Assembly (NCBI GenBank): GCA_934202525.1
Contig: CAKPYB010000006.1
Coordinates: forward strand, 1-64,000
Direction: 5' to 3'
Source of the DNA: an uncultured Prevotella sp.
GTDB taxonomy: Bacteria; Bacteroidota; Bacteroidia; Bacteroidales; Bacteroidaceae
Length of the DNA stretch: 64,000 nt
Positions 1 to 64,000 of the stretch are shown one piece after another (the first letter of the stretch is position 1; each line of letters starts with the position of its first letter). The notes under the pieces are model-generated. The model ran no database searches, was not told where the DNA came from, and was given only the letters and a program-made list of their open reading frames with translations. Both the position numbers and the translations under genes were made by a program.

Positions 1-21
1 TGTGTTTTTAAAACTATGGTG

Positions 22-29
22 CAAAGATA
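22..29 (-). promoter_or_regulatory. Bacteroidetes-type -7 element for a gene left of the window
   Basis: The minus strand reads TATCTTTG, matching the Bacteroidetes primary-sigma -7 consensus TAnnTTTG. It points out of the window, so its gene lies to the left. No convincing -33 TTTG was found. Confidence 0.45.
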
Positions 30-90
30 CGAACAAATGAGAAGACTGCAATGGTATAAACGCGGAGCCGCTTACGAGTGTAGTGAGAAA

Positions 91-220
91 ATCGTGAGGG
101 ATAACCCCAAATCGTGATGGATAGCGTGAGGGATATTTCCGTTTTTGAAGTATCTATCACGCTATTCAAGTGTCTGTATATTAGTATATAAAGATGTATG
201 ATACATGCAAATCGTGATGG
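91..220. repeat. Short dispersed repeat with inverted copies
   Basis: The word ATCGTGAKGG occurs at about 91, 111 and 211. A related GCGTGAGGGATA at about 124 faces an imperfect inverse, TATCTATCACGC, at about 153-165, so this stretch could fold into a hairpin. No open reading frame of interest is present. It lies upstream of the minus-strand promoter at 22-29. Confidence 0.5.
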
Positions 221-255
221 ATGATAGATGATTACATAAAATTTGTTCATATGAA

Positions 256-563
256 GGCTGCGCTGGGTTACGAATATGGCTGCGCTGGGTTACGGATATG
301 ACTGCATCGGGTTACGAATATGACTGCATCGGGTTACGGATATGACTGCATCGGGTTACAAATATGGCTGCATCGGGTTACAGATATTACTGCGTAAGCT
401 AACGGAGACGTATCTGTAAGCTTATCGAGACGTCTGCATCAGCTAACTGAGACGTCTGCATCAGCTAACTGAGACGTCTGAACCCGCTTACTGAACTACT
501 TGAATTGTCTTACTGAACTACTTGAGTTGCGTGACTGAACTGCTTGAGTTGCTACCCTTCCAC
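256..563. repeat. 22-bp phased repeat array A (about 14 units)
   Basis: Units start at 256, 278, 300, 322, 344, 366, 388, 410, 432, 454, 476, 498, 520 and 542, exactly 22 bp apart. The unit sequence drifts in blocks: first CTGCRYYGGGTTAC words, then GAGAC/GTCTGC words forming the dyad AGACGTCT at unit junctions, then CTTACTGAACT words. Phase is kept when the sequence family changes. A 22-bp period cannot be a peptide repeat because 22 is not a multiple of 3. The array lies between the terminator of the YitT-type gene and the promoter at 22-29. Confidence 0.85.
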
Positions 564-652
564 TGGACTTACTGAACCCATACTTGCTCTTTTGGTAAAG
601 TGAGGGTATGTCATAAGTTTATGATTCACCCTCTTGACTTTCCTTGATGCAC

Positions 653-690
653 AAAAAAAGCACGGGATATTAAACTCCGTGCTCTTTTTT
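653..690 (-). terminator. Intrinsic terminator overlapping the YitT-type gene end
   Basis: The minus strand carries GCACGG, a 10-nt loop, CCGTGC and a run of T. The stem includes the last codons and stop of the upstream gene. The A/T runs on both flanks would let it act in both directions. Confidence 0.75.
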
Positions 691-1563
691 GCTTTTATAT
701 TTTATTTTGTCAAAACCTTCACCATACACACCGATAACGGCACTCTGACTGACAAAGGCATGGGGATCAATCTCGCTGATAAGACGGAAGATGGCAGGTG
801 CCTGGCGCTGCTTGGCCAACACGAAAAGCATCTTCACATCCTGACCGGAATAAAAACCGCTGGCATTCACCACCGTTACTCCCCTATCAGCATCTACATT
901 GATGCGCTTGCCTATCTCCTCATACTTCTGGGAAATGATAAAGAACTGTACGCTTCGTCTTCTGCTGTTTACCACCTGGTCGATGCAGAATGCCTGAACG
1001 CAAAGAACTACATAACCATATAACACCTTCTCCCAATCGTGTACCACCAGATAGCTGGAACTGATGATGAAGATGTCGCATATCATAATTACTCTACCAA
1101 GAGAAATGTCGCGATACTTGTTGACGATGGCTGCGATGATATCCGTACCACCCGTACTTCCACCAACAGAGAAACCGAGTCCGATTCCGCAGCCACAGAA
1201 AACGGCACCCAGGAAAGCAGCCCATAAAGGTTGGTTTTCCAAAAGATGAACATCACCTAAACGGCTGGAGAAGAAGGAGGTCAGGATGGTTACCACGATA
1301 ACGGCATAAACAGTCTTGACACAGAACTTTGCTCCCAAAATCTTAAACGCACATATTAATAAGGTGGCGTTCACGATAAAATACGGAATTTGAACCGGAC
1401 AACCGGTTGCCCAATAGATAATACTGGATATACCAGGTAATCCGCTTGCCGTTACATTGGTAGGCAAAAGGAAAACATTCCATCCAATGGCGTAGGATAT
1501 CATACCTATCGCAATCAAAACATAGTCTTGTACAGACTTCCACAAGGGTCGAGGAGGAGTCAT
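670..1563 (-). CDS. YitT family membrane protein (DUF2179)
   Basis: This 297-residue integral membrane protein belongs to the YitT/DUF161-DUF2179 family by its overall pattern. About five hydrophobic segments fill residues 12-190, with the glycine-rich stretch GCGIGLGFSVGGSTGGTDII near residue 125. A soluble C-terminal DUF2179-like domain spans about 205-290. The molecular function of the family is not established; a transporter role is often assumed. It lies downstream of the DUF4250 gene, separated by a dispersed repeat, and probably shares its promoter at 1969-1976. The start at 1563 gives the full family length. Its own terminator overlaps the stop codon. Confidence 0.85.
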   Translation of the reverse strand: MTPPRPLWKSVQDYVLIAIGMISYAIGWNVFLLPTNVTASGLPGISSIIYWATGCPVQIPYFIVNATLLICAFKILGAKFCVKTVYAVIVVTILTSFFSSRLGDVHLLENQPLWAAFLGAVFCGCGIGLGFSVGGSTGGTDIIAAIVNKYRDISLGRVIMICDIFIISSSYLVVHDWEKVLYGYVVLCVQAFCIDQVVNSRRRSVQFFIISQKYEEIGKRINVDADRGVTVVNASGFYSGQDVKMLFVLAKQRQAPAIFRLISEIDPHAFVSQSAVIGVYGEGFDKIKYKSKKEHGV

Positions 1564-1600
1564 AATTAATTAATAATTTACAATTTATATTTTTTTTAAA

Positions 1601-1686
1601 GCTTTTGCCCTTACAGGGCGTTTTAAATGCAATTATATTTACCCAGGGTGTTGCCCTGGGCTAGGAGCTTCTGCCCTTACAGGGCG
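1601..1686. repeat. Dispersed intergenic repeat with three hairpins
   Basis: Two copies of GCTTYTGCCCTTACAGGGCG (1601-1620 and about 1667-1686) flank an ACCCAGGGTGTTGCCCTGGG hairpin. Each contains a small inverted repeat (GCCCT/AGGGC; CCCAGGG/CCCTGGG). Similar CCC/GGG hairpin repeats are, from memory, scattered in other Bacteroidetes genomes. It separates two minus-strand genes and may be an RNA processing or attenuation site. Confidence 0.6.
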
Positions 1687-1717
1687 TGCTGACTATACTT
1701 TTCTGAGCGTGTGGGTT

Positions 1718-1903
1718 TTACCAGAATTTCTTCTGCTGCTCTGACCACTCAAATCCTTGGGTAGCCACTTTGGCCTCTAATGCCGCACGGTTCACATTGA
1801 AGTGATAGCAAATTTCATCGAGTGTTTCAAACTCGTGGTCACGAAGCAGGAAGTTGATGGCGCTTACGAGCATCGGAACATCATTCATTGGTAACTTATC
1901 CAT
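1718..1903 (-). CDS. DUF4250 domain-containing small protein
   Basis: This 61-residue protein matches the DUF4250 pattern: an N-terminal PMLVSAINFLLRD helix, then LDEICYHFNVNRAALEAKV resembling a small helix-turn-helix, and a C-terminal aromatic tail. No function is known for the family. It is the first gene behind the -7 element at 1969-1976 and is followed at about 150 bp by the YitT-type gene. The whole small domain is present, so the length is normal for the family. Confidence 0.8.
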   Translation of the reverse strand: MDKLPMNDVPMLVSAINFLLRDHEFETLDEICYHFNVNRAALEAKVATQGFEWSEQQKKFW

Positions 1904-1968
1904 CTTTTATATTGATTAATTAATATTTATTATTGATTACTTGGAGGCACCATGCCTCTTTCGGGGTG

Positions 1969-1976
1969 CAAAATTA
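1969..1976 (-). promoter_or_regulatory. -7 element for the DUF4250/YitT unit
   Basis: The minus strand reads TAATTTTG, a TAnnTTTG match, about 66 bp upstream of the DUF4250 start codon. Confidence 0.45.
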
Positions 1977-1999
1977 CTGCAAAATTCAGACAATACCAA

Positions 2000-2040
2000 A
2001 AAAAATCCCAGCAATCTTTTACCGATTGCTGGGATTTTTA
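2000..2040 (-). terminator. Terminator of the nuo operon
   Basis: A perfect stem AATCCCAGCAATC / GATTGCTGGGATT with a 7-nt loop is flanked by A and T runs on both sides. It lies 16 bp past the nuoN stop and can work in both directions. Confidence 0.85.
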
Positions 2041-2055
2041 TAAATTATTGATGAT

Positions 2056-3507
2056 TTACGCATTCACTGCAACTGAAATCCAGTCGAAGACGAATGAGCA
2101 AATACCGAATGCTACGATACCTACGGTGCAGATTGCAAGCGCCAACTTGGTTGAGCATGCGCTCTGGAAAGTAGGAAGCGGATTATCGCTGTGCTTGATG
2201 AACATAGCCTTCACGATGAGCAAATAGTAGTACAAGCTGATAACTGTGTTTACCAACGCGATGAATACTACGCCGTATGCCCATGCTCCCAATGTGGTGT
2301 GGATATCGTGAGTTCCAACGGCTGCCATGAACACGAAGAACTTCGAGAACATACCAGCGAATGGAGGAATACCACCCAATGAGAACAATGCCAATGTCAT
2401 CAGGAACGCCAGACGTGGGTTGGTCTTGTACAAACCATTGTAGCTGTCCATCTGAACAGTACCATTGTTGTGCTCCTCAATAGATGAGATGATGGTGAAG
2501 ACGCTCAGGTTGGCTACTACATAAATCAATACATAGTAAGTCAAGGCGCTCACGCTCATCGCTGAGTTACCTACCACAGCCAACATGATGTAACCTGCCT
2601 GAGAGATAGAAGAGAATGCCATGAAACGCTTCAAGTCGCTCTGACGGATGGCAAACAGGTTGGCGATAGTGATAGAAAGTACAATCACGATGTAAAGCAA
2701 CACAGTCCAGTACTCTACCATTGGCTGGAACACCTTCATCAGGATAGCGCAGAGTGTGAACGCTGCAGCACCCTTAGATACTACTGAAAGATAACCTGTA
2801 ACAGTAGTTGGTGCACCCTGGTATGAATCGGCTGTCCAGAAGTGGAAAGGAACCAAGGAAATCTTGAAACCGAGACCACTGAAGAAGAATACCATACCGG
2901 CGATTGTCAATGGAGATGCAGAGATAACGTTTGCCATATCGTTGAAGTACAAGGTACCACAAGCTGCATAGAGCAGAGAGATACCGTAGATCATCACGCC
3001 ACTAGAGAAAGTAGCAGTAAGGATGAACTTGGCACCTGCCTCAGCAGAATTGTGACGGTACTTATCGAATGCTACCAAGCAAGCCATTGGCACAGATGCC
3101 ATTTCGAGGCCGAGGAAGAACAGGAGGAAGTGGTTGGCACTAACCATCATGTTCATACCGAGCAAGGTAGAGATAATCAGCATATAGAACTCACCCTCCT
3201 TGAAGGCTGTGTCCTCACGGCTCAACCACTCCTTAGCCTGTACCATCACGATGAGGGTACCCAGCGCCAGAATAGTCTTCAAGACACCGGCAGCAGGACT
3301 TGTGGTGTACATGCCGCCAAATGCCTCTGTGGCTTCTGTTGGGAAGATGTTGATGGCAATGTGAGCCACCATCAAGAGACATACCAGAGGATTGAACCAC
3401 TTACGGTCTGCGCTCTTGGAACTGCAGAAGTCAGCAATGAAAGTGATCAACAGAACTACCATCAGAGTAGCTTCTGGAATCATATTTAAAAATTGACTGT
3501 AATTCAT
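2056..3507 (-). CDS. nuoN: NADH-quinone oxidoreductase subunit N
   Basis: This 483-residue polytopic protein is the NuoN antiporter-like subunit of the complex I membrane arm, which takes part in proton translocation. Visible family features are the glutamate-bearing helix [18 protein letters not shown] (near residue 130), the [20 protein letters not shown] block that follows a conserved lysine (near 220-240), and [20 protein letters not shown]. Length is normal. It is the last gene of the operon, 15 bp after nuoM, and is followed by a strong terminator. Confidence 0.96.
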
Positions 3508-3522
3508 TTCTTCTGATATTTA

Positions 3523-5022
3523 TTACATGATTACACTAAAGATAGGACCTACAGCGTCCATGATAATCTCCTCTGCCCAGAGTGGGAACATACCGAGACC
3601 TGCTACACAGGCAATCAGACCTGCTACAGCGATACGCTCGTCCCATGTAGCATCGTGAAGCTTCTCCAACTTTGGATTAGGAACCTTCTGATAAAGGATC
3701 TTACCAACACAACGCAAGATGTAAACCGCTGTCACTACGATAGAGGTACATGCGATGATGGTACATACGCGATGGAATGTATCTGCATTCTGGAATGCAC
3801 CTACGAAGATGGTCATCTCGGCTACGAAACCAGAGAAACCTGGCAAACCGAGGTTAGCCAAACCTGCTACTGCATAACCTACTGAGAGGAATGGGATGAT
3901 CTTCATCAAACCACCCAGATAACGTACGTCACGTGTACCAGCCTGATGGTAAATCATACCGATAACGGCGAAGAAGAGGGCGGTCATCAAACCGTGAGAC
4001 AACATCTGGAGGATTGCACCAGTAGCGGCTGTCTCAGTCATCATACAGAGAGCGAAGAGCACCATACCACAGTGAGATACTGATGAATAGGCGTTGATGT
4101 ACTTCAAGTCGGTCTGTACACATGCTGACAAAGCACCATATACGATAGAGATAGTAGTCAGCACGAGGAACACCTTGATCCAGAATCCGTGAGTAGCAGC
4201 TGGCAAGAGGAACATAGCGATACGGAAGCAACCGTAACCACCAAGCTTCATCAATACACCGGCGTGCAACATAGATACGGCTGTTGGCGCACTGGCGTGA
4301 CCATCAGGAGACCATGTGTGGAATGGGAACAGAGCACCGAGGATACCGAAACCGATGAAGAGCAATGGGAAGAACACGTTCTGCACGCTCTCTGGAATCG
4401 CATGAGCACCATTGGTATGGTGAGCGATATCGAGGATTTCGAAGGTCTGAGCACCACTGTAGAAGTAGATACCCAGGATACCGATAACCAAAAGGGCTGA
4501 ACCACCCATCAACATCAAAGTCAACTTCATGGCTGAATACTCCTTCGCACCACTACCCCATACACCGATGAGGAGGTACATAGGAATCAGCGCTACCTCA
4601 TAGAACATGAACATGGTGAACATGTCGATAGAGATGAAGAAGCCGTATACACCGATGCTCAAGAGAGTGAACCAGAGGAAGTATTCCTTCTTCATTGGCT
4701 CCATCTGCCAAGAAGCAAATGTACCGGTGAACACGATGACTGAAGTCAGGAGAATCATCACTACAGAGATACCATCCACACCGAGTGAATAGTTGATGTG
4801 CAATGGCTCAAACCAAGGCACACAGTAGGTGAAGAGCATCGGAGCTTGGTCGGCTGGCATTGTCTCACGAGCTTCGAGAAATGCAAACACCAAATAGATG
4901 GAGAGACCGAGCAGTACGCTGGCACCTGCTACCATCACACCACGAACCTGCTTGTCGTTGCGTGCCAACCAGAGGCCGAGCAACATCAGGAGTGGTACTA
5001 TGACGAATATACTTAAATTCAT
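3523..5022 (-). CDS. nuoM: NADH-quinone oxidoreductase subunit M
   Basis: This 499-residue subunit is one of three Mrp-antiporter-like subunits of the membrane arm. The conserved glutamate helix appears as MFYEVALIPMYLLIGVWG near residue 140. The block FPFHTWSPDGHASAPTAVSM near 230 and TDLKYINAYSSVSHCGMVL near 305 are typical of NuoM. It is about the usual length and has around 14 hydrophobic segments. It sits between nuoL (33 bp gap) and nuoN (15 bp gap) in the usual L-M-N order. Confidence 0.97.
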   Translation of the reverse strand: MNLSIFVIVPLLMLLGLWLARNDKQVRGVMVAGASVLLGLSIYLVFAFLEARETMPADQAPMLFTYCVPWFEPLHINYSLGVDGISVVMILLTSVIVFTGTFASWQMEPMKKEYFLWFTLLSIGVYGFFISIDMFTMFMFYEVALIPMYLLIGVWGSGAKEYSAMKLTLMLMGGSALLVIGILGIYFYSGAQTFEILDIAHHTNGAHAIPESVQNVFFPLLFIGFGILGALFPFHTWSPDGHASAPTAVSMLHAGVLMKLGGYGCFRIAMFLLPAATHGFWIKVFLVLTTISIVYGALSACVQTDLKYINAYSSVSHCGMVLFALCMMTETAATGAILQMLSHGLMTALFFAVIGMIYHQAGTRDVRYLGGLMKIIPFLSVGYAVAGLANLGLPGFSGFVAEMTIFVGAFQNADTFHRVCTIIACTSIVVTAVYILRCVGKILYQKVPNPKLEKLHDATWDERIAVAGLIACVAGLGMFPLWAEEIIMDAVGPIFSVIM

Positions 5023-5055
5023 TTCTTTTCTATTTACTTAATTGTGAGACTTTCA

Positions 5056-7011
5056 TTAAAGAAGTGCGAGCAGGCACAATGTCAATGCTACGGTACCGGT
5101 GAGGAACCAGATAGCATAGCTGCGAACATCACCACTCTGCCATGGGCGGATGGTTTCACCTGCCTCCTGTGTACCCCAAGCCATGAAGTTGAAGGTACCA
5201 TCGATAACGCGACGGTCGAACCATGCGATTGGCTTAGAGAACAGACCGAAGACAATCTTGTGGGTGAAGAACTGCCAAGCATCGTCGATATAGAAACGGT
5301 TCAAGGCTGCCTTGTGCAACTTAGGCATCTTCTTAGCCAAACCGTCTGCCAATGGAGTCTTCTTAGGAGCATACATGTAAGTAGCCAGACCGATACCGAT
5401 GATTGCAACAATCACAGATGTAGTTGCCACGCTCATGTCGATATGGATATCGTAGCTCTGACCTGTAGCAGATATGAAGTGACCGAATGGAATCAAACCG
5501 CAGAGGCAAGAGATGATGGCGAGGAATACCAATGGACCCCACATCACGAAAGGAACCTCCTGTGGCTTGCGACGGTTCTCAGGATCCAGCTCATAGTAGC
5601 TCTGTCCCCAGAAGATAACGTAGTAGAGACGGAACATGTAGAATGCTGTCATACCGGCAACCACTGTCATGAACCAGCCCATGAATGGAGAGAACTGGAA
5701 GCAAGCTGAGATAATCTCATCCTTTGACCAGAAACCTGCGAATGGAGGAATACCTGCAATCGCCAAGCAACCGATGAGGAAGCAGATGTTGGTAATAGGC
5801 ATGTACTTGTGCAGACCGCCCATGTACTCCTTGAAGTTGCTGCCGATGATGACGATGATGGCACCAGAGCAGAGGAAGAGCAATGCCTTGAACATAGCGT
5901 GGGTAAACAGGTGGAAGATACCAGCCATGTAACCCAGACCACCGTGGTGGTTATCTACAGCGAAGCAAACGCCGAGAGCAACGAGCATGTAGGCAATCTG
6001 AGAGATAGTAGAGAAAGCCAGACCACGCTTGATATCACGCTGGCAGCAAGCTACGGCTGCTGCATAGAATGCAGTGAAGGCTGCAATGTAAGCTACATAG
6101 TGAAGAGTCTCAGGAGCATACTGTACCCAGATTGGGAAGAGGCTGGCTACCTGATAAACACCGGCTACAACCATGGTAGCGGCGTGGATCAAAGCAGAAA
6201 CAGGTGTTGGACCCTCCATCGCATCTGGCAACCAGATGTGCAATGGGAACATCGCACTCTTACCGGCACCACCGATGAACATGAGGAACAACGCTGTTGG
6301 CATTACCCAAGCTGCACCTGCCAAAGCTGAGTTGAGCTCTGGCTGAGCATTCAAGTCGTAGTTGAAGGTTCCTACGTAGAAGCTGTAGAACAGGATACCG
6401 ATCAAGAAGAAGAGGTCAGCGAAACGAGTTACGATGAACGCCTTCTTGCTGGCATGAACTGCAGCATGCTTTGGATAGTAGAAACCGATGAGCAGGTATG
6501 AGCAAACACCCACCAACTCCCAGAACAGATACATCTGGAAGATGTTGGTAGCTACTACCAAGCCCAACATTGACATGGTGAAGAGGCTCAGGTAAGCGTA
6601 GAAACGCTGCATACCCTTCTCATATTCCTCAACCTTGTAGTTCTCATCGCGCTCTGCCATATAGCCGAAGCTGTAGATGTGAACCATGAAGCTGACGGTG
6701 GTAATCACGATGAGCATCAATACGGAGATTGGGCTCAGACGGAAACCGATGTTGAAGGTGAGCAACTCAGTAAACTTCAACCATGTGAAATTAAATACGG
6801 TAACAGTTGGGTACATACCTGTAGAGGCATCGCGACCCACTGCAAAGAAGTACTCGTATGCTGTATAGACAGACATCGCGAATACACAGCCCATCAATAC
6901 GGTACCGATGAGTGCTGCTACCGGTCTTTTCATCTTCATACCCACAAGTCCCAGAACCAGGAAGCTCAGGAATGGCAGAAGAAGTATCAAAAATGCATAA
7001 TTGTATTCCAT
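5056..7011 (-). CDS. nuoL: NADH-quinone oxidoreductase subunit L
   Basis: This is the 651-residue distal antiporter-like subunit of complex I. It contains the glutamate helix YLFWELVGVCSYLLIGFYY near residue 150, the loop FPLHIWLPDAMEGPTPVSAL near 260, and DIKRGLAFSTISQIAYMLVALG. Beyond the 14-helix core it has the long C-terminal region expected for NuoL, where a lateral helix runs along the membrane arm. The gap to nuoK is only 6 bp, supporting cotranscription. Confidence 0.97.
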   Translation of the reverse strand: MEYNYAFLILLLPFLSFLVLGLVGMKMKRPVAALIGTVLMGCVFAMSVYTAYEYFFAVGRDASTGMYPTVTVFNFTWLKFTELLTFNIGFRLSPISVLMLIVITTVSFMVHIYSFGYMAERDENYKVEEYEKGMQRFYAYLSLFTMSMLGLVVATNIFQMYLFWELVGVCSYLLIGFYYPKHAAVHASKKAFIVTRFADLFFLIGILFYSFYVGTFNYDLNAQPELNSALAGAAWVMPTALFLMFIGGAGKSAMFPLHIWLPDAMEGPTPVSALIHAATMVVAGVYQVASLFPIWVQYAPETLHYVAYIAAFTAFYAAAVACCQRDIKRGLAFSTISQIAYMLVALGVCFAVDNHHGGLGYMAGIFHLFTHAMFKALLFLCSGAIIVIIGSNFKEYMGGLHKYMPITNICFLIGCLAIAGIPPFAGFWSKDEIISACFQFSPFMGWFMTVVAGMTAFYMFRLYYVIFWGQSYYELDPENRRKPQEVPFVMWGPLVFLAIISCLCGLIPFGHFISATGQSYDIHIDMSVATTSVIVAIIGIGLATYMYAPKKTPLADGLAKKMPKLHKAALNRFYIDDAWQFFTHKIVFGLFSKPIAWFDRRVIDGTFNFMAWGTQEAGETIRPWQSGDVRSYAIWFLTGTVALTLCLLALL

Positions 7012-7017
7012 TGTCTT

Positions 7018-7326
7018 TTAGAATTTCATGTTTTCAATACTGTTCACCTGGTCACTGTGATAGTTGCGGTAAACGTTGATAATAATAGCGAGTGCTACGG
7101 CTGTCTCGGCTGCTGCTACTCCGATAGAGAACAATGTGAAGAAGAAACCTTCCAACTGTCCTGGGAAGAGGATGCGGTTGAACACAGCGAAGTTCAGGTC
7201 GGCTGCATTCAATACAAGCTCGATGGAGATGAGCATGGCAACGAGGTTACGGCGTGTACAGAAGCCATAGACTCCGATGAAGAACAAGAGTGCTGAGAGC
7301 ACGAAGAAATATTGTACTGGAATCAT
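7018..7326 (-). CDS. nuoK: NADH-quinone oxidoreductase subunit K
   Basis: This 102-residue protein with three hydrophobic helices is the NuoK subunit. The segment NLVAMLISIELVLNAADLNF contains the membrane glutamate that is essential for proton coupling in this family. A second helix carries AAAETAVALAIIINVYR. Length is typical. Its start overlaps the nuoJ stop by 4 bp, which suggests coupled translation. Confidence 0.96.
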   Translation of the reverse strand: MIPVQYFFVLSALLFFIGVYGFCTRRNLVAMLISIELVLNAADLNFAVFNRILFPGQLEGFFFTLFSIGVAAAETAVALAIIINVYRNYHSDQVNSIENMKF

Positions 7327-7850
7327 TTCTTATCCTCCTTTCTTGCGATTAAGATACCACCGATGATACATGCCAACAGGAATACAGAGATAAACTCGAA
7401 TGGCAATACATAGCCATACTTGTCAGCACCTACCAGTGCAGAACCTACCTGGTCCATTGGCACCTCGGTGTCGGCTACGGTTGCAGCCATATCAATAAAG
7501 TGATTCTTCAACACGATGACTGCCAAGGTTACGAAACCAACGAGGCAGACGAGTGCGCGACCAACAATCTTGCTACCCTTGACATGCTCCAAAAGACCCT
7601 GAAGAGTACGCTTTGAAACCAACTGGATAGCGAAGACATAAAGCATGGTGATACCGCCGGCATATACTGAAATCTGAGCAGCACCCAGATAAGTATAGTC
7701 GAGCAGGAAGAACATGCCTGCTACACCGAAGAGTACGAACAACAGGAAGGTTGCCGCACGCATGATGCGCTTGGTGAACACGCACATGATGGCTGAGCCA
7801 AGGATGACTACTGCCAAGATGACGAACATAAATAAATTTGCTGTTATCAT
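7323..7850 (-). CDS. nuoJ: NADH-quinone oxidoreductase subunit J
   Basis: This 175-residue membrane subunit belongs to the NuoJ family. The motif YLGAAQISVYAGGITMLYVF near residue 55 is the conserved third helix of the family. About five hydrophobic segments are visible and the C-terminus is short and lysine-rich. It overlaps nuoK by 4 bp and follows nuoI by 15 bp. Confidence 0.95.
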   Translation of the reverse strand: MITANLFMFVILAVVILGSAIMCVFTKRIMRAATFLLFVLFGVAGMFFLLDYTYLGAAQISVYAGGITMLYVFAIQLVSKRTLQGLLEHVKGSKIVGRALVCLVGFVTLAVIVLKNHFIDMAATVADTEVPMDQVGSALVGADKYGYVLPFEFISVFLLACIIGGILIARKEDKK

Positions 7851-7865
7851 TGTCTAAAGTCCTCC

Positions 7866-8396
7866 TTACTTAGTCTTGGTGTTAAACTTACCGATTTCCA
7901 ATGGGGCACCACCCTCAATGAGGTTAGGAAGGCTTCCGCCCTTATAAACCTCCTTGTCAAGGTGCATCACCAACTTGTTGCGGTCGAAGACTGCATTCTC
8001 GAAATCGTTGACAAACTTGATTGCACCGAAGTTACATGCGTTCACACAGAGTTCGCAGAACATGCAGTCGCCCAAGTCGTACTGGTAATCTACCAGCTTG
8101 CGCTTCTTCTTGCCTGTCTCTGGGTCCTCTACCATCTCGGTCACGATCTTGATGGTATCGTTAGGGCATGACTTCTCACACAATGTACAACCCACACACT
8201 TGTAAGCCTCGTTCTCATCACGAACGAAGACCAGGCGTCCACGGAAACGTGGAGATACGTGGAGTGTAGTCTTGCGGTTCTCAGGATACTGCTCTGTGCT
8301 CTTTGGTGTGAAGTACTCCTTCATGGTAACCTTCATACCAGTAGCGAGGGTCTTCAAACCCGCTGCAATACCGCCGAAATATGAATTGTTAGACAT
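7866..8396 (-). CDS. nuoI: NADH-quinone oxidoreductase subunit I (two 4Fe-4S clusters)
   Basis: This 176-residue ferredoxin-like subunit carries clusters N6a and N6b in the peripheral arm. Two motifs are visible: CVGCTLCEKSCPN near residue 69 and CMFCELCVNACNFGAIKF near 113. Electrons pass through them toward NuoB. Length is normal for NuoI. In this organism type the usual upstream donors NuoE, NuoF and NuoG are absent from the operon, so NuoI may be close to the entry point of electrons. Confidence 0.97.
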   Translation of the reverse strand: MSNNSYFGGIAAGLKTLATGMKVTMKEYFTPKSTEQYPENRKTTLHVSPRFRGRLVFVRDENEAYKCVGCTLCEKSCPNDTIKIVTEMVEDPETGKKKRKLVDYQYDLGDCMFCELCVNACNFGAIKFVNDFENAVFDRNKLVMHLDKEVYKGGSLPNLIEGGAPLEIGKFNTKTK

Positions 8397-8430
8397 ACTT
8401 TCTTATTATTATAATAATGTGTATTAAAGA

Positions 8431-9516
8431 TTATCCGTGGATTCCGAATGCTACGCACACGGTCATCAAAATCAGGATGACGAGTGACAATGGCATCAGA
8501 TACTTCCACTCCAACTTCAGAATCTGGTCGATACGGAGACGTGGGAATGTCCAACGTACCCACATCAGGAGCCAAACCACAGCAAAGGTCTTACCGAAGA
8601 ACCAGATGAAACCTGGGATGAGGTTCATCAGATTGTCGAAGCCCTCGATACCGATGTTCAATGGCGCCCAACCACCGAGGAATACGGTAGAAGCAATACC
8701 AGAAATCACGAAGAGGTTAAGGTACTCAGCCAGGTAGTAGAAACCGAAGCCCATACCTGAATACTCAGTGTGGTAACCAGCGGTCAACTCACTCTCAGCC
8801 TCAGCCAAGTCGAAAGGACCACGGTTTGCCTCAGCATTACCTGCTACGAGGAATACGAGGAAAGCCAGGATAGCTGGCACATGACCCTTGATAATCAACC
8901 AGTTCCAAGCTCCAGTCTGAGCCTCAACGATACCGCTTACCTGCATGGTTCCGGTGAGGACTACTGCAGAAATGAGGCAGAGACCGAGAGACATCTCGTA
9001 AGAAATCATCTGTACGGCACCACGCATGGCAGATACCACAGAGTACTTGTTGTTTGATGCCCAACCAGCGAGGAACACACCCAGCACACCGATAGAACTT
9101 ACGGCTGTGATGAGGAATACACCTACGTTGAAGTCAAGAATATGTGCTCCCTTGTTCCATGGAAGGAATGAGAAAGTACCTACAGAGGCAATGATCACGA
9201 GGAATGGTGCCATGTAGTAGAGCAGCTTGTCGGCTCTATCTACAGCGAAGATCTCCTTGATCAACATCTTGAGCACGTCGGCGAATACCTGGAAGATACC
9301 CCAAGGACCTACACGCATAGGGCCGAGACGGCACTGGAAGTAGGCACACACCTTACGCTCCATGAAGATAAGTACGATAGCGATGAGGGCGTATGCTGTC
9401 AAAATGCAGATACCCACGAGCACGCACTCTATCAGAATCGACAGGAAGTCGCCCAAACCCAAGGTCTGGCGAAGCAGATTGTCGATGAATGTTGTTACTA
9501 TACTAAAATCAAACAT
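8431..9516 (-). CDS. nuoH: NADH-quinone oxidoreductase subunit H
   Basis: This 361-residue membrane subunit forms part of the quinone chamber. It has about eight hydrophobic helices. The signature loop GPFDLAEAESELTAGYHTEY (near residue 230) and MERKVCAYFQCRLGPMRVGP (near 52) are diagnostic. It abuts nuoCD with only 2 bp between the nuoCD stop and its start, and is followed by nuoI after 34 bp. Confidence 0.97.
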   Translation of the reverse strand: MFDFSIVTTFIDNLLRQTLGLGDFLSILIECVLVGICILTAYALIAIVLIFMERKVCAYFQCRLGPMRVGPWGIFQVFADVLKMLIKEIFAVDRADKLLYYMAPFLVIIASVGTFSFLPWNKGAHILDFNVGVFLITAVSSIGVLGVFLAGWASNNKYSVVSAMRGAVQMISYEMSLGLCLISAVVLTGTMQVSGIVEAQTGAWNWLIIKGHVPAILAFLVFLVAGNAEANRGPFDLAEAESELTAGYHTEYSGMGFGFYYLAEYLNLFVISGIASTVFLGGWAPLNIGIEGFDNLMNLIPGFIWFFGKTFAVVWLLMWVRWTFPRLRIDQILKLEWKYLMPLSLVILILMTVCVAFGIHG

Positions 9517-9518
9517 AA

Positions 9519-11090
9519 TTATCTATCAATATCAGGGATTACGAAATCGATTGCTGCACCTGTAGTGATGAGGTCGGCGATCTTCTGACCACGGAGCATT
9601 GGATCCAAGGCTCCTGTGAGTGAGAGACCCATCGGACGCATCTTCATACGGTATGGACTCTTGTCACCCTTTGAGTCGAGATATACACCAAACTCGCCGC
9701 TGGCACCCTCTACAGAGAAGTACCACTGTCCCTCTGGAACCTTGATGATTGGCTTCTGCTTGATGTAGTACTCACCCTCTGGAATGTTGTCAATCAACTG
9801 CTCGATGATGTCCAAGCTCTGATACAACTCCTGGATGTGTACATAGTAACGATCCATTGAATCGCAACCGGTAAGGGTGATTTCCTTCCACTCTACCTTG
9901 TCGTACATATCGTATGGATGACGCTTGCGGGTATCGTTCTTCCAACCTGATGCACGGCCTGCAGGACCGGTTACAGCATAGTTGATACAATCCTCAAGGT
10001 TCATTGGACCTACACCTTCGAGACGGTTGTGAGTAATCACGTTGTCGCCGAATACGTCGAGGTACTCCTGAATCATCGGACGGAGATACTTGCAGAGGGT
10101 CTTCACATTCTGAACGAAGTTAGGGTCGATATCTGCCTGCAGACCACCAATACGGTAGTAGTTCTGGATCAGACGGCCACCGGTTGTCTCCTCCATCACG
10201 TTCAATACGTGCTCACGGTCGCGCATACAGTAAAGGAATGCGGTCAAGGCACCCAAGTCCTGTGCGGTACAGCCGAGGTACAACAAGTGTGAGTCGATAC
10301 GCTGCAACTCATCCATGATGGTACGGATGTAGCGGATACGGTCTGAGAGTTCGATACCCATCGCCTCTTCGATAACGCCTACCAATGCGTGGCGGTGCAT
10401 CATCGCAGAGAGATAGTTCAGACGGTCGGTCAATGCCAAAGTCTGTGGATAGGTCATGTTCTCCCACATCTTCTCGATACCACGGTGGATATAACCGAGG
10501 TGTGGATAGATGCGCTTCACAGTCTCACCATCAATAACAGTCTGCAATCGGAGCACACCGTGGGTAGATGGGTGGTTAGGACCGATGTTGACTACATAGT
10601 CATCCTCGTCGAAGCGACGCTTCTCTGTAGCAACGAGATGTCCATCCTCGCTCAAGGAATACTCCACGGTGAAGTCATCCTCAGGCTCATCAGTGCAAGG
10701 GAACTTGTTTGCCTCAGGACTCATATCGAAGTCCTTGCGCAATGGATAGCCCTGGAAATCGGTACGGAGGAAGAGACGACGCATATCTGGGTGACCCAGG
10801 AACTTGATGCCGACGAAATCGAATACCTCACGCTCCAGGAGGTCAGCCACCTTCCAAAGGTTAATAACTGTAGGAATCACATCACTGCCATCCACCTTCT
10901 TGGCGATGGTCTTTACCGAGCAGCGCTCGTTGGTCTGAGTATTCTCGAGAATATAGATACATCCGAGACCTTCCTCACCGAAGTCTTCACCGATGATGGT
11001 AACAAGGTAGTCGAAATGCTTCTCGTTCTTCAACTTCGCCATTTCAGAAGCGAAATTATCAAAACTCAATTCAATATTATTCAGTTTCAT
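9519..11090 (-). CDS. nuoCD: NADH-quinone oxidoreductase fused subunits C and D
   Basis: This 523-residue fusion has a NuoC (30-kDa-like) domain at about residues 1-135, recognised by EREVFDFVGIKFLGHPDMRR, and a NuoD (49-kDa-like) domain from about 160 to the end. The NuoD part carries NIGPNHPSTHGVLRL, YPHLGYIHRGIEKMWENMTY and DPMLRGQKIADLITTGAAID. NuoD shapes the quinone pocket together with NuoB. NuoCD fusions occur in several bacterial groups, including enterics and Bacteroidetes. It lies between nuoB and nuoH in the operon. Confidence 0.96.
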   Translation of the reverse strand: MKLNNIELSFDNFASEMAKLKNEKHFDYLVTIIGEDFGEEGLGCIYILENTQTNERCSVKTIAKKVDGSDVIPTVINLWKVADLLEREVFDFVGIKFLGHPDMRRLFLRTDFQGYPLRKDFDMSPEANKFPCTDEPEDDFTVEYSLSEDGHLVATEKRRFDEDDYVVNIGPNHPSTHGVLRLQTVIDGETVKRIYPHLGYIHRGIEKMWENMTYPQTLALTDRLNYLSAMMHRHALVGVIEEAMGIELSDRIRYIRTIMDELQRIDSHLLYLGCTAQDLGALTAFLYCMRDREHVLNVMEETTGGRLIQNYYRIGGLQADIDPNFVQNVKTLCKYLRPMIQEYLDVFGDNVITHNRLEGVGPMNLEDCINYAVTGPAGRASGWKNDTRKRHPYDMYDKVEWKEITLTGCDSMDRYYVHIQELYQSLDIIEQLIDNIPEGEYYIKQKPIIKVPEGQWYFSVEGASGEFGVYLDSKGDKSPYRMKMRPMGLSLTGALDPMLRGQKIADLITTGAAIDFVIPDIDR

Positions 11091-11109
11091 GTTCTTATAC
11101 CTTATTATA

Positions 11110-11835
11110 TTAATCAGTTAGACCTTTCTGAGGGTCGAAATCCTCAGGTACTTCAGTTACGATGATAGGCTCCTTGTGTCCGAGCTTCTCGCTGGCAGAG
11201 AGATTCTCGTTGCTCAAGCCGCGGAGACCGCCCTTGCTCATAGAAAGTTCCTTCTCATCCTGAGACATCTTGTGGTTAGCACCACCGAAGAATTTCTCAA
11301 CCTTTACCTTACGCTGCAACTGCATCATACCGTAAAGGATTGCCTCAGGGCGTGGAGGACATCCAGGGATGTAAACATCCACAGGAACCAGCTCGCTGAT
11401 ACCACGAACCACGTTGTAGCTCTTCTTGAACGGACCACCAGAGATGGCGCATCCACCAACAGCCACTACATACTTAGGCTCAGCCATTTCATCGTACAAA
11501 CGTTTGAATACAGGTGCCATCTTATTGGTAATAGTACCGGCACACATGATCAAGTCAGCCTGACGTGGAGAGTTACGGGTTACCTCGAAACCGAAACGGG
11601 AGAAGTCGTAACGTGCACAACCTACAGCCATGAACTCGATACCACAGCAAGAAGTACCGAAGGTCAAAGACCAGAGAGAGTTACTGCGTCCCCAGTTGAT
11701 GGCAGCATCGAGTGAACCGACTACCACGTTAGCACCACCCTCATTGAGCTCCTGCGCAATCTTTTCGAGGGTATCATTGTCCTTAAACTCGTCGTAAGGA
11801 ATACTCTTGATAGAGGCTCTTTTGTTTACTTCCAT
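11110..11835 (-). CDS. nuoB: NADH-quinone oxidoreductase subunit B
   Basis: This subunit binds cluster N2, which passes electrons to quinone. The ligands appear in TSCCGIEF, MCAGTITNKMAPVF and YIPGCPPRPEAIL. I place the start at the ATG at 11835 (241 residues). The longer frame to 11856 begins at TTG, and a Shine-Dalgarno-like AAAGGAG sits 7 bp upstream of 11835. With this start the gene overlaps the end of nuoA by 10 bp. The C-terminus beyond about residue 185 is a charged extension not needed for the fold. Confidence 0.95.
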   Translation of the reverse strand: MEVNKRASIKSIPYDEFKDNDTLEKIAQELNEGGANVVVGSLDAAINWGRSNSLWSLTFGTSCCGIEFMAVGCARYDFSRFGFEVTRNSPRQADLIMCAGTITNKMAPVFKRLYDEMAEPKYVVAVGGCAISGGPFKKSYNVVRGISELVPVDVYIPGCPPRPEAILYGMMQLQRKVKVEKFFGGANHKMSQDEKELSMSKGGLRGLSNENLSASEKLGHKEPIIVTEVPEDFDPQKGLTD

Positions 11836-12176
11836 TCCAATGCTCCTTTCCGCCAAGCGTATGCAAGGCCAAATACCAATACCAACAAGAAGAACCCGAT
11901 GCTCACGAGAGCCATAGGTCCAAACTGCTTAACTACGACTGCCCATGGGTAAAGCAATACTGTCTCGATATCAAACATCAGGAAAAGGATGGCGAAGAGG
12001 TAGTAGCCGATATGTGATGGCAACCATGAGCTGCCACGTGTCGGAATACCGCACTCAAAAGGTTCACCCTTTACCGGATTGTATGAACGAGGACCGATCA
12101 ACTTCGCGATGACATAAGCAGCCACCACCAAGGTTACAGCCGTCAGCAAAACGGTGATAAATAGTGTAAAGTTCAT
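11826..12176 (-). CDS. nuoA: NADH-quinone oxidoreductase subunit A
   Basis: This 116-residue, three-helix membrane subunit is the first gene of the operon. Diagnostic features are GEPFECGIPTRGSS (near residue 38) and LFDIE-type acidic residues in FLMFDIETVLLYPWA (near 66). The start follows a leader of about 40 nt behind the -7 element at 12222-12229. Its end overlaps the nuoB start, so translation is probably coupled. Confidence 0.95.
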   Translation of the reverse strand: MNFTLFITVLLTAVTLVVAAYVIAKLIGPRSYNPVKGEPFECGIPTRGSSWLPSHIGYYLFAILFLMFDIETVLLYPWAVVVKQFGPMALVSIGFFLLVLVFGLAYAWRKGALEWK

Positions 12177-12185
12177 AAATTTGTT

Positions 12186-12195
12186 ATAACGTTAT
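12186..12195. promoter_or_regulatory. Perfect 10-bp palindrome in the nuoA leader
   Basis: ATAACGTTAT lies between the predicted transcription start (about 12215) and the nuoA start codon. Its 8-bp core TAACGTTA is also present at 21609-21616 in the mannan locus control region. It could be an operator, but A/T-rich spacers produce such palindromes by chance. Confidence 0.3.
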
Positions 12196-12221
12196 TTTAT
12201 ATAAATGCTTCTAAGCGGCTG

Positions 12222-12229
12222 CAAAGGTA
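12222..12229 (-). promoter_or_regulatory. -7 element of the nuo operon
   Basis: The minus strand reads TACCTTTG (TAnnTTTG consensus), 46 bp upstream of the nuoA start. Confidence 0.55.
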
Positions 12230-12300
12230 ACACTTTTTTCTGAAAGAACACGTTTTTTTATGGTTTAATTTACAATCAAATTTAAAAAAAACAAAAAACA

Positions 12301-12417
12301 GCCTTTTTCATCATCCTACGGATAGCGATACTACCTGGATTTCGCAAGAATCCATGCATAAAACTGCAGGAACTTCAGAAGGAGATAGTTCTGCTGGCGC
12401 AGGAAGATGATTGAATA
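12301..12417 (+). pseudogene. Possible orphan C-terminal coding remnant
   Basis: In one plus frame, about 38 codons run without a stop and end LQELQKEIVLLAQEDD. The stop codon lies in the first unit of the adjacent repeat array. No start codon is available, because a stop lies at 12283-12285. The peptide has a charged helical look but no family was recognised. It may be a gene remnant or chance. Confidence 0.2.
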
Positions 12418-12714
12418 AGCAGAAGAATATGATTGAATAAGCGTATTCAGATGATTGAATAAGCGGAAGAATATGATTGAATAAGCATATTCAGATGTTT
12501 GAATAAGCGAAAGGATATGATTGAATAAGCGAAAGGAGACGTTTCTTTGGGTTCAAAGAGTCGTCTCTTTTAGTTTTAGGAGACTGCTTTTCGAGTTGAA
12601 GGAGACTGCTTCTCGAAGGTTGCCACTAGGCTCAGCAGCTCTGCTGAGCCTAGTCAGCAGCTCTGCCGACTGCAGTCAGCAGGTCTGCCGAGCCTAGTGA
12701 CAACACCTTTTAAT
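12407..12714. repeat. 22-bp phased repeat array B1 (14 units)
   Basis: Six copies of ATGATTGAATAAGC (one ATGTTTG variant) start at 12407, 12429, 12451, 12473, 12495 and 12517, exactly 22 bp apart, with alternating 8-bp linkers. The phase continues through different families. Units ending in GAG or GGAG follow to about 12604. Units built on CAGCAGCTCTGCTGAG-type dyads follow to 12692, for example CTCAGCAG/CTGCTGAG. Array B2 then begins. There is no coding capacity. Confidence 0.85.
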
Positions 12715-12906
12715 CGTACAACTACAACCCTTATAGTCGTACAACCATACACCCTATAGTTGTACGACCATACACCCTTTAGTTGTACAAATATAACCCT
12801 TTTAGTCGTACAACCATAAACCCTTTAGTTGTACAACTATAACCCTTTTAGTTGTACAACCATAACCCTTTTAGTTGTACAACCATAACCCTTTTAGTTG
12901 TACAAC
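12713..12906. repeat. 23-bp array of nine GTTGTACAAC palindromes (array B2)
   Basis: Sites start at 12713, 12736, 12759, 12782, 12805, 12828, 12851, 12874 and 12897, exactly 23 bp apart. The consensus GTTGTACAAC is a perfect palindrome. Variants are ATCGTACAAC (site 1), GTCGTACAAC (2 and 5), GTTGTACGAC (3, the reverse complement of site 2) and GTTGTACAAA (4). The linkers are CYATAACCCTTTTA-like. Even spacing at about two helical turns resembles an iteron or operator array. Nothing is encoded. Confidence 0.9.
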
Positions 12907-12911
12907 CATAA

Positions 12912-12964
12912 ACGCAAGCCCGCCAGGCGTTCCTTTTTACACCTAGCGGGCTTGCGTTTTTTAC
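12912..12964 (+). terminator. Strong plus-strand terminator after array B2, with no plus-strand gene
   Basis: A perfect 12-bp stem, ACGCAAGCCCGC (12912-12923) with GCGGGCTTGCGT (12946-12957), is followed by a T-run on the plus strand. In the minus direction only TTTATGG follows, a poor tract. The nearest gene on either side is on the minus strand. It may mark the 3' end of a plus-strand RNA covering the repeat array, or end dNK transcripts inefficiently. Confidence 0.65.
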
Positions 12965-13009
12965 CTTTTTACTTTTTTACCTTTTTACCTTTATGATAAG
13001 GACTTGGGG

Positions 13010-13050
13010 GGACTAGCGATGGAATCGCTAGGAACGGGGGCGCAAAGGGG
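13010..13050. repeat. 41-bp hairpin repeat, copy 1
   Basis: The hairpin CTAGCGATGGAATCGCTAG is followed by a G-rich tail GAACGGGGGCGCAAAGGGG. A near-identical copy lies at 13772-13812. Each copy sits downstream of one deoxynucleoside kinase gene, next to a run of TTTTTACC-type units. Confidence 0.8.
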
Positions 13051-13054
13051 TTAA

Positions 13055-13093
13055 GGTTCTTTTTACCTTTTTACCCTTTTACTTTTTTACCTT
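13055..13093 (-). repeat. Purine-rich 8-bp-period tract downstream of kinase 1
   Basis: On the sense (minus) strand this is a run of GGTAAAAA/AGTAAAAA units about 10 bp past the stop codon. The same tract type abuts the ends of the second kinase gene (13820-13895) and the GH26 gene (18641-18676), in the same orientation relative to transcription. Confidence 0.6.
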
Positions 13094-13102
13094 TAAAAGC
13101 CT

Positions 13103-13729
13103 TTAATCCCCCTTTTCAGCAAACAGGCCGAAGAGTTCGGCATCTATCAGGTCAGTAACCTTTCTAAAGTCTTCTGGATTCTCTCCGAACTCCAGATTAT
13201 CACCATCGATGATGATGAGGCGACCTTTATAATCCTTGATCCAATCCTCATAACGCTTGTTCAAGCCCTGGAGGTAATCAATGCGGATGCTCTTCTCGAA
13301 ATCGCGGCCACGCTTCTCGATATGCTTCACGAGCGTCGGAATGCTGCTCTTGATATATATCATCAGGTCTGGGAGTTTCACCAGACTGATCATCAGTTCG
13401 AAGAGGTCAGTATAGTTCTTGAAATCCCTATCGCTCATCATACCAATATCATGAAGATTAGGCGCAAAGATACGCGCATCCTCAAAGATGGTTCTGTCCT
13501 GTACGATAGTCTGCTCTGAACGGGAAATCTCCACAACATCATGGAATCGCTTGTTCAGAAAGTAAATCTGAAGATTAAACGACCAACGTTCCATATCCTT
13601 GTAATAATCAGCCAGATATGGATTATTATCTACTGGCTCGAAATTAGCTTTCCAGCCATATCTCTTGGCAAGCATCTTGGTTAATGTTGTCTTGCCGCTA
13701 CCTATATTTCCTGCTATTGCTATATGCAT
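13103..13729 (-). CDS. Deoxynucleoside kinase, paralogue 1
   Basis: This 208-residue P-loop enzyme phosphorylates deoxynucleosides for nucleotide salvage. GNIGSGKT at residues 7-14 is the phosphate-binding loop. EPVDNNPYLADYYKD contains the substrate-binding glutamate, QDRTIFED the DRT/ERS-type motif (near 77), and KRGRDFE the LID arginines (near 138). This pattern fits the dNK/dGK/dAK family; the preferred nucleoside cannot be read from sequence. It lies 160 bp downstream of a paralogue with roughly half its residues identical. The two may form a heterodimer, as known in lactobacilli, or have different specificity. Confidence 0.9.
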   Translation of the reverse strand: MHIAIAGNIGSGKTTLTKMLAKRYGWKANFEPVDNNPYLADYYKDMERWSFNLQIYFLNKRFHDVVEISRSEQTIVQDRTIFEDARIFAPNLHDIGMMSDRDFKNYTDLFELMISLVKLPDLMIYIKSSIPTLVKHIEKRGRDFEKSIRIDYLQGLNKRYEDWIKDYKGRLIIIDGDNLEFGENPEDFRKVTDLIDAELFGLFAEKGD

Positions 13730-13771
13730 CTTTGTTGTTAATGTTGAATGTTAAATGTTGAATGTTGAATT

Positions 13772-13812
13772 GGACTAGCGATGGAATCGCTAGGAACGGG
13801 GGCGCAAAGGGG
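13772..13812. repeat. 41-bp hairpin repeat, copy 2
   Basis: This copy has the same hairpin CTAGCGATGGAATCGCTAG and G-rich tail as 13010-13050. It lies between the two kinase genes and is preceded by 7-bp TGTTRAA repeats at 13738-13770. Confidence 0.8.
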
Positions 13813-13819
13813 GAAGGCT

Positions 13820-13895
13820 CTTTTTACTTTTTTACCTTTTTACTTTTTTACCTTTAAAAGCCCTTTTACCTTTTTACCTTTTTACTTTTTTACCT
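13820..13895 (-). repeat. Purine-rich 8-bp-period tract at the stop of kinase 2
   Basis: The sense strand reads AGGTAAAAAAGTAAAAAGG and continues; its first TAA is the stop codon of the second kinase. Each 8-bp unit brings a TAA, and the period of 8 walks stops through all three frames. Confidence 0.65.
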
Positions 13896-14513
13896 TTCCG
13901 AAAAGAGGCCGAAGAGCTTGGCATCTATCTTATCTACGATTTCACCAAACTGCTTGGGATTGTGCTCGAAATCGAGATTATCAACTTCTACGATAAGCAC
14001 CTTACCCTTATACTTATTCATGATAAAATCTTCGTAAAGATTGTTGATACCTTCCAGATAATCCAGAGGCATCTTCTGCTCATAATCACGACCACGCTTC
14101 TGGATATTCTTCACGAGGTGAGGAACTGAAGAACGGAGATAAATCATCAGTTCAGGCATCTCTACCACTTCCATCATCGACTCGAAAAGCTCCATATAAG
14201 TCTCGTAGTCGCGCTGATCCATGTTGCCCATCTTCCGGTTGTTAGCCGCAAAGACATAAACGCCCTCAAAGATGGTGCGGTCCTGGATGACCGTCTCCTT
14301 ACTGTGTTGGATTTCCAGCAGATTCTTGAATCGCTGCTTCAGATAGAACACCTCCATATTGAGTGCCCATCGCGAGATATCCTTGTAATAGTCATCGATA
14401 TAGGGGTTTTCAGCCACGGGTTCCAAGTACTGTTTCCATCCATAATGTTTAGAAAGCATCTTGGTGAGTGTTGTCTTTCCACTACCGATATTTCCTGCTA
14501 TTGCTATATACAT
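13890..14513 (-). CDS. Deoxynucleoside kinase, paralogue 2
   Basis: This 207-residue enzyme is the upstream member of the kinase pair. It has the P-loop GNIGSGKT at residues 7-14, EPVAENPYIDDYYKD, QDRTIFEG near 77 and the LID segment KRGRDYE. All catalytic features are intact, so it is probably active. Substrate specificity is unknown. The promoter is the -7 element at 14574-14581. The 3' end runs into a purine-rich repeat, so the stop codon lies inside repeat sequence. Confidence 0.9.
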   Translation of the reverse strand: MYIAIAGNIGSGKTTLTKMLSKHYGWKQYLEPVAENPYIDDYYKDISRWALNMEVFYLKQRFKNLLEIQHSKETVIQDRTIFEGVYVFAANNRKMGNMDQRDYETYMELFESMMEVVEMPELMIYLRSSVPHLVKNIQKRGRDYEQKMPLDYLEGINNLYEDFIMNKYKGKVLIVEVDNLDFEHNPKQFGEIVDKIDAKLFGLFSER

Positions 14514-14573
14514 TTATTAATACGAATAATTTACAATTTATAATGAATAATGGGGCTGGCGCCGCATTGGCTG

Positions 14574-14581
14574 CAAAAGTA
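14574..14581 (-). promoter_or_regulatory. -7 element of the deoxynucleoside kinase unit
   Basis: The minus strand reads TACTTTTG, 60 bp upstream of the second kinase start. Confidence 0.5.
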
Positions 14582-14603
14582 CAATAAAAAATCGGGATAA
14601 ACA

Positions 14604-14643
14604 AAAAAATCCAAGCAAATATATGATTTGCTTGGATTTTTGT
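14604..14643 (-). terminator. Terminator after the 2-epimerase gene
   Basis: The stem AATCCAAGCAAAT / ATTTGCTTGGATT has a short loop and T-runs on both sides. It closes the minus-strand mannan operon. Confidence 0.8.
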
Positions 14644-14675
14644 ATTCTATTCCTGTCTTGCAGGGATTCGGTATT

Positions 14676-15857
14676 CTAATATTCACGTTCGATGAGTTCG
14701 AGGCACATGCGGGAGTTGTGGTAAGGACATTTCCAGAAACCAGCCTTATCATCCTCCTTGTTCACCGTACCATCTTCCAGGATAGCCCAGTGCCACTCAC
14801 CGTTCTTGGCATCCAGCAGATGCTTGGCTACATAGTTCCAGCAGGAGATGGCAACCAAGAGATTCTCTTCGGTACGGAAATACTGATAGAGGTCGATATG
14901 GCCGATGATGTTCTCACACTGCACCCACCACTGGCGCTGGAGATCAAACTTATCTCCATCCTTCCAATGCTCATAAACCATACTGCCATCTGGACGCAGA
15001 CCTTCATCTGCAGCATCGGCGATACGGCGGATGATGCGCTCTATCTTATGCAGCACCTCCTTGTCATCCAAAACCAGAGCGGTTTCGTGGAGCAACCAGG
15101 AAGCTTCGATATCATGACCGTAACTCTCGATATTACGCTTGCCCTCCCACTCATCATTGAAGAAGAGATCGAGGTGATAAGTCTCCTTGTCCAGAAGCTT
15201 ATCGGTGAAGATGTCGAGGAGATTGCGGATGCTCTTCTCCAGTTCCGGAGTCTTCCAAACACGATAAAGATTGGTATATGGCTCAATGATATGAAGATGA
15301 GTATTCATCGTACGGGAACCATTCTCGTCCTTATCAGAGAGACGCATGTCTGCAATCGGATTCCACTCACGGGTCAATGCCTCGATATATCCGTTGTTCT
15401 TGGCATCAAAGGCATGCTGCTCTATGTCATGATACAGCGAGATAGCGATATCCAATGCCTCCTTGTCGCCTGTTGCACGGGCATACTCCGAGAAGCCATA
15501 GATGGCAAAGCCGATGGCATAAGTCTGCTTCTTGGTATCAAGCGGATTGCCCTGATAGTCAACACTCCAGTAGATGCCGCCATATTCCTTGTCGAGGAAA
15601 TGATCGCGCACATACTCCTTGGCACGGGTGGCAGCCTCGAGATACTCTGGCTTCTTCAACACACGGTAGGCAGCAGAAAACGCCCAGAGGATACGGGCAT
15701 TCATCACTGCTCCCTTCTCGGCTACAGGATGTACCTGGTCGTTACCGTCTACACGTCCATAAAAGCCGCCGTTTTCTTCATCTTTCACTTTCGTCAACCA
15801 ATAGCTGAGGATGTTGTTCTCCAGAACATCCCGCATCGTTTCTTTTAGATTTTCCAT
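14676..15857 (-). CDS. Mannobiose/cellobiose 2-epimerase (AGE family)
   Basis: This 393-residue (alpha/alpha)6-barrel enzyme of the N-acylglucosamine 2-epimerase superfamily has the length of cellobiose 2-epimerases. Family motifs are NGGFYGRVD, the histidine-bearing RTMNTHLHIIEPYTNLYR (near 183), ESYGHDIEASWLL (near 245), RQWWVQCENIIGHIDLY (near 310) and the C-terminal WKCPYHNSRMCLEL. In Bacteroides fragilis a homologue next to a GH130 phosphorylase converts mannobiose to 4-O-beta-mannosylglucose. The GH130 and transporter beside this gene point to the same reaction. No signal peptide is visible, so it is cytoplasmic. Confidence 0.9.
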   Translation of the reverse strand: MENLKETMRDVLENNILSYWLTKVKDEENGGFYGRVDGNDQVHPVAEKGAVMNARILWAFSAAYRVLKKPEYLEAATRAKEYVRDHFLDKEYGGIYWSVDYQGNPLDTKKQTYAIGFAIYGFSEYARATGDKEALDIAISLYHDIEQHAFDAKNNGYIEALTREWNPIADMRLSDKDENGSRTMNTHLHIIEPYTNLYRVWKTPELEKSIRNLLDIFTDKLLDKETYHLDLFFNDEWEGKRNIESYGHDIEASWLLHETALVLDDKEVLHKIERIIRRIADAADEGLRPDGSMVYEHWKDGDKFDLQRQWWVQCENIIGHIDLYQYFRTEENLLVAISCWNYVAKHLLDAKNGEWHWAILEDGTVNKEDDKAGFWKCPYHNSRMCLELIEREY

Positions 15858-15898
15858 TTTTCCTTTCTTAATAGTGATTATTAGTTATGTTATCTGTG

Positions 15899-17242
15899 TT
15901 ATTTGCGGATAGGGAACTTCCAAGACAGCACCATCAGCAGGAAGGCGATGACGGCTGGGAAGAGTGAGAACAATGACCATACCATCGTAAGCACAGAGTC
16001 GGTGACACTGGCTGGGTCGATCATCGTATTACCCATCTTATCTGTTATCATGTTGGCACCTGCCCAGCCCAGGAAGAGGGCGATGAGAGAACCGGAAATG
16101 GCAGTACCAAACTTCTGGCTCATCGTACCGGAAGAGAAGATAAGACCTGTAGCAGATGTTCCGAAATGCTCGGTATGGTAGTCGGCTACATCGGCATACA
16201 TAGACCACATCAATGGCGAATAGATACCGATACCCATAGAGGTAAGGATAACGATAACTATCATCACCCAGATATAGGATGGATCCATCGGGATGAAGAA
16301 GAAGACTACCGAGAGAACCAGACAGAGTGCTGCTGCCCAGAAGAATGCCATGCGCTTGCTACCTACCAGACGGGTGAACCAAGGAGATACACCACCGAAA
16401 ATCATACAGGTTACTTCACCGAACGCCATGAAAACGGTATAGTTGATAATCAGTCCCTCGATGGTTACATTGCCATGCAGACAGTAATCGAACATATAGC
16501 CGGCTACGGCATAGCGGAATCCGTTGAAGAAGTTGGTGCATACGGCGATGGCTGTCATATAGAGCCAAGCCTTGTTGTGAACGAGGTCAGCAAACTGCTG
16601 GAAAGAGAACTTCTCAGCGCGCTTCGGTTTCAGGCGCTCCGTGGTAAAGAGACCACAAACCAACGTCATCACAGCTGCAATAATACCGAGCACGGCACCA
16701 ATGACAGCATACTGATGAGCGGCAGAACCACCTACCATCTTCTGGAGATAAGGGAAAGAAAGCAGGGTGACGAATCCCATGGCATAAGCACCCACCATAC
16801 GGAAAGAAGAGAACTGGTTCTTCTCATCATCATCCTCGGTCATCACACCGAGCAATGAGCCGTAAGGCACATTCACCATGGTATATACCGCCATCATCAG
16901 CAGATAGAGGGCGTAAGCATAGATTCGCTTGCCCACAGGACCGAAGTCTGGTGTATAGAGCAAGAGTGCGAATATCAATCCGAAAGGAATGGCACCATAG
17001 ATGAGCCAAGGACGGTAGGTTCCGAAACGACTCTGTGTACGGTCGGCAAGCGTACCCATCAGCGGGTCGGTAACCACATCGAACATGCGGGCTACGAGCA
17101 TCAGTACTGCCGCATCCGCAAACGAGAGTCCGAAGACATTTGTAAAAAACAGAGGAAAAGCGATAGACATCACCTTCCATACAATACCACCCGCAGCGGC
17201 ATCACCCAATGCATAAGCTATTTTTTCTTTTAAACGAGCCAT
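15899..17242 (-). CDS. GPH/MFS-type sugar transporter, probably for mannobiose
   Basis: This 447-residue protein with about 12 transmembrane segments belongs to the glycoside-pentoside-hexuronide:cation symporter family. Diagnostic stretches are VARMFDVVTDPLMGTLADRT (near residue 50) and RFGTYRPWLIYGAIPFGL (near 72). Such carriers move di- and oligosaccharides across the inner membrane with a cation. It lies 41 bp upstream of the 2-epimerase and downstream of the GH130 gene, so mannobiose is the likely substrate. This is inferred from context. The 7-bp repeat upstream separates it from the terminator at 17382-17441. Confidence 0.88.
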   Translation of the reverse strand: MARLKEKIAYALGDAAAGGIVWKVMSIAFPLFFTNVFGLSFADAAVLMLVARMFDVVTDPLMGTLADRTQSRFGTYRPWLIYGAIPFGLIFALLLYTPDFGPVGKRIYAYALYLLMMAVYTMVNVPYGSLLGVMTEDDDEKNQFSSFRMVGAYAMGFVTLLSFPYLQKMVGGSAAHQYAVIGAVLGIIAAVMTLVCGLFTTERLKPKRAEKFSFQQFADLVHNKAWLYMTAIAVCTNFFNGFRYAVAGYMFDYCLHGNVTIEGLIINYTVFMAFGEVTCMIFGGVSPWFTRLVGSKRMAFFWAAALCLVLSVVFFFIPMDPSYIWVMIVIVILTSMGIGIYSPLMWSMYADVADYHTEHFGTSATGLIFSSGTMSQKFGTAISGSLIALFLGWAGANMITDKMGNTMIDPASVTDSVLTMVWSLFSLFPAVIAFLLMVLSWKFPIRK

Positions 17243-17251
17243 TGTTTTTAT

Positions 17252-17335
17252 TTTTAATGTTAAATGTTGAGTGTTGAATGTTGAATGTTGAGTGTTGAAT
17301 GTTAAGTGTTAAATGTTAAATGTTAAGTATTAACT
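17252..17335. repeat. 7-bp tandem repeat (TGTTRAA/TGTTGAG)
   Basis: About a dozen degenerate TGTTGAA, TGTTGAG or TGTTAAA units stand in tandem between the transporter and the GH130 terminator. Shorter tracts of the same repeat lie at 13738-13770 and 19838-19866. Confidence 0.8.
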
Positions 17336-17381
17336 TAAAGGGGAAAATTCTTCACTCTTCACTTTTCGTTCTTCACTTACT

Positions 17382-17441
17382 AAAAAAGGGATTCGCTCCC
17401 CATCTATATTTGATAATACGGATGAGGAGTACGAATCCCTA
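17382..17441 (-). terminator. Terminator after the GH130 gene
   Basis: The minus strand carries AGGGATTCGTACTCC, a loop, GGAGCGAATCCCT and TTTTTT. It divides esterase-GH26-GH130 from transporter-epimerase, either fully or as an attenuator. No TAnnTTTG element was found for the transporter. Confidence 0.7.
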
Positions 17442-17459
17442 CAATCTTAATACCTGAAA

Positions 17460-18632
17460 CTATTTACTTAAAGTCTGTTTGTTTTTTGCTACCAAAGCCT
17501 TGATCTTCTCTACAGAGAACTGAGTACGATAATCATCCTTTGGTGTGTTCATGCAGTAGTCTACCAATCGGTCGATGGTAGAAGTTGCCACATGCATGCG
17601 GGTATCAGAAGAAGCATAGTAGATGAATACCTTGCCATCCTCATCTGCAATCCAACCATTGGCAAAGACAACATTCATTACATCACCGATATACTCAGGA
17701 CCTTCCGGTACGAGGAGATATCCACTTGGTTCAGCAATCACCTTAGTAGGATCCTCAAGAGAAGTCATGTACATATAGAGCACATAGCGGAGACCGCTGG
17801 CACAGCCACGAACACCGTGAGCCAGATGCAACCAGCCCTTATCAGTCTTGATAGGATGAGGACCCTCGCCGTTCTTCACCTCCTGGATGGTATGATAGTG
17901 ACGGGCATTGATGATCTTCTCTTCCTTGATTTCGGCATGAGTGATGTCATCAACCAGTGCCCAACCGATACCACCGCCTGAACCTGTATCGATGAAACCA
18001 TCCTGAGGACGGGTATAGAAAGCATACTTACCGTCAACGAATTCCGGATGGAGAACCACATTACGTTGCTGACTCTTGGTCTTCAAATCAGAAAGACGCT
18101 CCCAGTTTACCAGGTCCTTGGTACGGGCGATTGCCGCAGTAGCAGTAGCAGCACTGAGGTCGCCAGGCTGTGCATCATCATGACGCTCAGCACAGAACAC
18201 ACCATAGATGTAACCATCCTCATGAGCGGTGAGTCGCATATCATAGATATTGGTAGCTGGAACTACATCCTCAGGCATGGTGATAGGCTCATCCCAGAAA
18301 CGGAAGTTGTCAACACCATTAGGACTCTCTGCTACGGCAAAGAAACTCTTGCGGTCAGCACCCTCAACACGAACAACGAGGATATACTTACCATTCCACT
18401 TGATGGCACCCGAATTGAGCGTAGCATTCATCATAATGCGCTGCATGAGATACGGATTACTCTTCTCATCGAAGTCGTAACGCCACTCCAATGGTGTATG
18501 TTCTGCTGTAAGGATTGGGTTCTTATACTTTTCGTAGATACCATTTCCCCACTCTACTGGTTCATTCTTACGGCTCAGCAATTCCTCATGATGAGCGCGG
18601 AGTGCTTTCACTTTGTCTTGAAATGTAGTCAT
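17460..18632 (-). CDS. GH130 4-O-beta-D-mannosyl-D-glucose phosphorylase
   Basis: This 390-residue cytoplasmic enzyme phosphorolyses beta-1,4-mannosylglucose to alpha-mannose-1-phosphate and glucose. The sequence closely resembles, from memory, the characterised Bacteroides fragilis enzyme of GH130 subfamily 1. The general-acid aspartate is visible in ATNIYDMRLTAHEDG as D131. RVEGADRKSFFAVAESPNG, TKSQQRNVVLHPEFVDGKYA and IYYASSDTRMHVATS complete the five-bladed propeller. It works after the 2-epimerase encoded downstream. It follows the GH26 gene by 30 bp, so the two are probably cotranscribed. Confidence 0.95.
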   Translation of the reverse strand: MTTFQDKVKALRAHHEELLSRKNEPVEWGNGIYEKYKNPILTAEHTPLEWRYDFDEKSNPYLMQRIMMNATLNSGAIKWNGKYILVVRVEGADRKSFFAVAESPNGVDNFRFWDEPITMPEDVVPATNIYDMRLTAHEDGYIYGVFCAERHDDAQPGDLSAATATAAIARTKDLVNWERLSDLKTKSQQRNVVLHPEFVDGKYAFYTRPQDGFIDTGSGGGIGWALVDDITHAEIKEEKIINARHYHTIQEVKNGEGPHPIKTDKGWLHLAHGVRGCASGLRYVLYMYMTSLEDPTKVIAEPSGYLLVPEGPEYIGDVMNVVFANGWIADEDGKVFIYYASSDTRMHVATSTIDRLVDYCMNTPKDDYRTQFSVEKIKALVAKNKQTLSK

Positions 18633-18640
18633 AATATATC

Positions 18641-18676
18641 TTTTTTTTACTTTTTTACCTTTTTACTTTTTTACCT
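18641..18676 (-). repeat. Purine-rich 8-bp-period tract at the GH26 stop
   Basis: On the sense strand GTAAAGGTAAAAAAGTAAAA is both the last codons (VKVKK), the stop and the spacer. The repeat has therefore entered the reading frame of the GH26 gene. It matches tracts after the kinase genes. Confidence 0.65.
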
Positions 18677-19826
18677 TTACAATGTCTTTGGCAAAGAGGA
18701 TTTTCTTTTCCTTCTTAAACTTCTTGAAGTCCTTGACGATATCACCGTCGCCGACACCAGGTAGGTAAGCCTCTTCCTCAGGTTTATCCCAGGCATTACG
18801 CCAGAAGAGGACATAACTCAACTGATACTTCTGAAGTACAGGCCAGAGGGTTTGCGTAAACCAGTCTTTCTTGCTGGCGATACCCCGGCAACCCGTTTCG
18901 GTGAGGGCAGGAATCTTGCCCACCTTCTTGGCAGCTTCCATCAGTACATCGAGCGTAGCTGCAAGGTTCTGCTGATAGTTGGCATCGTTGTTGTCAAACT
19001 CGTAGACATCAACACCCAGCATATCCACATACTTCTCACCCGGGAATCGCTCCAGGAATTTTTCTACCGTCTTCTCGTCGCTGAGATTTGGTGACCAAGC
19101 CCAAACGATGTTATTGCACCCTGCTTTAGTAAGTATATTTAGGGTTTTTACGTATAATTGGTTATATTGTACAGGTGTGCAACTGCTAGCTCCCCACCAG
19201 AACCATCCGCCATTCATTTCATGCCATGGTCGGAAGATGACAGGAACCAGTTTACCATCGTTTGTCTTCAAAGAAAGGATGAAATCGGCAACCTTCTTGA
19301 GCCAGCCATCAAACTTCTGTTGCTGGGCGCCACCATCCAGGACAGCAGCTACAGCATCACCTTTCGGATCCCAGGCATTCTCGCCTGTTACCGGATTCCA
19401 AGGGTGCCAGCTCAAAGTGACGATGCCTCCTCTCTCATTTTGGGCAATAATCTCTTTTCGCATACGATCGAAAGAGACGCCATCGAGATTTTCTTTGCTG
19501 TCCAACTCTATTTTTCCAAGATCGAAACCCATCACAGCAGGATAATCACCTGTAGTGAGGAGTACATCGCTCTTTCCTTCATCCCATTTCCAAGTAGTGC
19601 CATACACCGGATCATCCTGATGCCCGAGCATGATACCCTTATTCAGTAATTTCTGCAGTCTTGCCTTCAGTTGCTCTGCCGGAGTATTGCAACATTGCTT
19701 TTTACCCTTGCAGCAGGAAGTATTGGCAGTCTGGACTGATGCGCCCGTAACGCCATCAACCTGTGCCATTGCTCCTTGCATCGCCATGAGGCAAGCTGCA
19801 CCAATCAAAATTCTTTTTCCTATCAT
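18663..19826 (-). CDS. GH26 endo-beta-1,4-mannanase
   Basis: This 387-residue secreted enzyme has a signal peptide ending near AMA-Q (residue 22) and a GH26 barrel from about 50 to 370. The acid/base glutamate is E203 in FRPWHEMNGGWFWWG, and the nucleophile is E310 in ALTETGCRG. Such enzymes cut beta-mannan, often releasing mannobiose, which feeds the epimerase and GH130 encoded beside it. Between signal and catalytic domain is a cysteine cluster, SCCKGKKQCC, not expected in the family. The C-terminal VKVKK derives from a repeat. There is no lipobox, so it is probably periplasmic. Confidence 0.93.
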   Translation of the reverse strand: MIGKRILIGAACLMAMQGAMAQVDGVTGASVQTANTSCCKGKKQCCNTPAEQLKARLQKLLNKGIMLGHQDDPVYGTTWKWDEGKSDVLLTTGDYPAVMGFDLGKIELDSKENLDGVSFDRMRKEIIAQNERGGIVTLSWHPWNPVTGENAWDPKGDAVAAVLDGGAQQQKFDGWLKKVADFILSLKTNDGKLVPVIFRPWHEMNGGWFWWGASSCTPVQYNQLYVKTLNILTKAGCNNIVWAWSPNLSDEKTVEKFLERFPGEKYVDMLGVDVYEFDNNDANYQQNLAATLDVLMEAAKKVGKIPALTETGCRGIASKKDWFTQTLWPVLQKYQLSYVLFWRNAWDKPEEEAYLPGVGDGDIVKDFKKFKKEKKILFAKDIVKVKK

Positions 19827-19837
19827 ATCTTTATAAT

Positions 19838-19910
19838 GTTAAGTGTTAAATGTTAAATGTTAAGTTATTAGCATTTGAATTCTTCACTCTTCGTTCTTCA
19901 CTCTTCACTT
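19838..19910. repeat. Mixed short repeats at the esterase stop
   Basis: TGTTAAA units (19838-19866) are followed by CTTCACTCTTCGTTCTTCAC-type sequence up to the esterase stop codon. The sense strand thus reads GTGAAGAACGAAGAGTGAAG. Similar sequence follows the GH130 gene (about 17348-17380) and kdsA (55270-55290). Confidence 0.6.
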
Positions 19911-21245
19911 TCGGAGCTGCGCTTCGATGAATCGCTGCCATTCATCCCACTGCTCCTGATACCAGTAATGACCGGTCATCTGGTACAGACTCAATGTCTT
20001 TGGCGCTTTTACCGAATTATAAAGTCCGTAAGACGATGTTGGCGGAACCACCTCATCATTATAACCGAAACTGTACCAGCCAGGAACGGTGATGCGACGG
20101 GCGAAGTTGACGCCATCATAATAGCGTGCTCCTTCGAGTCTTGCCTTTTCCAGATCCGTAAGTTTCTGCTCCTTCCATGCAGCACCCTGCGCCTTGTCTT
20201 CCTTATAGAAGTAGTGAGGCCAGCCACCTGCAACTCCGTGAATTTCAGCTTCATAATCACACATGGCATCATGAACAGGAGCCAGGAAAGTGATTCGCTT
20301 ATCGAGAGCTGCCACAGCGATGGAAAGGAATCCACCCTGTGATGAACCCGTTACACCGATAGTCTTCCCGTTCCACTCAGGGAGCGAAGCGATATAATCC
20401 ACGCCACGAACAGCACCGGTTACTACCCGTCTGTAAGCATTGCGATAAGGATTCTCGAGATTGGTATCCCAGTAACCTTTCAGCTCGCCATTGGCAAGAT
20501 CATCATAAATTTTCTGCTGCATGGTAACAGGAACACCGTGAATACCGATTTCCAGTACGATGCACTCAGCAGGAGCCGTATAAGTATCGCCGGCATAAGG
20601 GCGTACACCCGCACCAGGCACACGGAGCAAAGCAGGATACTTACCCTCCTTGACCGGCACACTCAGGATGCCATACATCTTAGAGCCCCAACGATTAATG
20701 TTATAGCTGATTTCATATACATTCTTATCCTTGGTACAACGCTCAGGCAGAAGCACCTTGGTAGGATTGAGGTCATTCTGTCTTGACTCATCCAGTGCCT
20801 TCTTCCAGAAAGCATCAAAATCCTTAGGTTCCTGTGCGAAAGGCTGGATTTTCTCAGGAGAGAAACCTGCGGTGCAAAGTCCCTCATAATCCTTACCGTC
20901 TACATGAGCGATAACCTTGAGGCGATAGAAGCCCGGTCTGTTCAGGCTGCCGCACCATTTCATGGTTCCGTCTTTGAGAGTGGTACTTTTCTTCACCTTC
21001 GGAAACATCGCCGGTCCGGCTTCGTAATCAACCTTCACCTGATTGAGTAGCGTACCGCTCTTTCTCACATTCACCGTGAAATTAGCCTTCTCACCTACCC
21101 GATAATTCCAGTCCTGATGGTCAGGAGTTACCATTACAACGATGTTGTTTCCTCTGATTTGTGCGCTGAGGCTTGAAGTCCCCAGCACACTCATCAGAAC
21201 ACCTATAATTATTAACCTAAAAACATTTGCAATTCGATGATTCAT
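19905..21245 (-). CDS. Secreted CE7-type acetyl esterase
   Basis: This 446-residue protein has a signal peptide (to about residue 29), an N-terminal beta-sandwich (about 30-135) and an alpha/beta-hydrolase of the acetyl xylan esterase/cephalosporin deacetylase type. The nucleophile is S302 in GVTGSSQGG. The other triad residues are probably the aspartate in YNDEVVPP and the histidine in TGHYW near the end. CE7 enzymes remove acetyl groups from small oligosaccharides. In this locus the likely substrate is acetylated mannan fragments; this is inferred. It is the first gene of the minus arm, behind the -7 element at 21292-21299. Confidence 0.85.
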   Translation of the reverse strand: MNHRIANVFRLIIIGVLMSVLGTSSLSAQIRGNNIVVMVTPDHQDWNYRVGEKANFTVNVRKSGTLLNQVKVDYEAGPAMFPKVKKSTTLKDGTMKWCGSLNRPGFYRLKVIAHVDGKDYEGLCTAGFSPEKIQPFAQEPKDFDAFWKKALDESRQNDLNPTKVLLPERCTKDKNVYEISYNINRWGSKMYGILSVPVKEGKYPALLRVPGAGVRPYAGDTYTAPAECIVLEIGIHGVPVTMQQKIYDDLANGELKGYWDTNLENPYRNAYRRVVTGAVRGVDYIASLPEWNGKTIGVTGSSQGGFLSIAVAALDKRITFLAPVHDAMCDYEAEIHGVAGGWPHYFYKEDKAQGAAWKEQKLTDLEKARLEGARYYDGVNFARRITVPGWYSFGYNDEVVPPTSSYGLYNSVKAPKTLSLYQMTGHYWYQEQWDEWQRFIEAQLRK

Positions 21246-21291
21246 ATTGTCGTTGGTAATCTTGTTAGTTAAACATTCTGTTTTACGGTTG

Positions 21292-21299
21292 CAAAGTTA
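21292..21299 (-). promoter_or_regulatory. -7 element of the minus arm of the mannan locus
   Basis: The minus strand reads TAACTTTG, 47 bp upstream of the esterase start codon. Confidence 0.55.
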
Positions 21300-21723
21300 G
21301 GCATAATTTCCGATATATCCGTGTATTATTTTGCTGAATAAACATACTTTGTTGCAAAGGCAGAAAAATATTCGAAAATATCTGAAAGCAGAAATAAGAA
21401 TTGACGCACATCAAGTCAGAAAAAGCAAAGAAAACAACAAAATACACACTCTATTTAACTCAAGAATTAACCGAAAACAACCAAAGATCAATTAACAAAG
21501 CACAAAAGGTTATGACAATTCATATAATAAATAATGTACGCGTACCTTATATATAATAGACATATAATAGAATAACCAATATAAATCAACTATCAAGTAA
21601 ATAAATTGTAACGTTAACACTTAATCGTTAATAAATATGACGAAAATTACATTTTATTTTCAATAAAGCAGAAAAGTATTAGTAATCAGCAAAATATGTA
21701 CAAGCTATTTTGCTAAAAAGCAG
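21300..21723. promoter_or_regulatory. Divergent control region of the mannan locus
   Basis: This A/T-rich region separates the two arms. Possible operators are the perfect palindrome GTACGCGTAC (21536-21545), the palindrome TAACGTTA (21609-21616) with a direct repeat CGTTAA at 21612 and 21626, and a direct repeat ATATAATAGA at 21551 and 21562. No regulator gene is nearby. No open reading frame is credible here. Confidence 0.4.
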
Positions 21724-21731
21724 TATCTTTG
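21724..21731 (+). promoter_or_regulatory. -7 element of the first SusC operon
   Basis: TATCTTTG matches TAnnTTTG. A TTTTG at 21708-21712 is closer than the usual -33 spacing. The predicted start near 21738 gives a leader of about 230 nt. Confidence 0.55.
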
Positions 21732-21801
21732 CAGCAGATTTACAAAACAGCCTAAAGGTTTAGAATAAACAATATAAAAACAAATAAATATAATCACAAC
21801 A

Positions 21802-21850
21802 ATGGAAAAAGTAAATGCAACCTAGAGCTAGCCTCTAGCCCTTTCTTCTC
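21802..21850 (+). promoter_or_regulatory. Leader mini-ORF and hairpin before susC
   Basis: ATG at 21802 opens a 7-codon frame (MEKVNAT) ending with TAG at 21823-21825. The stop lies in the inverted repeat CTAGAGCTAGCCTCTAG. The arrangement resembles a leader peptide with a downstream hairpin, but no T-run follows. It may be chance. Confidence 0.3.
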
Positions 21851-21966
21851 ATCAGAAAAAGATGACGAAGGAATAATCAGAGAGCACTAATCCGTTTTGG
21901 ATTCTTTCCCGTATCGATCATATAAGTGAAAGAGCCAAACTGTTTTAACCAACTAACAAAAATTGT

Positions 21967-24900
21967 ATGAACTTTAAAAGTAGAGAAAAGTTGCTTGCTA
22001 GCGTAGCTGCCCTGAGTCTTCTCGGCATCTCCCCTCAGCAAACTTTTGCAGCTCAGATTACAACGAATCAGGCTGTGCAACAGACCAAGAAGATTACTGG
22101 TAACGTATCCGATGCAATGGGTCCTATCATCGGTGCAACAGTAAAAGTGAAAGGCACAAAAAATGCCGCAGTGACAGACTTTGATGGTAACTACACACTG
22201 AATGTAGGTGCCGGACAGACTGTAGAGGTAACTTACGTAGGATACATCACCAAAACTTTCAAAGTAGGAGGCCAGAGCAAGTACGACATCACTTTGGCAG
22301 AAGACAACAACAGTCTTGACGAGGTGGTAGTTGTAGGTTATGGTACCATGAAAAAGAGTGATATCTCAGGTTCTTCAGTTAGCCTTGGCGAAAAGGCTAT
22401 GAAGGGTTCTATCATCACCTCACTCGACCAGTCACTTCAGGGCCGTGCAGCAGGTGTTACCGCTGTCAGCACTTCTGGTGCACCTGGTACAGCATCCACT
22501 ATCCGAGTTCGTGGTACAGCAACCATCAACTCCAATGCAGAACCACTATACGTCATTGATGGTGTTATCTTCCAAGGAGGAAATTCCAGTGGTAGTTCCC
22601 TTGGTTTCGGTGACGCACTCGATAATGGTTCAGCCTCATCCGTATCACCACTTTCAACCATCAACCCTGCAGATATCGTAAGCATGGAGATTCTGAAGGA
22701 TGCTTCAGCCACAGCTATTTATGGTGCACAGGGAGCAAATGGTGTTGTTCTCATCACAACAAAAAGAGGTAAAGCCGGTGAAGCTAAATTTACCTACGAT
22801 GGCATGATGGCGTGGAGCCGTCAGACCAAGCGCCTTGACATGATGAACCTTCGCGAATTCGGTGATTATTACAACGATTTCGTTGCTGCAGGTTTCGGTG
22901 GTGTCAAGGAAGATCCATATTACAGCGATGTTTCTTTGCTCGGCAAGGGTACCAACTGGCAAGATGCTATCTTCCAGACCGCGTTTCAGCAGCAGCATCA
23001 GATAGCCGCTCAGGGTGGTACTGACAAAATCCAATATTATGTTTCCGGAAGCTACATGAACCAAGATGGTACCATCATCGGTTCTAGCTTTGACCGTCTT
23101 ACAGTACGCACCAACCTGGATGCACAATTGAAGAAATGGCTGAAACTCGGTTTGAGTGCAACCTTTACGAATTCGAACGATGACCTCAAGCTTACAGATG
23201 GAGCTGAGGGTATCGTAGGTTTCGCTTTGACCTCACTTCCAGAAGCTCCAATTTATGACATTGACGGAAATTACGCTTCTTTTGCCCGCGAAAACTACAA
23301 TATCCATAACCCTATTGCTAAGGCTATGGAACAGAACAACATGCTCAACCGCAAGAAGTTGACAGGTAATATCTATGCAGAGGTTACACCTATCAAGCAC
23401 TTAACCTGGCATGCAGAATTGGGTTATGACCTCAGCTACAGCAAGGCTGAGATTTTCAACAACACAATTGATCTCTATAACTGGCAGGAGCCTAACGAGA
23501 GCAGTATCCAGAAGAACAACAGCACTTACTGGCAGCTCAAGAACTATATTACATATAACAACACATTTGCTAAGAAGCATTCGGTTACAGCAATGGTTGG
23601 ACAAGAATGCTGGGAAAGCAAATGGGATTACACCAAAATATCAAACGACAAGTTGCCATCAGATGCTGTACATAATCCTGTATTGGGTACGGGTACTCCT
23701 ACCATAGCTGCCGGATTCGGAAGCAGTTCTATGGCTTCCTTCTTCACCCGTTGGACGTATAGCTATGACAGCCGTTACAATGCTACTTACACATACCGTT
23801 ATGATGGTAGTTCAAACTTTGGTCCAAACAACCGTTGGGCAGGTTTCCACTCTTTTGCTACCAGTTGGCGTTTCTCTAATGAGAAGTTCATTCAGAAGTT
23901 GGCAGGAAAATGGCTGAGCAATGGTAAGATCCGTATCGGTTGGGGACAGACCGGTAATGCCAACATCAACTCTTTTGCCTGGGGTGTAAACATGCAGAAA
24001 GTATATAGTTCCCTCGGTGCAGGTTATCGTCCACAGAACATTCCTAACCTGGATGTAAAATGGGAAAAGCAGGAACAGATTGACCTGGGTATCGACCTCG
24101 GTTTCTTCAACGACCGCATTGGCTTAACCCTCGACTGGTATCAGAAGGAATCTAAGGATATGTTGATGGAGATGCAGTTGCCTTCCTATATGGGTACAAG
24201 CGGTAATGATAACTCCAAGCTGAAAGCTCCTATGGGTAACTACGGCCACATCCGCAACAGCGGTCTTGAGTTAACAGTGACTGCTCACCCATTCGTAGGC
24301 AAATTCCAGTGGGATACAGAGTTCCAGATTTCATGGAACAAGAACAAATTGGTAGCACTCAACGGTACTGCCAGTTCAGCTATCATGGGCTATGCTCAGT
24401 GGGGACAGACACAGGTCAGCAAGACCGACGTAGGTCAGAGTCTCTACAGCTTCTATGGTTATGTAACCGATGGTATCTACCAAGACTTGGCAGACATAGA
24501 GCGTTCACCAAAGCCAGAGAAGTATCCTACAAATGGTGTCTTCAATGGTTCCAACACAGTCTATGTAGGTGACATTAAATATAAAGACTTGAATGGAGAT
24601 GGTGTCATCAACGAGCTTGACCAGACCAACATTGGTTCACCAATGCCTAAGTATACTTTCGGCTGGACCAACACCTTCCGTTACAAGGGCTTCGACTTGA
24701 GTATTTTCATCAATGGTAGCTATGGCAACAAGGTAATGAACCTGACCAAGCGCGGACTCACCAATATGAGTAGCGTATGGTGCAACCAGCATTCCGACGT
24801 ATTAAATCGTGCACGCCTGGAGCCTATCGATGCTTCTATCGTTTATGCAGACGGCAGCAAATGGTATGAACATATAGAGAATGTACGTGTCGCTAATCCA

Positions 24901-25221
24901 GATGCCTCCCTCCCACGCGCTATTATTGGCGACCCTAACGATAACGACCGCATCAGCGACCGCTACGTAGAGGACGGATCCTATCTGAGAATGAAGAATA
25001 TCTCTCTTGGCTATACCTTCCCTAAGAAGTGGATTGGCAAGTTGGGTATTGAGAACTTGCGTCTCTATTGTAACATACAGAATTTGTTCACCATTACCGG
25101 TTATGATGGCTACGACCCAGAAATCGGTGTCAGCACCATGTCACCTAATGTATATGGCGTTGACTACGGCCGTTATCCTTCACCTACCACCTACTCTTTC
25201 GGTTTGAACATGTCATTCTAA
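21967..25221 (+). CDS. SusC-like TonB-dependent outer-membrane transporter (mannan locus)
   Basis: This 1084-residue protein imports oligosaccharides through the outer membrane using TonB energy. It has a signal peptide (to about 28), a carboxypeptidase-regulatory-like domain (about 40-115, GPIIGATVKVKGTKNAAVTD), a TonB-box-like segment LDEVVVVGYGTMKKSD (near 118), a plug with IRVRGTATINSNAEPLYVID, and a 22-stranded barrel ending in LNMSF. Length is normal for SusC. It forms a complex with the SusD-like lipoprotein encoded 18 bp downstream. Substrate is inferred from the GH26 genes of the same operon. Confidence 0.95.
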   Translation: MNFKSREKLLASVAALSLLGISPQQTFAAQITTNQAVQQTKKITGNVSDAMGPIIGATVKVKGTKNAAVTDFDGNYTLNVGAGQTVEVTYVGYITKTFKVGGQSKYDITLAEDNNSLDEVVVVGYGTMKKSDISGSSVSLGEKAMKGSIITSLDQSLQGRAAGVTAVSTSGAPGTASTIRVRGTATINSNAEPLYVIDGVIFQGGNSSGSSLGFGDALDNGSASSVSPLSTINPADIVSMEILKDASATAIYGAQGANGVVLITTKRGKAGEAKFTYDGMMAWSRQTKRLDMMNLREFGDYYNDFVAAGFGGVKEDPYYSDVSLLGKGTNWQDAIFQTAFQQQHQIAAQGGTDKIQYYVSGSYMNQDGTIIGSSFDRLTVRTNLDAQLKKWLKLGLSATFTNSNDDLKLTDGAEGIVGFALTSLPEAPIYDIDGNYASFARENYNIHNPIAKAMEQNNMLNRKKLTGNIYAEVTPIKHLTWHAELGYDLSYSKAEIFNNTIDLYNWQEPNESSIQKNNSTYWQLKNYITYNNTFAKKHSVTAMVGQECWESKWDYTKISNDKLPSDAVHNPVLGTGTPTIAAGFGSSSMASFFTRWTYSYDSRYNATYTYRYDGSSNFGPNNRWAGFHSFATSWRFSNEKFIQKLAGKWLSNGKIRIGWGQTGNANINSFAWGVNMQKVYSSLGAGYRPQNIPNLDVKWEKQEQIDLGIDLGFFNDRIGLTLDWYQKESKDMLMEMQLPSYMGTSGNDNSKLKAPMGNYGHIRNSGLELTVTAHPFVGKFQWDTEFQISWNKNKLVALNGTASSAIMGYAQWGQTQVSKTDVGQSLYSFYGYVTDGIYQDLADIERSPKPEKYPTNGVFNGSNTVYVGDIKYKDLNGDGVINELDQTNIGSPMPKYTFGWTNTFRYKGFDLSIFINGSYGNKVMNLTKRGLTNMSSVWCNQHSDVLNRARLEPIDASIVYADGSKWYEHIENVRVANPDASLPRAIIGDPNDNDRISDRYVEDGSYLRMKNISLGYTFPKKWIGKLGIENLRLYCNIQNLFTITGYDGYDPEIGVSTMSPNVYGVDYGRYPSPTTYSFGLNMSF

Positions 25222-25239
25222 CATTTAAAAACAAAGAAT

Positions 25240-26985
25240 ATGAAATTATCGAACTTTAAATATATAGCATTTGCACTCTTATTGGGCGGCACTTTCACCT
25301 CTTGTGAAGACTTTCTCGACCGTCCTAACGAAGATAGCTACAATGATGCTAACTATTATGCAAATGACGACCAGGTGAAAGTGAGCACCAACTCACTTTA
25401 CAGTTCTCCTTGGTACGACTTTCTGAGCCGTGGCTACTACAAGATTCCTGAAGTTATGTCAGGTAACTTGTACATGGGTCAGTCACCATATCTTACCTTT
25501 ACCGTAAATGGTAGTGATCCTGACATCACTTCTGCTTCCAATTCGCTATGGGCAGTAAACGCACAGGCAAATACCATCTACAACCGTCTGCAGACTGCCA
25601 ATGCATCAGAAAGTGCCAAGAACACAGCCATGGGCGAATGTCTGGCATGGAAAGCAATGGCATATTTCTATCTTGTCCGCATCTGGGGTGATGTGCCTAT
25701 CGTACATAACAACAGTTCTGAGATTGCAGCCGGCGATTATAATAATAAATATAAGGTAAAGGCTGCCGATGTTTACGAGTATATCGTGATGACATTGGAG
25801 AAAGCCATCGATTTACTTCCAAATACCAACACTGCAGGAAGAATAGATAAATGGGGAGCAAAAGGTTTGCTCGCAAAAGTATATCTCGCAAAAAGTGGTA
25901 TCAATTGCAATGGAAACGGACAGCGTGACGAGAATGACCTTGCCAAAGCTGCTGAACTTGCCAAAGATGTAATTGATAACTCTGGCAAAAAACTCATGGA
26001 GAAATATGAAGATATCTTCAAGGGTGAAAACAACAACTGCGATGAAAGCCTCATCGGATGGCGATGGACCGCAGATCAGTTGAATTATACCTGTGGTAAC
26101 TGCTTGACTTCAGAGTTGGCTCCTGCAGGTTTCTGTGAGTATCAGAGTTGGGGTGACTGGACAGCACCTTCGGTAGACTTGGAAGAAGCATTTGGTGTAA
26201 CACCACTTCAAAATCCTAGTTCTCGTCCTGCTACTGATGAACGCCGTAAGGCTACCATGATGATGGCTGGTGATACATATAGCCAATGGTGGCAAGACAA
26301 GGGAGGCTTCGACTATCTCAAATTCCTCCACGACAAGAAGTATGCACCAGGAAGCAATGACGGTCTTCAGTCTGGTACCGGCGCCAATATCGCCAAACAT
26401 CTTTATGGAAACGATGCAGACCACGTAAAGACTTTCGGAAGAAGTGCTGGCAAGCAGTCTTCAGATCTCTCTACCCATGTATTGCGCCTTGCAGATGTTT
26501 ATCTGATCTATGCAGAAGCTAAAATTGGCAATGCAGGTTCTACCTCTGATGCAAGTGCTATTGATGCTTACTATCAGGTTTGGCACAGAGCAAGACCAAC
26601 TCTCTTTGATAAACCATCAAGCATCACTCTTGATGATGTGTTGAAGGAGCGCCGTTTGGAACTCGCTTTAGAAGGCGACTATTGGTTTGACTTGGTACGT
26701 ATGTCATACTACAATGTAGAAAAGGCAATGAATATCATCAAGAACCAAAAGCGTAATGCTTATAATGGTTTGGCAGACCTCTACAAGGCATACTACAATA
26801 AAGGTAACGGCAATGGCCCATGGGATGTAGATGAGAGCAAGATGTTCTACGACACTTCTACTCCTAAACCAAATGTCACAACGTCTATCTTCCAGTTGCC
26901 ATTTCCACAGGGTGACGTGGTTTACAACCCTCATCTGATGGAAGAAGCACAGCATGTAGATGTTAGAGAAGCATTCTCTTATTAA
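25240..26985 (+). CDS. SusD-like glycan-binding lipoprotein (mannan locus)
   Basis: This 581-residue lipoprotein caps the SusC-like transporter at the cell surface and binds glycan. The lipobox is TFTSC (Cys22) followed by EDFLDRPNED, the usual SusD start. The TPR-rich core includes GECLAWKAMAYFYLVRIWGDVP (near 128) and the C-terminal RagB/SusD block VLKERRLELALEGDYWFDLVRM (near 467). It lies between SusC and the first surface glycan-binding protein. Confidence 0.95.
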   Translation: MKLSNFKYIAFALLLGGTFTSCEDFLDRPNEDSYNDANYYANDDQVKVSTNSLYSSPWYDFLSRGYYKIPEVMSGNLYMGQSPYLTFTVNGSDPDITSASNSLWAVNAQANTIYNRLQTANASESAKNTAMGECLAWKAMAYFYLVRIWGDVPIVHNNSSEIAAGDYNNKYKVKAADVYEYIVMTLEKAIDLLPNTNTAGRIDKWGAKGLLAKVYLAKSGINCNGNGQRDENDLAKAAELAKDVIDNSGKKLMEKYEDIFKGENNNCDESLIGWRWTADQLNYTCGNCLTSELAPAGFCEYQSWGDWTAPSVDLEEAFGVTPLQNPSSRPATDERRKATMMMAGDTYSQWWQDKGGFDYLKFLHDKKYAPGSNDGLQSGTGANIAKHLYGNDADHVKTFGRSAGKQSSDLSTHVLRLADVYLIYAEAKIGNAGSTSDASAIDAYYQVWHRARPTLFDKPSSITLDDVLKERRLELALEGDYWFDLVRMSYYNVEKAMNIIKNQKRNAYNGLADLYKAYYNKGNGNGPWDVDESKMFYDTSTPKPNVTTSIFQLPFPQGDVVYNPHLMEEAQHVDVREAFSY

Positions 26986-27008
26986 TGAACTTTTAAAAAG
27001 AACATAAT

Positions 27009-28406
27009 ATGAAACTAAATAATATATTCAGTTGGTTGTTTGTAGGTCTGATGGCAATTTCTGCCAGCACACTGACCTCATGCGAAGACCAGCCAGATAA
27101 GTTTGAGCTTACAGGGGGTGTTCCTACCGTGAATTACATCCGTATGCCTTATTTGTCACAGGCAGACTCTCTGCTCGATAAAGCGAGTCTTTCGTCTGTA
27201 ATTTGCCTTGTAGGTAACAACCTGACAAGCATCAAGGAACTTTACTTCAACGACCAGAAGGCACAGTTGAATACAAGTTACATCACCGACCACACCATGA
27301 TTGTGCAGATTCCTGCAACTATCCCGGCAGATGTAACAGACAAGATATATATGGTGACAAGAGATGGAGAAAAAGTAGATTACGATTTCAAAGTCGTGGT
27401 TCCTGCTCCAAATCCTACATCTATGTCTTGTGAATATGCAAAACCTGGTAGTGAGGTAACATTCTATGGCAACTATTTTGTAGACGATCCAAATGTACCT
27501 CTCAAGGTAACTTGCCCTGATGGTTCTGTTGTTACAGACTTCAAGAATATCACCCAGAGTGCTATATCTTTCATTCTTCCTGAGAGTTGCAACACAGAAG
27601 GAGCATTCAAGGTTGAGACTCTCTACGGCGAATCTGAAACCTCATTCCATTATCTCGATTCTCGTGGCATGCTCTTCGACTTTGATACTCCTTGGGATGG
27701 TGTGAATGTATTGGGCAACCATGGTTGGCACAAACGAGACATTGTAGAAGACAAAACTTCCCTGAAGGGAAAATATGTTCAACTTGGTGACGGCAATACC
27801 GTCATGACAAGTGACGGTGGATGGGAAGACAACTTTTTCTCTTTCGAATACTGGGCAGGTTCATGGGATGAGCCTCAGCACGTAATGAGCGGTGATGGTG
27901 TCGCACTATACAATGTTGCAGACTTCACTCATTTTGCTAACATGTCATTAAAATTCGAAATGTATGTTCCATCTTCAAACCCATGGAATGCAGGTGGTAT
28001 GCAAATTTCGTTTATGGGTTACGACAAGGTTACATTAAATGGTGAAACTGGTGGTGAAGGAAAACCAGTAGATGACTCTAGCTATGATGGATATGTTTCA
28101 GGTCCAAACGCTTTTGTATTCAATGGCGAAGGAAAGAGAAACAAGAAAGAAGAGACCTATGGTCGTGCTATCTATCGTCCTTGGCAATCAACAGGTACAT
28201 TTGACACTGCAAACGAGTGGATTACCGTTACTATTCCTCTGAGCAGTTTCAATCTTGACAACAAGGGAAATGCTACAACCAATCTTCCAAATAAGATTAC
28301 AGACTTTGCAAGTCTCACCATGTTTGTCGTTGGTGGTGGCGTAAATGGTACAGAATGTAAGCCAATCATCAAGATAGACAACATCCGTGTGGTTCCTAAT
28401 AAATAA
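27009..28406 (+). CDS. Surface glycan-binding lipoprotein with IPT/TIG-like domains
   Basis: This 465-residue lipoprotein has its lipobox at TLTSC near residue 25. Two Ig-like IPT/TIG-type domains fill about 38-220. A C-terminal beta-sandwich (about 225-465) resembles the glycan-binding domain of SGBP-B-type proteins and contains many exposed aromatics, such as NHGWHKRD, FSFEYWAGSWDEPQ and YRPWQ. It probably recruits mannan for SusCD. It follows SusD by 23 bp. The role is assigned from domain pattern and position. Confidence 0.85.
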   Translation: MKLNNIFSWLFVGLMAISASTLTSCEDQPDKFELTGGVPTVNYIRMPYLSQADSLLDKASLSSVICLVGNNLTSIKELYFNDQKAQLNTSYITDHTMIVQIPATIPADVTDKIYMVTRDGEKVDYDFKVVVPAPNPTSMSCEYAKPGSEVTFYGNYFVDDPNVPLKVTCPDGSVVTDFKNITQSAISFILPESCNTEGAFKVETLYGESETSFHYLDSRGMLFDFDTPWDGVNVLGNHGWHKRDIVEDKTSLKGKYVQLGDGNTVMTSDGGWEDNFFSFEYWAGSWDEPQHVMSGDGVALYNVADFTHFANMSLKFEMYVPSSNPWNAGGMQISFMGYDKVTLNGETGGEGKPVDDSSYDGYVSGPNAFVFNGEGKRNKKEETYGRAIYRPWQSTGTFDTANEWITVTIPLSSFNLDNKGNATTNLPNKITDFASLTMFVVGGGVNGTECKPIIKIDNIRVVPNK

Positions 28407-28425
28407 TCTTTAAACAGAAACAAAC

Positions 28426-30849
28426 ATGAAAAAGATCAAGAATATATTAGCACTGTTGGTGGTAGCCCTGATGGGGCTATCACTCACAGCCTGCAGCGAG
28501 GATGACCTTGACACCAACCAGTATCAGCAAGGTGTTCACCTCAATGTATATGGTCCGCAGCCTGTAATGCGTGGTGGTCAGCTCCGCTTCTTAGGTAGCA
28601 ACCTCGACCAGATTTCAAAAATCCAAATACCAGGTTGCGATGATATCACGAACATAGAAGTTGTGAAGGCGGGCATTCCTAGCGAAATCAAGATTACAGT
28701 GCCTAAGGATGGACCACTTGTTGGATACCTTACCCTTGTTACAAAGACAGATGAGGAAATCAAGACAAAGACCCAACTTACTTATGAGGAGCCAATCGTC
28801 TTCACTTCTTTTTCTCCTGCAAGCATCATGCCGGGTGAGACTCTGACCATTGAAGGTGACTATCTGAATCTCGTACACATGATAGAATTTGCTGATGGTG
28901 TTCAGATTCCAGAAAAGGACTTCGTGTCACATACTCGCTATAAGATTGAAGTCGTTGTTCCTGAGGAAGCTCAGACTGGCAAGATCAATCTCTTTGATTT
29001 GGACTTGACCACGGTTGAAGATCCTTCTGTAGCTCTCTATAATATTATCGAGTCAGAGAATGCACTCAACGTAGGTACTCCTACAATCACCAAGTGGAGT
29101 TCACCACGTGGCGAGGCAGAATTGACTGGAAATGTAACTGCAAAAATGGGCGAAACCATTACTGTCACAGGTGAGCACTTCGGTTTAGTAAAGAGTGTGA
29201 TGTTTACTGCACAAGATCGTGGAACAGAATTGCTTGTATTTACAACTAGTGAAGATGGAAAGACCTTGACATTTGCCCTTCCTGAAGAAGCACCAGACGG
29301 TGATTTCGTACTTGTAGCACGTTCAGGTGTAGAGATTCCTGTTGGAACTTTGACAACTGTAGCTCCTTCAGAGTGTGTTGTTTCTCCTTCTCCAGTAAAA
29401 GCAGGAGCCTCTTTAGTCATCACAGGTAAAGACCTTGACGTAGTTAATTCTATCGAGATGCCTAATGTTTCTGCTGAGGAAGAAATCAAATTCATTGTCA
29501 ATCCTGACGGAACCAAACTCATCATCGAAAGTGTACCTGAGACTGCTCAAGAAGGCAACCTTGTTTTGCGCATGAAGAATGGTAAGGGAGTTGAAGTTCC
29601 TTTCACCCTTGTTAAACCAGTAGTTACAGGTTACGATAATAATACTGTAAGCGCAGGTGGTGCACTCACCATCAAGGGTACAGATCTCGACCTTGTAAAG
29701 AAGGTTCAATTTGGTGAAGGTACAGACGTAGTAGAAGTGAAGCCTGCAGAAGACGGCAAGAGCATTACACTCACTGTTCCGATGAATGCCAAGTCTGGCA
29801 AACCAACTCTTACAATGGCAAATGGAACATCTGTAGATGGTCTTGAATTAAATATTGAGGAGGCTATATTCTGCTACATCACAGAAATGCCAGATTTCTC
29901 TAACAAGGAAAATATTCCTGAAGCAGGAAGTACTATGACTGTTCCTGTAAAGAATGGTGATAAGCTTGAAAGCGTATTCATAAATGGCAAGAAAGTAAAT
30001 CATGTTTATGCAGAAAAGACATCTATGCTGACTGTAGCTATTCCGAAGGATGCCAGCTCAAGTTCTAAATTGAAGCTTGTTTCTTCTAATGGAGAAATTG
30101 AGTATGATATCACTGTGATTCCTGCAGGTTCTATCACAAGAACGTTGATGAATGGTCCTCTCGACCTCGCTGGATGGAGTGCTAATACACAAGGCTTGAT
30201 TGCACAAGATGCATTAGATAATATTCCTGATGGAGCAAATGTTGTCTTGAAGGTTAAATATACTCCAACAGCAGACAACGTTCAGTTGAAAGGACAGGAT
30301 GGTAGCTGGGGTAATATCGACCTTGACAATGGTGAAGCCAAAGAGCATGTTTACCAGTTGGACGCTAACGCAAAGGAATTCACCTTACCACTTTCTGCTA
30401 CCGTTATCGCTGCCCTCAAGGCAAAATCTACCAATTGGGGTGGTCTCATCATCTTCAATGGTACAGGTGCTATCATCAATAAGATTGAAGCAGAAATTAC
30501 CATACCTCAAGAAAAGACTATTTGGAGCGGCACTTCCAGCATTGTCAGTTGGAGTGGAGATCAGTCACTCGCCTGGGGTGGTTACGACTGGAGTACTGTG
30601 AAACCGGGAACTATCATGCGTATTTACTACAGCAAGGTAACTGCTGGGGCATGGGGTTGTGTCAGCCTGCGTCATGGTCAAGGCTGGGGCAATTTACCTG
30701 AACCAATTCCTGGACAATACGATTTCCCAGATGACGCTGGAAAGTATGAGGTAACCTTAACAGAGAATGTAATCAAAGACTTGGTTGATAATGGTGGACT
30801 CGTTATTACTGGAGACAACTTTACATTCACTAAGATTACACTTGAGTAA
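28426..30849 (+). CDS. Large surface lipoprotein with serial IPT/TIG domains and C-terminal CBM-like modules
   Basis: This 807-residue lipoprotein has its lipobox at LTAC (Cys23). It carries about six IPT/TIG-like repeats between residues 40 and 560, recognised by the recurring pattern G-x-L-x-I-x-G-x-x-L-x-x-V-x-x-I (for example GETLTIEGDYLNLVHMIEF). Two beta-sandwich modules follow: 565-690 (GPLDLAGWSANTQG) and 690-807 (TIWSGTSSIVSWSGDQSL). The second contains tryptophan clusters typical of glycan-binding modules. It probably extends from the surface as a rod. It lies in the middle of the mannan operon, 20 bp after the preceding gene. Confidence 0.82.
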   Translation: MKKIKNILALLVVALMGLSLTACSEDDLDTNQYQQGVHLNVYGPQPVMRGGQLRFLGSNLDQISKIQIPGCDDITNIEVVKAGIPSEIKITVPKDGPLVGYLTLVTKTDEEIKTKTQLTYEEPIVFTSFSPASIMPGETLTIEGDYLNLVHMIEFADGVQIPEKDFVSHTRYKIEVVVPEEAQTGKINLFDLDLTTVEDPSVALYNIIESENALNVGTPTITKWSSPRGEAELTGNVTAKMGETITVTGEHFGLVKSVMFTAQDRGTELLVFTTSEDGKTLTFALPEEAPDGDFVLVARSGVEIPVGTLTTVAPSECVVSPSPVKAGASLVITGKDLDVVNSIEMPNVSAEEEIKFIVNPDGTKLIIESVPETAQEGNLVLRMKNGKGVEVPFTLVKPVVTGYDNNTVSAGGALTIKGTDLDLVKKVQFGEGTDVVEVKPAEDGKSITLTVPMNAKSGKPTLTMANGTSVDGLELNIEEAIFCYITEMPDFSNKENIPEAGSTMTVPVKNGDKLESVFINGKKVNHVYAEKTSMLTVAIPKDASSSSKLKLVSSNGEIEYDITVIPAGSITRTLMNGPLDLAGWSANTQGLIAQDALDNIPDGANVVLKVKYTPTADNVQLKGQDGSWGNIDLDNGEAKEHVYQLDANAKEFTLPLSATVIAALKAKSTNWGGLIIFNGTGAIINKIEAEITIPQEKTIWSGTSSIVSWSGDQSLAWGGYDWSTVKPGTIMRIYYSKVTAGAWGCVSLRHGQGWGNLPEPIPGQYDFPDDAGKYEVTLTENVIKDLVDNGGLVITGDNFTFTKITLE

Positions 30850-30881
30850 ACCAGAAATATGAATATTAAAATAAGATAACT

Positions 30882-32282
30882 ATGAGAAAGTATCATATAT
30901 TATCAGCGCTGGCAATGGCAGCAGTGACCTTCGGGGTCACTGCTTGCGCCGACACTGATGCTCAATACACCATACCTGATGTAAATGCACCTCAATTTGT
31001 AAGTTCAACTCCTACTGAAGGTGCCAATAAGGTAAAGAGAGGTGAAATTACTATCAACCTCAAGTTTGACAAGCGTATTTTCTTCGCTTCAAACGAGGCT
31101 GAGAAGATAACTGTTACAGGTGCTACTCTTTCCAAGGCTCTTGTTTATGGTCAAGATAGCGTACTGTCTGTTATCGTCAACTGCCCGGAACGTGAACAGA
31201 ACGTAAACGTAACAGTGCCTGCGGGACTCGTTGCTAACGGACAAGGCAAGACATACGACAAAGACATCAACGTTTCGTTCCAGACTGTTGGATTGGACAA
31301 GACTCCAGTGATGGCAACAACTGTTGAGGCAAAGAAACTCTACAACTTCCTCTTGGAAAATGTAGATACCAAAACGATTTCCGGTATGATGGCAAATGTT
31401 GCCTGGAATCATACTTGTGCCGATCAGGTAAACGAGTGGACAGGCAAATATCCTGCCATCAACGGCTTTGATTACGTACACATGGCAGCTAGCAAGGCTG
31501 GGGCAGATTGGATTAACTATAAAGATATCACCCCTGTTCAAGAATGGGCAGACAATAATGGTATCGTACAGTTGATGTGGCACTGGAATGTACCTAAGAA
31601 TGAACCAACAACAACCCTTGACCCAAACAAGGATTATGATTTCTATGTTAAGTCTGATGGTTATCCAGATGGAACTACATTCGACCCAAGCAATGCTCTG
31701 AAAGAAGGCACCTGGGAGAACGAAGTCTGGAAGAATGACATGGCAACACTTAAAGAGTATCTCACACTCTTGAAGAATGCAAACATTCCTGTACTGTGGC
31801 GTCCATTCCACGAGGCTAGCGGCAAGTGGTTCTGGTGGGGTGCCAAGGATGCAGCTACATTCAAGACTCTCTGGATTGAGATGTTCAACGAATTGAAGGA
31901 AGCAGGTCTTGACAACCTTATCTGGGTTTGGACAAGCTGTGGTAAGGATGACGACTGGTATCCTGGCGATGCTTACGTAGACATAGTAGCGCGTGACCTC
32001 TATGGTGATAAAGCAGAAACTTGTGCTTCTGAATTTGCTACACTCGGTTCTACATACGGCAACAAGATTGTAACCCTCGGCGAATGTGGCTATAGCACCA
32101 GCACAAAGAAGCAAATTGCTACACTTAGCGAACAAAATGAGAAGGGTGCTAAATGGAGCTGGTTTATGGTATGGTATAATGACGAGAAAAAAAAGACTTT
32201 CCACTCTACACAGGAGTGGTGGCAGAATGCTATGTCTCAGCCTAATATCATTACCCGTGACCAGGTACCAAGTATAAAGTAA
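30882..32282 (+). CDS. GH26 surface lipoprotein with N-terminal Ig-like domain
   Basis: This 466-residue lipoprotein has its lipobox at VTAC (Cys22). An SbsA-type Ig-like domain spans about 35-140 (FVSSTPTEGANKVKRGEITI). The GH26 barrel follows. The acid/base glutamate is E311 in WRPFHEASGKWFWWG and the nucleophile is E401 in VTLGECGYS. The AxGKWFWW form is common in GH26 mannanases. It probably acts at the surface to make oligosaccharides for SusCD. It is cotranscribed with the neighbouring GH26 gene, which begins 12 bp downstream. Confidence 0.92.
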   Translation: MRKYHILSALAMAAVTFGVTACADTDAQYTIPDVNAPQFVSSTPTEGANKVKRGEITINLKFDKRIFFASNEAEKITVTGATLSKALVYGQDSVLSVIVNCPEREQNVNVTVPAGLVANGQGKTYDKDINVSFQTVGLDKTPVMATTVEAKKLYNFLLENVDTKTISGMMANVAWNHTCADQVNEWTGKYPAINGFDYVHMAASKAGADWINYKDITPVQEWADNNGIVQLMWHWNVPKNEPTTTLDPNKDYDFYVKSDGYPDGTTFDPSNALKEGTWENEVWKNDMATLKEYLTLLKNANIPVLWRPFHEASGKWFWWGAKDAATFKTLWIEMFNELKEAGLDNLIWVWTSCGKDDDWYPGDAYVDIVARDLYGDKAETCASEFATLGSTYGNKIVTLGECGYSTSTKKQIATLSEQNEKGAKWSWFMVWYNDEKKKTFHSTQEWWQNAMSQPNIITRDQVPSIK

Positions 32283-32294
32283 TTTCATGTGACT

Positions 32295-33428
32295 ATGAGA
32301 AAAATCCAAATAATAATGGCATGCCTTTTGGCATGCCTTTTATGGTCTTGTGGCAAGAAAAAAGCCGATGACCCAATGGGAGATAACGGTAGGACACAAC
32401 GCACGGAAAACCTCCTTTATCACCTCAAAGAAATCAGCAGTAAGGGGTATCTCTTCGGACAGCAGGATGCTACCCTTTATGGTGAAGGATGGGCTGACGA
32501 CAGTGCTCGTTCCGACATCAAAACCATCTGTGGAGATATGCCTTCCTTGGTAGGTTTTGAAATCGGAGGTATTGAAACTGGAGATTCACTCAACATCTAC
32601 TCTACCCCATTCAACCTCATCCGCAAAGAAATCATCAACCAATACGATCGTGCTGGCGTTGTTACCCTATCATGGCAGTGCAAAAATCCTGTTAGAGGAG
32701 GTTCTATCAACGACATCATGGAAGGCGGCAGCAAACACGAAGCCTTTCTGGGATGGCTTGACAAAGTAGCTGATTTCATGAATTCGCTCGAAACTCCTTA
32801 TGGTGTGAAAGTACCAGTCATCTTCCGACCATGGCAAGAGAATGGAGAGAATCACTTTTGGTGGGAAGACTCTGTTTGCACAAAAGAACAATATCTTGCT
32901 CTTTGGCAAATGACACAAGAGCGCATGAAAGAAAATGATGTGGTAAATGTACTCTATGCTTATTCACCTTTAGCTACAGAAGATGCATCTGAATCGCATT
33001 ATACAGCCCGTTATCCTGGAGATGAGCTGATAGATATACTGGGTATCAACTACTATTGTCATGCAGAAGAAGGTGATACAACTGCTCTTGCTACTTTTAC
33101 AAAGACCCTGGACAAGAATTTAAGGATGTTGACTAAGCTAGGTAAAAAAGCCGGAAAGCCTATCGCTATAACAGAAACAGGTTATCGTAGCATTAAAAGT
33201 GATAACTGGTGGACCGAAAACCTATCAAAGGCTATCGGCAAACATCCTATCAGCTATGTCATGCTTTGGCGGAATGGCCACGAGCTTGCCAATCACTATT
33301 ATGTTCCTTTCCCTGGTCAACGGTCTACAGAGGATTTTGTCAAGTTCTACAACGAACCGAGAACATTATTTCTCCATGATATCAATGGCATGTATCTGGA
33401 AAAGAAAGAATCAAAATCAAAAGAATAA
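32295..33428 (+). CDS. GH26 lipoprotein with atypical acid/base motif
   Basis: This 377-residue lipoprotein has its lipobox at LLWSC (Cys19). I use the ATG at 32295 because the frame two codons earlier begins with GTG. The GH26 domain fills the protein. The nucleophile is E294 in AITETGYRS. The acid/base E182 is kept, but its motif is RPWQENGENHFWW instead of RPxHExNGxWFWW, so the usual histidine before the glutamate is glutamine and the +8 tryptophan region is changed. It is most similar in its C-terminal part to the periplasmic GH26 encoded at 18663-19826. It may have altered specificity. Confidence 0.88.
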   Translation: MRKIQIIMACLLACLLWSCGKKKADDPMGDNGRTQRTENLLYHLKEISSKGYLFGQQDATLYGEGWADDSARSDIKTICGDMPSLVGFEIGGIETGDSLNIYSTPFNLIRKEIINQYDRAGVVTLSWQCKNPVRGGSINDIMEGGSKHEAFLGWLDKVADFMNSLETPYGVKVPVIFRPWQENGENHFWWEDSVCTKEQYLALWQMTQERMKENDVVNVLYAYSPLATEDASESHYTARYPGDELIDILGINYYCHAEEGDTTALATFTKTLDKNLRMLTKLGKKAGKPIAITETGYRSIKSDNWWTENLSKAIGKHPISYVMLWRNGHELANHYYVPFPGQRSTEDFVKFYNEPRTLFLHDINGMYLEKKESKSKE

Positions 33429-33454
33429 TAAACCAAAATACACTTAATATTAAA

Positions 33455-33910
33455 ATGAGAAGAATCATATTATCCCTATTGTTAGTATTGAGTTGCTATA
33501 CTACAAAGGCTGCAGATTGTAAATCCCTGTTTGTTACTTTCAAAGATGGACAAAAGATTGAATTTGCACTCGTAACATTGCCAAACATCAGTTTTGGTAA
33601 TAACTTAATGACCATTACTTCCACAGAAACGACTGCATCATACGAACTGTGGAAAGTCAACACTTTTACCTATGGAGCTACCACCGGTATCAGTCAGTTA
33701 CAAACTTCCGAGAAATTCTCTCTTGAAGAAGACCGCATCATCGTGGATGGCACCACCAACAAGATAAACATCTTCTCACTGGATGGAAAAGCCATCGGCC
33801 TCTCTCCTACCACAGCAGGCGGTAAGACCATCATCAATCTCAATGCATTGACACATGGCGTATACATTATCAAGATTAATAACAAATCCATAAAAGTAGC
33901 TAGACAATGA
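33455..33910 (+). CDS. Small secreted protein with T9SS-type sorting domain and no catalytic domain
   Basis: This 151-residue protein has a signal peptide (to about residue 19). Its N-terminal module (20-75) has the pattern F-x-x-G-x-K-x-x-F-x-L and ends YELWKVNTFTYG. After a linker, the C-terminal 75 residues look like a type A T9SS sorting domain, with INIFSLDGKAIG and LTHGVYIIKINNKSIKVARQ. A similar N-terminal module begins the GH5 protein encoded next, whose ATG overlaps this stop by 4 bp. It has the two ends of a typical sorted enzyme without the middle. Confidence 0.75.
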   Translation: MRRIILSLLLVLSCYTTKAADCKSLFVTFKDGQKIEFALVTLPNISFGNNLMTITSTETTASYELWKVNTFTYGATTGISQLQTSEKFSLEEDRIIVDGTTNKINIFSLDGKAIGLSPTTAGGKTIINLNALTHGVYIIKINNKSIKVARQ

Positions 33911-35241
33911 AAAAGATATTACTCGCACTCATCACGATTCTGATACCACTATCCCTCCTGGCACAGCAGGCTGGCGATACATTCATCATCAAGACAACTG
34001 ATGGAAAAACTACTAAATGGAGCCTTGCCGGTGGAAACAAAAATGGAGATATATCCATCATCAAACACAATGGAAACAAACTGGAGTTATACGCCAAAGG
34101 CTATGAAAACATAGGAACCTGGCAAACATACGAACTCGATAAAATAGAAAACATTACATTTACTGTCTTTCACAAAGGAGACTATAAGGAAGAAAGTGCA
34201 GTAAATGCAGTGAAGAACATGGGCTTAGGTACCAACTTTGGCAACTGTACAGATGCGGTTGCCATGTGGATGAACATGAACAGCAACTCGGTTACTGACT
34301 TTGAAAAGGCTTGGGGACAGGAACCAACCACCAAACCGATGGTAGATTTCCTGAAACAGAACGGCTTTAATTCCGTCCGCATCCCTGTAACCTGGTTACA
34401 GCACATGAAGGCTGACGGAACGGTAGATGAGGCTTGGATGAACAGAATACAGGAAATCGTAGATTATGTCATCGATAACGGAATGTACTGCATCCTCAAT
34501 GTTCATCATGACACTGGTGCAGACAGTGACGATGTCAAGCACTGGATCAAGGCTGATGAAGCCAACTATAAGGAGAACAAGGAGAAGTTTGAATATCTCT
34601 GGACTCAGATTGCCACCCGTTTCAAGAACTACGACCAGCACCTGCTCTTCGAAGGCTACAACGAGATGCTTGATGCCGACAACACCTGGAATGCACCAAA
34701 GAGCGCAAGCAGCTACAATGGATTGAATGGTTATGCCCAAAGCTTCGTGAATGCAGTTCGTGCCACTGGTGGCAACAACGAGACCCGCAACCTCATCATC
34801 AATACCTATGCTGCAGCTAATGGTGACGACGTATTGAACAACCTCGTCATCCCTACCGACAAAGTGGATGGACATATCGCCGTAGAAGTTCACACCTATG
34901 ATCCATGGGATTGGTTTGCCCAGAAAGGCAAGTGGGATGCTTCCTGCAGCAATGATATCAAGAATATGTTCACCCGCCTGAAAAATAAGTTCATCAGCAA
35001 GGGCATCCCGTGCATCATCGGTGAATACGGTACTCACGGAAGCAAGAGTGTCAGCAAGGACAGTTCTGCCAGCGAGATTCAGGCTGCTGCCGATCAGGCT
35101 GCCGACATCGTGAAGCAGGCAAAGGCATACGGCGTAGCCACCTTCTACTGGATGAGCATCTTCACTGAGAAAGACAGAACTGTTCCTCAGTGGACACTCC
35201 CTACAGTAGTGGAAGCAATGAAAAAGGCTTATAATGAATAA
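33907..35241 (+). CDS. Secreted GH5 endo-glycanase (subfamily not assigned)
   Basis: This 444-residue protein has a signal peptide (to about 20), an N-terminal module (22-90, DTFIIKTTDGKTTKWSLAGG) like that of the previous gene, and a GH5 (beta/alpha)8 barrel from about 98. E253 in LLFEGYNEMLD is the acid/base and E373 in CIIGEYGTHG the nucleophile. FNSVRIPVTWLQH and ILNVHHDTG are further GH5 features. Substrate is likely mannan or a related beta-glycan, inferred from the operon. It is the last gene of the plus arm and is followed by a terminator. Confidence 0.88.
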   Translation: MKKILLALITILIPLSLLAQQAGDTFIIKTTDGKTTKWSLAGGNKNGDISIIKHNGNKLELYAKGYENIGTWQTYELDKIENITFTVFHKGDYKEESAVNAVKNMGLGTNFGNCTDAVAMWMNMNSNSVTDFEKAWGQEPTTKPMVDFLKQNGFNSVRIPVTWLQHMKADGTVDEAWMNRIQEIVDYVIDNGMYCILNVHHDTGADSDDVKHWIKADEANYKENKEKFEYLWTQIATRFKNYDQHLLFEGYNEMLDADNTWNAPKSASSYNGLNGYAQSFVNAVRATGGNNETRNLIINTYAAANGDDVLNNLVIPTDKVDGHIAVEVHTYDPWDWFAQKGKWDASCSNDIKNMFTRLKNKFISKGIPCIIGEYGTHGSKSVSKDSSASEIQAAADQAADIVKQAKAYGVATFYWMSIFTEKDRTVPQWTLPTVVEAMKKAYNE

Positions 35242-35286
35242 CGGATTATATCTTGAACATTAATCAATGTTCGAAACGGATAAAAT

Positions 35287-35327
35287 CAAAAAGAGAGGGC
35301 ATTCACATACCCTCTCTTTTCTTTTCA
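35287..35327. terminator. Bidirectional terminator between the two glycan loci
   Basis: The stem AAGAGAGGG / CCCTCTCTT with a 10-nt loop has T-rich flanks on both strands. It separates the converging GH5 (+) and CBM-like (-) genes. Confidence 0.8.
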
Positions 35328-35351
35328 ACAAACTAAAAATATAACTCTATA

Positions 35352-36296
35352 CTATTTCTGAACGTATTTCTTACCATTCTTAATCACAACGCCCTTGTAA
35401 GAAGCATCAACCTGCTGACCAGCGAGGTTGTAAACCGGAGCATTCTTAGCAGCTGGAGCTACAAGCGCATTTGATATATTAGTTGGAGTATTGTCTTCCA
35501 ATAATACATAAGCGTGAGCTAACTTGCATTCATTATAGATATTGAAAGTTACACCACCCTTATGATATTTACCATCAACATAAGCATCTGTACCATTTTT
35601 GGCAGCCTTCTTGAAATCACCAACAGTAACAAAGATATCAAAATTCTTACCATCAGCTGCTTTCAATTCATAGGTTGGACTCCAATTATCAGAATTGGCA
35701 AATCCACCAATACCCCAACCATTGCGAGTTGCATAAGGATCTGTCGTATTCTCGAAGCTTAGTTTCACCTTTGTATCATCAGCATATTTGTCAAATTCTG
35801 AAGCCAAAATAGTATGACCTTCAACCAATGTCAATTCAACCTCAGTCTGCTTAACCGCATTTTGGAAATAAGCACTCTTGAAAGTGACAGTCTTAGGAGC
35901 ACCATCTGCACACTGCAAATAAATCTGGCGAACAACGTTCTTATGATCAGCATTCAGTGGAACAGTAATCTTATTGTCGGTACCCATTGCAGTTGAGCAA
36001 ATTGTTTTACCATCATCACCTTTGGCATCATATTCTACAACAACCTGAACATTAACCTTATCAGAATTTTCAATCTCTAACACGAAATCATCGTAATCAG
36101 AGCAATCCTTACTGCCAAGCCACCATCCTGGGCGATAGCTCCAATTTTCGTGGAATGTAATAATTTTGGTCGTTGCATCATACCAAACTGTTTCACCATC
36201 CTTCACATTGTTGCTTGGCTCTCCAATATCAAGAGTAGCTGCGTTAGCAAACATAGCAAATAATACGCCACACACGAGAGTAAATAACTTTTTCAT
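35352..36296 (-). CDS. Secreted two-domain CBM-like protein of unknown family
   Basis: This 314-residue protein has a signal peptide (to about 19) and two beta-rich domains. The first (20-145) contains TFHENWSYRPGWWLGSKD. The second (150-265) contains NGWGIGGFANSDNWSPTYELKA. Exposed tryptophans and tyrosines suggest carbohydrate binding. The last 25 residues, VYNLAGQQVDASYKGVVIKN and KYVQK, match a short sorting tail common in Prevotella secreted proteins. No catalytic motif was found. It has its own promoter (36367-36374) and lies between two mannan/glucan loci. Confidence 0.6.
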   Translation of the reverse strand: MKKLFTLVCGVLFAMFANAATLDIGEPSNNVKDGETVWYDATTKIITFHENWSYRPGWWLGSKDCSDYDDFVLEIENSDKVNVQVVVEYDAKGDDGKTICSTAMGTDNKITVPLNADHKNVVRQIYLQCADGAPKTVTFKSAYFQNAVKQTEVELTLVEGHTILASEFDKYADDTKVKLSFENTTDPYATRNGWGIGGFANSDNWSPTYELKAADGKNFDIFVTVGDFKKAAKNGTDAYVDGKYHKGGVTFNIYNECKLAHAYVLLEDNTPTNISNALVAPAAKNAPVYNLAGQQVDASYKGVVIKNGKKYVQK

Positions 36297-36366
36297 AAGC
36301 TTTTAAAATTTTTATAGGTTTAAATATTGTTTTTAGAATCAACACGTTAATTGGTTCTTGTCGATG

Positions 36367-36374
36367 CAAAGTTA
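36367..36374 (-). promoter_or_regulatory. -7 element of the CBM-like gene
   Basis: The minus strand reads TAACTTTG, 70 bp upstream of the start codon at 36296. Confidence 0.55.
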
Positions 36375-36488
36375 CAACAAAAGTAGCGAAACAAATGATA
36401 CTTTGTTGTCTAATAATGATACTATTTTATCAAAGTATAAAAATATACATAAACATACTGCTTTTATACTATTTTTATAACCCATTTT

Positions 36489-36730
36489 CCTTCGGTTCCC
36501 TCATTTCAAGTGAGGCTTACGTAATGTTTAAGTGAGGCTCACCTGAGCTTCAAAAGGGGCTTACTTGATATGCAAAGGAGGCTTATCTGGAGTTCAAATG
36601 AGGCTCACTTGATTCTGGGCAGGATGTATCTAAAATTACGTCGCGACGTATCTGTTACTGCGTCGGGACGTACAAGATACTGCATCGGGACGTACAAGAT
36701 GCTACGTCGGGACGCAATTTCGGGAACACC
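36489..36730. repeat. 22-bp phased repeat array C (11 units)
   Basis: Units start at 36489, 36511, 36533, 36555, 36577, 36599, 36621, 36643, 36665, 36687 and 36709. The first half uses GAGGCTYAC words and TTCAA ends. The second half uses CGTC-NN-GACG dyads across unit junctions, including the perfect 14-bp palindrome TACGTCGCGACGTA (36637-36650). Words such as ACGTATCTGT and ACTGCGT also occur in array A. It lies between the GH5_7-like terminator and the promoter at 36367. Confidence 0.85.
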
Positions 36731-36830
36731 AAAAACGCCTGAGTATCGCTATTTTTATGGCAATATATGGCAGATTATGGCAATTCTTTTACGAAAAAAA
36801 ACATAAAAGTATTATTATAAAAAGTCAAAC

Positions 36831-36875
36831 AAAAAAAGGGTGCACCATGAACTGATGGCACACCCTTCTAAAACA
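36831..36875 (-). terminator. Terminator of the GH5_7-like gene
   Basis: The minus strand has AAGGGTGTGCCAT, a 6-nt loop, ATGGTGCACCCTT and a T-run. Two G-U pairs complete the stem. Confidence 0.75.
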
Positions 36876-36897
36876 ATTAACAATTTCACCAAGCTTA

Positions 36898-38181
36898 TTA
36901 CTTACCAATCTTCTTCATTCTGTCTACCTGCGTCTTTACTACATCCAATGTAGATTTATCGGTAGAGAAAACGGAGTTCAAGCCTTGCGCTTCCTGAGCA
37001 GGATCACCGGTGTAGTCATCACCCACCTGCCACTGCTCGTGCTTAGGATTGGCAAAACCGCCCCATCCCCAGAAGTTGCAACCGGCAAAGTAACCGCCGG
37101 ATGCAGCATTGTCGCCAACAAGACTGAACACATACTTATAATATCCATCACGTGCTTCTGTTGTAGAAGAAGTTGAGAAAGAGAAGCCATCACGAGGATA
37201 GCCGAACTCCTCCATCACCAATGGCTTCCTGATACGTCCGCATACCTCAAGATGTTCATCAATATACTCCTTTGTGTTCTTGCAGGAGATTCCCAAATCT
37301 TCCTGCAAATGGTCTTTTCTCGCCCAACTCCAGTTGTATGGCCAAAGATGAATGTTGCAATAATCCACATTCTTGTCGGCACAAATCCGCTCCCAGCAGT
37401 TCAGTTCACCTTCACATCCCCATTTGCCTTCGCTACCGATAGAAATCAGATGATTCTTGTCGAGCGAACGGATCAGCTTGCTCGCTTCACCCAGCCACTT
37501 TTCGAAAGCAGGCAACTGCTCTTTGCTGAAAGCACGAGGTTCATTACCTATCTGCCATGACATGATGGCTGGGTCGTCCTTATACTTCTTCTTTGTATAT
37601 CTGTTGGTTCTCGTAAGTATGAATTTCACATAATCATAGAAAAGCTGATGCGCCTTTTCGCAGGATGCATATTTGGCAACGAAGTTCATGAAGGCAGGAT
37701 AGCCATCTTCGTTAGGACGCGGAGCCTTACCCAGACCAGCCTGCTCCAGATAATAGCCATAACCGCCGCTCCATTCCCAGGAGTTGTTCAGATAGAGTAC
37801 GGCAACCATCTTGCGTTTGCCCATCTCCATCAGCAGATAGTCGAGACCGGCAAGAATCGTATCATTATAAACGCCCGGAGCTTCCTGCAGCGTCGGCTCA
37901 ACCTTGGTCTTCACTCCTCGCTTTCCATCAGAGCCCACCAGGATGCGGAGATTATCAATGCCCATCTCCTTCATCTTATCGAGTTCCTTGCAGAGACGCT
38001 CACGGTTGCCACCCTGACCTTCTGAACCGAGGATGGCACCATACCAGAAATTGGTACCTACATAATAATAAGGTTTACCGTCGCGAACGAAATGTCCGTC
38101 CTTCACCTGCACAAAGTTTGACTTCGCAGAGATATTGCATGTAGCCAATGCCATCATCAATAAAACAAATATCTTCTTCAT
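36898..38181 (-). CDS. GH5 subfamily 7-like endo-beta-mannanase
   Basis: This 427-residue secreted enzyme has a signal peptide (to about 19) and a GH5 domain of the mannanase type, opening with FVRDGKPYYYVGTNFWYG. The acid/base is E214 in WQIGNEPRAF and the nucleophile is E325 in VMEEFGYPRDG. VLYLNNSWEWSGGYGYYL and GCNFWGWGG are typical of GH5_7 mannanases. There is no lipobox or sorting domain, so it is probably periplasmic. It is a single-gene unit with its own promoter and terminator. Confidence 0.9.
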   Translation of the reverse strand: MKKIFVLLMMALATCNISAKSNFVQVKDGHFVRDGKPYYYVGTNFWYGAILGSEGQGGNRERLCKELDKMKEMGIDNLRILVGSDGKRGVKTKVEPTLQEAPGVYNDTILAGLDYLLMEMGKRKMVAVLYLNNSWEWSGGYGYYLEQAGLGKAPRPNEDGYPAFMNFVAKYASCEKAHQLFYDYVKFILTRTNRYTKKKYKDDPAIMSWQIGNEPRAFSKEQLPAFEKWLGEASKLIRSLDKNHLISIGSEGKWGCEGELNCWERICADKNVDYCNIHLWPYNWSWARKDHLQEDLGISCKNTKEYIDEHLEVCGRIRKPLVMEEFGYPRDGFSFSTSSTTEARDGYYKYVFSLVGDNAASGGYFAGCNFWGWGGFANPKHEQWQVGDDYTGDPAQEAQGLNSVFSTDKSTLDVVKTQVDRMKKIGK

Positions 38182-38222
38182 TTATTATTTAAGTTTACAG
38201 TTTAAAGATTCATTTTCGGTTG

Positions 38223-38230
38223 CAAAGATA
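38223..38230 (-). promoter_or_regulatory. -7 element of the GH5_7-like gene
   Basis: The minus strand reads TATCTTTG, 41 bp upstream of the start codon. Confidence 0.55.
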
Positions 38231-38238
38231 CTAAATAA

Positions 38239-38267
38239 GGGCAAAAAAGCATGATACTTTTTTGCCC
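38239..38267 (-). terminator. Hairpin ending the GH5_4-like unit
   Basis: A perfect 11-bp inverted repeat, GGGCAAAAAAG / CTTTTTTGCCC, lies just upstream of the next promoter. The T-tract is inside the stem, so it may be a weak terminator. Confidence 0.5.
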
Positions 38268-38323
38268 TTTCTACATATAAATCTAAACTATGCTTATTTA
38301 TTATTGCTTTTTCTGCTATTTTT

Positions 38324-39637
38324 CTATGGTTTCGGATAGATTTTCCTGTAATCATCCATCCCTTCAGCTGCTCCCTGCATCACACCTTTAAATATATAGG
38401 AGTCGGAAACCACCTGCTTCTTTCTGTCGAAGATGGTCATGTGAGGAAGAGGCTGCACATTGATATCCCAGACATACGGGATAAGTCCTGCCTTCATCAT
38501 TTCGGCAGTCACCGCTCCATACCATGCCATCATACTCTCATTATGCTTCTCCTGATTACCACCGAAGAGAGAGGCATCCTTACGGTTGGCACCATATTCG
38601 CCGATGACTACCGGATAGCCCCGGTCAACAAACTTCTGTTTCATCTTCATCACCTGATTGGTGATATGCTGGTAGGCATCCACATTCTTGTTATTATACC
38701 AGATGGTGTTCACGGTTCGTCCCTGGTCATCGGCAGGCGCATGTCCTGTCCAATAAAGAGCCACCTTGCCCCAATCGGCATCCTTGTCCATCAGGGTAAA
38801 TGTATAAGGATCATAGAAATGAACCTCAGCCATCAGCCGGTTCTTTGCCTTATCCTTCAGACGGGTGATGTCATAGGAATCCATGACAGCCAAATCAATC
38901 TCGGTCTTCGGAGCCTGTACAATGAGCACACGGTTGGCATTATTACCACCGGCAGCACGGACGGCATCGATAAACACCTGTTCGTAAGCCAGGAGACGAT
39001 CGGCAAACTCCTTGCTTTCGGGAGCCAGCATTTCACCCTGAGCCTGCGGACTGGCACCTCCCACTCCCGGTTCGTTGAGGGCAGCAAAGAGAACTCGCTG
39101 GTCGTAAGCCTTGAATTCCTTTGCGATATTCGTCCACAGTTTGCGGAACATCTCCTTATGCTCTGCCACATTCACCCCACTGGTAAAGGCATCATGCTCC
39201 ATCCATCCGCCATCCCAGTGTTCGTTGATGATGACACAGAGACCGGCATTGAGACCATAGTTTACGATTTCCTTGATTCGTTTCATCCAGACCGGATCGA
39301 TGCTCATATTCTCTTTATCCGTAAGATGACCAGCCACCCAGGATATTGGGATGCGAAGACTGTTGAATCCCTGCTGTTTCAAACTCCGGATATAACTTTC
39401 AGTAGTCTTGTCATTCTGCCATGAAGTTTCCGACTTCAAACCTGCATTATTGGTAAAGACATCGTTCCAGTCGCATGCCTCCATCGTATTCCCCAGGTTT
39501 ACCCCTGGAGCCATATAGTGAGCCAGTTCGGTAGCCGTGAGTTTCATCTTCGAGATACGACCATCCACCGGTTTAACCTGTGCGCCAGCCCAAGCGAAAT
39601 GAGCGGCAGCCCATATAATCATAACTATCTTCTTCAT
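38324..39637 (-). CDS. GH5 subfamily 4-like endo-beta-glycanase
   Basis: This 437-residue secreted enzyme has a signal peptide (to about 20). The GH5 barrel begins with ELAHYMAPGVNLGNTMEACDW and includes FNSLRIPISWVAGH and VIINEHWDGGW. E189 in AALNEPGVGG is the acid/base and E347 in VVIGEYGANR the nucleophile. GH5_4 enzymes in Prevotella act on beta-glucan, xyloglucan or mannan, so the substrate is not decided by sequence. It closely resembles the catalytic domain of the BACON-GH5 encoded upstream and may derive from it by duplication. Confidence 0.88.
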   Translation of the reverse strand: MKKIVMIIWAAAHFAWAGAQVKPVDGRISKMKLTATELAHYMAPGVNLGNTMEACDWNDVFTNNAGLKSETSWQNDKTTESYIRSLKQQGFNSLRIPISWVAGHLTDKENMSIDPVWMKRIKEIVNYGLNAGLCVIINEHWDGGWMEHDAFTSGVNVAEHKEMFRKLWTNIAKEFKAYDQRVLFAALNEPGVGGASPQAQGEMLAPESKEFADRLLAYEQVFIDAVRAAGGNNANRVLIVQAPKTEIDLAVMDSYDITRLKDKAKNRLMAEVHFYDPYTFTLMDKDADWGKVALYWTGHAPADDQGRTVNTIWYNNKNVDAYQHITNQVMKMKQKFVDRGYPVVIGEYGANRKDASLFGGNQEKHNESMMAWYGAVTAEMMKAGLIPYVWDINVQPLPHMTIFDRKKQVVSDSYIFKGVMQGAAEGMDDYRKIYPKP

Positions 39638-39680
39638 ATATCAATCTAACGTATTATCGGGTTTTGAAGTTATCATGATG

Positions 39681-39688
39681 CAAAGATA
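39681..39688 (-). promoter_or_regulatory. -7 element of the GH5_4-like gene
   Basis: The minus strand reads TATCTTTG, 43 bp upstream of the start codon and downstream of the previous terminator. Confidence 0.55.
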
Positions 39689-39764
39689 GCGAAAAAGCTG
39701 TAGCCTGAATGTATACTTTTGATAAAAGGATAGGTATATTATGTTAGGATATACGATATTTGCA

Positions 39765-39809
39765 CAAAAAAGGACGCACATCAGAGAAAGATTCCCCCGA
39801 TATGCGTCC
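39765..39809 (-). terminator. Terminator of the second SusCD operon
   Basis: The minus strand has GGACGCA (39809-39803), a GATATCGGGGG-type loop region, TGCGTCC (39778-39772) and TTTTTT. It ends the operon 40 bp after the BACON-GH5 stop. Confidence 0.75.
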
Positions 39810-39849
39810 ACACACTTTATATTAAACCTAAAGACTTAATATCCGTCTT

Positions 39850-41667
39850 TTACTTTGCAGGCCAGGTTGCCGTCTTCACAGCCTCCTGGATACTCTCCAA
39901 CATATTGGCGTTGCTCACCTTAACTGTGGAACGGTTGAAGATGGTCATGCTAGGAAGACCGGCATTGGTATCCCAAGCCACAGGCACACAACCATTGTTG
40001 ATGGCACTGGTAACAACAGCCTTGTAGTAATCCTTCACAGAATTATCATGCAAGGCATCGGTTCCGATGGCAGTACGCTGGTTAGCACCAAACTCACCAA
40101 TCAAAACAGGATAACCCTTGTCGAAGAAGTTGGTCTTCATCTTCTTCATCTGAGCCTCTACATAATCTTCGTTGTATTTGCTGTCGGCTGTACGGTCGGC
40201 ATCACCACCCTTATTGTTCTTACCCCAATAGAGCCAGTACTTGCCCCAATCCTTATCTTCGCTCAAATCAGTAAACTGATATGGATCGTAGAAGTGAACC
40301 TCTACCATCAATCGGTCGGTAGCTGAATCATGGATCTTATCCATATAATTATGAGCTACCGTATTGTCGATATTGGTATTAGGACCCTGAACTACAAGAA
40401 CTCGCTTGGCATTGTTGCCACCTGTAGCACGAACCGCCTCGATGAAGGTCTGCTCATACTCAGCAATTCTATTTGCCATTTCTGCAGTACCCAACAAAGC
40501 ATTGGCATCGCCGCCACCTACACCCGGCTCATTCATACCGGCAAAGATAAGACGCTCGTCATAAGTCTTGAAACTGTTGGCTATCTGAGTCCAGATCTTG
40601 GTAAGCTTTGCCTTGGTAGCATCCACATCAGTGGCGGCAGTCAAACCGTCGTGCTCAATCCATCCGCCATCCCAATGCTGGTTGATGATGACATAGAGAT
40701 CGTTCTTGATACAGTAATCTACCACCTCATGAACACGAGCCAGCCAATCGGCATCGATGGTACAAGCCTCAGCGTCCGTGATGTGCCCCATTACCCAAGC
40801 ACAAGGAATACGGACGCTCTTGAAACCGGAAGCCTTCACCAGGTCGATGAGCTGCTGGGTTGTCTTGGCAGACTGCCATGCTGTTTCAGAACCGATACCG
40901 GCATTCTTCCAGTTATTGGCAGAATTACCAGCCTCCAGCGTATTACCCAGATTCCATCCCGGATACATCAAGGCAGCTACATCCATAGCCGTCTTGCTCA
41001 TATCAGCATCTGTAGCACCTGCTTTCTGGTTGATGGCAATAGCTTCGGTGATAGAAGTACTGTCGTTCACCACCATGGTATAACTGATAGTAGCAGTGCG
41101 GGCATTGCTGATGTTGGCAGCCACCGAATAGTTGCGGGTGTATTCCACCATGTTGGCACGGGAAGTGACCTCGCTTATCCAGTCATTGCTGATGACCTGA
41201 GAATAGCTAGCATTTGCCTTCAAGGTAACAGAAACCTGACCACCGGCAGCACCCACATTCACATTCTTACTGGATGTAATGAGAAGACCCTCAGTAGAGT
41301 TCTGGCTCACGGTGATGGTCTTGGTATCAGAACCTGCAGCCACGGTGATGGTAGCCGAACGATCATCGTTAGCGGTATTTGACTCTGCTTTGATGAGGAA
41401 ATGGTGGGTAACACTAGAAGAACCTGCCACAGGAGTTATAGCCAACCAAGCTGCATCGCTGGAAACCGTAGGAACCTGAGCTGCCTTGACATACAAGTCG
41501 GTCTCACCGCCATTCTTCGTAAACGCCATATCAGAACGGGAAACCACGAAATCCTTAGAGAGTCCCTCACCGCCTCCGATGGTATCCTCATTAGAACAGG
41601 CTGAGAAACTGATCATGGCAAACGCCATGATCAGAAACGATAAAATTGTTATTTTCTTCATATTCAT
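39850..41667 (-). CDS. Surface BACON-BACON-GH5 endo-glycanase lipoprotein
   Basis: This 605-residue lipoprotein has its lipobox at FSAC near residue 24. Two BACON-type domains follow (about 40-125 and 128-215), then a GH5_4-like barrel starting at PGWNLGNTLEAG. E380 in AGMNEPGVGGG is the acid/base and E525 in VLIGEFGANQR the nucleophile. The build resembles the BACON-GH5 xyloglucanase of Bacteroides ovatus, in which BACON holds the enzyme away from the membrane. A second ATG two codons in is an equally good start. It is the last gene of the second SusCD operon. Confidence 0.9.
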   Translation of the reverse strand: MNMKKITILSFLIMAFAMISFSACSNEDTIGGGEGLSKDFVVSRSDMAFTKNGGETDLYVKAAQVPTVSSDAAWLAITPVAGSSSVTHHFLIKAESNTANDDRSATITVAAGSDTKTITVSQNSTEGLLITSSKNVNVGAAGGQVSVTLKANASYSQVISNDWISEVTSRANMVEYTRNYSVAANISNARTATISYTMVVNDSTSITEAIAINQKAGATDADMSKTAMDVAALMYPGWNLGNTLEAGNSANNWKNAGIGSETAWQSAKTTQQLIDLVKASGFKSVRIPCAWVMGHITDAEACTIDADWLARVHEVVDYCIKNDLYVIINQHWDGGWIEHDGLTAATDVDATKAKLTKIWTQIANSFKTYDERLIFAGMNEPGVGGGDANALLGTAEMANRIAEYEQTFIEAVRATGGNNAKRVLVVQGPNTNIDNTVAHNYMDKIHDSATDRLMVEVHFYDPYQFTDLSEDKDWGKYWLYWGKNNKGGDADRTADSKYNEDYVEAQMKKMKTNFFDKGYPVLIGEFGANQRTAIGTDALHDNSVKDYYKAVVTSAINNGCVPVAWDTNAGLPSMTIFNRSTVKVSNANMLESIQEAVKTATWPAK

Positions 41668-41691
41668 AGAATATCCAAATAATACGTATGA

Positions 41692-43818
41692 TTACTTACC
41701 TGGAGTCAAGACACTGTTAATCTTGACCTGAACCTTCGCAGGATCTACCAAGTCTTTCCACAAATCGTAGAGTTCGATGGTCCAAACCACAGCACCAGAG
41801 CAATAATCTGCCAAGGAAGCTGAAACCTCGTAGGTGCCATCGCCCTTCACGTAAGTACGCCCGAATTCAGAACCGCCCCAGTAGTTAGGATTCCAGCTGG
41901 CTGCAGCATAAGAAAGTTCTGTCTTGTAATTCTTGGAAGCAGAATCCTTCAAGTTGCCGTCGATACCTGTAATGGTGAAGTTGACGATCATATTACCTGC
42001 GAATGCCAATGCAGAAGCATCAACACCATTTGCCTTGGTATTACCATACTCATTGTAGATTTCTATACGTCCATCAGTACCGTTGCCATCCTTGTTGTTG
42101 AACTCGGTCTTTGAGAAATCCATGGTGAATTCAGGATCTACATCAAACTTGATGCTCACAATCTCAGCCTTGATCTTGGATGCATCGATGGCATCTGCTG
42201 CCAGATTGTTGATATCCACGCAGAATACAGCTGCACCTTCAGCCACATTACCACCAGTCTCCATCCAAACTGTATAGAGGCCATCGCCAGTTACGTTGGC
42301 ATCATACTTGGAATTATCAAATGCCGACCAGCGATTTGGATCCCAGGAAGCATCAGCATACTCCAGACCAGCCACATGACTGCCCGCACCTTCCTTCATG
42401 TTATCTGCCAAACCTGAAAGACGGAATGTAACCACCATGTTCTTGGTAAACTTAATCTGTTCAGGATTGATGCCAGGATTGCTGCCGGTAGAACCATACT
42501 GGTTGTAAATCTCGATACGGATTCTGCCGTTAGTCTCGAGGTCACCGACAACCAACTTGGAGTTATCCACCTTCAATTCAGGTGACATGCGAACAGGACG
42601 AATAGCCAAGCCCAGGTTACGGGCTGAAACGCCTGAAGCAGCTGTACCATTGGTCAGATTGAGTGTCTGGCTGTAATCTGTAGCAATGCTATAGTTATTG
42701 CCGCTCCAATACAAGCCCTGGTTGCCCTCGCCTACCTTGGCTGTTCCGTTGCGGTAACCAGTGTAAGGCATAAAGATACTGTTGCCATTGGCTGCAGTAA
42801 ACTTGATACCCTTTACGCCCTTCACCTCAGCTTCAGTCTGAGTGGTATTGGCAATCAACTCACTGATCTGATCGGCTGTAGGTGTAGAACTGCGCATCAA
42901 AGCACCGGCATCTACATTCACCTTCTTCAAGATATCCTTATCTGTTCCGGCGATATTCTCTACCGTATTGTAATCGATGAGATAAGTACTCTGATTCACA
43001 CCTGTCAGATCACCATAACCCAGAAGAGCACCTGTCTCTTCCTCTGATTCAGCACCCAGGTTGCACTTTGCCCAAAGGATGCTCAAGCCCAAGTCAACAT
43101 ATTCCATTGCCTGAGCCGGAGTGGTAAAGCTCTTGGTTTCACCATAAACAAAACCATCGCCCAACTCGAAGTATGATGTATAATAATAAGTAGTTCCTGG
43201 AAGCAAACCTTCCACACGTTGACTGATAGTCTTGGCACTGGCAGAGATAGGGTAATTGATACCGTTCTCTACATCCGCCTCAGAGGTAGAAATCTTGAAA
43301 CCGTAGTTCATCTGGGTCTCTCCCTCTATCAGGATGCCTTCCAAGCCATTGGCTGTAGCACTCAGGGTAGCCTTGGTAGCCGTAACATCCGTGGCTCCGG
43401 CTGTAGCAATCTGGGCATCGGTAGCCACGAAGCTCTTCACCTCACCAAACTTGGTTACTATGCCCTGCAACTGTACGTAAGTGGCATAATAATAGGTATT
43501 GCCCTTGGTCAATCCCGAGAGAGTGGCGGTTACATTACCTTCGGCATCAATCACGCCTGGCTGCTTGGAGCCGGCTGTGGTAGGATCGGGGTTTGTACCG
43601 TAAACAACACCCACCGCATAGGCACCTGCATCCTGCTTACTCAAGTCCAAGACCTTGCCGCTGACTACTGCCGAAATAGCAGTAACAGAAGCATCACCCG
43701 TCTCAATGGTGCTAATTACATTTCCTGTGGCTGCAGAGTAGTCATCATCGCTACAGGAAGAGAGCGAGCAAAGACCGGCCATCAGCAGCATCACACCTGC
43801 TAAATATTTCATTTTCAT
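41692..43818 (-). CDS. Surface lipoprotein: FN3-like pair, FISUMP-like domain and two CBM-like repeats
   Basis: This 708-residue lipoprotein has its lipobox at LSSC (Cys22). FN3-like domains lie at about 35-135 and 138-235. A domain at about 240-420 (YVDLGLSILWAKCNLGAES, GNSIFMPYTGYRNG, GLAIRPVR) resembles the Fibrobacter major paralogous (FISUMP) fold. The C-terminus holds two copies of one module (about 430-565 and 580-705), each with RIEIYNxYG, ASWxPNxW and VxGDGxY. It is probably a surface glycan-binding protein. It lies between the 633-residue lipoprotein and the BACON-GH5. Confidence 0.75.
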   Translation of the reverse strand: MKMKYLAGVMLLMAGLCSLSSCSDDDYSAATGNVISTIETGDASVTAISAVVSGKVLDLSKQDAGAYAVGVVYGTNPDPTTAGSKQPGVIDAEGNVTATLSGLTKGNTYYYATYVQLQGIVTKFGEVKSFVATDAQIATAGATDVTATKATLSATANGLEGILIEGETQMNYGFKISTSEADVENGINYPISASAKTISQRVEGLLPGTTYYYTSYFELGDGFVYGETKSFTTPAQAMEYVDLGLSILWAKCNLGAESEEETGALLGYGDLTGVNQSTYLIDYNTVENIAGTDKDILKKVNVDAGALMRSSTPTADQISELIANTTQTEAEVKGVKGIKFTAANGNSIFMPYTGYRNGTAKVGEGNQGLYWSGNNYSIATDYSQTLNLTNGTAASGVSARNLGLAIRPVRMSPELKVDNSKLVVGDLETNGRIRIEIYNQYGSTGSNPGINPEQIKFTKNMVVTFRLSGLADNMKEGAGSHVAGLEYADASWDPNRWSAFDNSKYDANVTGDGLYTVWMETGGNVAEGAAVFCVDINNLAADAIDASKIKAEIVSIKFDVDPEFTMDFSKTEFNNKDGNGTDGRIEIYNEYGNTKANGVDASALAFAGNMIVNFTITGIDGNLKDSASKNYKTELSYAAASWNPNYWGGSEFGRTYVKGDGTYEVSASLADYCSGAVVWTIELYDLWKDLVDPAKVQVKINSVLTPGK

Positions 43819-43846
43819 AATCTAATCCACATTAAAGTTTCTAATC

Positions 43847-45748
43847 TTATTTACCCTCAGAAGGCGTCACTACAGGAGCACCTGTATCCATCTTCACGGT
43901 GATAACTACTTCGATGCTTGAAGAACACTTGAAGTCGGTAAACTCGTTTTTGCCGGAATCAAACTTGAAGCATGCGGCAGGTCCCCATGGGTTCAATACA
44001 TAACGACGGAAGGAGTTGGTACTTGGGTCGTCATCTGTATATCCTCTTGGGATGAGAGTATCATCAAAATCAACACTCTTGCCATCTACCTTGATGCTCT
44101 TGATGGTGATATCGCAGTTTGGATTGTCCTTCAGAATCTTGTTGACGTCGATGTAGAGAAGATATGGATTGCTCTCTGCACCCTCAAACTTCAATGAATA
44201 GTCACCATCACCTGTAATGAATACATTAGAACTCCTATAGTTGGAGGTACCGCCATCGTGGGTCCAGCCCCAACCGGAATTGTTGAAGAAGAGGTTTGCC
44301 TTATACTTAGGACCTGATGCAGAACTTGCGCTCTGGGCTACCCAGTGGTATGCCTGATACTGATAGAGATTGCCCTGGTCATCAAGACAGTGGCTACCGA
44401 GCCACAAATCCTTCAGATGTCCAGTATAATCATCCTTGCTGACTTTCAGGATGCGCAGGGTGTTGTCCGCATTGGCATGCATGTTGTAATTGCCCGTAGC
44501 ACAAAGCTGGGTATTACCGAAGCCTTTGTCGAAGGTGAACACACCATCATCGGTCAAGGTATATTTACCGGAAACCTGAGAACCATCAGGAGCGGTATAG
44601 ATATAACTCTTTGCCTCACTGTTCATCACGAGGGTTGCATCTTCAATGCCACTTGCTGCTGTGAGTTTGATGCCCTTGGCACTACCGTCGAGGTTGCAAT
44701 AGTCAAACTGCTGACCCTCGTCATTATCTGGATTAGCCAACTTGTAGGTGATTTCCTTATTGGTCTTCTGCTCTACCCAGTCGCGCCAGTCGGTCATCAG
44801 TGTTGGTTTCACCTGGGTGTTCTCTACCCCGGAAGGAGTCCAATTGTCCCAGTATTCCTCTGAAACGAAGTTATAGCAAAGCAAGCACTTGCCTTCATCA
44901 GAGTTATCACGAACAGTTGCAATCTGCAAACGGTCGTTTGCAAGTCCCATCAGCTTCAGTCCGCTACTCCAGTTGGTAGCGAGATTGTCATGTCCCGAAT
45001 TATGGAGCAACTCCGCATCGGAGAAAGTGATGGTATGATTATCAGTATCCAACATATAAGTACCCTTGAAGGTCTCGCCAGTCTCAGCATTATATACGGT
45101 AACATGAGCACCGTCAATCAGGTCGAACTCCATATAACCATAGTCCATAGCCGACATCACCCAGGAGTTGTCTGCGATACCAGGAGTCCAGACCCAATGG
45201 TCGCCGGCTGCAGCGGTCTGTCCCATCATGCAGGTACTCCAGTCATCATCCATACCCCAGAATGAGAGCGGACCTTCCCAGAGGTCAGAATGCTTGGTGA
45301 TGACATTAGCATCGATATCCAACTTCCATCTTTTGGATTTGCCTACGCCGCCACTCAGATAGGTCCACAAAGGATCTGTAACGAATTCGGCACAGAAATC
45401 ATCCACCTTAAACTCAGCGTAAGGTCCCCAGAGGAAACCGCCTCGGGTTTCAACACCGATACGTGCCTGATAAGTACCATTGAAAGGAATCTTCAAGCTC
45501 ACCTCATCCTGCTGGAAACGGCCCTGAGGTGTATCAAAGACCACAGAATAGCTCGATGGCAACAGACTCTTGAACTTGACGATATTAGGATTGCTTTCGT
45601 CGTGAGTAATCGTGAAGGCGATGTTCTCAGCCAAATCCTCAGAAGACAAGTTCTTATCGCCCAGACCAAACTCGTCTGGAGAGCAGCTCGCCATGACGAG
45701 AATCATGACAGCTGCCAATAGCGAATATATTTTATTTATAATCTTCAT
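43847..45748 (-). CDS. Multidomain surface lipoprotein, probable glycan-binding protein
   Basis: This 633-residue lipoprotein has its lipobox at VMASC (Cys21). The N-terminal 100 residues look Ig-like and the next 300 contain two repeated halves rich in W, Y and G (GPLSFWGMDDDWSTCMMG; TGHLKDLWLGSHCLDDQG), like a pair of lipocalin-type or beta-sandwich modules. The C-terminal module (about 480-620) has VFITGDGDYSLKFEG and LLYIDVNKIL, matching the repeat module of the 708-residue neighbour. No catalytic motif was seen. It lies directly after SusD, the usual place for a surface glycan-binding protein. Confidence 0.7.
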   Translation of the reverse strand: MKIINKIYSLLAAVMILVMASCSPDEFGLGDKNLSSEDLAENIAFTITHDESNPNIVKFKSLLPSSYSVVFDTPQGRFQQDEVSLKIPFNGTYQARIGVETRGGFLWGPYAEFKVDDFCAEFVTDPLWTYLSGGVGKSKRWKLDIDANVITKHSDLWEGPLSFWGMDDDWSTCMMGQTAAAGDHWVWTPGIADNSWVMSAMDYGYMEFDLIDGAHVTVYNAETGETFKGTYMLDTDNHTITFSDAELLHNSGHDNLATNWSSGLKLMGLANDRLQIATVRDNSDEGKCLLCYNFVSEEYWDNWTPSGVENTQVKPTLMTDWRDWVEQKTNKEITYKLANPDNDEGQQFDYCNLDGSAKGIKLTAASGIEDATLVMNSEAKSYIYTAPDGSQVSGKYTLTDDGVFTFDKGFGNTQLCATGNYNMHANADNTLRILKVSKDDYTGHLKDLWLGSHCLDDQGNLYQYQAYHWVAQSASSASGPKYKANLFFNNSGWGWTHDGGTSNYRSSNVFITGDGDYSLKFEGAESNPYLLYIDVNKILKDNPNCDITIKSIKVDGKSVDFDDTLIPRGYTDDDPSTNSFRRYVLNPWGPAACFKFDSGKNEFTDFKCSSSIEVVITVKMDTGAPVVTPSEGK

Positions 45749-45774
45749 AAAACCAATACTTTAAAAAGTTAGAA

Positions 45775-47475
45775 TTACCAACCTGGATTCTGTTTCAGGA
45801 GACCATGAGAAAGTCCGATCTCGGTGATAGGAATCTGAATCAAGCCACGTTTCTTGATGATATTCTCGGCACTGATGGATACGGTGGTCTTCTCGCCGCC
45901 ATCCTTCACTTCCCAAGAACCGGCAATCTCCTTGGCTGCCTGCTCCACGCCCTGGCGGAGCTGATCCCAATAGCGGATACCTTCGAAGGCAAACTCCAGC
46001 TTGCGCTCTTTCAGGATATTCTCCTTGGTGGCTGTCTGCTGAGAATAGTTGCCGCTCAATGTGGTACCATCATCCTCGGTATAAGCACGCTTGCGCACCT
46101 GGTCGAAGTAAGACTGGGCATTAGGACTGCCCAACTCTGCTGCCATCAGCAAGACATCCGCATAACGTACGAGTACCCAATCCTGGAACTGACTGATCTG
46201 GAAATCACCTGCACCTACAGTTTCTGTATAATGCTGCAACTTGCCGTCGCCTGCCACTTCGTGCTTTGACAAGGTGGTATATTTCTTCACGAAATAACCG
46301 GTATATTCACGCTGGTCTGCCAGATAGGTACTCTCGTAATCCTTCAACTGCGAAGCATCGATGATAGAGGCTGAACGGCGGGTATCGCCTGTAGCATAGG
46401 CTGAAGCGATGGATGGTGTAACGGTACATGCACCCCAACCCTGACCATAGCCTTCATAGACCAGACTACCGGTACGCATACCTATCATCACCTGGAAACG
46501 GTTACCATCGTTGTTGCCGTTATAGTCGGCTGTATAGTTGAACTTCATGGAAAGTACGGTCTCCGGATTTCCGGCACCTGCCCAAGATGAGTTCTTATGT
46601 GCCCAAAGTCCTACGTGGTCACCACTCTTGTCATCAGAAGAAGCTGGCCACAGGTCTTTAAATCGTGGAACCAGACTGAACTCGCCACTGGTGATGATAT
46701 CCTCGCAGGCTGCCAGTGCATCCGCCTTGGTCAAGCCCAGCTGATCAGGCTCCTTGCCATAATAGCCACTATAGAAGAGGTATGCACGAGCCAAGATAGC
46801 CTCGGCACCATACTTGGTGATATGTCCATCGTTGGTAGCTGCATCCTTCTTAGGATAGGCATTTGCCGGAATATGCTCGATGGCATATTTCAAATCTCTG
46901 AACACCAGACTATATACTGAATCAGGTTCTGCCTGAGGAACCACATCGCTGGTGGCATGCTCCAGCAACGGGATGTTCTCCCAAAGACGAAGCATATCGA
47001 AATAACACAAAGCACGAAGTGCATGGGTCTCACCCAAATAGGTATTCTTCGCATTCTCGTCATCCCAAGCGATACCCTCAGCCTTATCAATAAACTCATT
47101 GCAACGGAAGATGGCTGCATAATAGCTCGTCCACAGGGTTTCATGCATATCGGTATAAGATGGTGCCTGGCTCATGTCAAACCTATCAAGAATCTGAGTG
47201 TTACGTCCATCATTATTACCAGTACCACCGAAGCACTCATCACTCATGGTCTCCGTCAACTGATAGACAGTAAAAGTAGGACCATCAGAAACAGTACGCT
47301 GCCATCCGTCGTAGCAAGCATAAAGCGAGCGAAGACCATCCTCCTGGCTCTTATAGAAATTGCCAGAGTTGGACTCGGTCTTGGAAGACACATCCATCCA
47401 GCTGTCACTGCAAGATGCCAGACCTCCTATAGCCAAAATACCAACAGCGGCTATCATTAATTTATTTGTTTTCAT
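45775..47475 (-). CDS. SusD-like glycan-binding lipoprotein (second locus)
   Basis: This 566-residue lipoprotein has its lipobox at GLASC (Cys22), then SDSWMDVSSKTES. The core has LGETHALRALCYFDMLRLWENIP (near 147) and the C-terminal block ILKERKLEFAFEGIRYWDQLRQG (near 497). It partners the SusC-like transporter encoded 18 bp upstream. Substrate is probably a beta-glucan or glucomannan, inferred only from the linked GH5 genes. Confidence 0.94.
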   Translation of the reverse strand: MKTNKLMIAAVGILAIGGLASCSDSWMDVSSKTESNSGNFYKSQEDGLRSLYACYDGWQRTVSDGPTFTVYQLTETMSDECFGGTGNNDGRNTQILDRFDMSQAPSYTDMHETLWTSYYAAIFRCNEFIDKAEGIAWDDENAKNTYLGETHALRALCYFDMLRLWENIPLLEHATSDVVPQAEPDSVYSLVFRDLKYAIEHIPANAYPKKDAATNDGHITKYGAEAILARAYLFYSGYYGKEPDQLGLTKADALAACEDIITSGEFSLVPRFKDLWPASSDDKSGDHVGLWAHKNSSWAGAGNPETVLSMKFNYTADYNGNNDGNRFQVMIGMRTGSLVYEGYGQGWGACTVTPSIASAYATGDTRRSASIIDASQLKDYESTYLADQREYTGYFVKKYTTLSKHEVAGDGKLQHYTETVGAGDFQISQFQDWVLVRYADVLLMAAELGSPNAQSYFDQVRKRAYTEDDGTTLSGNYSQQTATKENILKERKLEFAFEGIRYWDQLRQGVEQAAKEIAGSWEVKDGGEKTTVSISAENIIKKRGLIQIPITEIGLSHGLLKQNPGW

Positions 47476-47493
47476 AATTACGTCTCGTTAAAA

Positions 47494-50400
47494 TTAGAAC
47501 TTAAGATTCAAACCTACCATGAAGGTACGTGGACGTGGATAGTAACCCAAATCTACGCCTGATGCCCAACTGTTGACACCATAACCGATTTCTGGATCCA
47601 TGCCGTCATACTTGGTAAAGGTAAACGCATTCTGAACCTGGAAGTACAAACGGGCCTGAGACACGAACTTCTGATGCAGAAGCTTGGCAAAATCATAACC
47701 TAAGGTGATGTTGCTGATTCTCAGGAAGTCACCATCCTGGATAAAGAGGTCGGAGAACTGATAGTTCACATTGGTCTCTGTTACACGTGGATACTTGTTG
47801 GAGGTTCCCTCACCTGTCCAGCGCTGCAGGATGGCTGATGTGTAGTTGGCTGTCTTGGCACCTACATTGCGATAGCTCTGAACGATGTCGTTGCCTACTG
47901 AACCGTTGGCGGTTACAGAGAAGTCGAGTCCCTTGTAGTCGAAGCCAAGTGAGAAACCGTAGGTAAAGTCTGGCATACCATTGCCCAGGTTTACCTTGTC
48001 AGCATCATTGATGGCACCATCGTGGTTGATATCGTAATACTTCACATCGCCAGGTTTTACAGAAGAACCCTGGAGTACACCATTGCCGGCTGCTACCCAC
48101 TCGTCGATTTCTTTCTGGTTCTGGAAGATACCAGCAGTCTTGTAACCCCAGAAGTAACCGATTGGTTCGCCATTGCTGCAGCGGTAGAACTCAGTAGAGT
48201 TATCATAGAGCTGACCGTTACCATCGGTACCGTGGATGATACCATCAGATGTTGGGATGCTTCCCACCTTATTCTTATTATAAGCTCCGTTGACATTCAC
48301 ATAGTAGTTGAAATCTCTACCGATGTTGTCGTTCCAACCCAAACCGATTTCAATACCGGTATTCTCTACGTCACCTCCATTGAAATAAGGTGCTCCTGTA
48401 CCGGCTGTGCCTGGAATAGGCTTAACCAGCAACCAGTCTTTGGTTGTCTTCTTATACCAGTCGATGTTTACATTCAACTTACCCAGGAGGCGCAGATCCA
48501 AACCGAAGTCCAACTGCTCTGAAGTTTCCCACTTCACCTTCTCGTTAGACAGACGGCTTTCGTAAGCACCATAGAAATTAGACTGTCCGGCAGCACCCAA
48601 GGCATTACCGAAGTTATAGTAAGCACCCGATGTTGAGATAGGAGAAATAAACATCAGGTCACCAATGTTCTGGTTACCTACCTGTCCCCAGCTTGCACGC
48701 ACCTTAGCGTAATCAAGCACGGTGAGCAGAGGTTGCACCCATTTTTCATTGGTTACAATCCAACCGGCAGAAACCGATGGGAAGTAACCCCAGCGGTTGC
48801 CGCTGGCAAACTTAGAAGAAGCATCAGCACGCAGGGTAGCTGTAGCCATATAGGTTTCCTTCCAGTTCCAGCTTACACGACCGAAGTAGCTCACCATGCG
48901 CTGAGAGAGAGAAGGAGCACCGCTGGCACCCAGACCATCTGTTGCGGTAGCAGCAGTACCATTGCTTACATAAGCATGGTTCCAATCGGCAAAGCCACTC
49001 TTCAAGGTGGCATTAGATGCACCTACTCCAACGCCATCAAAACGCCAAGACTCCATACCAGCCAAAGCTGTGAAGCTATGCTCCTTCAACTTGAAGTCGT
49101 AAGACAGGGTATTGGTCCAGGTCAACTGCCAGTTATGTCCCATACTCTGGTTCACACTAGTACGGTTGGCTGTGTTATAACTATAGATAGAGAACTGATA
49201 GAGAGGAGTAAACGAACGGTAATCGTTAGCATAATATTCGTAACCTACTACGGTGCGATACTTCAAGTTCTTGATAGGCTCAATCTCCGCATAAACATTA
49301 GCAGTGAAACGAGCCGCATTGGTCTGATTGTTGTTGTTGGTCATCATCAAACCATAAGGGTTACCATCGGCATTATACCAGTCGCTGTTACTTGTGTCAT
49401 TGTATGGTGAGCCATATTTATTGTTGTCACTATAAACAGGAGCTAATGGAGATGTATTGAAAGCACTTCGCAGAGAGTTGTTGTAAGCATTTCCCACACC
49501 GATACCCGTATTCTGGGTATAGATGAAACTGATCTGCTCACCCACCTTCAACCATTCTTTCACCTTCCAGTCGGAATTGACACGGAAGTTATAACGCTCA
49601 TAATTGCTGACATCCTTGCCACCAACAATACCCTCCTGGTTCATATAACCAAGAGTCATAGCATAATTAGCAGTCTTGCTACCACCATTAACACCAATAT
49701 TATAAGAAGATGTCTTGGCATTCTTCACGAACATCTGGTCCACCCAGTCAGTATCTATCAAATCACCATTGGCATCATAGATACTCTTGTACTTGCTCCA
49801 GTCGTATGCACTCTTGCCCGAATTGATGGCTGCTTCATCCAGGATAGCCATATACTCCTTGGCATTCAGCATATCAATGCTGCGTGTTTTGTTCTGCCAA
49901 CCCACATAGCCATCGAAGCTAACCACGGCACGGCCTTCCTTACCACCCTTGGTAGTAATCAGAACCACACCATTGGCTGACTGTGAACCATAGATGGCAG
50001 CAGATGCAGCATCCTTCAACACATCGATGCTCTCGATGTCGGCAGGATTCAGAGAGGCGATATCACCACGTACACCATCAATGATGTAAAGCGGATCTGA
50101 ACCACTCACGGTACCCATACCACGGATGTTTACCTTCAAACCAGAACCCGGTTGACCGGAAGTTGAGATGATGCTCATACCAGGTGTCTGTCCCTGAAGA
50201 GCCTGAAGAGGATTGGATGTGTTCAGTTTGGCGATGTCATCACCCTTCACGTTGATGTTAGCACCTGTCACCAGCTTTTTCTTCTGAACACCGTAACCTA
50301 CTACGACAACTTCATCAAGTGACTGCTTGTCTTCGTTTAAGGTTACGTTGATTGTCGAACCTGTGACTTTAATCTTTTGGGTGATAAAGCCCAGATACGA

Positions 50401-50667
50401 AACTTCGAGTGTTTGTCCATTCTTTGCTTCAATGGTAAAGTTACCATCCAGGTCAGTTACGGCACCCGTCTTTGTACCCTGCACCATGACACTTGCACCA
50501 ATCAATGGTTCATTGTCACTGCCAGAGATGACAGTACCCTTAACCGTCTGAGCATTGAGGACACCCGCTCCGATTCCTAACATTGCCTGGAACGCCAACA
50601 TGATGGCTACCAGAGCAACTTTGCAGAGCATGTGGCTCTGCGAGAATTTCTGAGATGTTTTTCTCAT
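47494..50667 (-). CDS. SusC-like TonB-dependent outer-membrane transporter (second locus)
   Basis: This 1057-residue protein has a signal peptide ending near VLNAQ (residue 40), a carboxypeptidase-regulatory-like domain (about 43-118), the segment LDEVVVVGYGVQKKK, a plug with VNIRGMGTVSGSDPLYIIDG and a C-terminal barrel ending LNLKF. It imports oligosaccharides together with the SusD-like protein encoded next. Length is normal. It is transcribed from the -7 element at 50822-50829 with a leader of about 150 nt containing inverted repeats. Confidence 0.95.
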   Translation of the reverse strand: MRKTSQKFSQSHMLCKVALVAIMLAFQAMLGIGAGVLNAQTVKGTVISGSDNEPLIGASVMVQGTKTGAVTDLDGNFTIEAKNGQTLEVSYLGFITQKIKVTGSTINVTLNEDKQSLDEVVVVGYGVQKKKLVTGANINVKGDDIAKLNTSNPLQALQGQTPGMSIISTSGQPGSGLKVNIRGMGTVSGSDPLYIIDGVRGDIASLNPADIESIDVLKDAASAAIYGSQSANGVVLITTKGGKEGRAVVSFDGYVGWQNKTRSIDMLNAKEYMAILDEAAINSGKSAYDWSKYKSIYDANGDLIDTDWVDQMFVKNAKTSSYNIGVNGGSKTANYAMTLGYMNQEGIVGGKDVSNYERYNFRVNSDWKVKEWLKVGEQISFIYTQNTGIGVGNAYNNSLRSAFNTSPLAPVYSDNNKYGSPYNDTSNSDWYNADGNPYGLMMTNNNNQTNAARFTANVYAEIEPIKNLKYRTVVGYEYYANDYRSFTPLYQFSIYSYNTANRTSVNQSMGHNWQLTWTNTLSYDFKLKEHSFTALAGMESWRFDGVGVGASNATLKSGFADWNHAYVSNGTAATATDGLGASGAPSLSQRMVSYFGRVSWNWKETYMATATLRADASSKFASGNRWGYFPSVSAGWIVTNEKWVQPLLTVLDYAKVRASWGQVGNQNIGDLMFISPISTSGAYYNFGNALGAAGQSNFYGAYESRLSNEKVKWETSEQLDFGLDLRLLGKLNVNIDWYKKTTKDWLLVKPIPGTAGTGAPYFNGGDVENTGIEIGLGWNDNIGRDFNYYVNVNGAYNKNKVGSIPTSDGIIHGTDGNGQLYDNSTEFYRCSNGEPIGYFWGYKTAGIFQNQKEIDEWVAAGNGVLQGSSVKPGDVKYYDINHDGAINDADKVNLGNGMPDFTYGFSLGFDYKGLDFSVTANGSVGNDIVQSYRNVGAKTANYTSAILQRWTGEGTSNKYPRVTETNVNYQFSDLFIQDGDFLRISNITLGYDFAKLLHQKFVSQARLYFQVQNAFTFTKYDGMDPEIGYGVNSWASGVDLGYYPRPRTFMVGLNLKF

Positions 50668-50689
50668 AATTACTTTAGGTTTAAATTAA

Positions 50690-50800
50690 TAATTGTTGCT
50701 TCTAGGTTTAATATAGGTCCTATGTAACATAGGTCGAATATTGCCTTTATATAAATAAGGTGTAAGCCTCGGTTATGAGGATTGCCTCGATTTATCATTG
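50690..50800 (-). promoter_or_regulatory. Leader of the second SusC operon with inverted repeats
   Basis: CCTATGTAACATAGG (50719-50733) is a perfect inverted repeat. On the sense strand CGAGGCAATCCTC is followed by CCGAGGC, giving a direct repeat of CGAGGC. These could form small hairpins in the 5' leader. No known riboswitch class was recognised. Confidence 0.35.
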
Positions 50801-50821
50801 TTTACATTTACTTTTCGTTGG

Positions 50822-50829
50822 CAAAGATA
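50822..50829 (-). promoter_or_regulatory. -7 element of the second SusC operon
   Basis: The minus strand reads TATCTTTG, 155 bp upstream of the SusC start codon. Confidence 0.55.
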
Positions 50830-50904
50830 GATAAAAAACAGACATATAGGTGTATGTTTTCGTTAATCCAATACGTATAAAATGTTACGCAACCTACATT
50901 TTTT

Positions 50905-50947
50905 AACGAAAAAGCACTAAAATGTAGCATACAATACATTTTAGTGC
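50905..50947 (-). terminator. Terminator of the BadF-type kinase gene
   Basis: A perfect 13-bp stem, GCACTAAAATGTA / TACATTTTAGTGC, is followed on the minus strand by TTTTT. It starts 10 bp past the stop codon. Confidence 0.8.
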
Positions 50948-50956
50948 AAAAATAGT

Positions 50957-51907
50957 TTAATTAATATGATATTTTATCAACCCCGGCATCGGAGCTTTCA
51001 AAATCTGGGAAATCTTGAGATGAAACTCATCCTCCATCACATTTCTCAAAGGTGATTCAAAGTAATGAGCTATGCTTCCAACAAAACCAAGCATCGGGAT
51101 TTCTTCTTCCAAAGATGAATGCCATGCCTTCATGCCTGGCTCCAACTGTGAGATATCCTCAGCACTCGCCTTTACATATTTAATATAAGGTGTGAGATTC
51201 TTTGCATAAAACTGGTTGAAGCTTTCCAAAACCAAACGGTAAAGAGACATGGCCTCATTCAGTTCGTCGGTCCCGTTCTCATGTTTTTCACCTTCTGCTA
51301 TCTGCTCAGAGATAAAAGGACAGATGGAAGCCAGGAAACGATTGGCAAGCGGCTGCCTGTATACCTTATTAATAATAGTAGGATAATCCAATCCCGACCA
51401 GGCAAGATATTTATTCTTTAGCGATAAAGGCAATGTGCCCTTGAAGATACCATTGAGGAAAAGTTTGCCGATTACTGCCCCACTACCCTCATCGCCCAGG
51501 ATATATCCCAACGGAGGCGTGTTCATCACAATCTTCTCTCCATCGTAAAGACAACTGTTGGCACCGGTACCCAAAATACAGGCGATACCCGGTTTCTTGC
51601 CAAAGAGGGCACGGGCTGCTCCCAGCATATCGCCTTCAGCCTCAACCCGGGCTTCGGGGAAAGACTGCTGCAAGAGTGATTTCATGCGAGACTTCATCGC
51701 CTCGGTTACTCCACTGCCATAAAAGAAAACCTCCTGAGGCTGCTCTGACAGAACAAGTTCCTTACACAATACATCCAATATCTCGGCATCACTCTGGTGA
51801 ATCGGACTGATGCCCTGCGTCTTACAAGTAACCATCACGCTACCCTGTTCATCAACCAGAGCCCAATCGGTCTTGGTGCTGCCACTATCTGCTATGAGTA
51901 TCTTCAT
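50957..51907 (-). CDS. BadF/BadG-type ATPase, probable N-acetylglucosamine kinase
   Basis: This 316-residue ASKHA-fold enzyme has phosphate loops LIADSGSTKTDWALVDE (residues 4-20) and ACILGTGANSCLYDG (near 108), and the adenosine-side motif MLGFVGSIAHYFE (near 274). LGYILGDEGSGAVIGK (near 133) is typical of the N-acetylglucosamine/glucosamine kinase-like group in Bacteroidetes. It probably phosphorylates an amino sugar in the cytoplasm; the substrate is not proven. It is a single-gene unit with its own promoter and terminator. Confidence 0.8.
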   Translation of the reverse strand: MKILIADSGSTKTDWALVDEQGSVMVTCKTQGISPIHQSDAEILDVLCKELVLSEQPQEVFFYGSGVTEAMKSRMKSLLQQSFPEARVEAEGDMLGAARALFGKKPGIACILGTGANSCLYDGEKIVMNTPPLGYILGDEGSGAVIGKLFLNGIFKGTLPLSLKNKYLAWSGLDYPTIINKVYRQPLANRFLASICPFISEQIAEGEKHENGTDELNEAMSLYRLVLESFNQFYAKNLTPYIKYVKASAEDISQLEPGMKAWHSSLEEEIPMLGFVGSIAHYFESPLRNVMEDEFHLKISQILKAPMPGLIKYHIN

Positions 51908-51944
51908 ATTCTTATCTGATTAATTAACGTATCCTTTGACGTTG

Positions 51945-51952
51945 CAAATGTA
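51945..51952 (-). promoter_or_regulatory. -7 element of the BadF-type kinase gene
   Basis: The minus strand reads TACATTTG, 38 bp upstream of the start codon. Confidence 0.5.
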
Positions 51953-52057
51953 ATCAATTTATATGAAAAATGCAAAAGATAAACCTAAAAATCGAACGTA
52001 AAGGTGCTAATATATCAAAAAAGGGGAATTTCTCTTTGCTTTTTCACGAATTATTAA

Positions 52058-52065
52058 TAACTTTG
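52058..52065 (+). promoter_or_regulatory. -7 element of the MscS-type channel gene
   Basis: TAACTTTG lies 19 bp upstream of the ATG at 52084. This places the transcription start downstream of the earlier in-frame ATG at 51970 and so decides the start. Confidence 0.6.
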
Positions 52066-52083
52066 CAGTCAAATTTACTAAAT

Positions 52084-54444
52084 ATGAAGAAGAGACTATA
52101 CATCATAATTCTGTTGATGGTAGCTTTCGTGCTGCCAAGCAACGCTGTGCTCAAGGAGGCCAACCTGGACACAACGCTCTATATGCTGCGTACTGAATTG
52201 ACCAACTATCACATAGACTTGGAGAAACAGAACCAAGCTGCCAAGGCGCAACAGTTGGCTGTGATTCAGGAACTCATCAGTATTGTAAAACAGGCTGACC
52301 AGAATTCCATCATGCTCTATTCGCAGCGCAATGGGTATATTTTCGATATGACGTATGCCTGTCATGAGGCTACGGAACAGTTTAAGAAGTTTAAGTCGAA
52401 GGCTGTTCCTTTCCGTCAGATGATCAAGAAGAACAATGTTGAGGTGGCGCGTTTCGATTCGCTCATCAATTATCTCTACGGCATGAACACCATGTTTCTC
52501 AGCGAAGAAGCACAGGTGAACCGAAACGTTGACCTGACTCTGGCTGTCAATATCCGCCGCCAGCTGGTAGAGAAACAGAAACAGCTGCAAGCCTATGTGC
52601 AGGCATACGACAGAACCGACCGTAAACTGCAGGCACTCAACGACTATGCCAACAGCAGATATGCAGATATCCAGAACAGCATCTTCAATAATGGAGGCGA
52701 CAACTACCTGCGCATACTCCGTAACTTCAGCATGAATTATAAGGAGGCGAAGACTTCTGTAGCAGAGAAATACAAGCCCGTACCGGGCATGATGTCGCAA
52801 TGGGATGTTCGTATCATCTTCATCCTCTTCAGCATCATCATCTTCTGGGGTCTCATCTCCATCTTCCTCAATCTCTTTACCATCCGCATCGTGATTACCC
52901 AACTCATGAAGCATGGTATGTTCGAGAACAGAAAGGAAAGCTTTATGGCTAAGCGTCCATGTCTTATCATGGCGATGACGGTAGTAACCTTCGCAGTCAT
53001 TCTGGGAATCGTAAGAATGGCGGTTACCCAGAACTTCGTGATTATGGCGAGCCAGTTGCTGGTAGAATATTCCTGGCTGGTTGGCGTTATCCTGGTATCC
53101 ATCCTGCTACGTGTAGACAACGATAAGATCAAGAATACCTTCCGTATCTATTCGCCATTGATGCTGGTAGGTTTCATCGTTATCGTGTTCCGTATCATCC
53201 TGATACCAAACGATTTGGTAAACCTTATCTTTCCTCCGGTCCTTCTGCTCTGCGCTCTCTGGCAGTGGAATGTGATAGGCCGAAAGCACAACCAGGTATT
53301 GCGCACCGATAAGACATACGCATTCATATCGCTTGCCGTATTCGGAGTAAGTACAATTTTTGCCTGGACAGGTTTCACACTGCTTGCCGTCCAGCTTATC
53401 ATCTGGTGGACCATGCAGCTTACCTGCGTGCTTACCATCACATGCTGCGAGGGATGGCTCAGCGTATATGCCAAGCGTAAAAAACTGGCAGACAAGGCGA
53501 TTACCGACAAATGGCTGTATCGCTTCATCTACAAGGTATTACTCCCTATTTCAGGCGTACTCTCGTTCATCATCTCTATCTACTGGGCAGCAGATGTATT
53601 CAACATGAGCGATACTACTTGGGAGATATTCAACAAGGATTACATCAAGACCAGCAACTTCACAGCATCGCTTTTCAGTATTTCAGAGGTAGCTTGTCTG
53701 TACTTCCTGTTCAACTACATCAACATTACCTCTGTAGATTTCATGCGTCATCACTTCGAGAAGGCAGACCCGACTTCTGCTGCATCAAAGATTGTGATGT
53801 TCAAGAACGTGATGCAGGTGATTATCTGGGGTATCTGGCTGATGATAGCCCTGAATGTGTTCCAGGTAGGAAAATCATGGCTGCTAGCTATCTTTGCCGG
53901 CTTATCAACCGGTCTGGGTTTTGCATCAAAGGATATTCTCGAAAACATCTACTACGGCATCTCTCTGATGATGGGCCGTGTGAAGGTGGGTGATTATATC
54001 ATCTGTGACGGCACCCGTGGTAAGGTAAGCAGTATCAGTTATACCTCTACGATGCTGGAGGCTACCGACGGTTCGGTCATAGCCTTCCAGAACTCGCAGC
54101 TCTTCTCGAAGAACTACAAGAACATGACCAAGAATCATGGTTATGAGCTGGATATTCTGGAGGTAGGTATCGCTTATGGCAGCAATGTGAAGGAAGTGAA
54201 ACAGATTCTGATTGATGCCCTCATGAAACTGGACTGTATCTATCAGGAAAAAGGCGTGAAGGTGTTATTGAAGAGTTTCGATGACAGCTGCATCACCCTT
54301 AGGATTGTCGTATGGGTGAACGTGCTTACCCAAGCCATCGACGATGCCACCATTATGGAGTGCATCTACGATACGCTCAACGATCACAACATCGAGATTC
54401 CGTTCCCACAGCGTGAAATTACAATTAAACAAGTTAACAATTAA
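52084..54444 (+). CDS. Large MscS-family mechanosensitive channel
   Basis: This 786-residue protein has a signal peptide (MKKRLYIIILLMVAFVLPSNA), a periplasmic helical region (about 25-235), about ten transmembrane segments (240-600) and a C-terminal MscS core. The pore helix LAIFAGLSTGLGFASKDILE is near residue 610, followed by the beta domain GDYIICDGTRGKVSSISYTS and NGSQLF-type loop. Such channels release solutes on hypo-osmotic shock. The frame is open to 51970, but the promoter at 52058 and the signal peptide favour 52084. The next gene, kdsA, begins after a 76-bp repeat-bearing spacer. Confidence 0.9.
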   Translation: MKKRLYIIILLMVAFVLPSNAVLKEANLDTTLYMLRTELTNYHIDLEKQNQAAKAQQLAVIQELISIVKQADQNSIMLYSQRNGYIFDMTYACHEATEQFKKFKSKAVPFRQMIKKNNVEVARFDSLINYLYGMNTMFLSEEAQVNRNVDLTLAVNIRRQLVEKQKQLQAYVQAYDRTDRKLQALNDYANSRYADIQNSIFNNGGDNYLRILRNFSMNYKEAKTSVAEKYKPVPGMMSQWDVRIIFILFSIIIFWGLISIFLNLFTIRIVITQLMKHGMFENRKESFMAKRPCLIMAMTVVTFAVILGIVRMAVTQNFVIMASQLLVEYSWLVGVILVSILLRVDNDKIKNTFRIYSPLMLVGFIVIVFRIILIPNDLVNLIFPPVLLLCALWQWNVIGRKHNQVLRTDKTYAFISLAVFGVSTIFAWTGFTLLAVQLIIWWTMQLTCVLTITCCEGWLSVYAKRKKLADKAITDKWLYRFIYKVLLPISGVLSFIISIYWAADVFNMSDTTWEIFNKDYIKTSNFTASLFSISEVACLYFLFNYINITSVDFMRHHFEKADPTSAASKIVMFKNVMQVIIWGIWLMIALNVFQVGKSWLLAIFAGLSTGLGFASKDILENIYYGISLMMGRVKVGDYIICDGTRGKVSSISYTSTMLEATDGSVIAFQNSQLFSKNYKNMTKNHGYELDILEVGIAYGSNVKEVKQILIDALMKLDCIYQEKGVKVLLKSFDDSCITLRIVVWVNVLTQAIDDATIMECIYDTLNDHNIEIPFPQREITIKQVNN

Positions 54445-54451
54445 TAATTAA

Positions 54452-54512
54452 CAGTTTATAGTTGATAGCAGGTTTACGCCCTATAAACTATAAACTATAA
54501 ACTATAAACTAA
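54452..54512 (+). repeat. 7-bp ATAAACT repeat with inverted partner
   Basis: Four ATAAACT units (54481-54510) follow an inverse GTTTATAGTT (about 54454-54463), so the spacer can form a hairpin between the MscS-type gene and kdsA. Confidence 0.65.
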
Positions 54513-54520
54513 AAAAAAAT

Positions 54521-55270
54521 ATGGCAACATTCATAGCAGGTCCTTGCGTCATTGAGTCGATGGAACTATTGGAAACAGTAGCTCAGGAACTCGTCCGCAT
54601 CAACGAAAAGTTAGGAACCAAAATCATATTCAAGGCTTCATTCGATAAAGCCAACCGTACAAGTATCCACTCTTTCCGTGGTCCAGGACTGGAGAAAGGT
54701 CTCCAGATGCTGGGTGATATCAGGGAGAAGTACAACCTTCAGGTTACAACTGATATTCATGAGAGTTATCAGGCTTCAGCAGCAGGTGAAGTATGTGATA
54801 TACTCCAGATTCCAGCCTTCCTCTGCCGTCAGACCGACCTTCTGGTTTCTGCAGCCAAGACTGGTAAAACCGTCAACATCAAGAAGGCACAGTTCCTGAG
54901 CGGTAGAGATATGAAATATCCTGTAGAAAAAGCATTGGAGAGCGGTGCCAAGGAAGTTTGGCTCACAGAACGCGGCAACTGTTTCGGCTATAACAATCTC
55001 GTGGTAGATTTCAGAAACATCCCTGACATGAAGGAGATTGTGCCAAATGTCATCATGGATTGTACCCATAGCGTTCAGCGCCCGAGTGCAGGTGACGGCA
55101 AGACGGTAGGCGACCGTAAGTTCGTTCCAGCAATGGCAAAGGCGGCTAAAGCTTTCGGAGCTACCGGCTACTTCTTTGAAGTACATCCAGACCCAGACCA
55201 GGGCAAGAGCGATGCAGCCAATATGCTGGAATTAAACAAGTTGGAATCACTTATAGAAGAACTCCTGTAA
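54521..55270 (+). CDS. kdsA: 3-deoxy-8-phosphooctulonate synthase
   Basis: This 249-residue cytoplasmic enzyme condenses phosphoenolpyruvate with arabinose-5-phosphate to Kdo-8-phosphate for lipopolysaccharide core synthesis. Motifs are IAGPCVIES (residues 5-13), FKASFDKANRTSIHSFRGPG, IPAFLCRQTDLL and EVHPDPDQGKSDAAN. Cys9 in AGPC marks the metal-dependent class, as in Aquifex, rather than the asparagine class of E. coli. The protein is short at both ends but complete in motifs. The isomerase that makes its substrate is encoded next. Confidence 0.96.
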   Translation: MATFIAGPCVIESMELLETVAQELVRINEKLGTKIIFKASFDKANRTSIHSFRGPGLEKGLQMLGDIREKYNLQVTTDIHESYQASAAGEVCDILQIPAFLCRQTDLLVSAAKTGKTVNIKKAQFLSGRDMKYPVEKALESGAKEVWLTERGNCFGYNNLVVDFRNIPDMKEIVPNVIMDCTHSVQRPSAGDGKTVGDRKFVPAMAKAAKAFGATGYFFEVHPDPDQGKSDAANMLELNKLESLIEELL

Positions 55271-55331
55271 GTGAAGAACGAAGAAACAACGTTCGGCGTC
55301 CGAAGGGAAAGCCAATTCAAATGATTTAGAA

Positions 55332-56312
55332 ATGACCGATAAAAATAATAATATAGATGATAAGGTGGTTCGCGGCTATGGCGAACAGGCTCTTAGAGAC
55401 GAGGCGCAGGCCATCCTCGACCAGATACCTTATCTGGACGACAACTTTGAGAAAGCTGTAGACATGATGTATCATTGCCAAGGCAAGATTATCGTTACAG
55501 GTGTGGGAAAGAGTGGACATGTTGGTGCCAAGATTGCTGCCACCCTAGCCTCTACAGGCACACCTGCTTTCTACATCAACCCGCTGGACGTCTATCATGG
55601 CGACTTAGGTGTGATGACCGACAAGGATGTGGTTCTGGCACTGAGTAACAGCGGTCAGACCGATGAACTGCTTCGTTTCATCCCGATGGTACTCCACATG
55701 AATATTCCTATCATTTCCATCACCGGAAATCCTGATTCCCTGCTGGCAAAATACTCCAACCATCATATCACCGTAAAGGTAAAGAAGGAGGCTTGTCCGC
55801 TGAACCTCGCCCCTACCAGCAGTACTACTGCAGCATTGGCTATGGGTGATGCACTGGCTATCGCCCTGATGCAGGTACGCCACTTCAAGCCTCGTGACTT
55901 TGCACAGTTCCATCCTGGTGGAGAATTAGGCAAACGACTGCTGACCACAGCAGAAGATGTGATGCGCAGCGATGATATGCCTATCATTCCTAAGGAAATG
56001 CACCTGGGCGAGGCTATCATCCACGTAAGCAAGGGCAAACTGGGATTGGGTATCTCATTGGATGAAGACAACCACGTTATCGGACTTATTACCGATGGTG
56101 ATATCCGACGCGCCATGGAGAAATGGCAGGCAGAATTCTTTAACAAGACTGTAAGCGACATCATGACCACCACTCCGAAAATGGTGACTCCGAAGACGAA
56201 GATTTCGGAGATTCAGCGCATCATGCACAAGTATAAGGTGCATACGGTACTGGTTGTAGACAAGGATAATCATCTGAAAGGTATCGTAGACCACTATGCA
56301 TGTATGGTGTGA
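55332..56312 (+). CDS. kdsD: D-arabinose-5-phosphate isomerase (KdsD/KpsF type)
   Basis: This 326-residue enzyme converts ribulose-5-phosphate to arabinose-5-phosphate. It has an SIS domain (about 35-185: VTGVGKSGHVGAKIAATLAS, LALSNSGQTDELL, TSSTTAALAMGDALAIAL) and two CBS domains (about 205-326). RDFAQFHPGGELGKRL is the signature linker of this family. It supplies KdsA, encoded 61 bp upstream, and the pair probably forms an operon for Kdo synthesis. Confidence 0.93.
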   Translation: MTDKNNNIDDKVVRGYGEQALRDEAQAILDQIPYLDDNFEKAVDMMYHCQGKIIVTGVGKSGHVGAKIAATLASTGTPAFYINPLDVYHGDLGVMTDKDVVLALSNSGQTDELLRFIPMVLHMNIPIISITGNPDSLLAKYSNHHITVKVKKEACPLNLAPTSSTTAALAMGDALAIALMQVRHFKPRDFAQFHPGGELGKRLLTTAEDVMRSDDMPIIPKEMHLGEAIIHVSKGKLGLGISLDEDNHVIGLITDGDIRRAMEKWQAEFFNKTVSDIMTTTPKMVTPKTKISEIQRIMHKYKVHTVLVVDKDNHLKGIVDHYACMV

Positions 56313-56369
56313 TTTTAATTAATAATTTATAATTAATAATTTATAGCAAATAGATTATTAGGAGTTGAC

Positions 56370-57641
56370 ATGAGACTCAGAGAGATAATAACGACGATAA
56401 CACTGATGCTTGCCAGTTCGCTGTGCAGCGCACAGACTAGCGATTCATTGATCGTTAATCAGCTTCGTGGGAAAGGTGTGAGTTTTTCTCACGATAATTC
56501 CGTGACCCTTCTGATGAACGGTCAGGAAAAGTTTGATGATATGTTCCAGGCAATCCGACAGGCTAAACATAGTGTACATCTGGAATACTTCAACTTTCGC
56601 AACGACAGCATCGCTTCGCTCCTCTTTGATATTCTTGCACAGAAGGTTAAGGAGGGTGTAAAGGTGAGAGCCCTATATGACGGATTCGGAAATGCCAGCA
56701 ACAACAAGCCTCTGCGAAAGAAACATCTTAAAGAAATACGGGCAAAAGGCATAGAAATCTATGAATACAAGCCCATGAAATTTCCATGGATCAATGCTGT
56801 ATTCAACCGTGATCACCGCAAAATCGTAGTCATTGACGGACAGATTGCATACACAGGCGGTATGAACGTAGCTGACTATTATATAAAAGGTACTAAGGTA
56901 GTAGGCGAATGGCACGATATGCACTGTCGCATCGATGGCAGTGAGGTGAATACCCTGCAGAAGATATTCCTCAAGATGTGGAACAAGGTGAGCGGACAGA
57001 ATGTGCACGGCACAGAGTTCTGGAGATACAAGAAGAAGGATTATCTGGTAGAGAATCTCAAGCCAGATACAACAGCAACTGCCTACAAAAAGATGGTAGG
57101 CATCATCAACCGCGAGCCTCATGTAACAAAGGATATCATCCGATATTTCTATGTGAATGCCATCAATGATGCACAGGACAGTATCAAAATCATCAGCCCC
57201 TACTTCACCTTGAGTCATAAGCTCAAAAAAGCATTGAAGAATGCTGTGAAAAGAGGAGTAAAAGTAGAAATCATGCTCTCTACCAAGAGCGACATTCCTC
57301 TGACTCCTGACTGTGGTTTCTATAATGCCCACAAACTGATGAAGGCAGGATGCAATGTTTGGATGTATACGCCGGGCTTCCATCATACCAAGATTATCAT
57401 GGTAGACGGCAAGTTCTGTACCGTGGGCAGTGCCAATCTCAATGCCCGAAGCCTGCGCTGGGACTATGAAGAGAATGCAGTGATTGTGGATTCTTGTACT
57501 ACCCAACAACTGGTACGGCTCTTTGATGGGGAAAAGAAAGACAGTTTCTTACTCAATGAGAAGAACTGGAGAGAGTGGCGTACGGGCTGGCAAAGATTCA
57601 AAGGATGGTTTGCCGCAAAGGTACTCACTCCATTCTTGTAA
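56370..57641 (+). CDS. Exported phospholipase-D-family protein, cardiolipin-synthase-like
   Basis: This 423-residue protein has two HKD motifs: H149-x-K151-x4-D156 in DHRKIVVIDGQIAYTGGMN and H339-x-K341-x4-D346 in HTKIIMVDGKFCTVGSANLN. The pattern is that of bacterial cardiolipin synthases. It differs from ClsA in having a cleavable-looking signal peptide (to about 23) instead of membrane helices, so it should act in the periplasm or at the outer membrane. Substrate is unknown. It lies 57 bp after kdsD and 54 bp before a LuxR-type gene. Confidence 0.85.
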   Translation: MRLREIITTITLMLASSLCSAQTSDSLIVNQLRGKGVSFSHDNSVTLLMNGQEKFDDMFQAIRQAKHSVHLEYFNFRNDSIASLLFDILAQKVKEGVKVRALYDGFGNASNNKPLRKKHLKEIRAKGIEIYEYKPMKFPWINAVFNRDHRKIVVIDGQIAYTGGMNVADYYIKGTKVVGEWHDMHCRIDGSEVNTLQKIFLKMWNKVSGQNVHGTEFWRYKKKDYLVENLKPDTTATAYKKMVGIINREPHVTKDIIRYFYVNAINDAQDSIKIISPYFTLSHKLKKALKNAVKRGVKVEIMLSTKSDIPLTPDCGFYNAHKLMKAGCNVWMYTPGFHHTKIIMVDGKFCTVGSANLNARSLRWDYEENAVIVDSCTTQQLVRLFDGEKKDSFLLNEKNWREWRTGWQRFKGWFAAKVLTPFL

Positions 57642-57695
57642 AAACAAGATATAAGTATAACCCAACTATCACTAGCAGAAGTAAAATAAACAGAG

Positions 57696-58325
57696 ATGAA
57701 TGAAGAAATGATGAAAGCCATGGCTGGCAAACAGATGCCGGAAATGGCAATAGTAGAGAGCAATACACTCGCCGCAATGGGACTCAGACAACTGCTTGAG
57801 TCGGTGATGCCCATGATGAAAATCTCGACCTTCGGTTCGTTCCGTCAGTACGAGGCAAACAATCCAGACCACTTTGTTCATAGCTTTGTATCTATGCACA
57901 TTGTACTGGAACACCGTTACTTCTTCACACAGGGCAACAGGAACCGCCACGTGATCGTTCTAACACCCAGCAACGATCCCAATTCGCAACTTGCAGAATT
58001 TCATTGTCTCTGCGTCAATGTACCAGAAGGATACCTGATAAAAGAGCTTCTCAACCTGCAGCATTCCGGTCATCCTCATGGCGAGCATATCCCTGCCATG
58101 CCCCCTGTCACTCAGGAAAAAGTTCTGTCGGATAGAGAAATAGAGGTATTATCTCTGGTAGCACAAGGGAAAATCAACAAAGAGATAGCCGACCAACTCT
58201 GTATCGGACTGACTACTGTGATTACCCACCGCAAGAAAATACAGGAAAAACTGGGATTAAAAAGTGTGTCTTCACTCACCATTTATGCTGTGATGCATGG
58301 TTTTGTTGACATCAATATGATCTAG
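57696..58325 (+). CDS. LuxR-type HTH transcriptional regulator
   Basis: This 209-residue protein has an N-terminal domain (about 15-130: EMAIVESNTLAAMGLRQLL, VIVLTPSN) that follows the receiver layout but lacks a clear phosphoacceptor pocket. A LuxR/GerE HTH follows at 144-205 (LSDREIEVLSLVAQGKINKE). Its HTH is identical to that of the hemerythrin-type regulator at 58458-59414 in 34 of 66 positions by hand alignment, including the tail LTIYAVMHGFVDI. The two genes converge on one terminator. It may sense redox or iron; this is inferred from the neighbours. Confidence 0.82.
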   Translation: MNEEMMKAMAGKQMPEMAIVESNTLAAMGLRQLLESVMPMMKISTFGSFRQYEANNPDHFVHSFVSMHIVLEHRYFFTQGNRNRHVIVLTPSNDPNSQLAEFHCLCVNVPEGYLIKELLNLQHSGHPHGEHIPAMPPVTQEKVLSDREIEVLSLVAQGKINKEIADQLCIGLTTVITHRKKIQEKLGLKSVSSLTIYAVMHGFVDINMI

Positions 58326-58370
58326 CCTTCACCATAAATAGTGATGCAGAATCATCACATACCTAAATAT

Positions 58371-58414
58371 AATGATAGCGCCTTCCCCTCATGTGAGAGG
58401 AAGGCGCTATCATT
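58371..58414. terminator. Bidirectional terminator between the two LuxR-type genes
   Basis: A perfect 16-bp stem, AATGATAGCGCCTTCC / GGAAGGCGCTATCATT, with a 12-nt loop is flanked by T or A/T-rich sequence on both strands. Confidence 0.8.
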
Positions 58415-58457
58415 TTAGAAAAAATAACATTATTTAAACTGATATTCCACAGATAAA

Positions 58458-59414
58458 CTACAGCTTTACAGAAGAAATATCAACCAAATTGTTCACGATG
58501 GCATAAATTGTAAGACCTGCAGGAGAGTGAATCTGAAGCTTTCGGGCGATGTTTCTGCGATGCGTAATGACCGTATTGATAGAGATAAACAGGTGGTCAG
58601 CAATCTCCTTGTTGGTCATTCCCTGAACCAAAGCAACAATCACATCTTTCTCACGGTCGCTCAACTGTTCGTCGCTCATCGGAGTCTGATTAATCATGCT
58701 CGAAATCTTGGCACTCACATCATTCTGCTTCAGTTTACGCTCAGCGTTTCTTACTGCAGGAATAAAAATTTCTTCCTCAACCTCAGAATGATGCCTCAGC
58801 CATTCCTCATTATTATATATATCATAAAGAGTAGCACTCAACTGATTGTTATGCAAACCATCTGAAGGCAAATACTTGATGATGATGCTCTTGAGTTCCT
58901 TCAGTTTCATATCTACCTGGGCATGATGCTTCGAGAAGGTTTCTATATCAAAGTTTGCATTGGCATTACCATCTATAAGTGCCTGAACATAAGGGAATAC
59001 CATCTTTTCCTCATACCGCATGTGATTGGTAATGCTATGGGCATAATCATCATAAAGTTTGAGAATAAGGCGGGCCAGATTATCCGTTTCATCCAAAGCC
59101 TCAACGAGTTCCTTACGGATGAAAGGCAACTGGAAATCAATATAATAGACATGGGATGCCTTGAGATAATGCAACAAGGTTGGCAACGACAGGCGGTCGG
59201 CATTGTCGTATTCCTTGTAACCATTAATGGTATAGTTGACTACAGCCAAAAAAGTATAGGTATCCACCTGCTGTTCTTCGCAAACTTCGCGCACAGTCTT
59301 ATCTCCAAAGCCCAGGTTGATGCCGAAGCTACCGAGGCTCTGCAAGATGTTATAATTGTCTCTAATGATGCTGATCATCTTGTCGTCAGCTTCATACATC
59401 TTCTGATTTTTCAT
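58458..59414 (-). CDS. Hemerythrin-like domain fused to LuxR-type HTH
   Basis: This 318-residue regulator has an N-terminal segment (20-80) like the DUF542/ScdA part of RIC (YtfE) proteins. A hemerythrin-like domain follows (about 85-235) with candidate iron ligands in HYLKASHVYYIDFQ, HSITNHMRYEEKMVFPYV, FSKHHAQVD and RHHSEVEEEIFIP. The C-terminal HTH (252-312: LSDREKDVIVALVQGMTNKE) should bind DNA. RIC proteins use a di-iron site that responds to NO or oxygen, so this is probably an iron, oxygen or NO sensor. It is divergent from the imelysin operon, which it may control. Confidence 0.85.
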   Translation of the reverse strand: MKNQKMYEADDKMISIIRDNYNILQSLGSFGINLGFGDKTVREVCEEQQVDTYTFLAVVNYTINGYKEYDNADRLSLPTLLHYLKASHVYYIDFQLPFIRKELVEALDETDNLARLILKLYDDYAHSITNHMRYEEKMVFPYVQALIDGNANANFDIETFSKHHAQVDMKLKELKSIIIKYLPSDGLHNNQLSATLYDIYNNEEWLRHHSEVEEEIFIPAVRNAERKLKQNDVSAKISSMINQTPMSDEQLSDREKDVIVALVQGMTNKEIADHLFISINTVITHRRNIARKLQIHSPAGLTIYAIVNNLVDISSVKL

Positions 59415-59480
59415 CTTTCTTTATCCTTAAATGAAAACATCCTTGTAACAAGAACATTCATAATGTTTCTATTTCGGTTG

Positions 59481-59488
59481 CAAATATA
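59481..59488 (-). promoter_or_regulatory. -7 element of the hemerythrin-type regulator gene
   Basis: The minus strand reads TATATTTG, 67 bp upstream of the start codon. Confidence 0.5.
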
Positions 59489-59576
59489 CAAAAAAGTTTC
59501 GAAACTCGCAATACCTAGAAATGAGGATGCGGCAGTTTACCGATTTTTAGGTATTGCAAGATTTTTTAAAACTCCG

Positions 59577-59584
59577 TACCTTTG
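59577..59584 (+). promoter_or_regulatory. -7 element of the imelysin operon
   Basis: TACCTTTG matches TAnnTTTG. The predicted transcription start near 59590 coincides with the 5' edge of the structured leader. Confidence 0.6.
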
Positions 59585-59731
59585 CACCCGAAATCGAGAA
59601 AGAGCGCGGTGATGATTGCCACTCCCGAGCGGCAGAGCTGCGTAATTCCTTATTAAGTCTACAGGGCTTTAAGGAGATACTAGGCCTCTAAAGTGTCGAG
59701 AAAGCAAGCAGATATCTGCGCTCTTTTTTAT
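59585..59731 (+). ncRNA. Candidate structured leader RNA with terminator
   Basis: AAAGAGCGC (59599-59607), near the expected 5' end, pairs perfectly with GCGCTCTTT (59718-59726), which runs into a T-tract. Inside are a hairpin TCCTTA/TAAGGA (59647-59652 and 59670-59675, extended by AAGT/GCTT) and a small GCAG/CTGC hairpin. The palindrome GCAGATATCTGC (59708-59719) overlaps the 3' arm of the long stem, so two structures exclude each other. This is the layout of an attenuator or riboswitch, or of a small RNA. It did not resemble TPP, cobalamin, FMN or SAM classes by eye. Confidence 0.55.
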
Positions 59732-59772
59732 TAACAAGGATAATAAACAGATAACATTTCAAAATAATAAAG

Positions 59773-61074
59773 ATGAACAGTTTAAGAATTGGATTGATGT
59801 CCGCTGCCCTGGTTGCAGGTTTAGCATCGGCAAGTGCACAGACTGTGGCTGCCGATAGTGTGATGCAGCACGTGAATGGCAAGCGCCTCAGCGTAGGTGG
59901 TTATGGTGAGGTTGCCATGAGCCGCAACTTCTATAGCGACCACGTAAGCCGTTACAGTTTGGCTGACGAGCACAAGAATGACCCTAGCCATGGTCGTTTC
60001 GATATTCCTCATGCAGTAATTTACCTGGGTTATGACTTCGGAAAGGGTTGGACTATGGGTACCGAGATTGAGTTTGAGCATGGCGGCGTAGGAATGGCCT
60101 ATGAAAAAGAAGATGAAGAAGGAGGCGAATGGGAACAGGAAGTTGAGAAAGGCGGTGAAGTCGAACTCGAACAGTTCTGGATTCAGAAGTCATTCGGCCG
60201 TTGGGCAAACATCAAGGCTGGTCACATTGTAGTGCCTGTAGGCTTGAACAACGCATACCATGAGCCATTGAATTTCTTCACTGTTTATCGTCCTGAAGGC
60301 GAGAATACGGTTCTCCCAAGCACTTGGCATCAGACAGGTATCAGTTTCTGGGGTAAGACAAAGGGCTGGAGATATGAATTGCAATTTCTGGCAGGATTGA
60401 ACTCGGATAACTTTACTAATACAGGTTGGATCAACAAGGGTCCTGGTACTCCTACAGAGGAAGAGATTGCAACCAAATATGGTACAGCACTCCGTATTGA
60501 CAACTATTGTATCAAGGGCTTACGCATCGGTCTGAGCGGATACTATGGTCATGCCATCGGCAACTCTTATCCAAACAACAAGGATGGAGCAGAATCTAAG
60601 TACAAAGGTGTGGTAGCTATCGGAGCCATCGACTTCACATACAATAATTATAACTGGATTGTACGCGGTCAGGCAGACTATGGTTACCTGAGTGATGCAA
60701 AACAGTTGAAGTACTTTACTAATCGTCTAAATGGTCTCTCTCCATTCCATCACTCAGCATTCGTCAGCAAGAATGCCTTTGCATACGGAATCGAGGCTGG
60801 CTACAATGTTTTCTCACAAATTGAGAAACTCCGTCAGTCCAACCAGAAGATGTATCTCTTTGGCCGTTATGAGCACTATAATCCATACGCTTCCAAGACC
60901 AAGAATACTTCATACGATTACACCAACGTACAGCGTATGGCAGTTGGTATCAATTACTATCCTGTAAAACAGATTGTAGTGAAGGCAGAATATTCACATC
61001 GCTTCCTGAAGAGCCAGTACAACAATGAGCCTGCCATCAACATCGGTGTGGCTTATGAAGGATGGTTTCTCTAA
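59773..61074 (+). CDS. Outer-membrane beta-barrel protein of the imelysin operon
   Basis: This 433-residue protein has a signal peptide (to about 22) and alternating beta strands to a C-terminal aromatic-rich strand ending EGWFL, as in outer-membrane porins. The opening VGGYGEVAMSRNFYSD and the segment LEQFWIQKSFGRWANIKAGHIVVPVG resemble phosphate-selective-porin-like proteins. Residues about 114-135 form a very acidic stretch (EKEDEEGGEWEQEVEKGG), which could bind cations. It is the first gene behind the structured leader and precedes an imelysin gene, so a role in iron entry is plausible but unproven. Confidence 0.75.
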   Translation: MNSLRIGLMSAALVAGLASASAQTVAADSVMQHVNGKRLSVGGYGEVAMSRNFYSDHVSRYSLADEHKNDPSHGRFDIPHAVIYLGYDFGKGWTMGTEIEFEHGGVGMAYEKEDEEGGEWEQEVEKGGEVELEQFWIQKSFGRWANIKAGHIVVPVGLNNAYHEPLNFFTVYRPEGENTVLPSTWHQTGISFWGKTKGWRYELQFLAGLNSDNFTNTGWINKGPGTPTEEEIATKYGTALRIDNYCIKGLRIGLSGYYGHAIGNSYPNNKDGAESKYKGVVAIGAIDFTYNNYNWIVRGQADYGYLSDAKQLKYFTNRLNGLSPFHHSAFVSKNAFAYGIEAGYNVFSQIEKLRQSNQKMYLFGRYEHYNPYASKTKNTSYDYTNVQRMAVGINYYPVKQIVVKAEYSHRFLKSQYNNEPAINIGVAYEGWFL

Positions 61075-61144
61075 AGATTCTCACAGAAGAACTTAATATA
61101 AAGTGATTGAAACAAACATATCAATAACAAAATATTTATTTAAA

Positions 61145-62398
61145 ATGAAAAAGGTTTTTAAAAGTGCAGTAATGCTCATGGCAGCTTTCATGTTGCCATT
61201 AGGTTTCACTTCATGCAGCAGTGATGATGATCCTGTAGAGAACAATGACTTTACAAACAAGGAGTATGGTCAGGATGCCATGGATGCCTGCGAAGAACTT
61301 TGCAATGCTCTCCGTGCAGCCTACAGCAAAGTAGACAACGCAAATTTGAGCGCAGATCAGGAAACATACCTGAAGAATGTATGTGCTAACGCTGTAGACA
61401 ATACCATCCAGCCAACATACAAGTCACTGGCTGACGCTGTAGAGAAGTTGCACACAGCTCTTCCTAAGAGTGTAGATACCAACAACCTGACTCAGGAGAA
61501 CATCAACAATGCCTGCACAGCTTTCAAGGAAGCACGTGCATTGTGGGAGAAGAGCGAGGCTTTCCTCGGTGGTGCAGCATCAGACTTTGATATTGACCCA
61601 CACATCGACTCATGGCCATTGAACCGTACACTCCTCCACAGCTACTTTGCTACAGGTAAGTTTAGTGATGCTGCGCTTGAGGATGCTTCTATCCTTGGTT
61701 TCCATGCACTTGAGTTTATCCTCTTCCGTGATGGACAGCCACGTAAGGTTGCAGAGTTCAAGGGAAACGATACCTACAAAGGCTTCACAGACGTAAAGGG
61801 TTCTGAGGAATTGAAGTATGCCGAGGCAGTTATCGAGGACTTGGTAAACCACGTATATGAGCTGGAGGTAGCATGGTCTGAGAATCCTAACGAATCTCGC
61901 CTCGCAGCAGTTAAGGATGCTGGTCTTAAGTACTTGACAGACAAGGGTCAGTCATACGCTGCCAACATGAAGAATGCAGGTAACACTTCTGTTAGTAAGT
62001 TCGCTTCTTTGAAGGCAGCCGTTCAGCAGCTTCTCTCTATGGAGGAAGGTTCTTGCTGGGGTATCTCTAACGAGGTAGGTACAGCCAAGATTGCCAACCC
62101 ATTCCAGACAGGTGATATCAGCTACGTAGAGTCTCCATATAGCTACAACTCTATCACCGACTTCCAGAACAACATCCGTTCTATCGAGAACTTGTGGTAT
62201 GGTGGCACTAATGGTACAAGCTCTAATGCACAGTATAGCTTCCATCAGTTCTTCAAGGACAACTCATCAGCAGAAGGTCAGCGTGTAGAGACAGCTATCG
62301 CTAATGCTATCAGCAAGATTGGTGGTATGCCTTCCCCATTCGTTAAGTATGTAAGTACCATTTGGGGTAAGAAATTTGATGAAGTAAACCCAGAGTAA
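61145..62398 (+). CDS. Imelysin-family (M75) iron-binding lipoprotein
   Basis: This 417-residue lipoprotein has its lipobox at FTSC (Cys24). I use the ATG at 61145 because the longer frame begins with GTG and would put a charged tail before the signal peptide. The family motif GxHxxE is seen in ILGFHALEFILFRDG. The fold is two helical bundles, matching ICMP/IrpA-like proteins that bind iron at the cell envelope. It lies between an outer-membrane barrel and a di-haem oxidoreductase, an arrangement related to known imelysin iron loci. Confidence 0.9.
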   Translation: MKKVFKSAVMLMAAFMLPLGFTSCSSDDDPVENNDFTNKEYGQDAMDACEELCNALRAAYSKVDNANLSADQETYLKNVCANAVDNTIQPTYKSLADAVEKLHTALPKSVDTNNLTQENINNACTAFKEARALWEKSEAFLGGAASDFDIDPHIDSWPLNRTLLHSYFATGKFSDAALEDASILGFHALEFILFRDGQPRKVAEFKGNDTYKGFTDVKGSEELKYAEAVIEDLVNHVYELEVAWSENPNESRLAAVKDAGLKYLTDKGQSYAANMKNAGNTSVSKFASLKAAVQQLLSMEEGSCWGISNEVGTAKIANPFQTGDISYVESPYSYNSITDFQNNIRSIENLWYGGTNGTSSNAQYSFHQFFKDNSSAEGQRVETAIANAISKIGGMPSPFVKYVSTIWGKKFDEVNPE

Positions 62399-62423
62399 TC
62401 TTGTGGTAAACTAACATACAGGA

Positions 62424-62456
62424 AGCATCTCACCATACTCTTTTTGGTGAGATGCT
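62424..62456 (+). promoter_or_regulatory. Intercistronic hairpin between imelysin and di-haem genes
   Basis: A perfect 11-bp inverted repeat, AGCATCTCACC / GGTGAGATGCT, with an 11-nt loop and no T-tract after it. It may stabilise or process the mRNA and set unequal expression of the flanking genes. Confidence 0.55.
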
Positions 62457-62504
62457 ATTCTGCGCTAAACGAGAAAATAAAACATTATAAAACAGAATAA
62501 CATT

Positions 62505-64000
62505 ATGATTTATCAAAGAATTAGCAAAATGTTATTGCTCGGCTTGCTCGTATTGCCATTGGCATCCTGCTCTGACGATAACAGTGTTGTAAACAATGAC
62601 AAGTTAAATGGTGACTCTCAGTTTGGTAAGGCAAACGATGTTTTTGAGGCATCAGAATGGTATCCAGGTGGCGAACTTGGAACTGACGAAGGTATGAGTT
62701 ATTCGGCAGAAACACCAGCTACCACCAACCAGGGATTGTCAAACAGTTTCAACAAAGGTGAGGATTTCTTCGAGCACCTTTACACCATCACAGAGGCTCC
62801 ACGTAAGGGTCTTGGCCCAGCTTGGGTTCGCAGCAGCTGTATTCACTGCCATCCAAACTATGGTCATGGAAAGTTCCAGAACCAGTATCAGGCAGACCAG
62901 TTTGGTAACGGCTACCTACTTGTTATTTATCACCCTACAGCAGGTACTACCGCTGACGGAAAGCCTTACGCAGCAAACAGCTACATATCTGAGGTTACAG
63001 GTATGCCACAGACCAAGGCAATGACTCCATTCTCTGCTCCTATCGACGAGAAGCAGATTAACATCCAGTGGAATGAGGTTACAACCATGCCTAGCGGTTT
63101 GGCTATGAAGTTCCCTAAGGATGGCGAGGCTTTCGCTCTGCAATATCCTGAGGTTACCATCCCACAGTCTGCATTCAACACCAATCCTAAGCCAAACAAC
63201 TATGAGGTTCGCCTGGAATCAACCATCGGTATCTATGGTACAGGCTTGCTTGATGCCATCGACCAGGATGATATGAAGAAGGTTTATCAGAATGAGGCGA
63301 AATACGTAGAATTGAACCCAGGCATGTGGGACAAGGCAAAGAATGATTGGGCTGGAGACCCTAATGCGAAAACGTCAAATGGCGCTTGGTACAAACTTGC
63401 CGATGGCACAATGGCTGTGAAGAAGTTTACCTATGCCATGACCCGTGCTTCCTTGCAGGATGGTGCAGGTGCCAATGCCATCTGGAACATCACCAACGTA
63501 ACACGTTCCGACCGTCATTATCTCTATACCACTCCAGCTTGGGCAAAGTATCAGAGCGAAGATTCAGAAGTAATCAGCTATATCAAGAAGCATGGTGCTG
63601 ACGAGTCTTCTGTACTCCACCCATACTATGCTGATGGAACAGACGAAGGTATCAAGAAGAGAGTAAACGAAATCTTGAGCTGCAACAAGGCACCTCAAGA
63701 TGGCGTAGAAAATGCCTTTGAAAAGTACCTCCTCAAGGGAGCGCCTTACAATGGCGAGGAAGAGATGAGCGACAAGGATTACTACGACTTCATGGTATGG
63801 CACCGTGGTCTGGCTGTTCCTGCAGCCCGTAACCTCGACAACGCACAGGTTCAGGAAGGTAAGAAGCTCTTCACCCAGTGGGGGTGCACTCAGTGCCACA
63901 AGCCATCTTGGAAAACAGGTTCAGACAACTATTGGGTAGATAATGCTATCAAGGCTTACGCCAAGAGCATAGGTCAGGATCCTAACACCATGTTGCCAAA
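62505..64000 (+). CDS. Di-haem oxidoreductase (DUF1111-type) lipoprotein, cut by window end
   Basis: The first 498 codons are present and no stop is reached. The lipobox is PLASC near residue 22. A first haem-binding CIHCH lies at 112-116 in GLGPAWVRSSCIHCHPNYG, and a second CTQCH at 461-465 in GKKLFTQWGCTQCHKPSW. This is the pattern of the di-haem oxidoreductase (formerly DUF1111) family, which is linked with imelysin genes in many iron loci. A redox role in iron uptake, for example changing the iron oxidation state, is inferred. The 3' end lies outside the window. Confidence 0.88.
   Translation, partial: MIYQRISKMLLLGLLVLPLASCSDDNSVVNNDKLNGDSQFGKANDVFEASEWYPGGELGTDEGMSYSAETPATTNQGLSNSFNKGEDFFEHLYTITEAPRKGLGPAWVRSSCIHCHPNYGHGKFQNQYQADQFGNGYLLVIYHPTAGTTADGKPYAANSYISEVTGMPQTKAMTPFSAPIDEKQINIQWNEVTTMPSGLAMKFPKDGEAFALQYPEVTIPQSAFNTNPKPNNYEVRLESTIGIYGTGLLDAIDQDDMKKVYQNEAKYVELNPGMWDKAKNDWAGDPNAKTSNGAWYKLADGTMAVKKFTYAMTRASLQDGAGANAIWNITNVTRSDRHYLYTTPAWAKYQSEDSEVISYIKKHGADESSVLHPYYADGTDEGIKKRVNEILSCNKAPQDGVENAFEKYLLKGAPYNGEEEMSDKDYYDFMVWHRGLAVPAARNLDNAQVQEGKKLFTQWGCTQCHKPSWKTGSDNYWVDNAIKAYAKSIGQDPNTMLP

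Follow-up and report, generated by a model that had tools for sequence, protein, structure and literature searches.

Array B, a run of 22- and 23-bp repeat units in a Prevotella intergenic spacer, as one copy of a dispersed composite element

Structure of Array B

The window, i.e., the whole 64,000-nucleotide stretch of uncultured Prevotella sp. DNA that was analyzed, contains Array B in the spacer between nuoA and a deoxynucleoside kinase gene; Table 1 lists these features and the parts into which the array can be divided. An initial annotation, made from the letters alone, had described 22-bp units running on into nine units of 23 bp, and this periodicity is real: about 13.5 units of 22 bp precede the nine of 23 bp. 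When the sequence was laid out in rows, a 22-bp register ran over 14 rows from position 12390, of which the first is only partly alike and those at 12544-12610 are weak, and nine 23-bp units followed from 12706 to 12912. Tandem Repeats Finder detected the 22-bp period at 12403-12539 (score 148) and 12632-12698, and 9.0 copies of 23 bp at 12706-12911 (score 282); a laxer run added a 22-bp stretch at 12533-12606. From the row layout and these stretches together, the 22-bp part was thus taken to be 12403-12698. The periodicity is not due to chance. Within Array B, the maximum 110-bp lag identity reached 0.76 for the 22-bp period and 0.91 for the 23-bp period; when the spacer was shuffled 200 times with its dinucleotides preserved, this maximum averaged 0.41 and never exceeded 0.47. 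The real spacer contains seven GTYGTACRAC sites, whereas not one of the shuffles has any.

Table 1. Features of the window discussed in the text
Feature	Position	Strand	Composition or evidence
nuoA (NADH dehydrogenase chain 3)	11826..12176	-	Pfam PF00507, E 2.3e-34
Array B	12403..12911	-	Lies in spacer 12177..13102
22-bp arm, distal part	12403..12539	-	Six units containing GAATAAGC; Tandem Repeats Finder and row layout
22-bp arm, proximal part	12533..12606	-	Degenerate units, consensus AAGGAGACGTCTCTTTGAGTTC; consensus more palindromic than shuffles
Conserved core, 103 bp	12610..12712	-	Three RGCAGnnCTGCYGA dyads 22 bp apart
Palindrome arm	12706..12911	-	Nine 23-bp units with GTYGTACRAC or near forms; Tandem Repeats Finder and row layout
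Strong hairpin	12910..12959	.	RNA fold -40.8 kcal/mol, z -8.8
Deoxynucleoside kinase gene	13103..13729	-	Pfam PF01712, E 1.2e-55
Other 22-bp mosaic array	243..573	.	Unit sequences other than those of Array B; Tandem Repeats Finder and row layout
Other 22-bp array	36637..36714	.	Unit TACGTCGGGACGTACAAGATAC; Tandem Repeats Finder

The nine palindrome sites are, as had been noticed, exactly 23 bp apart (12713, 12736, 12759, 12782, 12805, 12828, 12851, 12874, and 12897), and the third is indeed the reverse complement of the second. Calling all nine palindromes holds only in part: four (12828, 12851, 12874, and 12897) are perfect copies of GTTGTACAAC, but the other five are imperfect or substituted. 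Three of the latter differ by a single symmetric substitution (GTCGTACAAC at 12736 and 12805, GTTGTACGAC at 12759), and two have an end mismatch (ATCGTACAAC at 12713 and GTTGTACAAA at 12782). Within the core, each 9-bp half-site is followed 11 bp on by one in the opposite orientation, which makes the unit 22 bp long; an outer inverted repeat, GTTGTCACTAGGCTC / GAGCCTAGTGGCAAC, encloses the whole. Note that the feature extends beyond the 12407..12906 originally assigned to it, as the strong hairpin comes next.

Relatives, dispersal, and change between copies

The closest named relative found was Segatella copri strain Indica (G001), whose kinase is 97% identical in protein, and the window genome probably belongs to the S. 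copri complex; S. copri ranks among the major bacteria of the human gut. G049, a single contig of 3,325,514 bp, is nearer than G001: it is 97% identical to the window over the nuo block and in the kinase gene, and 88-90% in other parts that were aligned. The palindrome array, used as a query, matched five loci in G049, all of which by eye have the same order, namely, 23-bp palindrome arm, core (GTTGTCACTAGGCTCRGCAG..CTGACTGCAGTCRGCAG..CTGACTAGGCTCRGCAG..CTGCTGAGCCTAGTGGCAAC), and degenerate 22-bp arm. With the core as the query against three genomes, G049 yielded 11 loci, G001 two that were strong, and G002 a single one; ten of the G049 copies are 83-98% identical over 84-103 bp, and one is 84% identical over 67 bp. 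The G049 cores are spread from 0.44 to 3.15 Mb on the 3.3-Mb contig, and one runs 16 bp into the 3' end of an ORF. Neighboring ORFs differ among the 11 copies, and no gene recurs as a neighbor, which counts against a protein-bound element; the orientation of the surrounding ORFs (three convergent, two divergent, and six co-directional) shows no preference, which also counts against the interpretation that we favor below. Eight of the 11 cores lie on one contig strand, a bias that was set aside, there being no located origin to interpret it against.

By eye, the core is retained across copies, whereas the number of units in the palindrome arm ranges from zero to nine; the G049 copies at 3001051, 1658602, and 2391451 have no palindromes. 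Palindrome-only arrays also exist in G049, with five sites each at 855903, 1799764, and 2044761 and three at 2556615, and on the S. copri DSM 18205 plasmid (L142 4854-4964 and 28527-28632). A hairpin matching that at 12910..12959 adjoins the G049 copies at 444k and 573k and was not seen by eye beside the remaining copies examined.

A search of the genus for tandem palindromes, proposed in the initial annotation, bore fruit in a narrow circle: there were 40 pairs in G049 and one in G335, but none in the other 396/398 genomes. Among 118 genomes from the phylum, a tandem GTYGTACRAC pair was likewise found in one, which is again G049, and in none of the 117 others. The 20-bp core dyad AGTCRRCAGnnCTGYYGACT is more widespread, occurring in 8/398 genus genomes (G165, 20; G305, 13; G049, nine; G170, five; G001, G185, and G401, two each; G040, one), with none for the reversed control; by eye, G165, G305, and G185 have diverged versions with the same dyad unit and other 22-bp arms. 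In separate DNA-query searches of the 398 genomes, two candidates were scored per genome, and the resulting tally of 8/398 is thus a lower bound; among its weak matches, no fewer than three (L179, L180, and L182) resemble coding chance matches. The core had no match among PLSDB plasmids. In viral contigs, the core fragment CACTAGGCTCRGCAG gave 45 stretches with one match each, the core dyad gave a single stretch in DNA of coding appearance, and the one S. copri-type palindrome pair pattern searched for gave none.

Array length does differ between relatives, a comparison that had also been proposed: the window has nine palindrome units versus eight in the G049 orthologue, and six GAATAAGC units versus three. 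Alignment of the two orthologues places 22-column gaps in both arms, whereas the core differs at only 2/103 bases. The matching G001 spacer is 247 bp long and lacks the element. Because unit numbers differ between orthologues, the arrays could serve as strain markers. The window copy is, moreover, a mosaic with respect to the orthologue and the non-orthologous 444k copy of G049. Its proximal 22-bp arm is 93.5% identical to the orthologue versus 80.5% to the 444k copy, but its palindrome arm (94.0% versus 90.3%) and its hairpin (94.0% versus 87.5%) are closer to the 444k copy; the core is about equally close to both (98% and 97%), and when block 12533-12962 is taken as a whole, the two copies match it equally well without gaps (92.4-92.5%). 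Judged from these identities, the mosaic fits exchange between loci, although it is not proof of exchange.

The observation that symmetry seems to matter was borne out at the level of DNA. A census of 77 units in 13 hand-chosen stretches admitted units in which G, TA, and C hold their set positions and no fewer than 8/10 letters match GTTGTACAAC, a criterion that excludes two of the window's own nine units; 71/77 fit GTYGTACRAC, comprising 25 GTTGTACAAC, 22 GTCGTACAAC, 22 GTTGTACGAC, and two GTCGTACGAC. The last, doubly substituted form is below the expectation of eight under independence (Fisher p 0.001, as a guide only, since the units are related). Palindromes that in a transcript would carry a C.A mismatch and those that would carry a T.G mismatch are equally common (22 and 22), which argues for a constraint on DNA rather than RNA. 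Alignment of the cores points the same way, in that the 2-bp dyad centers vary while the half-sites hold. Between the two orthologues, however, conservation of the palindrome columns (73/80) is only slightly better than that of the spacer columns (88/102), which counts against the favored interpretation, as does the very strong folding of the core as RNA (see below).

Repeat periods in intergenic DNA

Intergenic DNA of the sampled Prevotella-type genomes has a preference for repeats of 22 bp. Genes were masked as ORFs of at least 100 aa and not by annotation. Over 0-800 kb of G049 (including 9,500 N letters), intergenic positions at lags of 20, 21, 22, 23, and 24 numbered 0, 271, 1702, 433, and 130, respectively; seven further scattered 20-kb stretches of G049 gave 31, 0, 249, 0, and 0, 400 kb of G001 gave 27, 88, 699, 0, and 0, and ten other genomes of the genus (40 kb each) gave 0, 35, 506, 0, and 0. 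Those 506 positions make up 14 arrays in 4/10 genomes at the main setting; over four settings, the number of genomes with lag-22 arrays ranged from four to seven, with the peak unchanged. The phylum sample (20 Bacteroidota stretches, two of which, under 2.5 kb, were dropped, leaving 18) contained one lag-22 array, 79 Bacteroidales loci contained nine, and 150 kb of E. coli contained none. As a share of intergenic DNA, lag 22 accounts for 2.9-3.9% in G049, G001, and the genus sample versus 0.4% in the phylum sample. Counting against the favored interpretation, 83 lag-22 positions lie inside ORF-masked DNA in the 800 kb of G049. Best intergenic arrays by Tandem Repeats Finder in the window, G049, and G001 numbered 52 at 22 bp versus 14 at 21, eight at 23, eight at 20, and six at 24, and arrays of short period were frequent as well (26 at 7 bp, 14 at 14, and 13 at 8).

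The units of these arrays are mostly unrelated in sequence: the bulk of pairwise similarities are those of shuffles, although some families recur at several loci. A single common ancestor of all 22-bp units was rejected on this ground. A mutational step duplicating 22 bp was also rejected, as two-copy repeats have no clear peak there (eight at 22 bp versus six at 20, 16 at 21, and three at 23). All intergenic repeat pairs, on the other hand, do peak at 22 bp (90 versus seven at 20, 23 at 21, and 16 at 23), so expansion or retention of 22-bp arrays is favored. The two-copy table also contains 15 pairs at 44 bp, which are probably remnants of arrays, and ten coding pairs at 22 bp. A palindromic consensus was found in 15/57 arrays of 22-23 bp versus 0/43 of other periods; related arrays are taken separately in these counts and in those from Tandem Repeats Finder, which inflates the 15/57. 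Since the consensus is not significantly palindromic in the remaining 42/57, a dyad-binding protein does not explain all arrays of this length, which counts against the favored interpretation. The element of Array B seems to be part of a wider Prevotella-type habit of intergenic 22-bp repeats. Among the top-ranked papers searched, subscription journals being largely outside that scope, we found no account of 22-bp or intergenic arrays in Prevotella or Segatella.

Several other arrays were seen along the way. In that at 243-573 of the window, the unit shifts stepwise in register from GGGTTACGAATATGACTGCATC to AGCTAACTGAGACGTCTGCATC to CGCTTACTGAACTACTTGAATT, and similar arrays lie at two places in G049. 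A composite of 18-bp GCACAACAGCTGTTGTGC-type palindromes at 22 bp occurs at G049 60121, 513769, and 633913 and in G001 (L173 12998); next to these palindromes, the G049 copies at 60k and 633k also have another 22-bp unit, which is of the AACAACATATCCTATCTCTTCC type. The window also contains apparently intergenic 7- and 8-bp microsatellites (TTTTTACC, AATGTTA, and variants) at 12958-13105, 13736-13897, 17256-17326, 18643-18678, and 19835-19909.

Interpretation and comparison with known systems

We favor, at roughly even confidence, a reading of Array B as a single copy of a BIME-like, non-coding composite element of the S. copri complex, dispersed over largely intergenic sites, whose dyads are probably bound by protein and whose units are gained and lost; it is not an array of operators confined to this locus. 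In minus-strand order, the element consists of zero to nine GTYGTACRAC palindromes at 23 bp, the dyad core, and a degenerate 22-bp arm. It presumably acts as double-stranded DNA, each dyad being a putative site for a dimeric DNA-binding protein, and a unit of about two helical turns would keep successive sites regularly arrayed, as in E. coli BIMEs. The arms may gain or lose units by slippage or unequal exchange, and blocks may pass between loci. The comparisons demonstrate the layout of the element, its dispersal, the unequal unit numbers of orthologues, its occurrence in one species and lack in another, and the 22-bp preference of the sampled genomes. Protein binding is likely but, like the way of spread and any benefit to the cell, inferred. 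The period of the palindrome arm, which is 23 bp and not 22, counts against this interpretation.

A REP unit is a stem-loop some 20-40 nt long, and gyrase, IHF, or Pol I assembles on the BIMEs of E. coli. The unit here, in contrast, is 22-23 bp, and the GTYGTACRAC palindromes are loopless. The likeness lies in the organization: the 11 G049 copies are dispersed at unrelated extragenic loci, and the element is a mosaic in which alternating palindromic units (the core half-sites every 11 bp) are combined with other motifs (the arms). BIMEs and REPs (palindromic units) are described from E. coli and pseudomonads (PMC2817692). They too are extragenic mosaics, dispersed beside many different genes, in which palindromic units recur at regular spacing, alternate in orientation, and are combined with other motifs. 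The Y1 transposase family PF01797, which does not separate REP-type tyrosine transposases (RAYT) from IS200/IS605, had two matches in G049, three in G001, and none in the draft genome G002, which has a core; no match is near a core, the nearest in G049 being about 151 kb away.

The main rival is neutral satellite behavior, i.e., a minisatellite shaped by slippage and unequal recombination, with no protein and no function, its period reflecting a mechanical preference for about two helical turns. The unit-sized indels between the orthologues, the mostly unrelated array units, the missing element in the matching G001 spacer, and the palindrome columns hardly more conserved than spacers would all be expected of it. 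We nevertheless consider it rather unlikely, as two-copy repeats have no clear 22-bp peak, the core dyad is common to several species, palindromes are enriched in the 22-23-bp arrays, and such arrays are missing from the 150 kb of E. coli. If the 22-bp rule holds whatever the sequence, slippage alone would not predict it, and a shared length-setting mechanism or protein is indicated. The conserved core dyad provides a defined bait, and the choice between a protein platform and a neutral satellite is therefore directly testable.

A bolder possibility, to which we give less weight still, is that Prevotella-type bacteria have in these arrays a bacterial counterpart of satellite DNA: fast-changing intergenic arrays whose unit would be fixed at 22 bp by the footprint of a nucleoid or segregation protein. 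Those 22 bp would span two turns of the helix, the inverted half-sites lying 11 bp from each other, sequences would vary by locus and species, and the element of Array B would be the S. copri form, with the AGTCRRCAGnnCTGYYGACT core as the conserved recognition site.

A non-autonomous MITE with minisatellite arms, moved in trans by a transposase, is distinctly improbable, although the copies are dispersed and two of them bear on insertion. Beside one G049 copy, near a gene that we take to be murF, palindromes begin about ten bases past the stop codon, where the G001 contig continues for 63 bp and contains no palindromes; at another, the core closes a gene, presumably for an ADP-ribosylglycohydrolase-like protein, whose G001 homologue by eye has a longer and different end. 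However, the three sites compared with G001 revealed neither a clean empty site nor a target duplication. Ends compared by eye at 13 core loci (L184, whose core is not covered, was left out) have no constant left or right terminus and no terminal inverted repeat. No transposase was recognized by eye among the genes neighboring the cores.

BrickBuilt of Porphyromonas gingivalis is the nearest described system found in the order: a MITE with a 23-nt tandem repeat without spacers, intergenic, and dispersed in 19 copies in ATCC 33277, with a leader and a tail that have small inverted-repeat ends (PMC4596501). Compared by description, the present element is likewise from Bacteroidales and has a 23-nt tandem arm without spacers in an intergenic, dispersed setting, but its ends differ among the 13 loci and inverted-repeat leader and tail ends were not seen there by eye. 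With no fixed ends or terminal inverted repeats seen by eye, membership in a BrickBuilt-type MITE family is unsupported.

A structured RNA element or terminator, with the hairpins acting in transcripts, has in its favor the strong folds of both the flanking hairpin (z -8.8) and the core, which as RNA would form a hairpin of -66.2 kcal/mol (z -7.7). It is very unlikely, since C.A palindrome variants are as frequent as T.G variants and the long stem by eye is broken, with the register kept, in three core copies (1985053, 3153919, and 1316778). All 36 matches listed by Rfam 15 are below the gathering score (best 31.3 bits versus 78). Palindromic candidate structured RNAs, many of them in Bacteroidetes, are reported in PMC8040213, and an overlap with the element is possible.

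The tandem dyads do lie upstream of nuo genes, but the originally suggested iterons, parS-like cluster, or multi-operator platform, if taken to act locally on nuo or the kinase, can hardly be upheld, because the same element occurs at ten other G049 places beside different genes, is missing from the G001 spacer, and has as its two immediate neighbors genes that are not for replication or partition. Plasmid iterons of 22 bp resemble Array B in being tandem 22-bp sites; the element differs in that it has no adjoining rep gene, its half-sites are inverted, and it is chromosomal and present at many loci. No replication initiator gene adjoins Array B, the flanking genes being nuoA and the kinase gene, and none was seen by eye among the neighbors of the G049 cores. 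Separately, plasmid L142 of S. copri DSM 18205 has 22-bp GGTAAACAGTTTTGTGGTTTC-type arrays at 21809-21961, 23505-23569, and 23887-24078 around a RepB-family initiator gene (repB), and these are perhaps true iterons.

Phage pac-like repeats are a further comparison, as 56 viral loci contain copies of GTTGTACAAC spaced by 22 or 24 bp; there, however, the motif occurs in only two or three copies inside a gene, and no terminase gene lies beside Array B. That phage genes and Array B have the motif in common may be coincidence. The viral loci (L081-L136; e.g., L125 3004-3061 and L099 815-846) have 45 pairs of GTTGTACAAC at 24 bp and 19 at 22 bp. At 22 bp, the second site is in another frame, so that the DNA motif rather than the peptide is kept. 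The repeats are a candidate pac site, and in 54/56 loci they lie within frames that by eye are small-terminase-like (a family search covered two of them).
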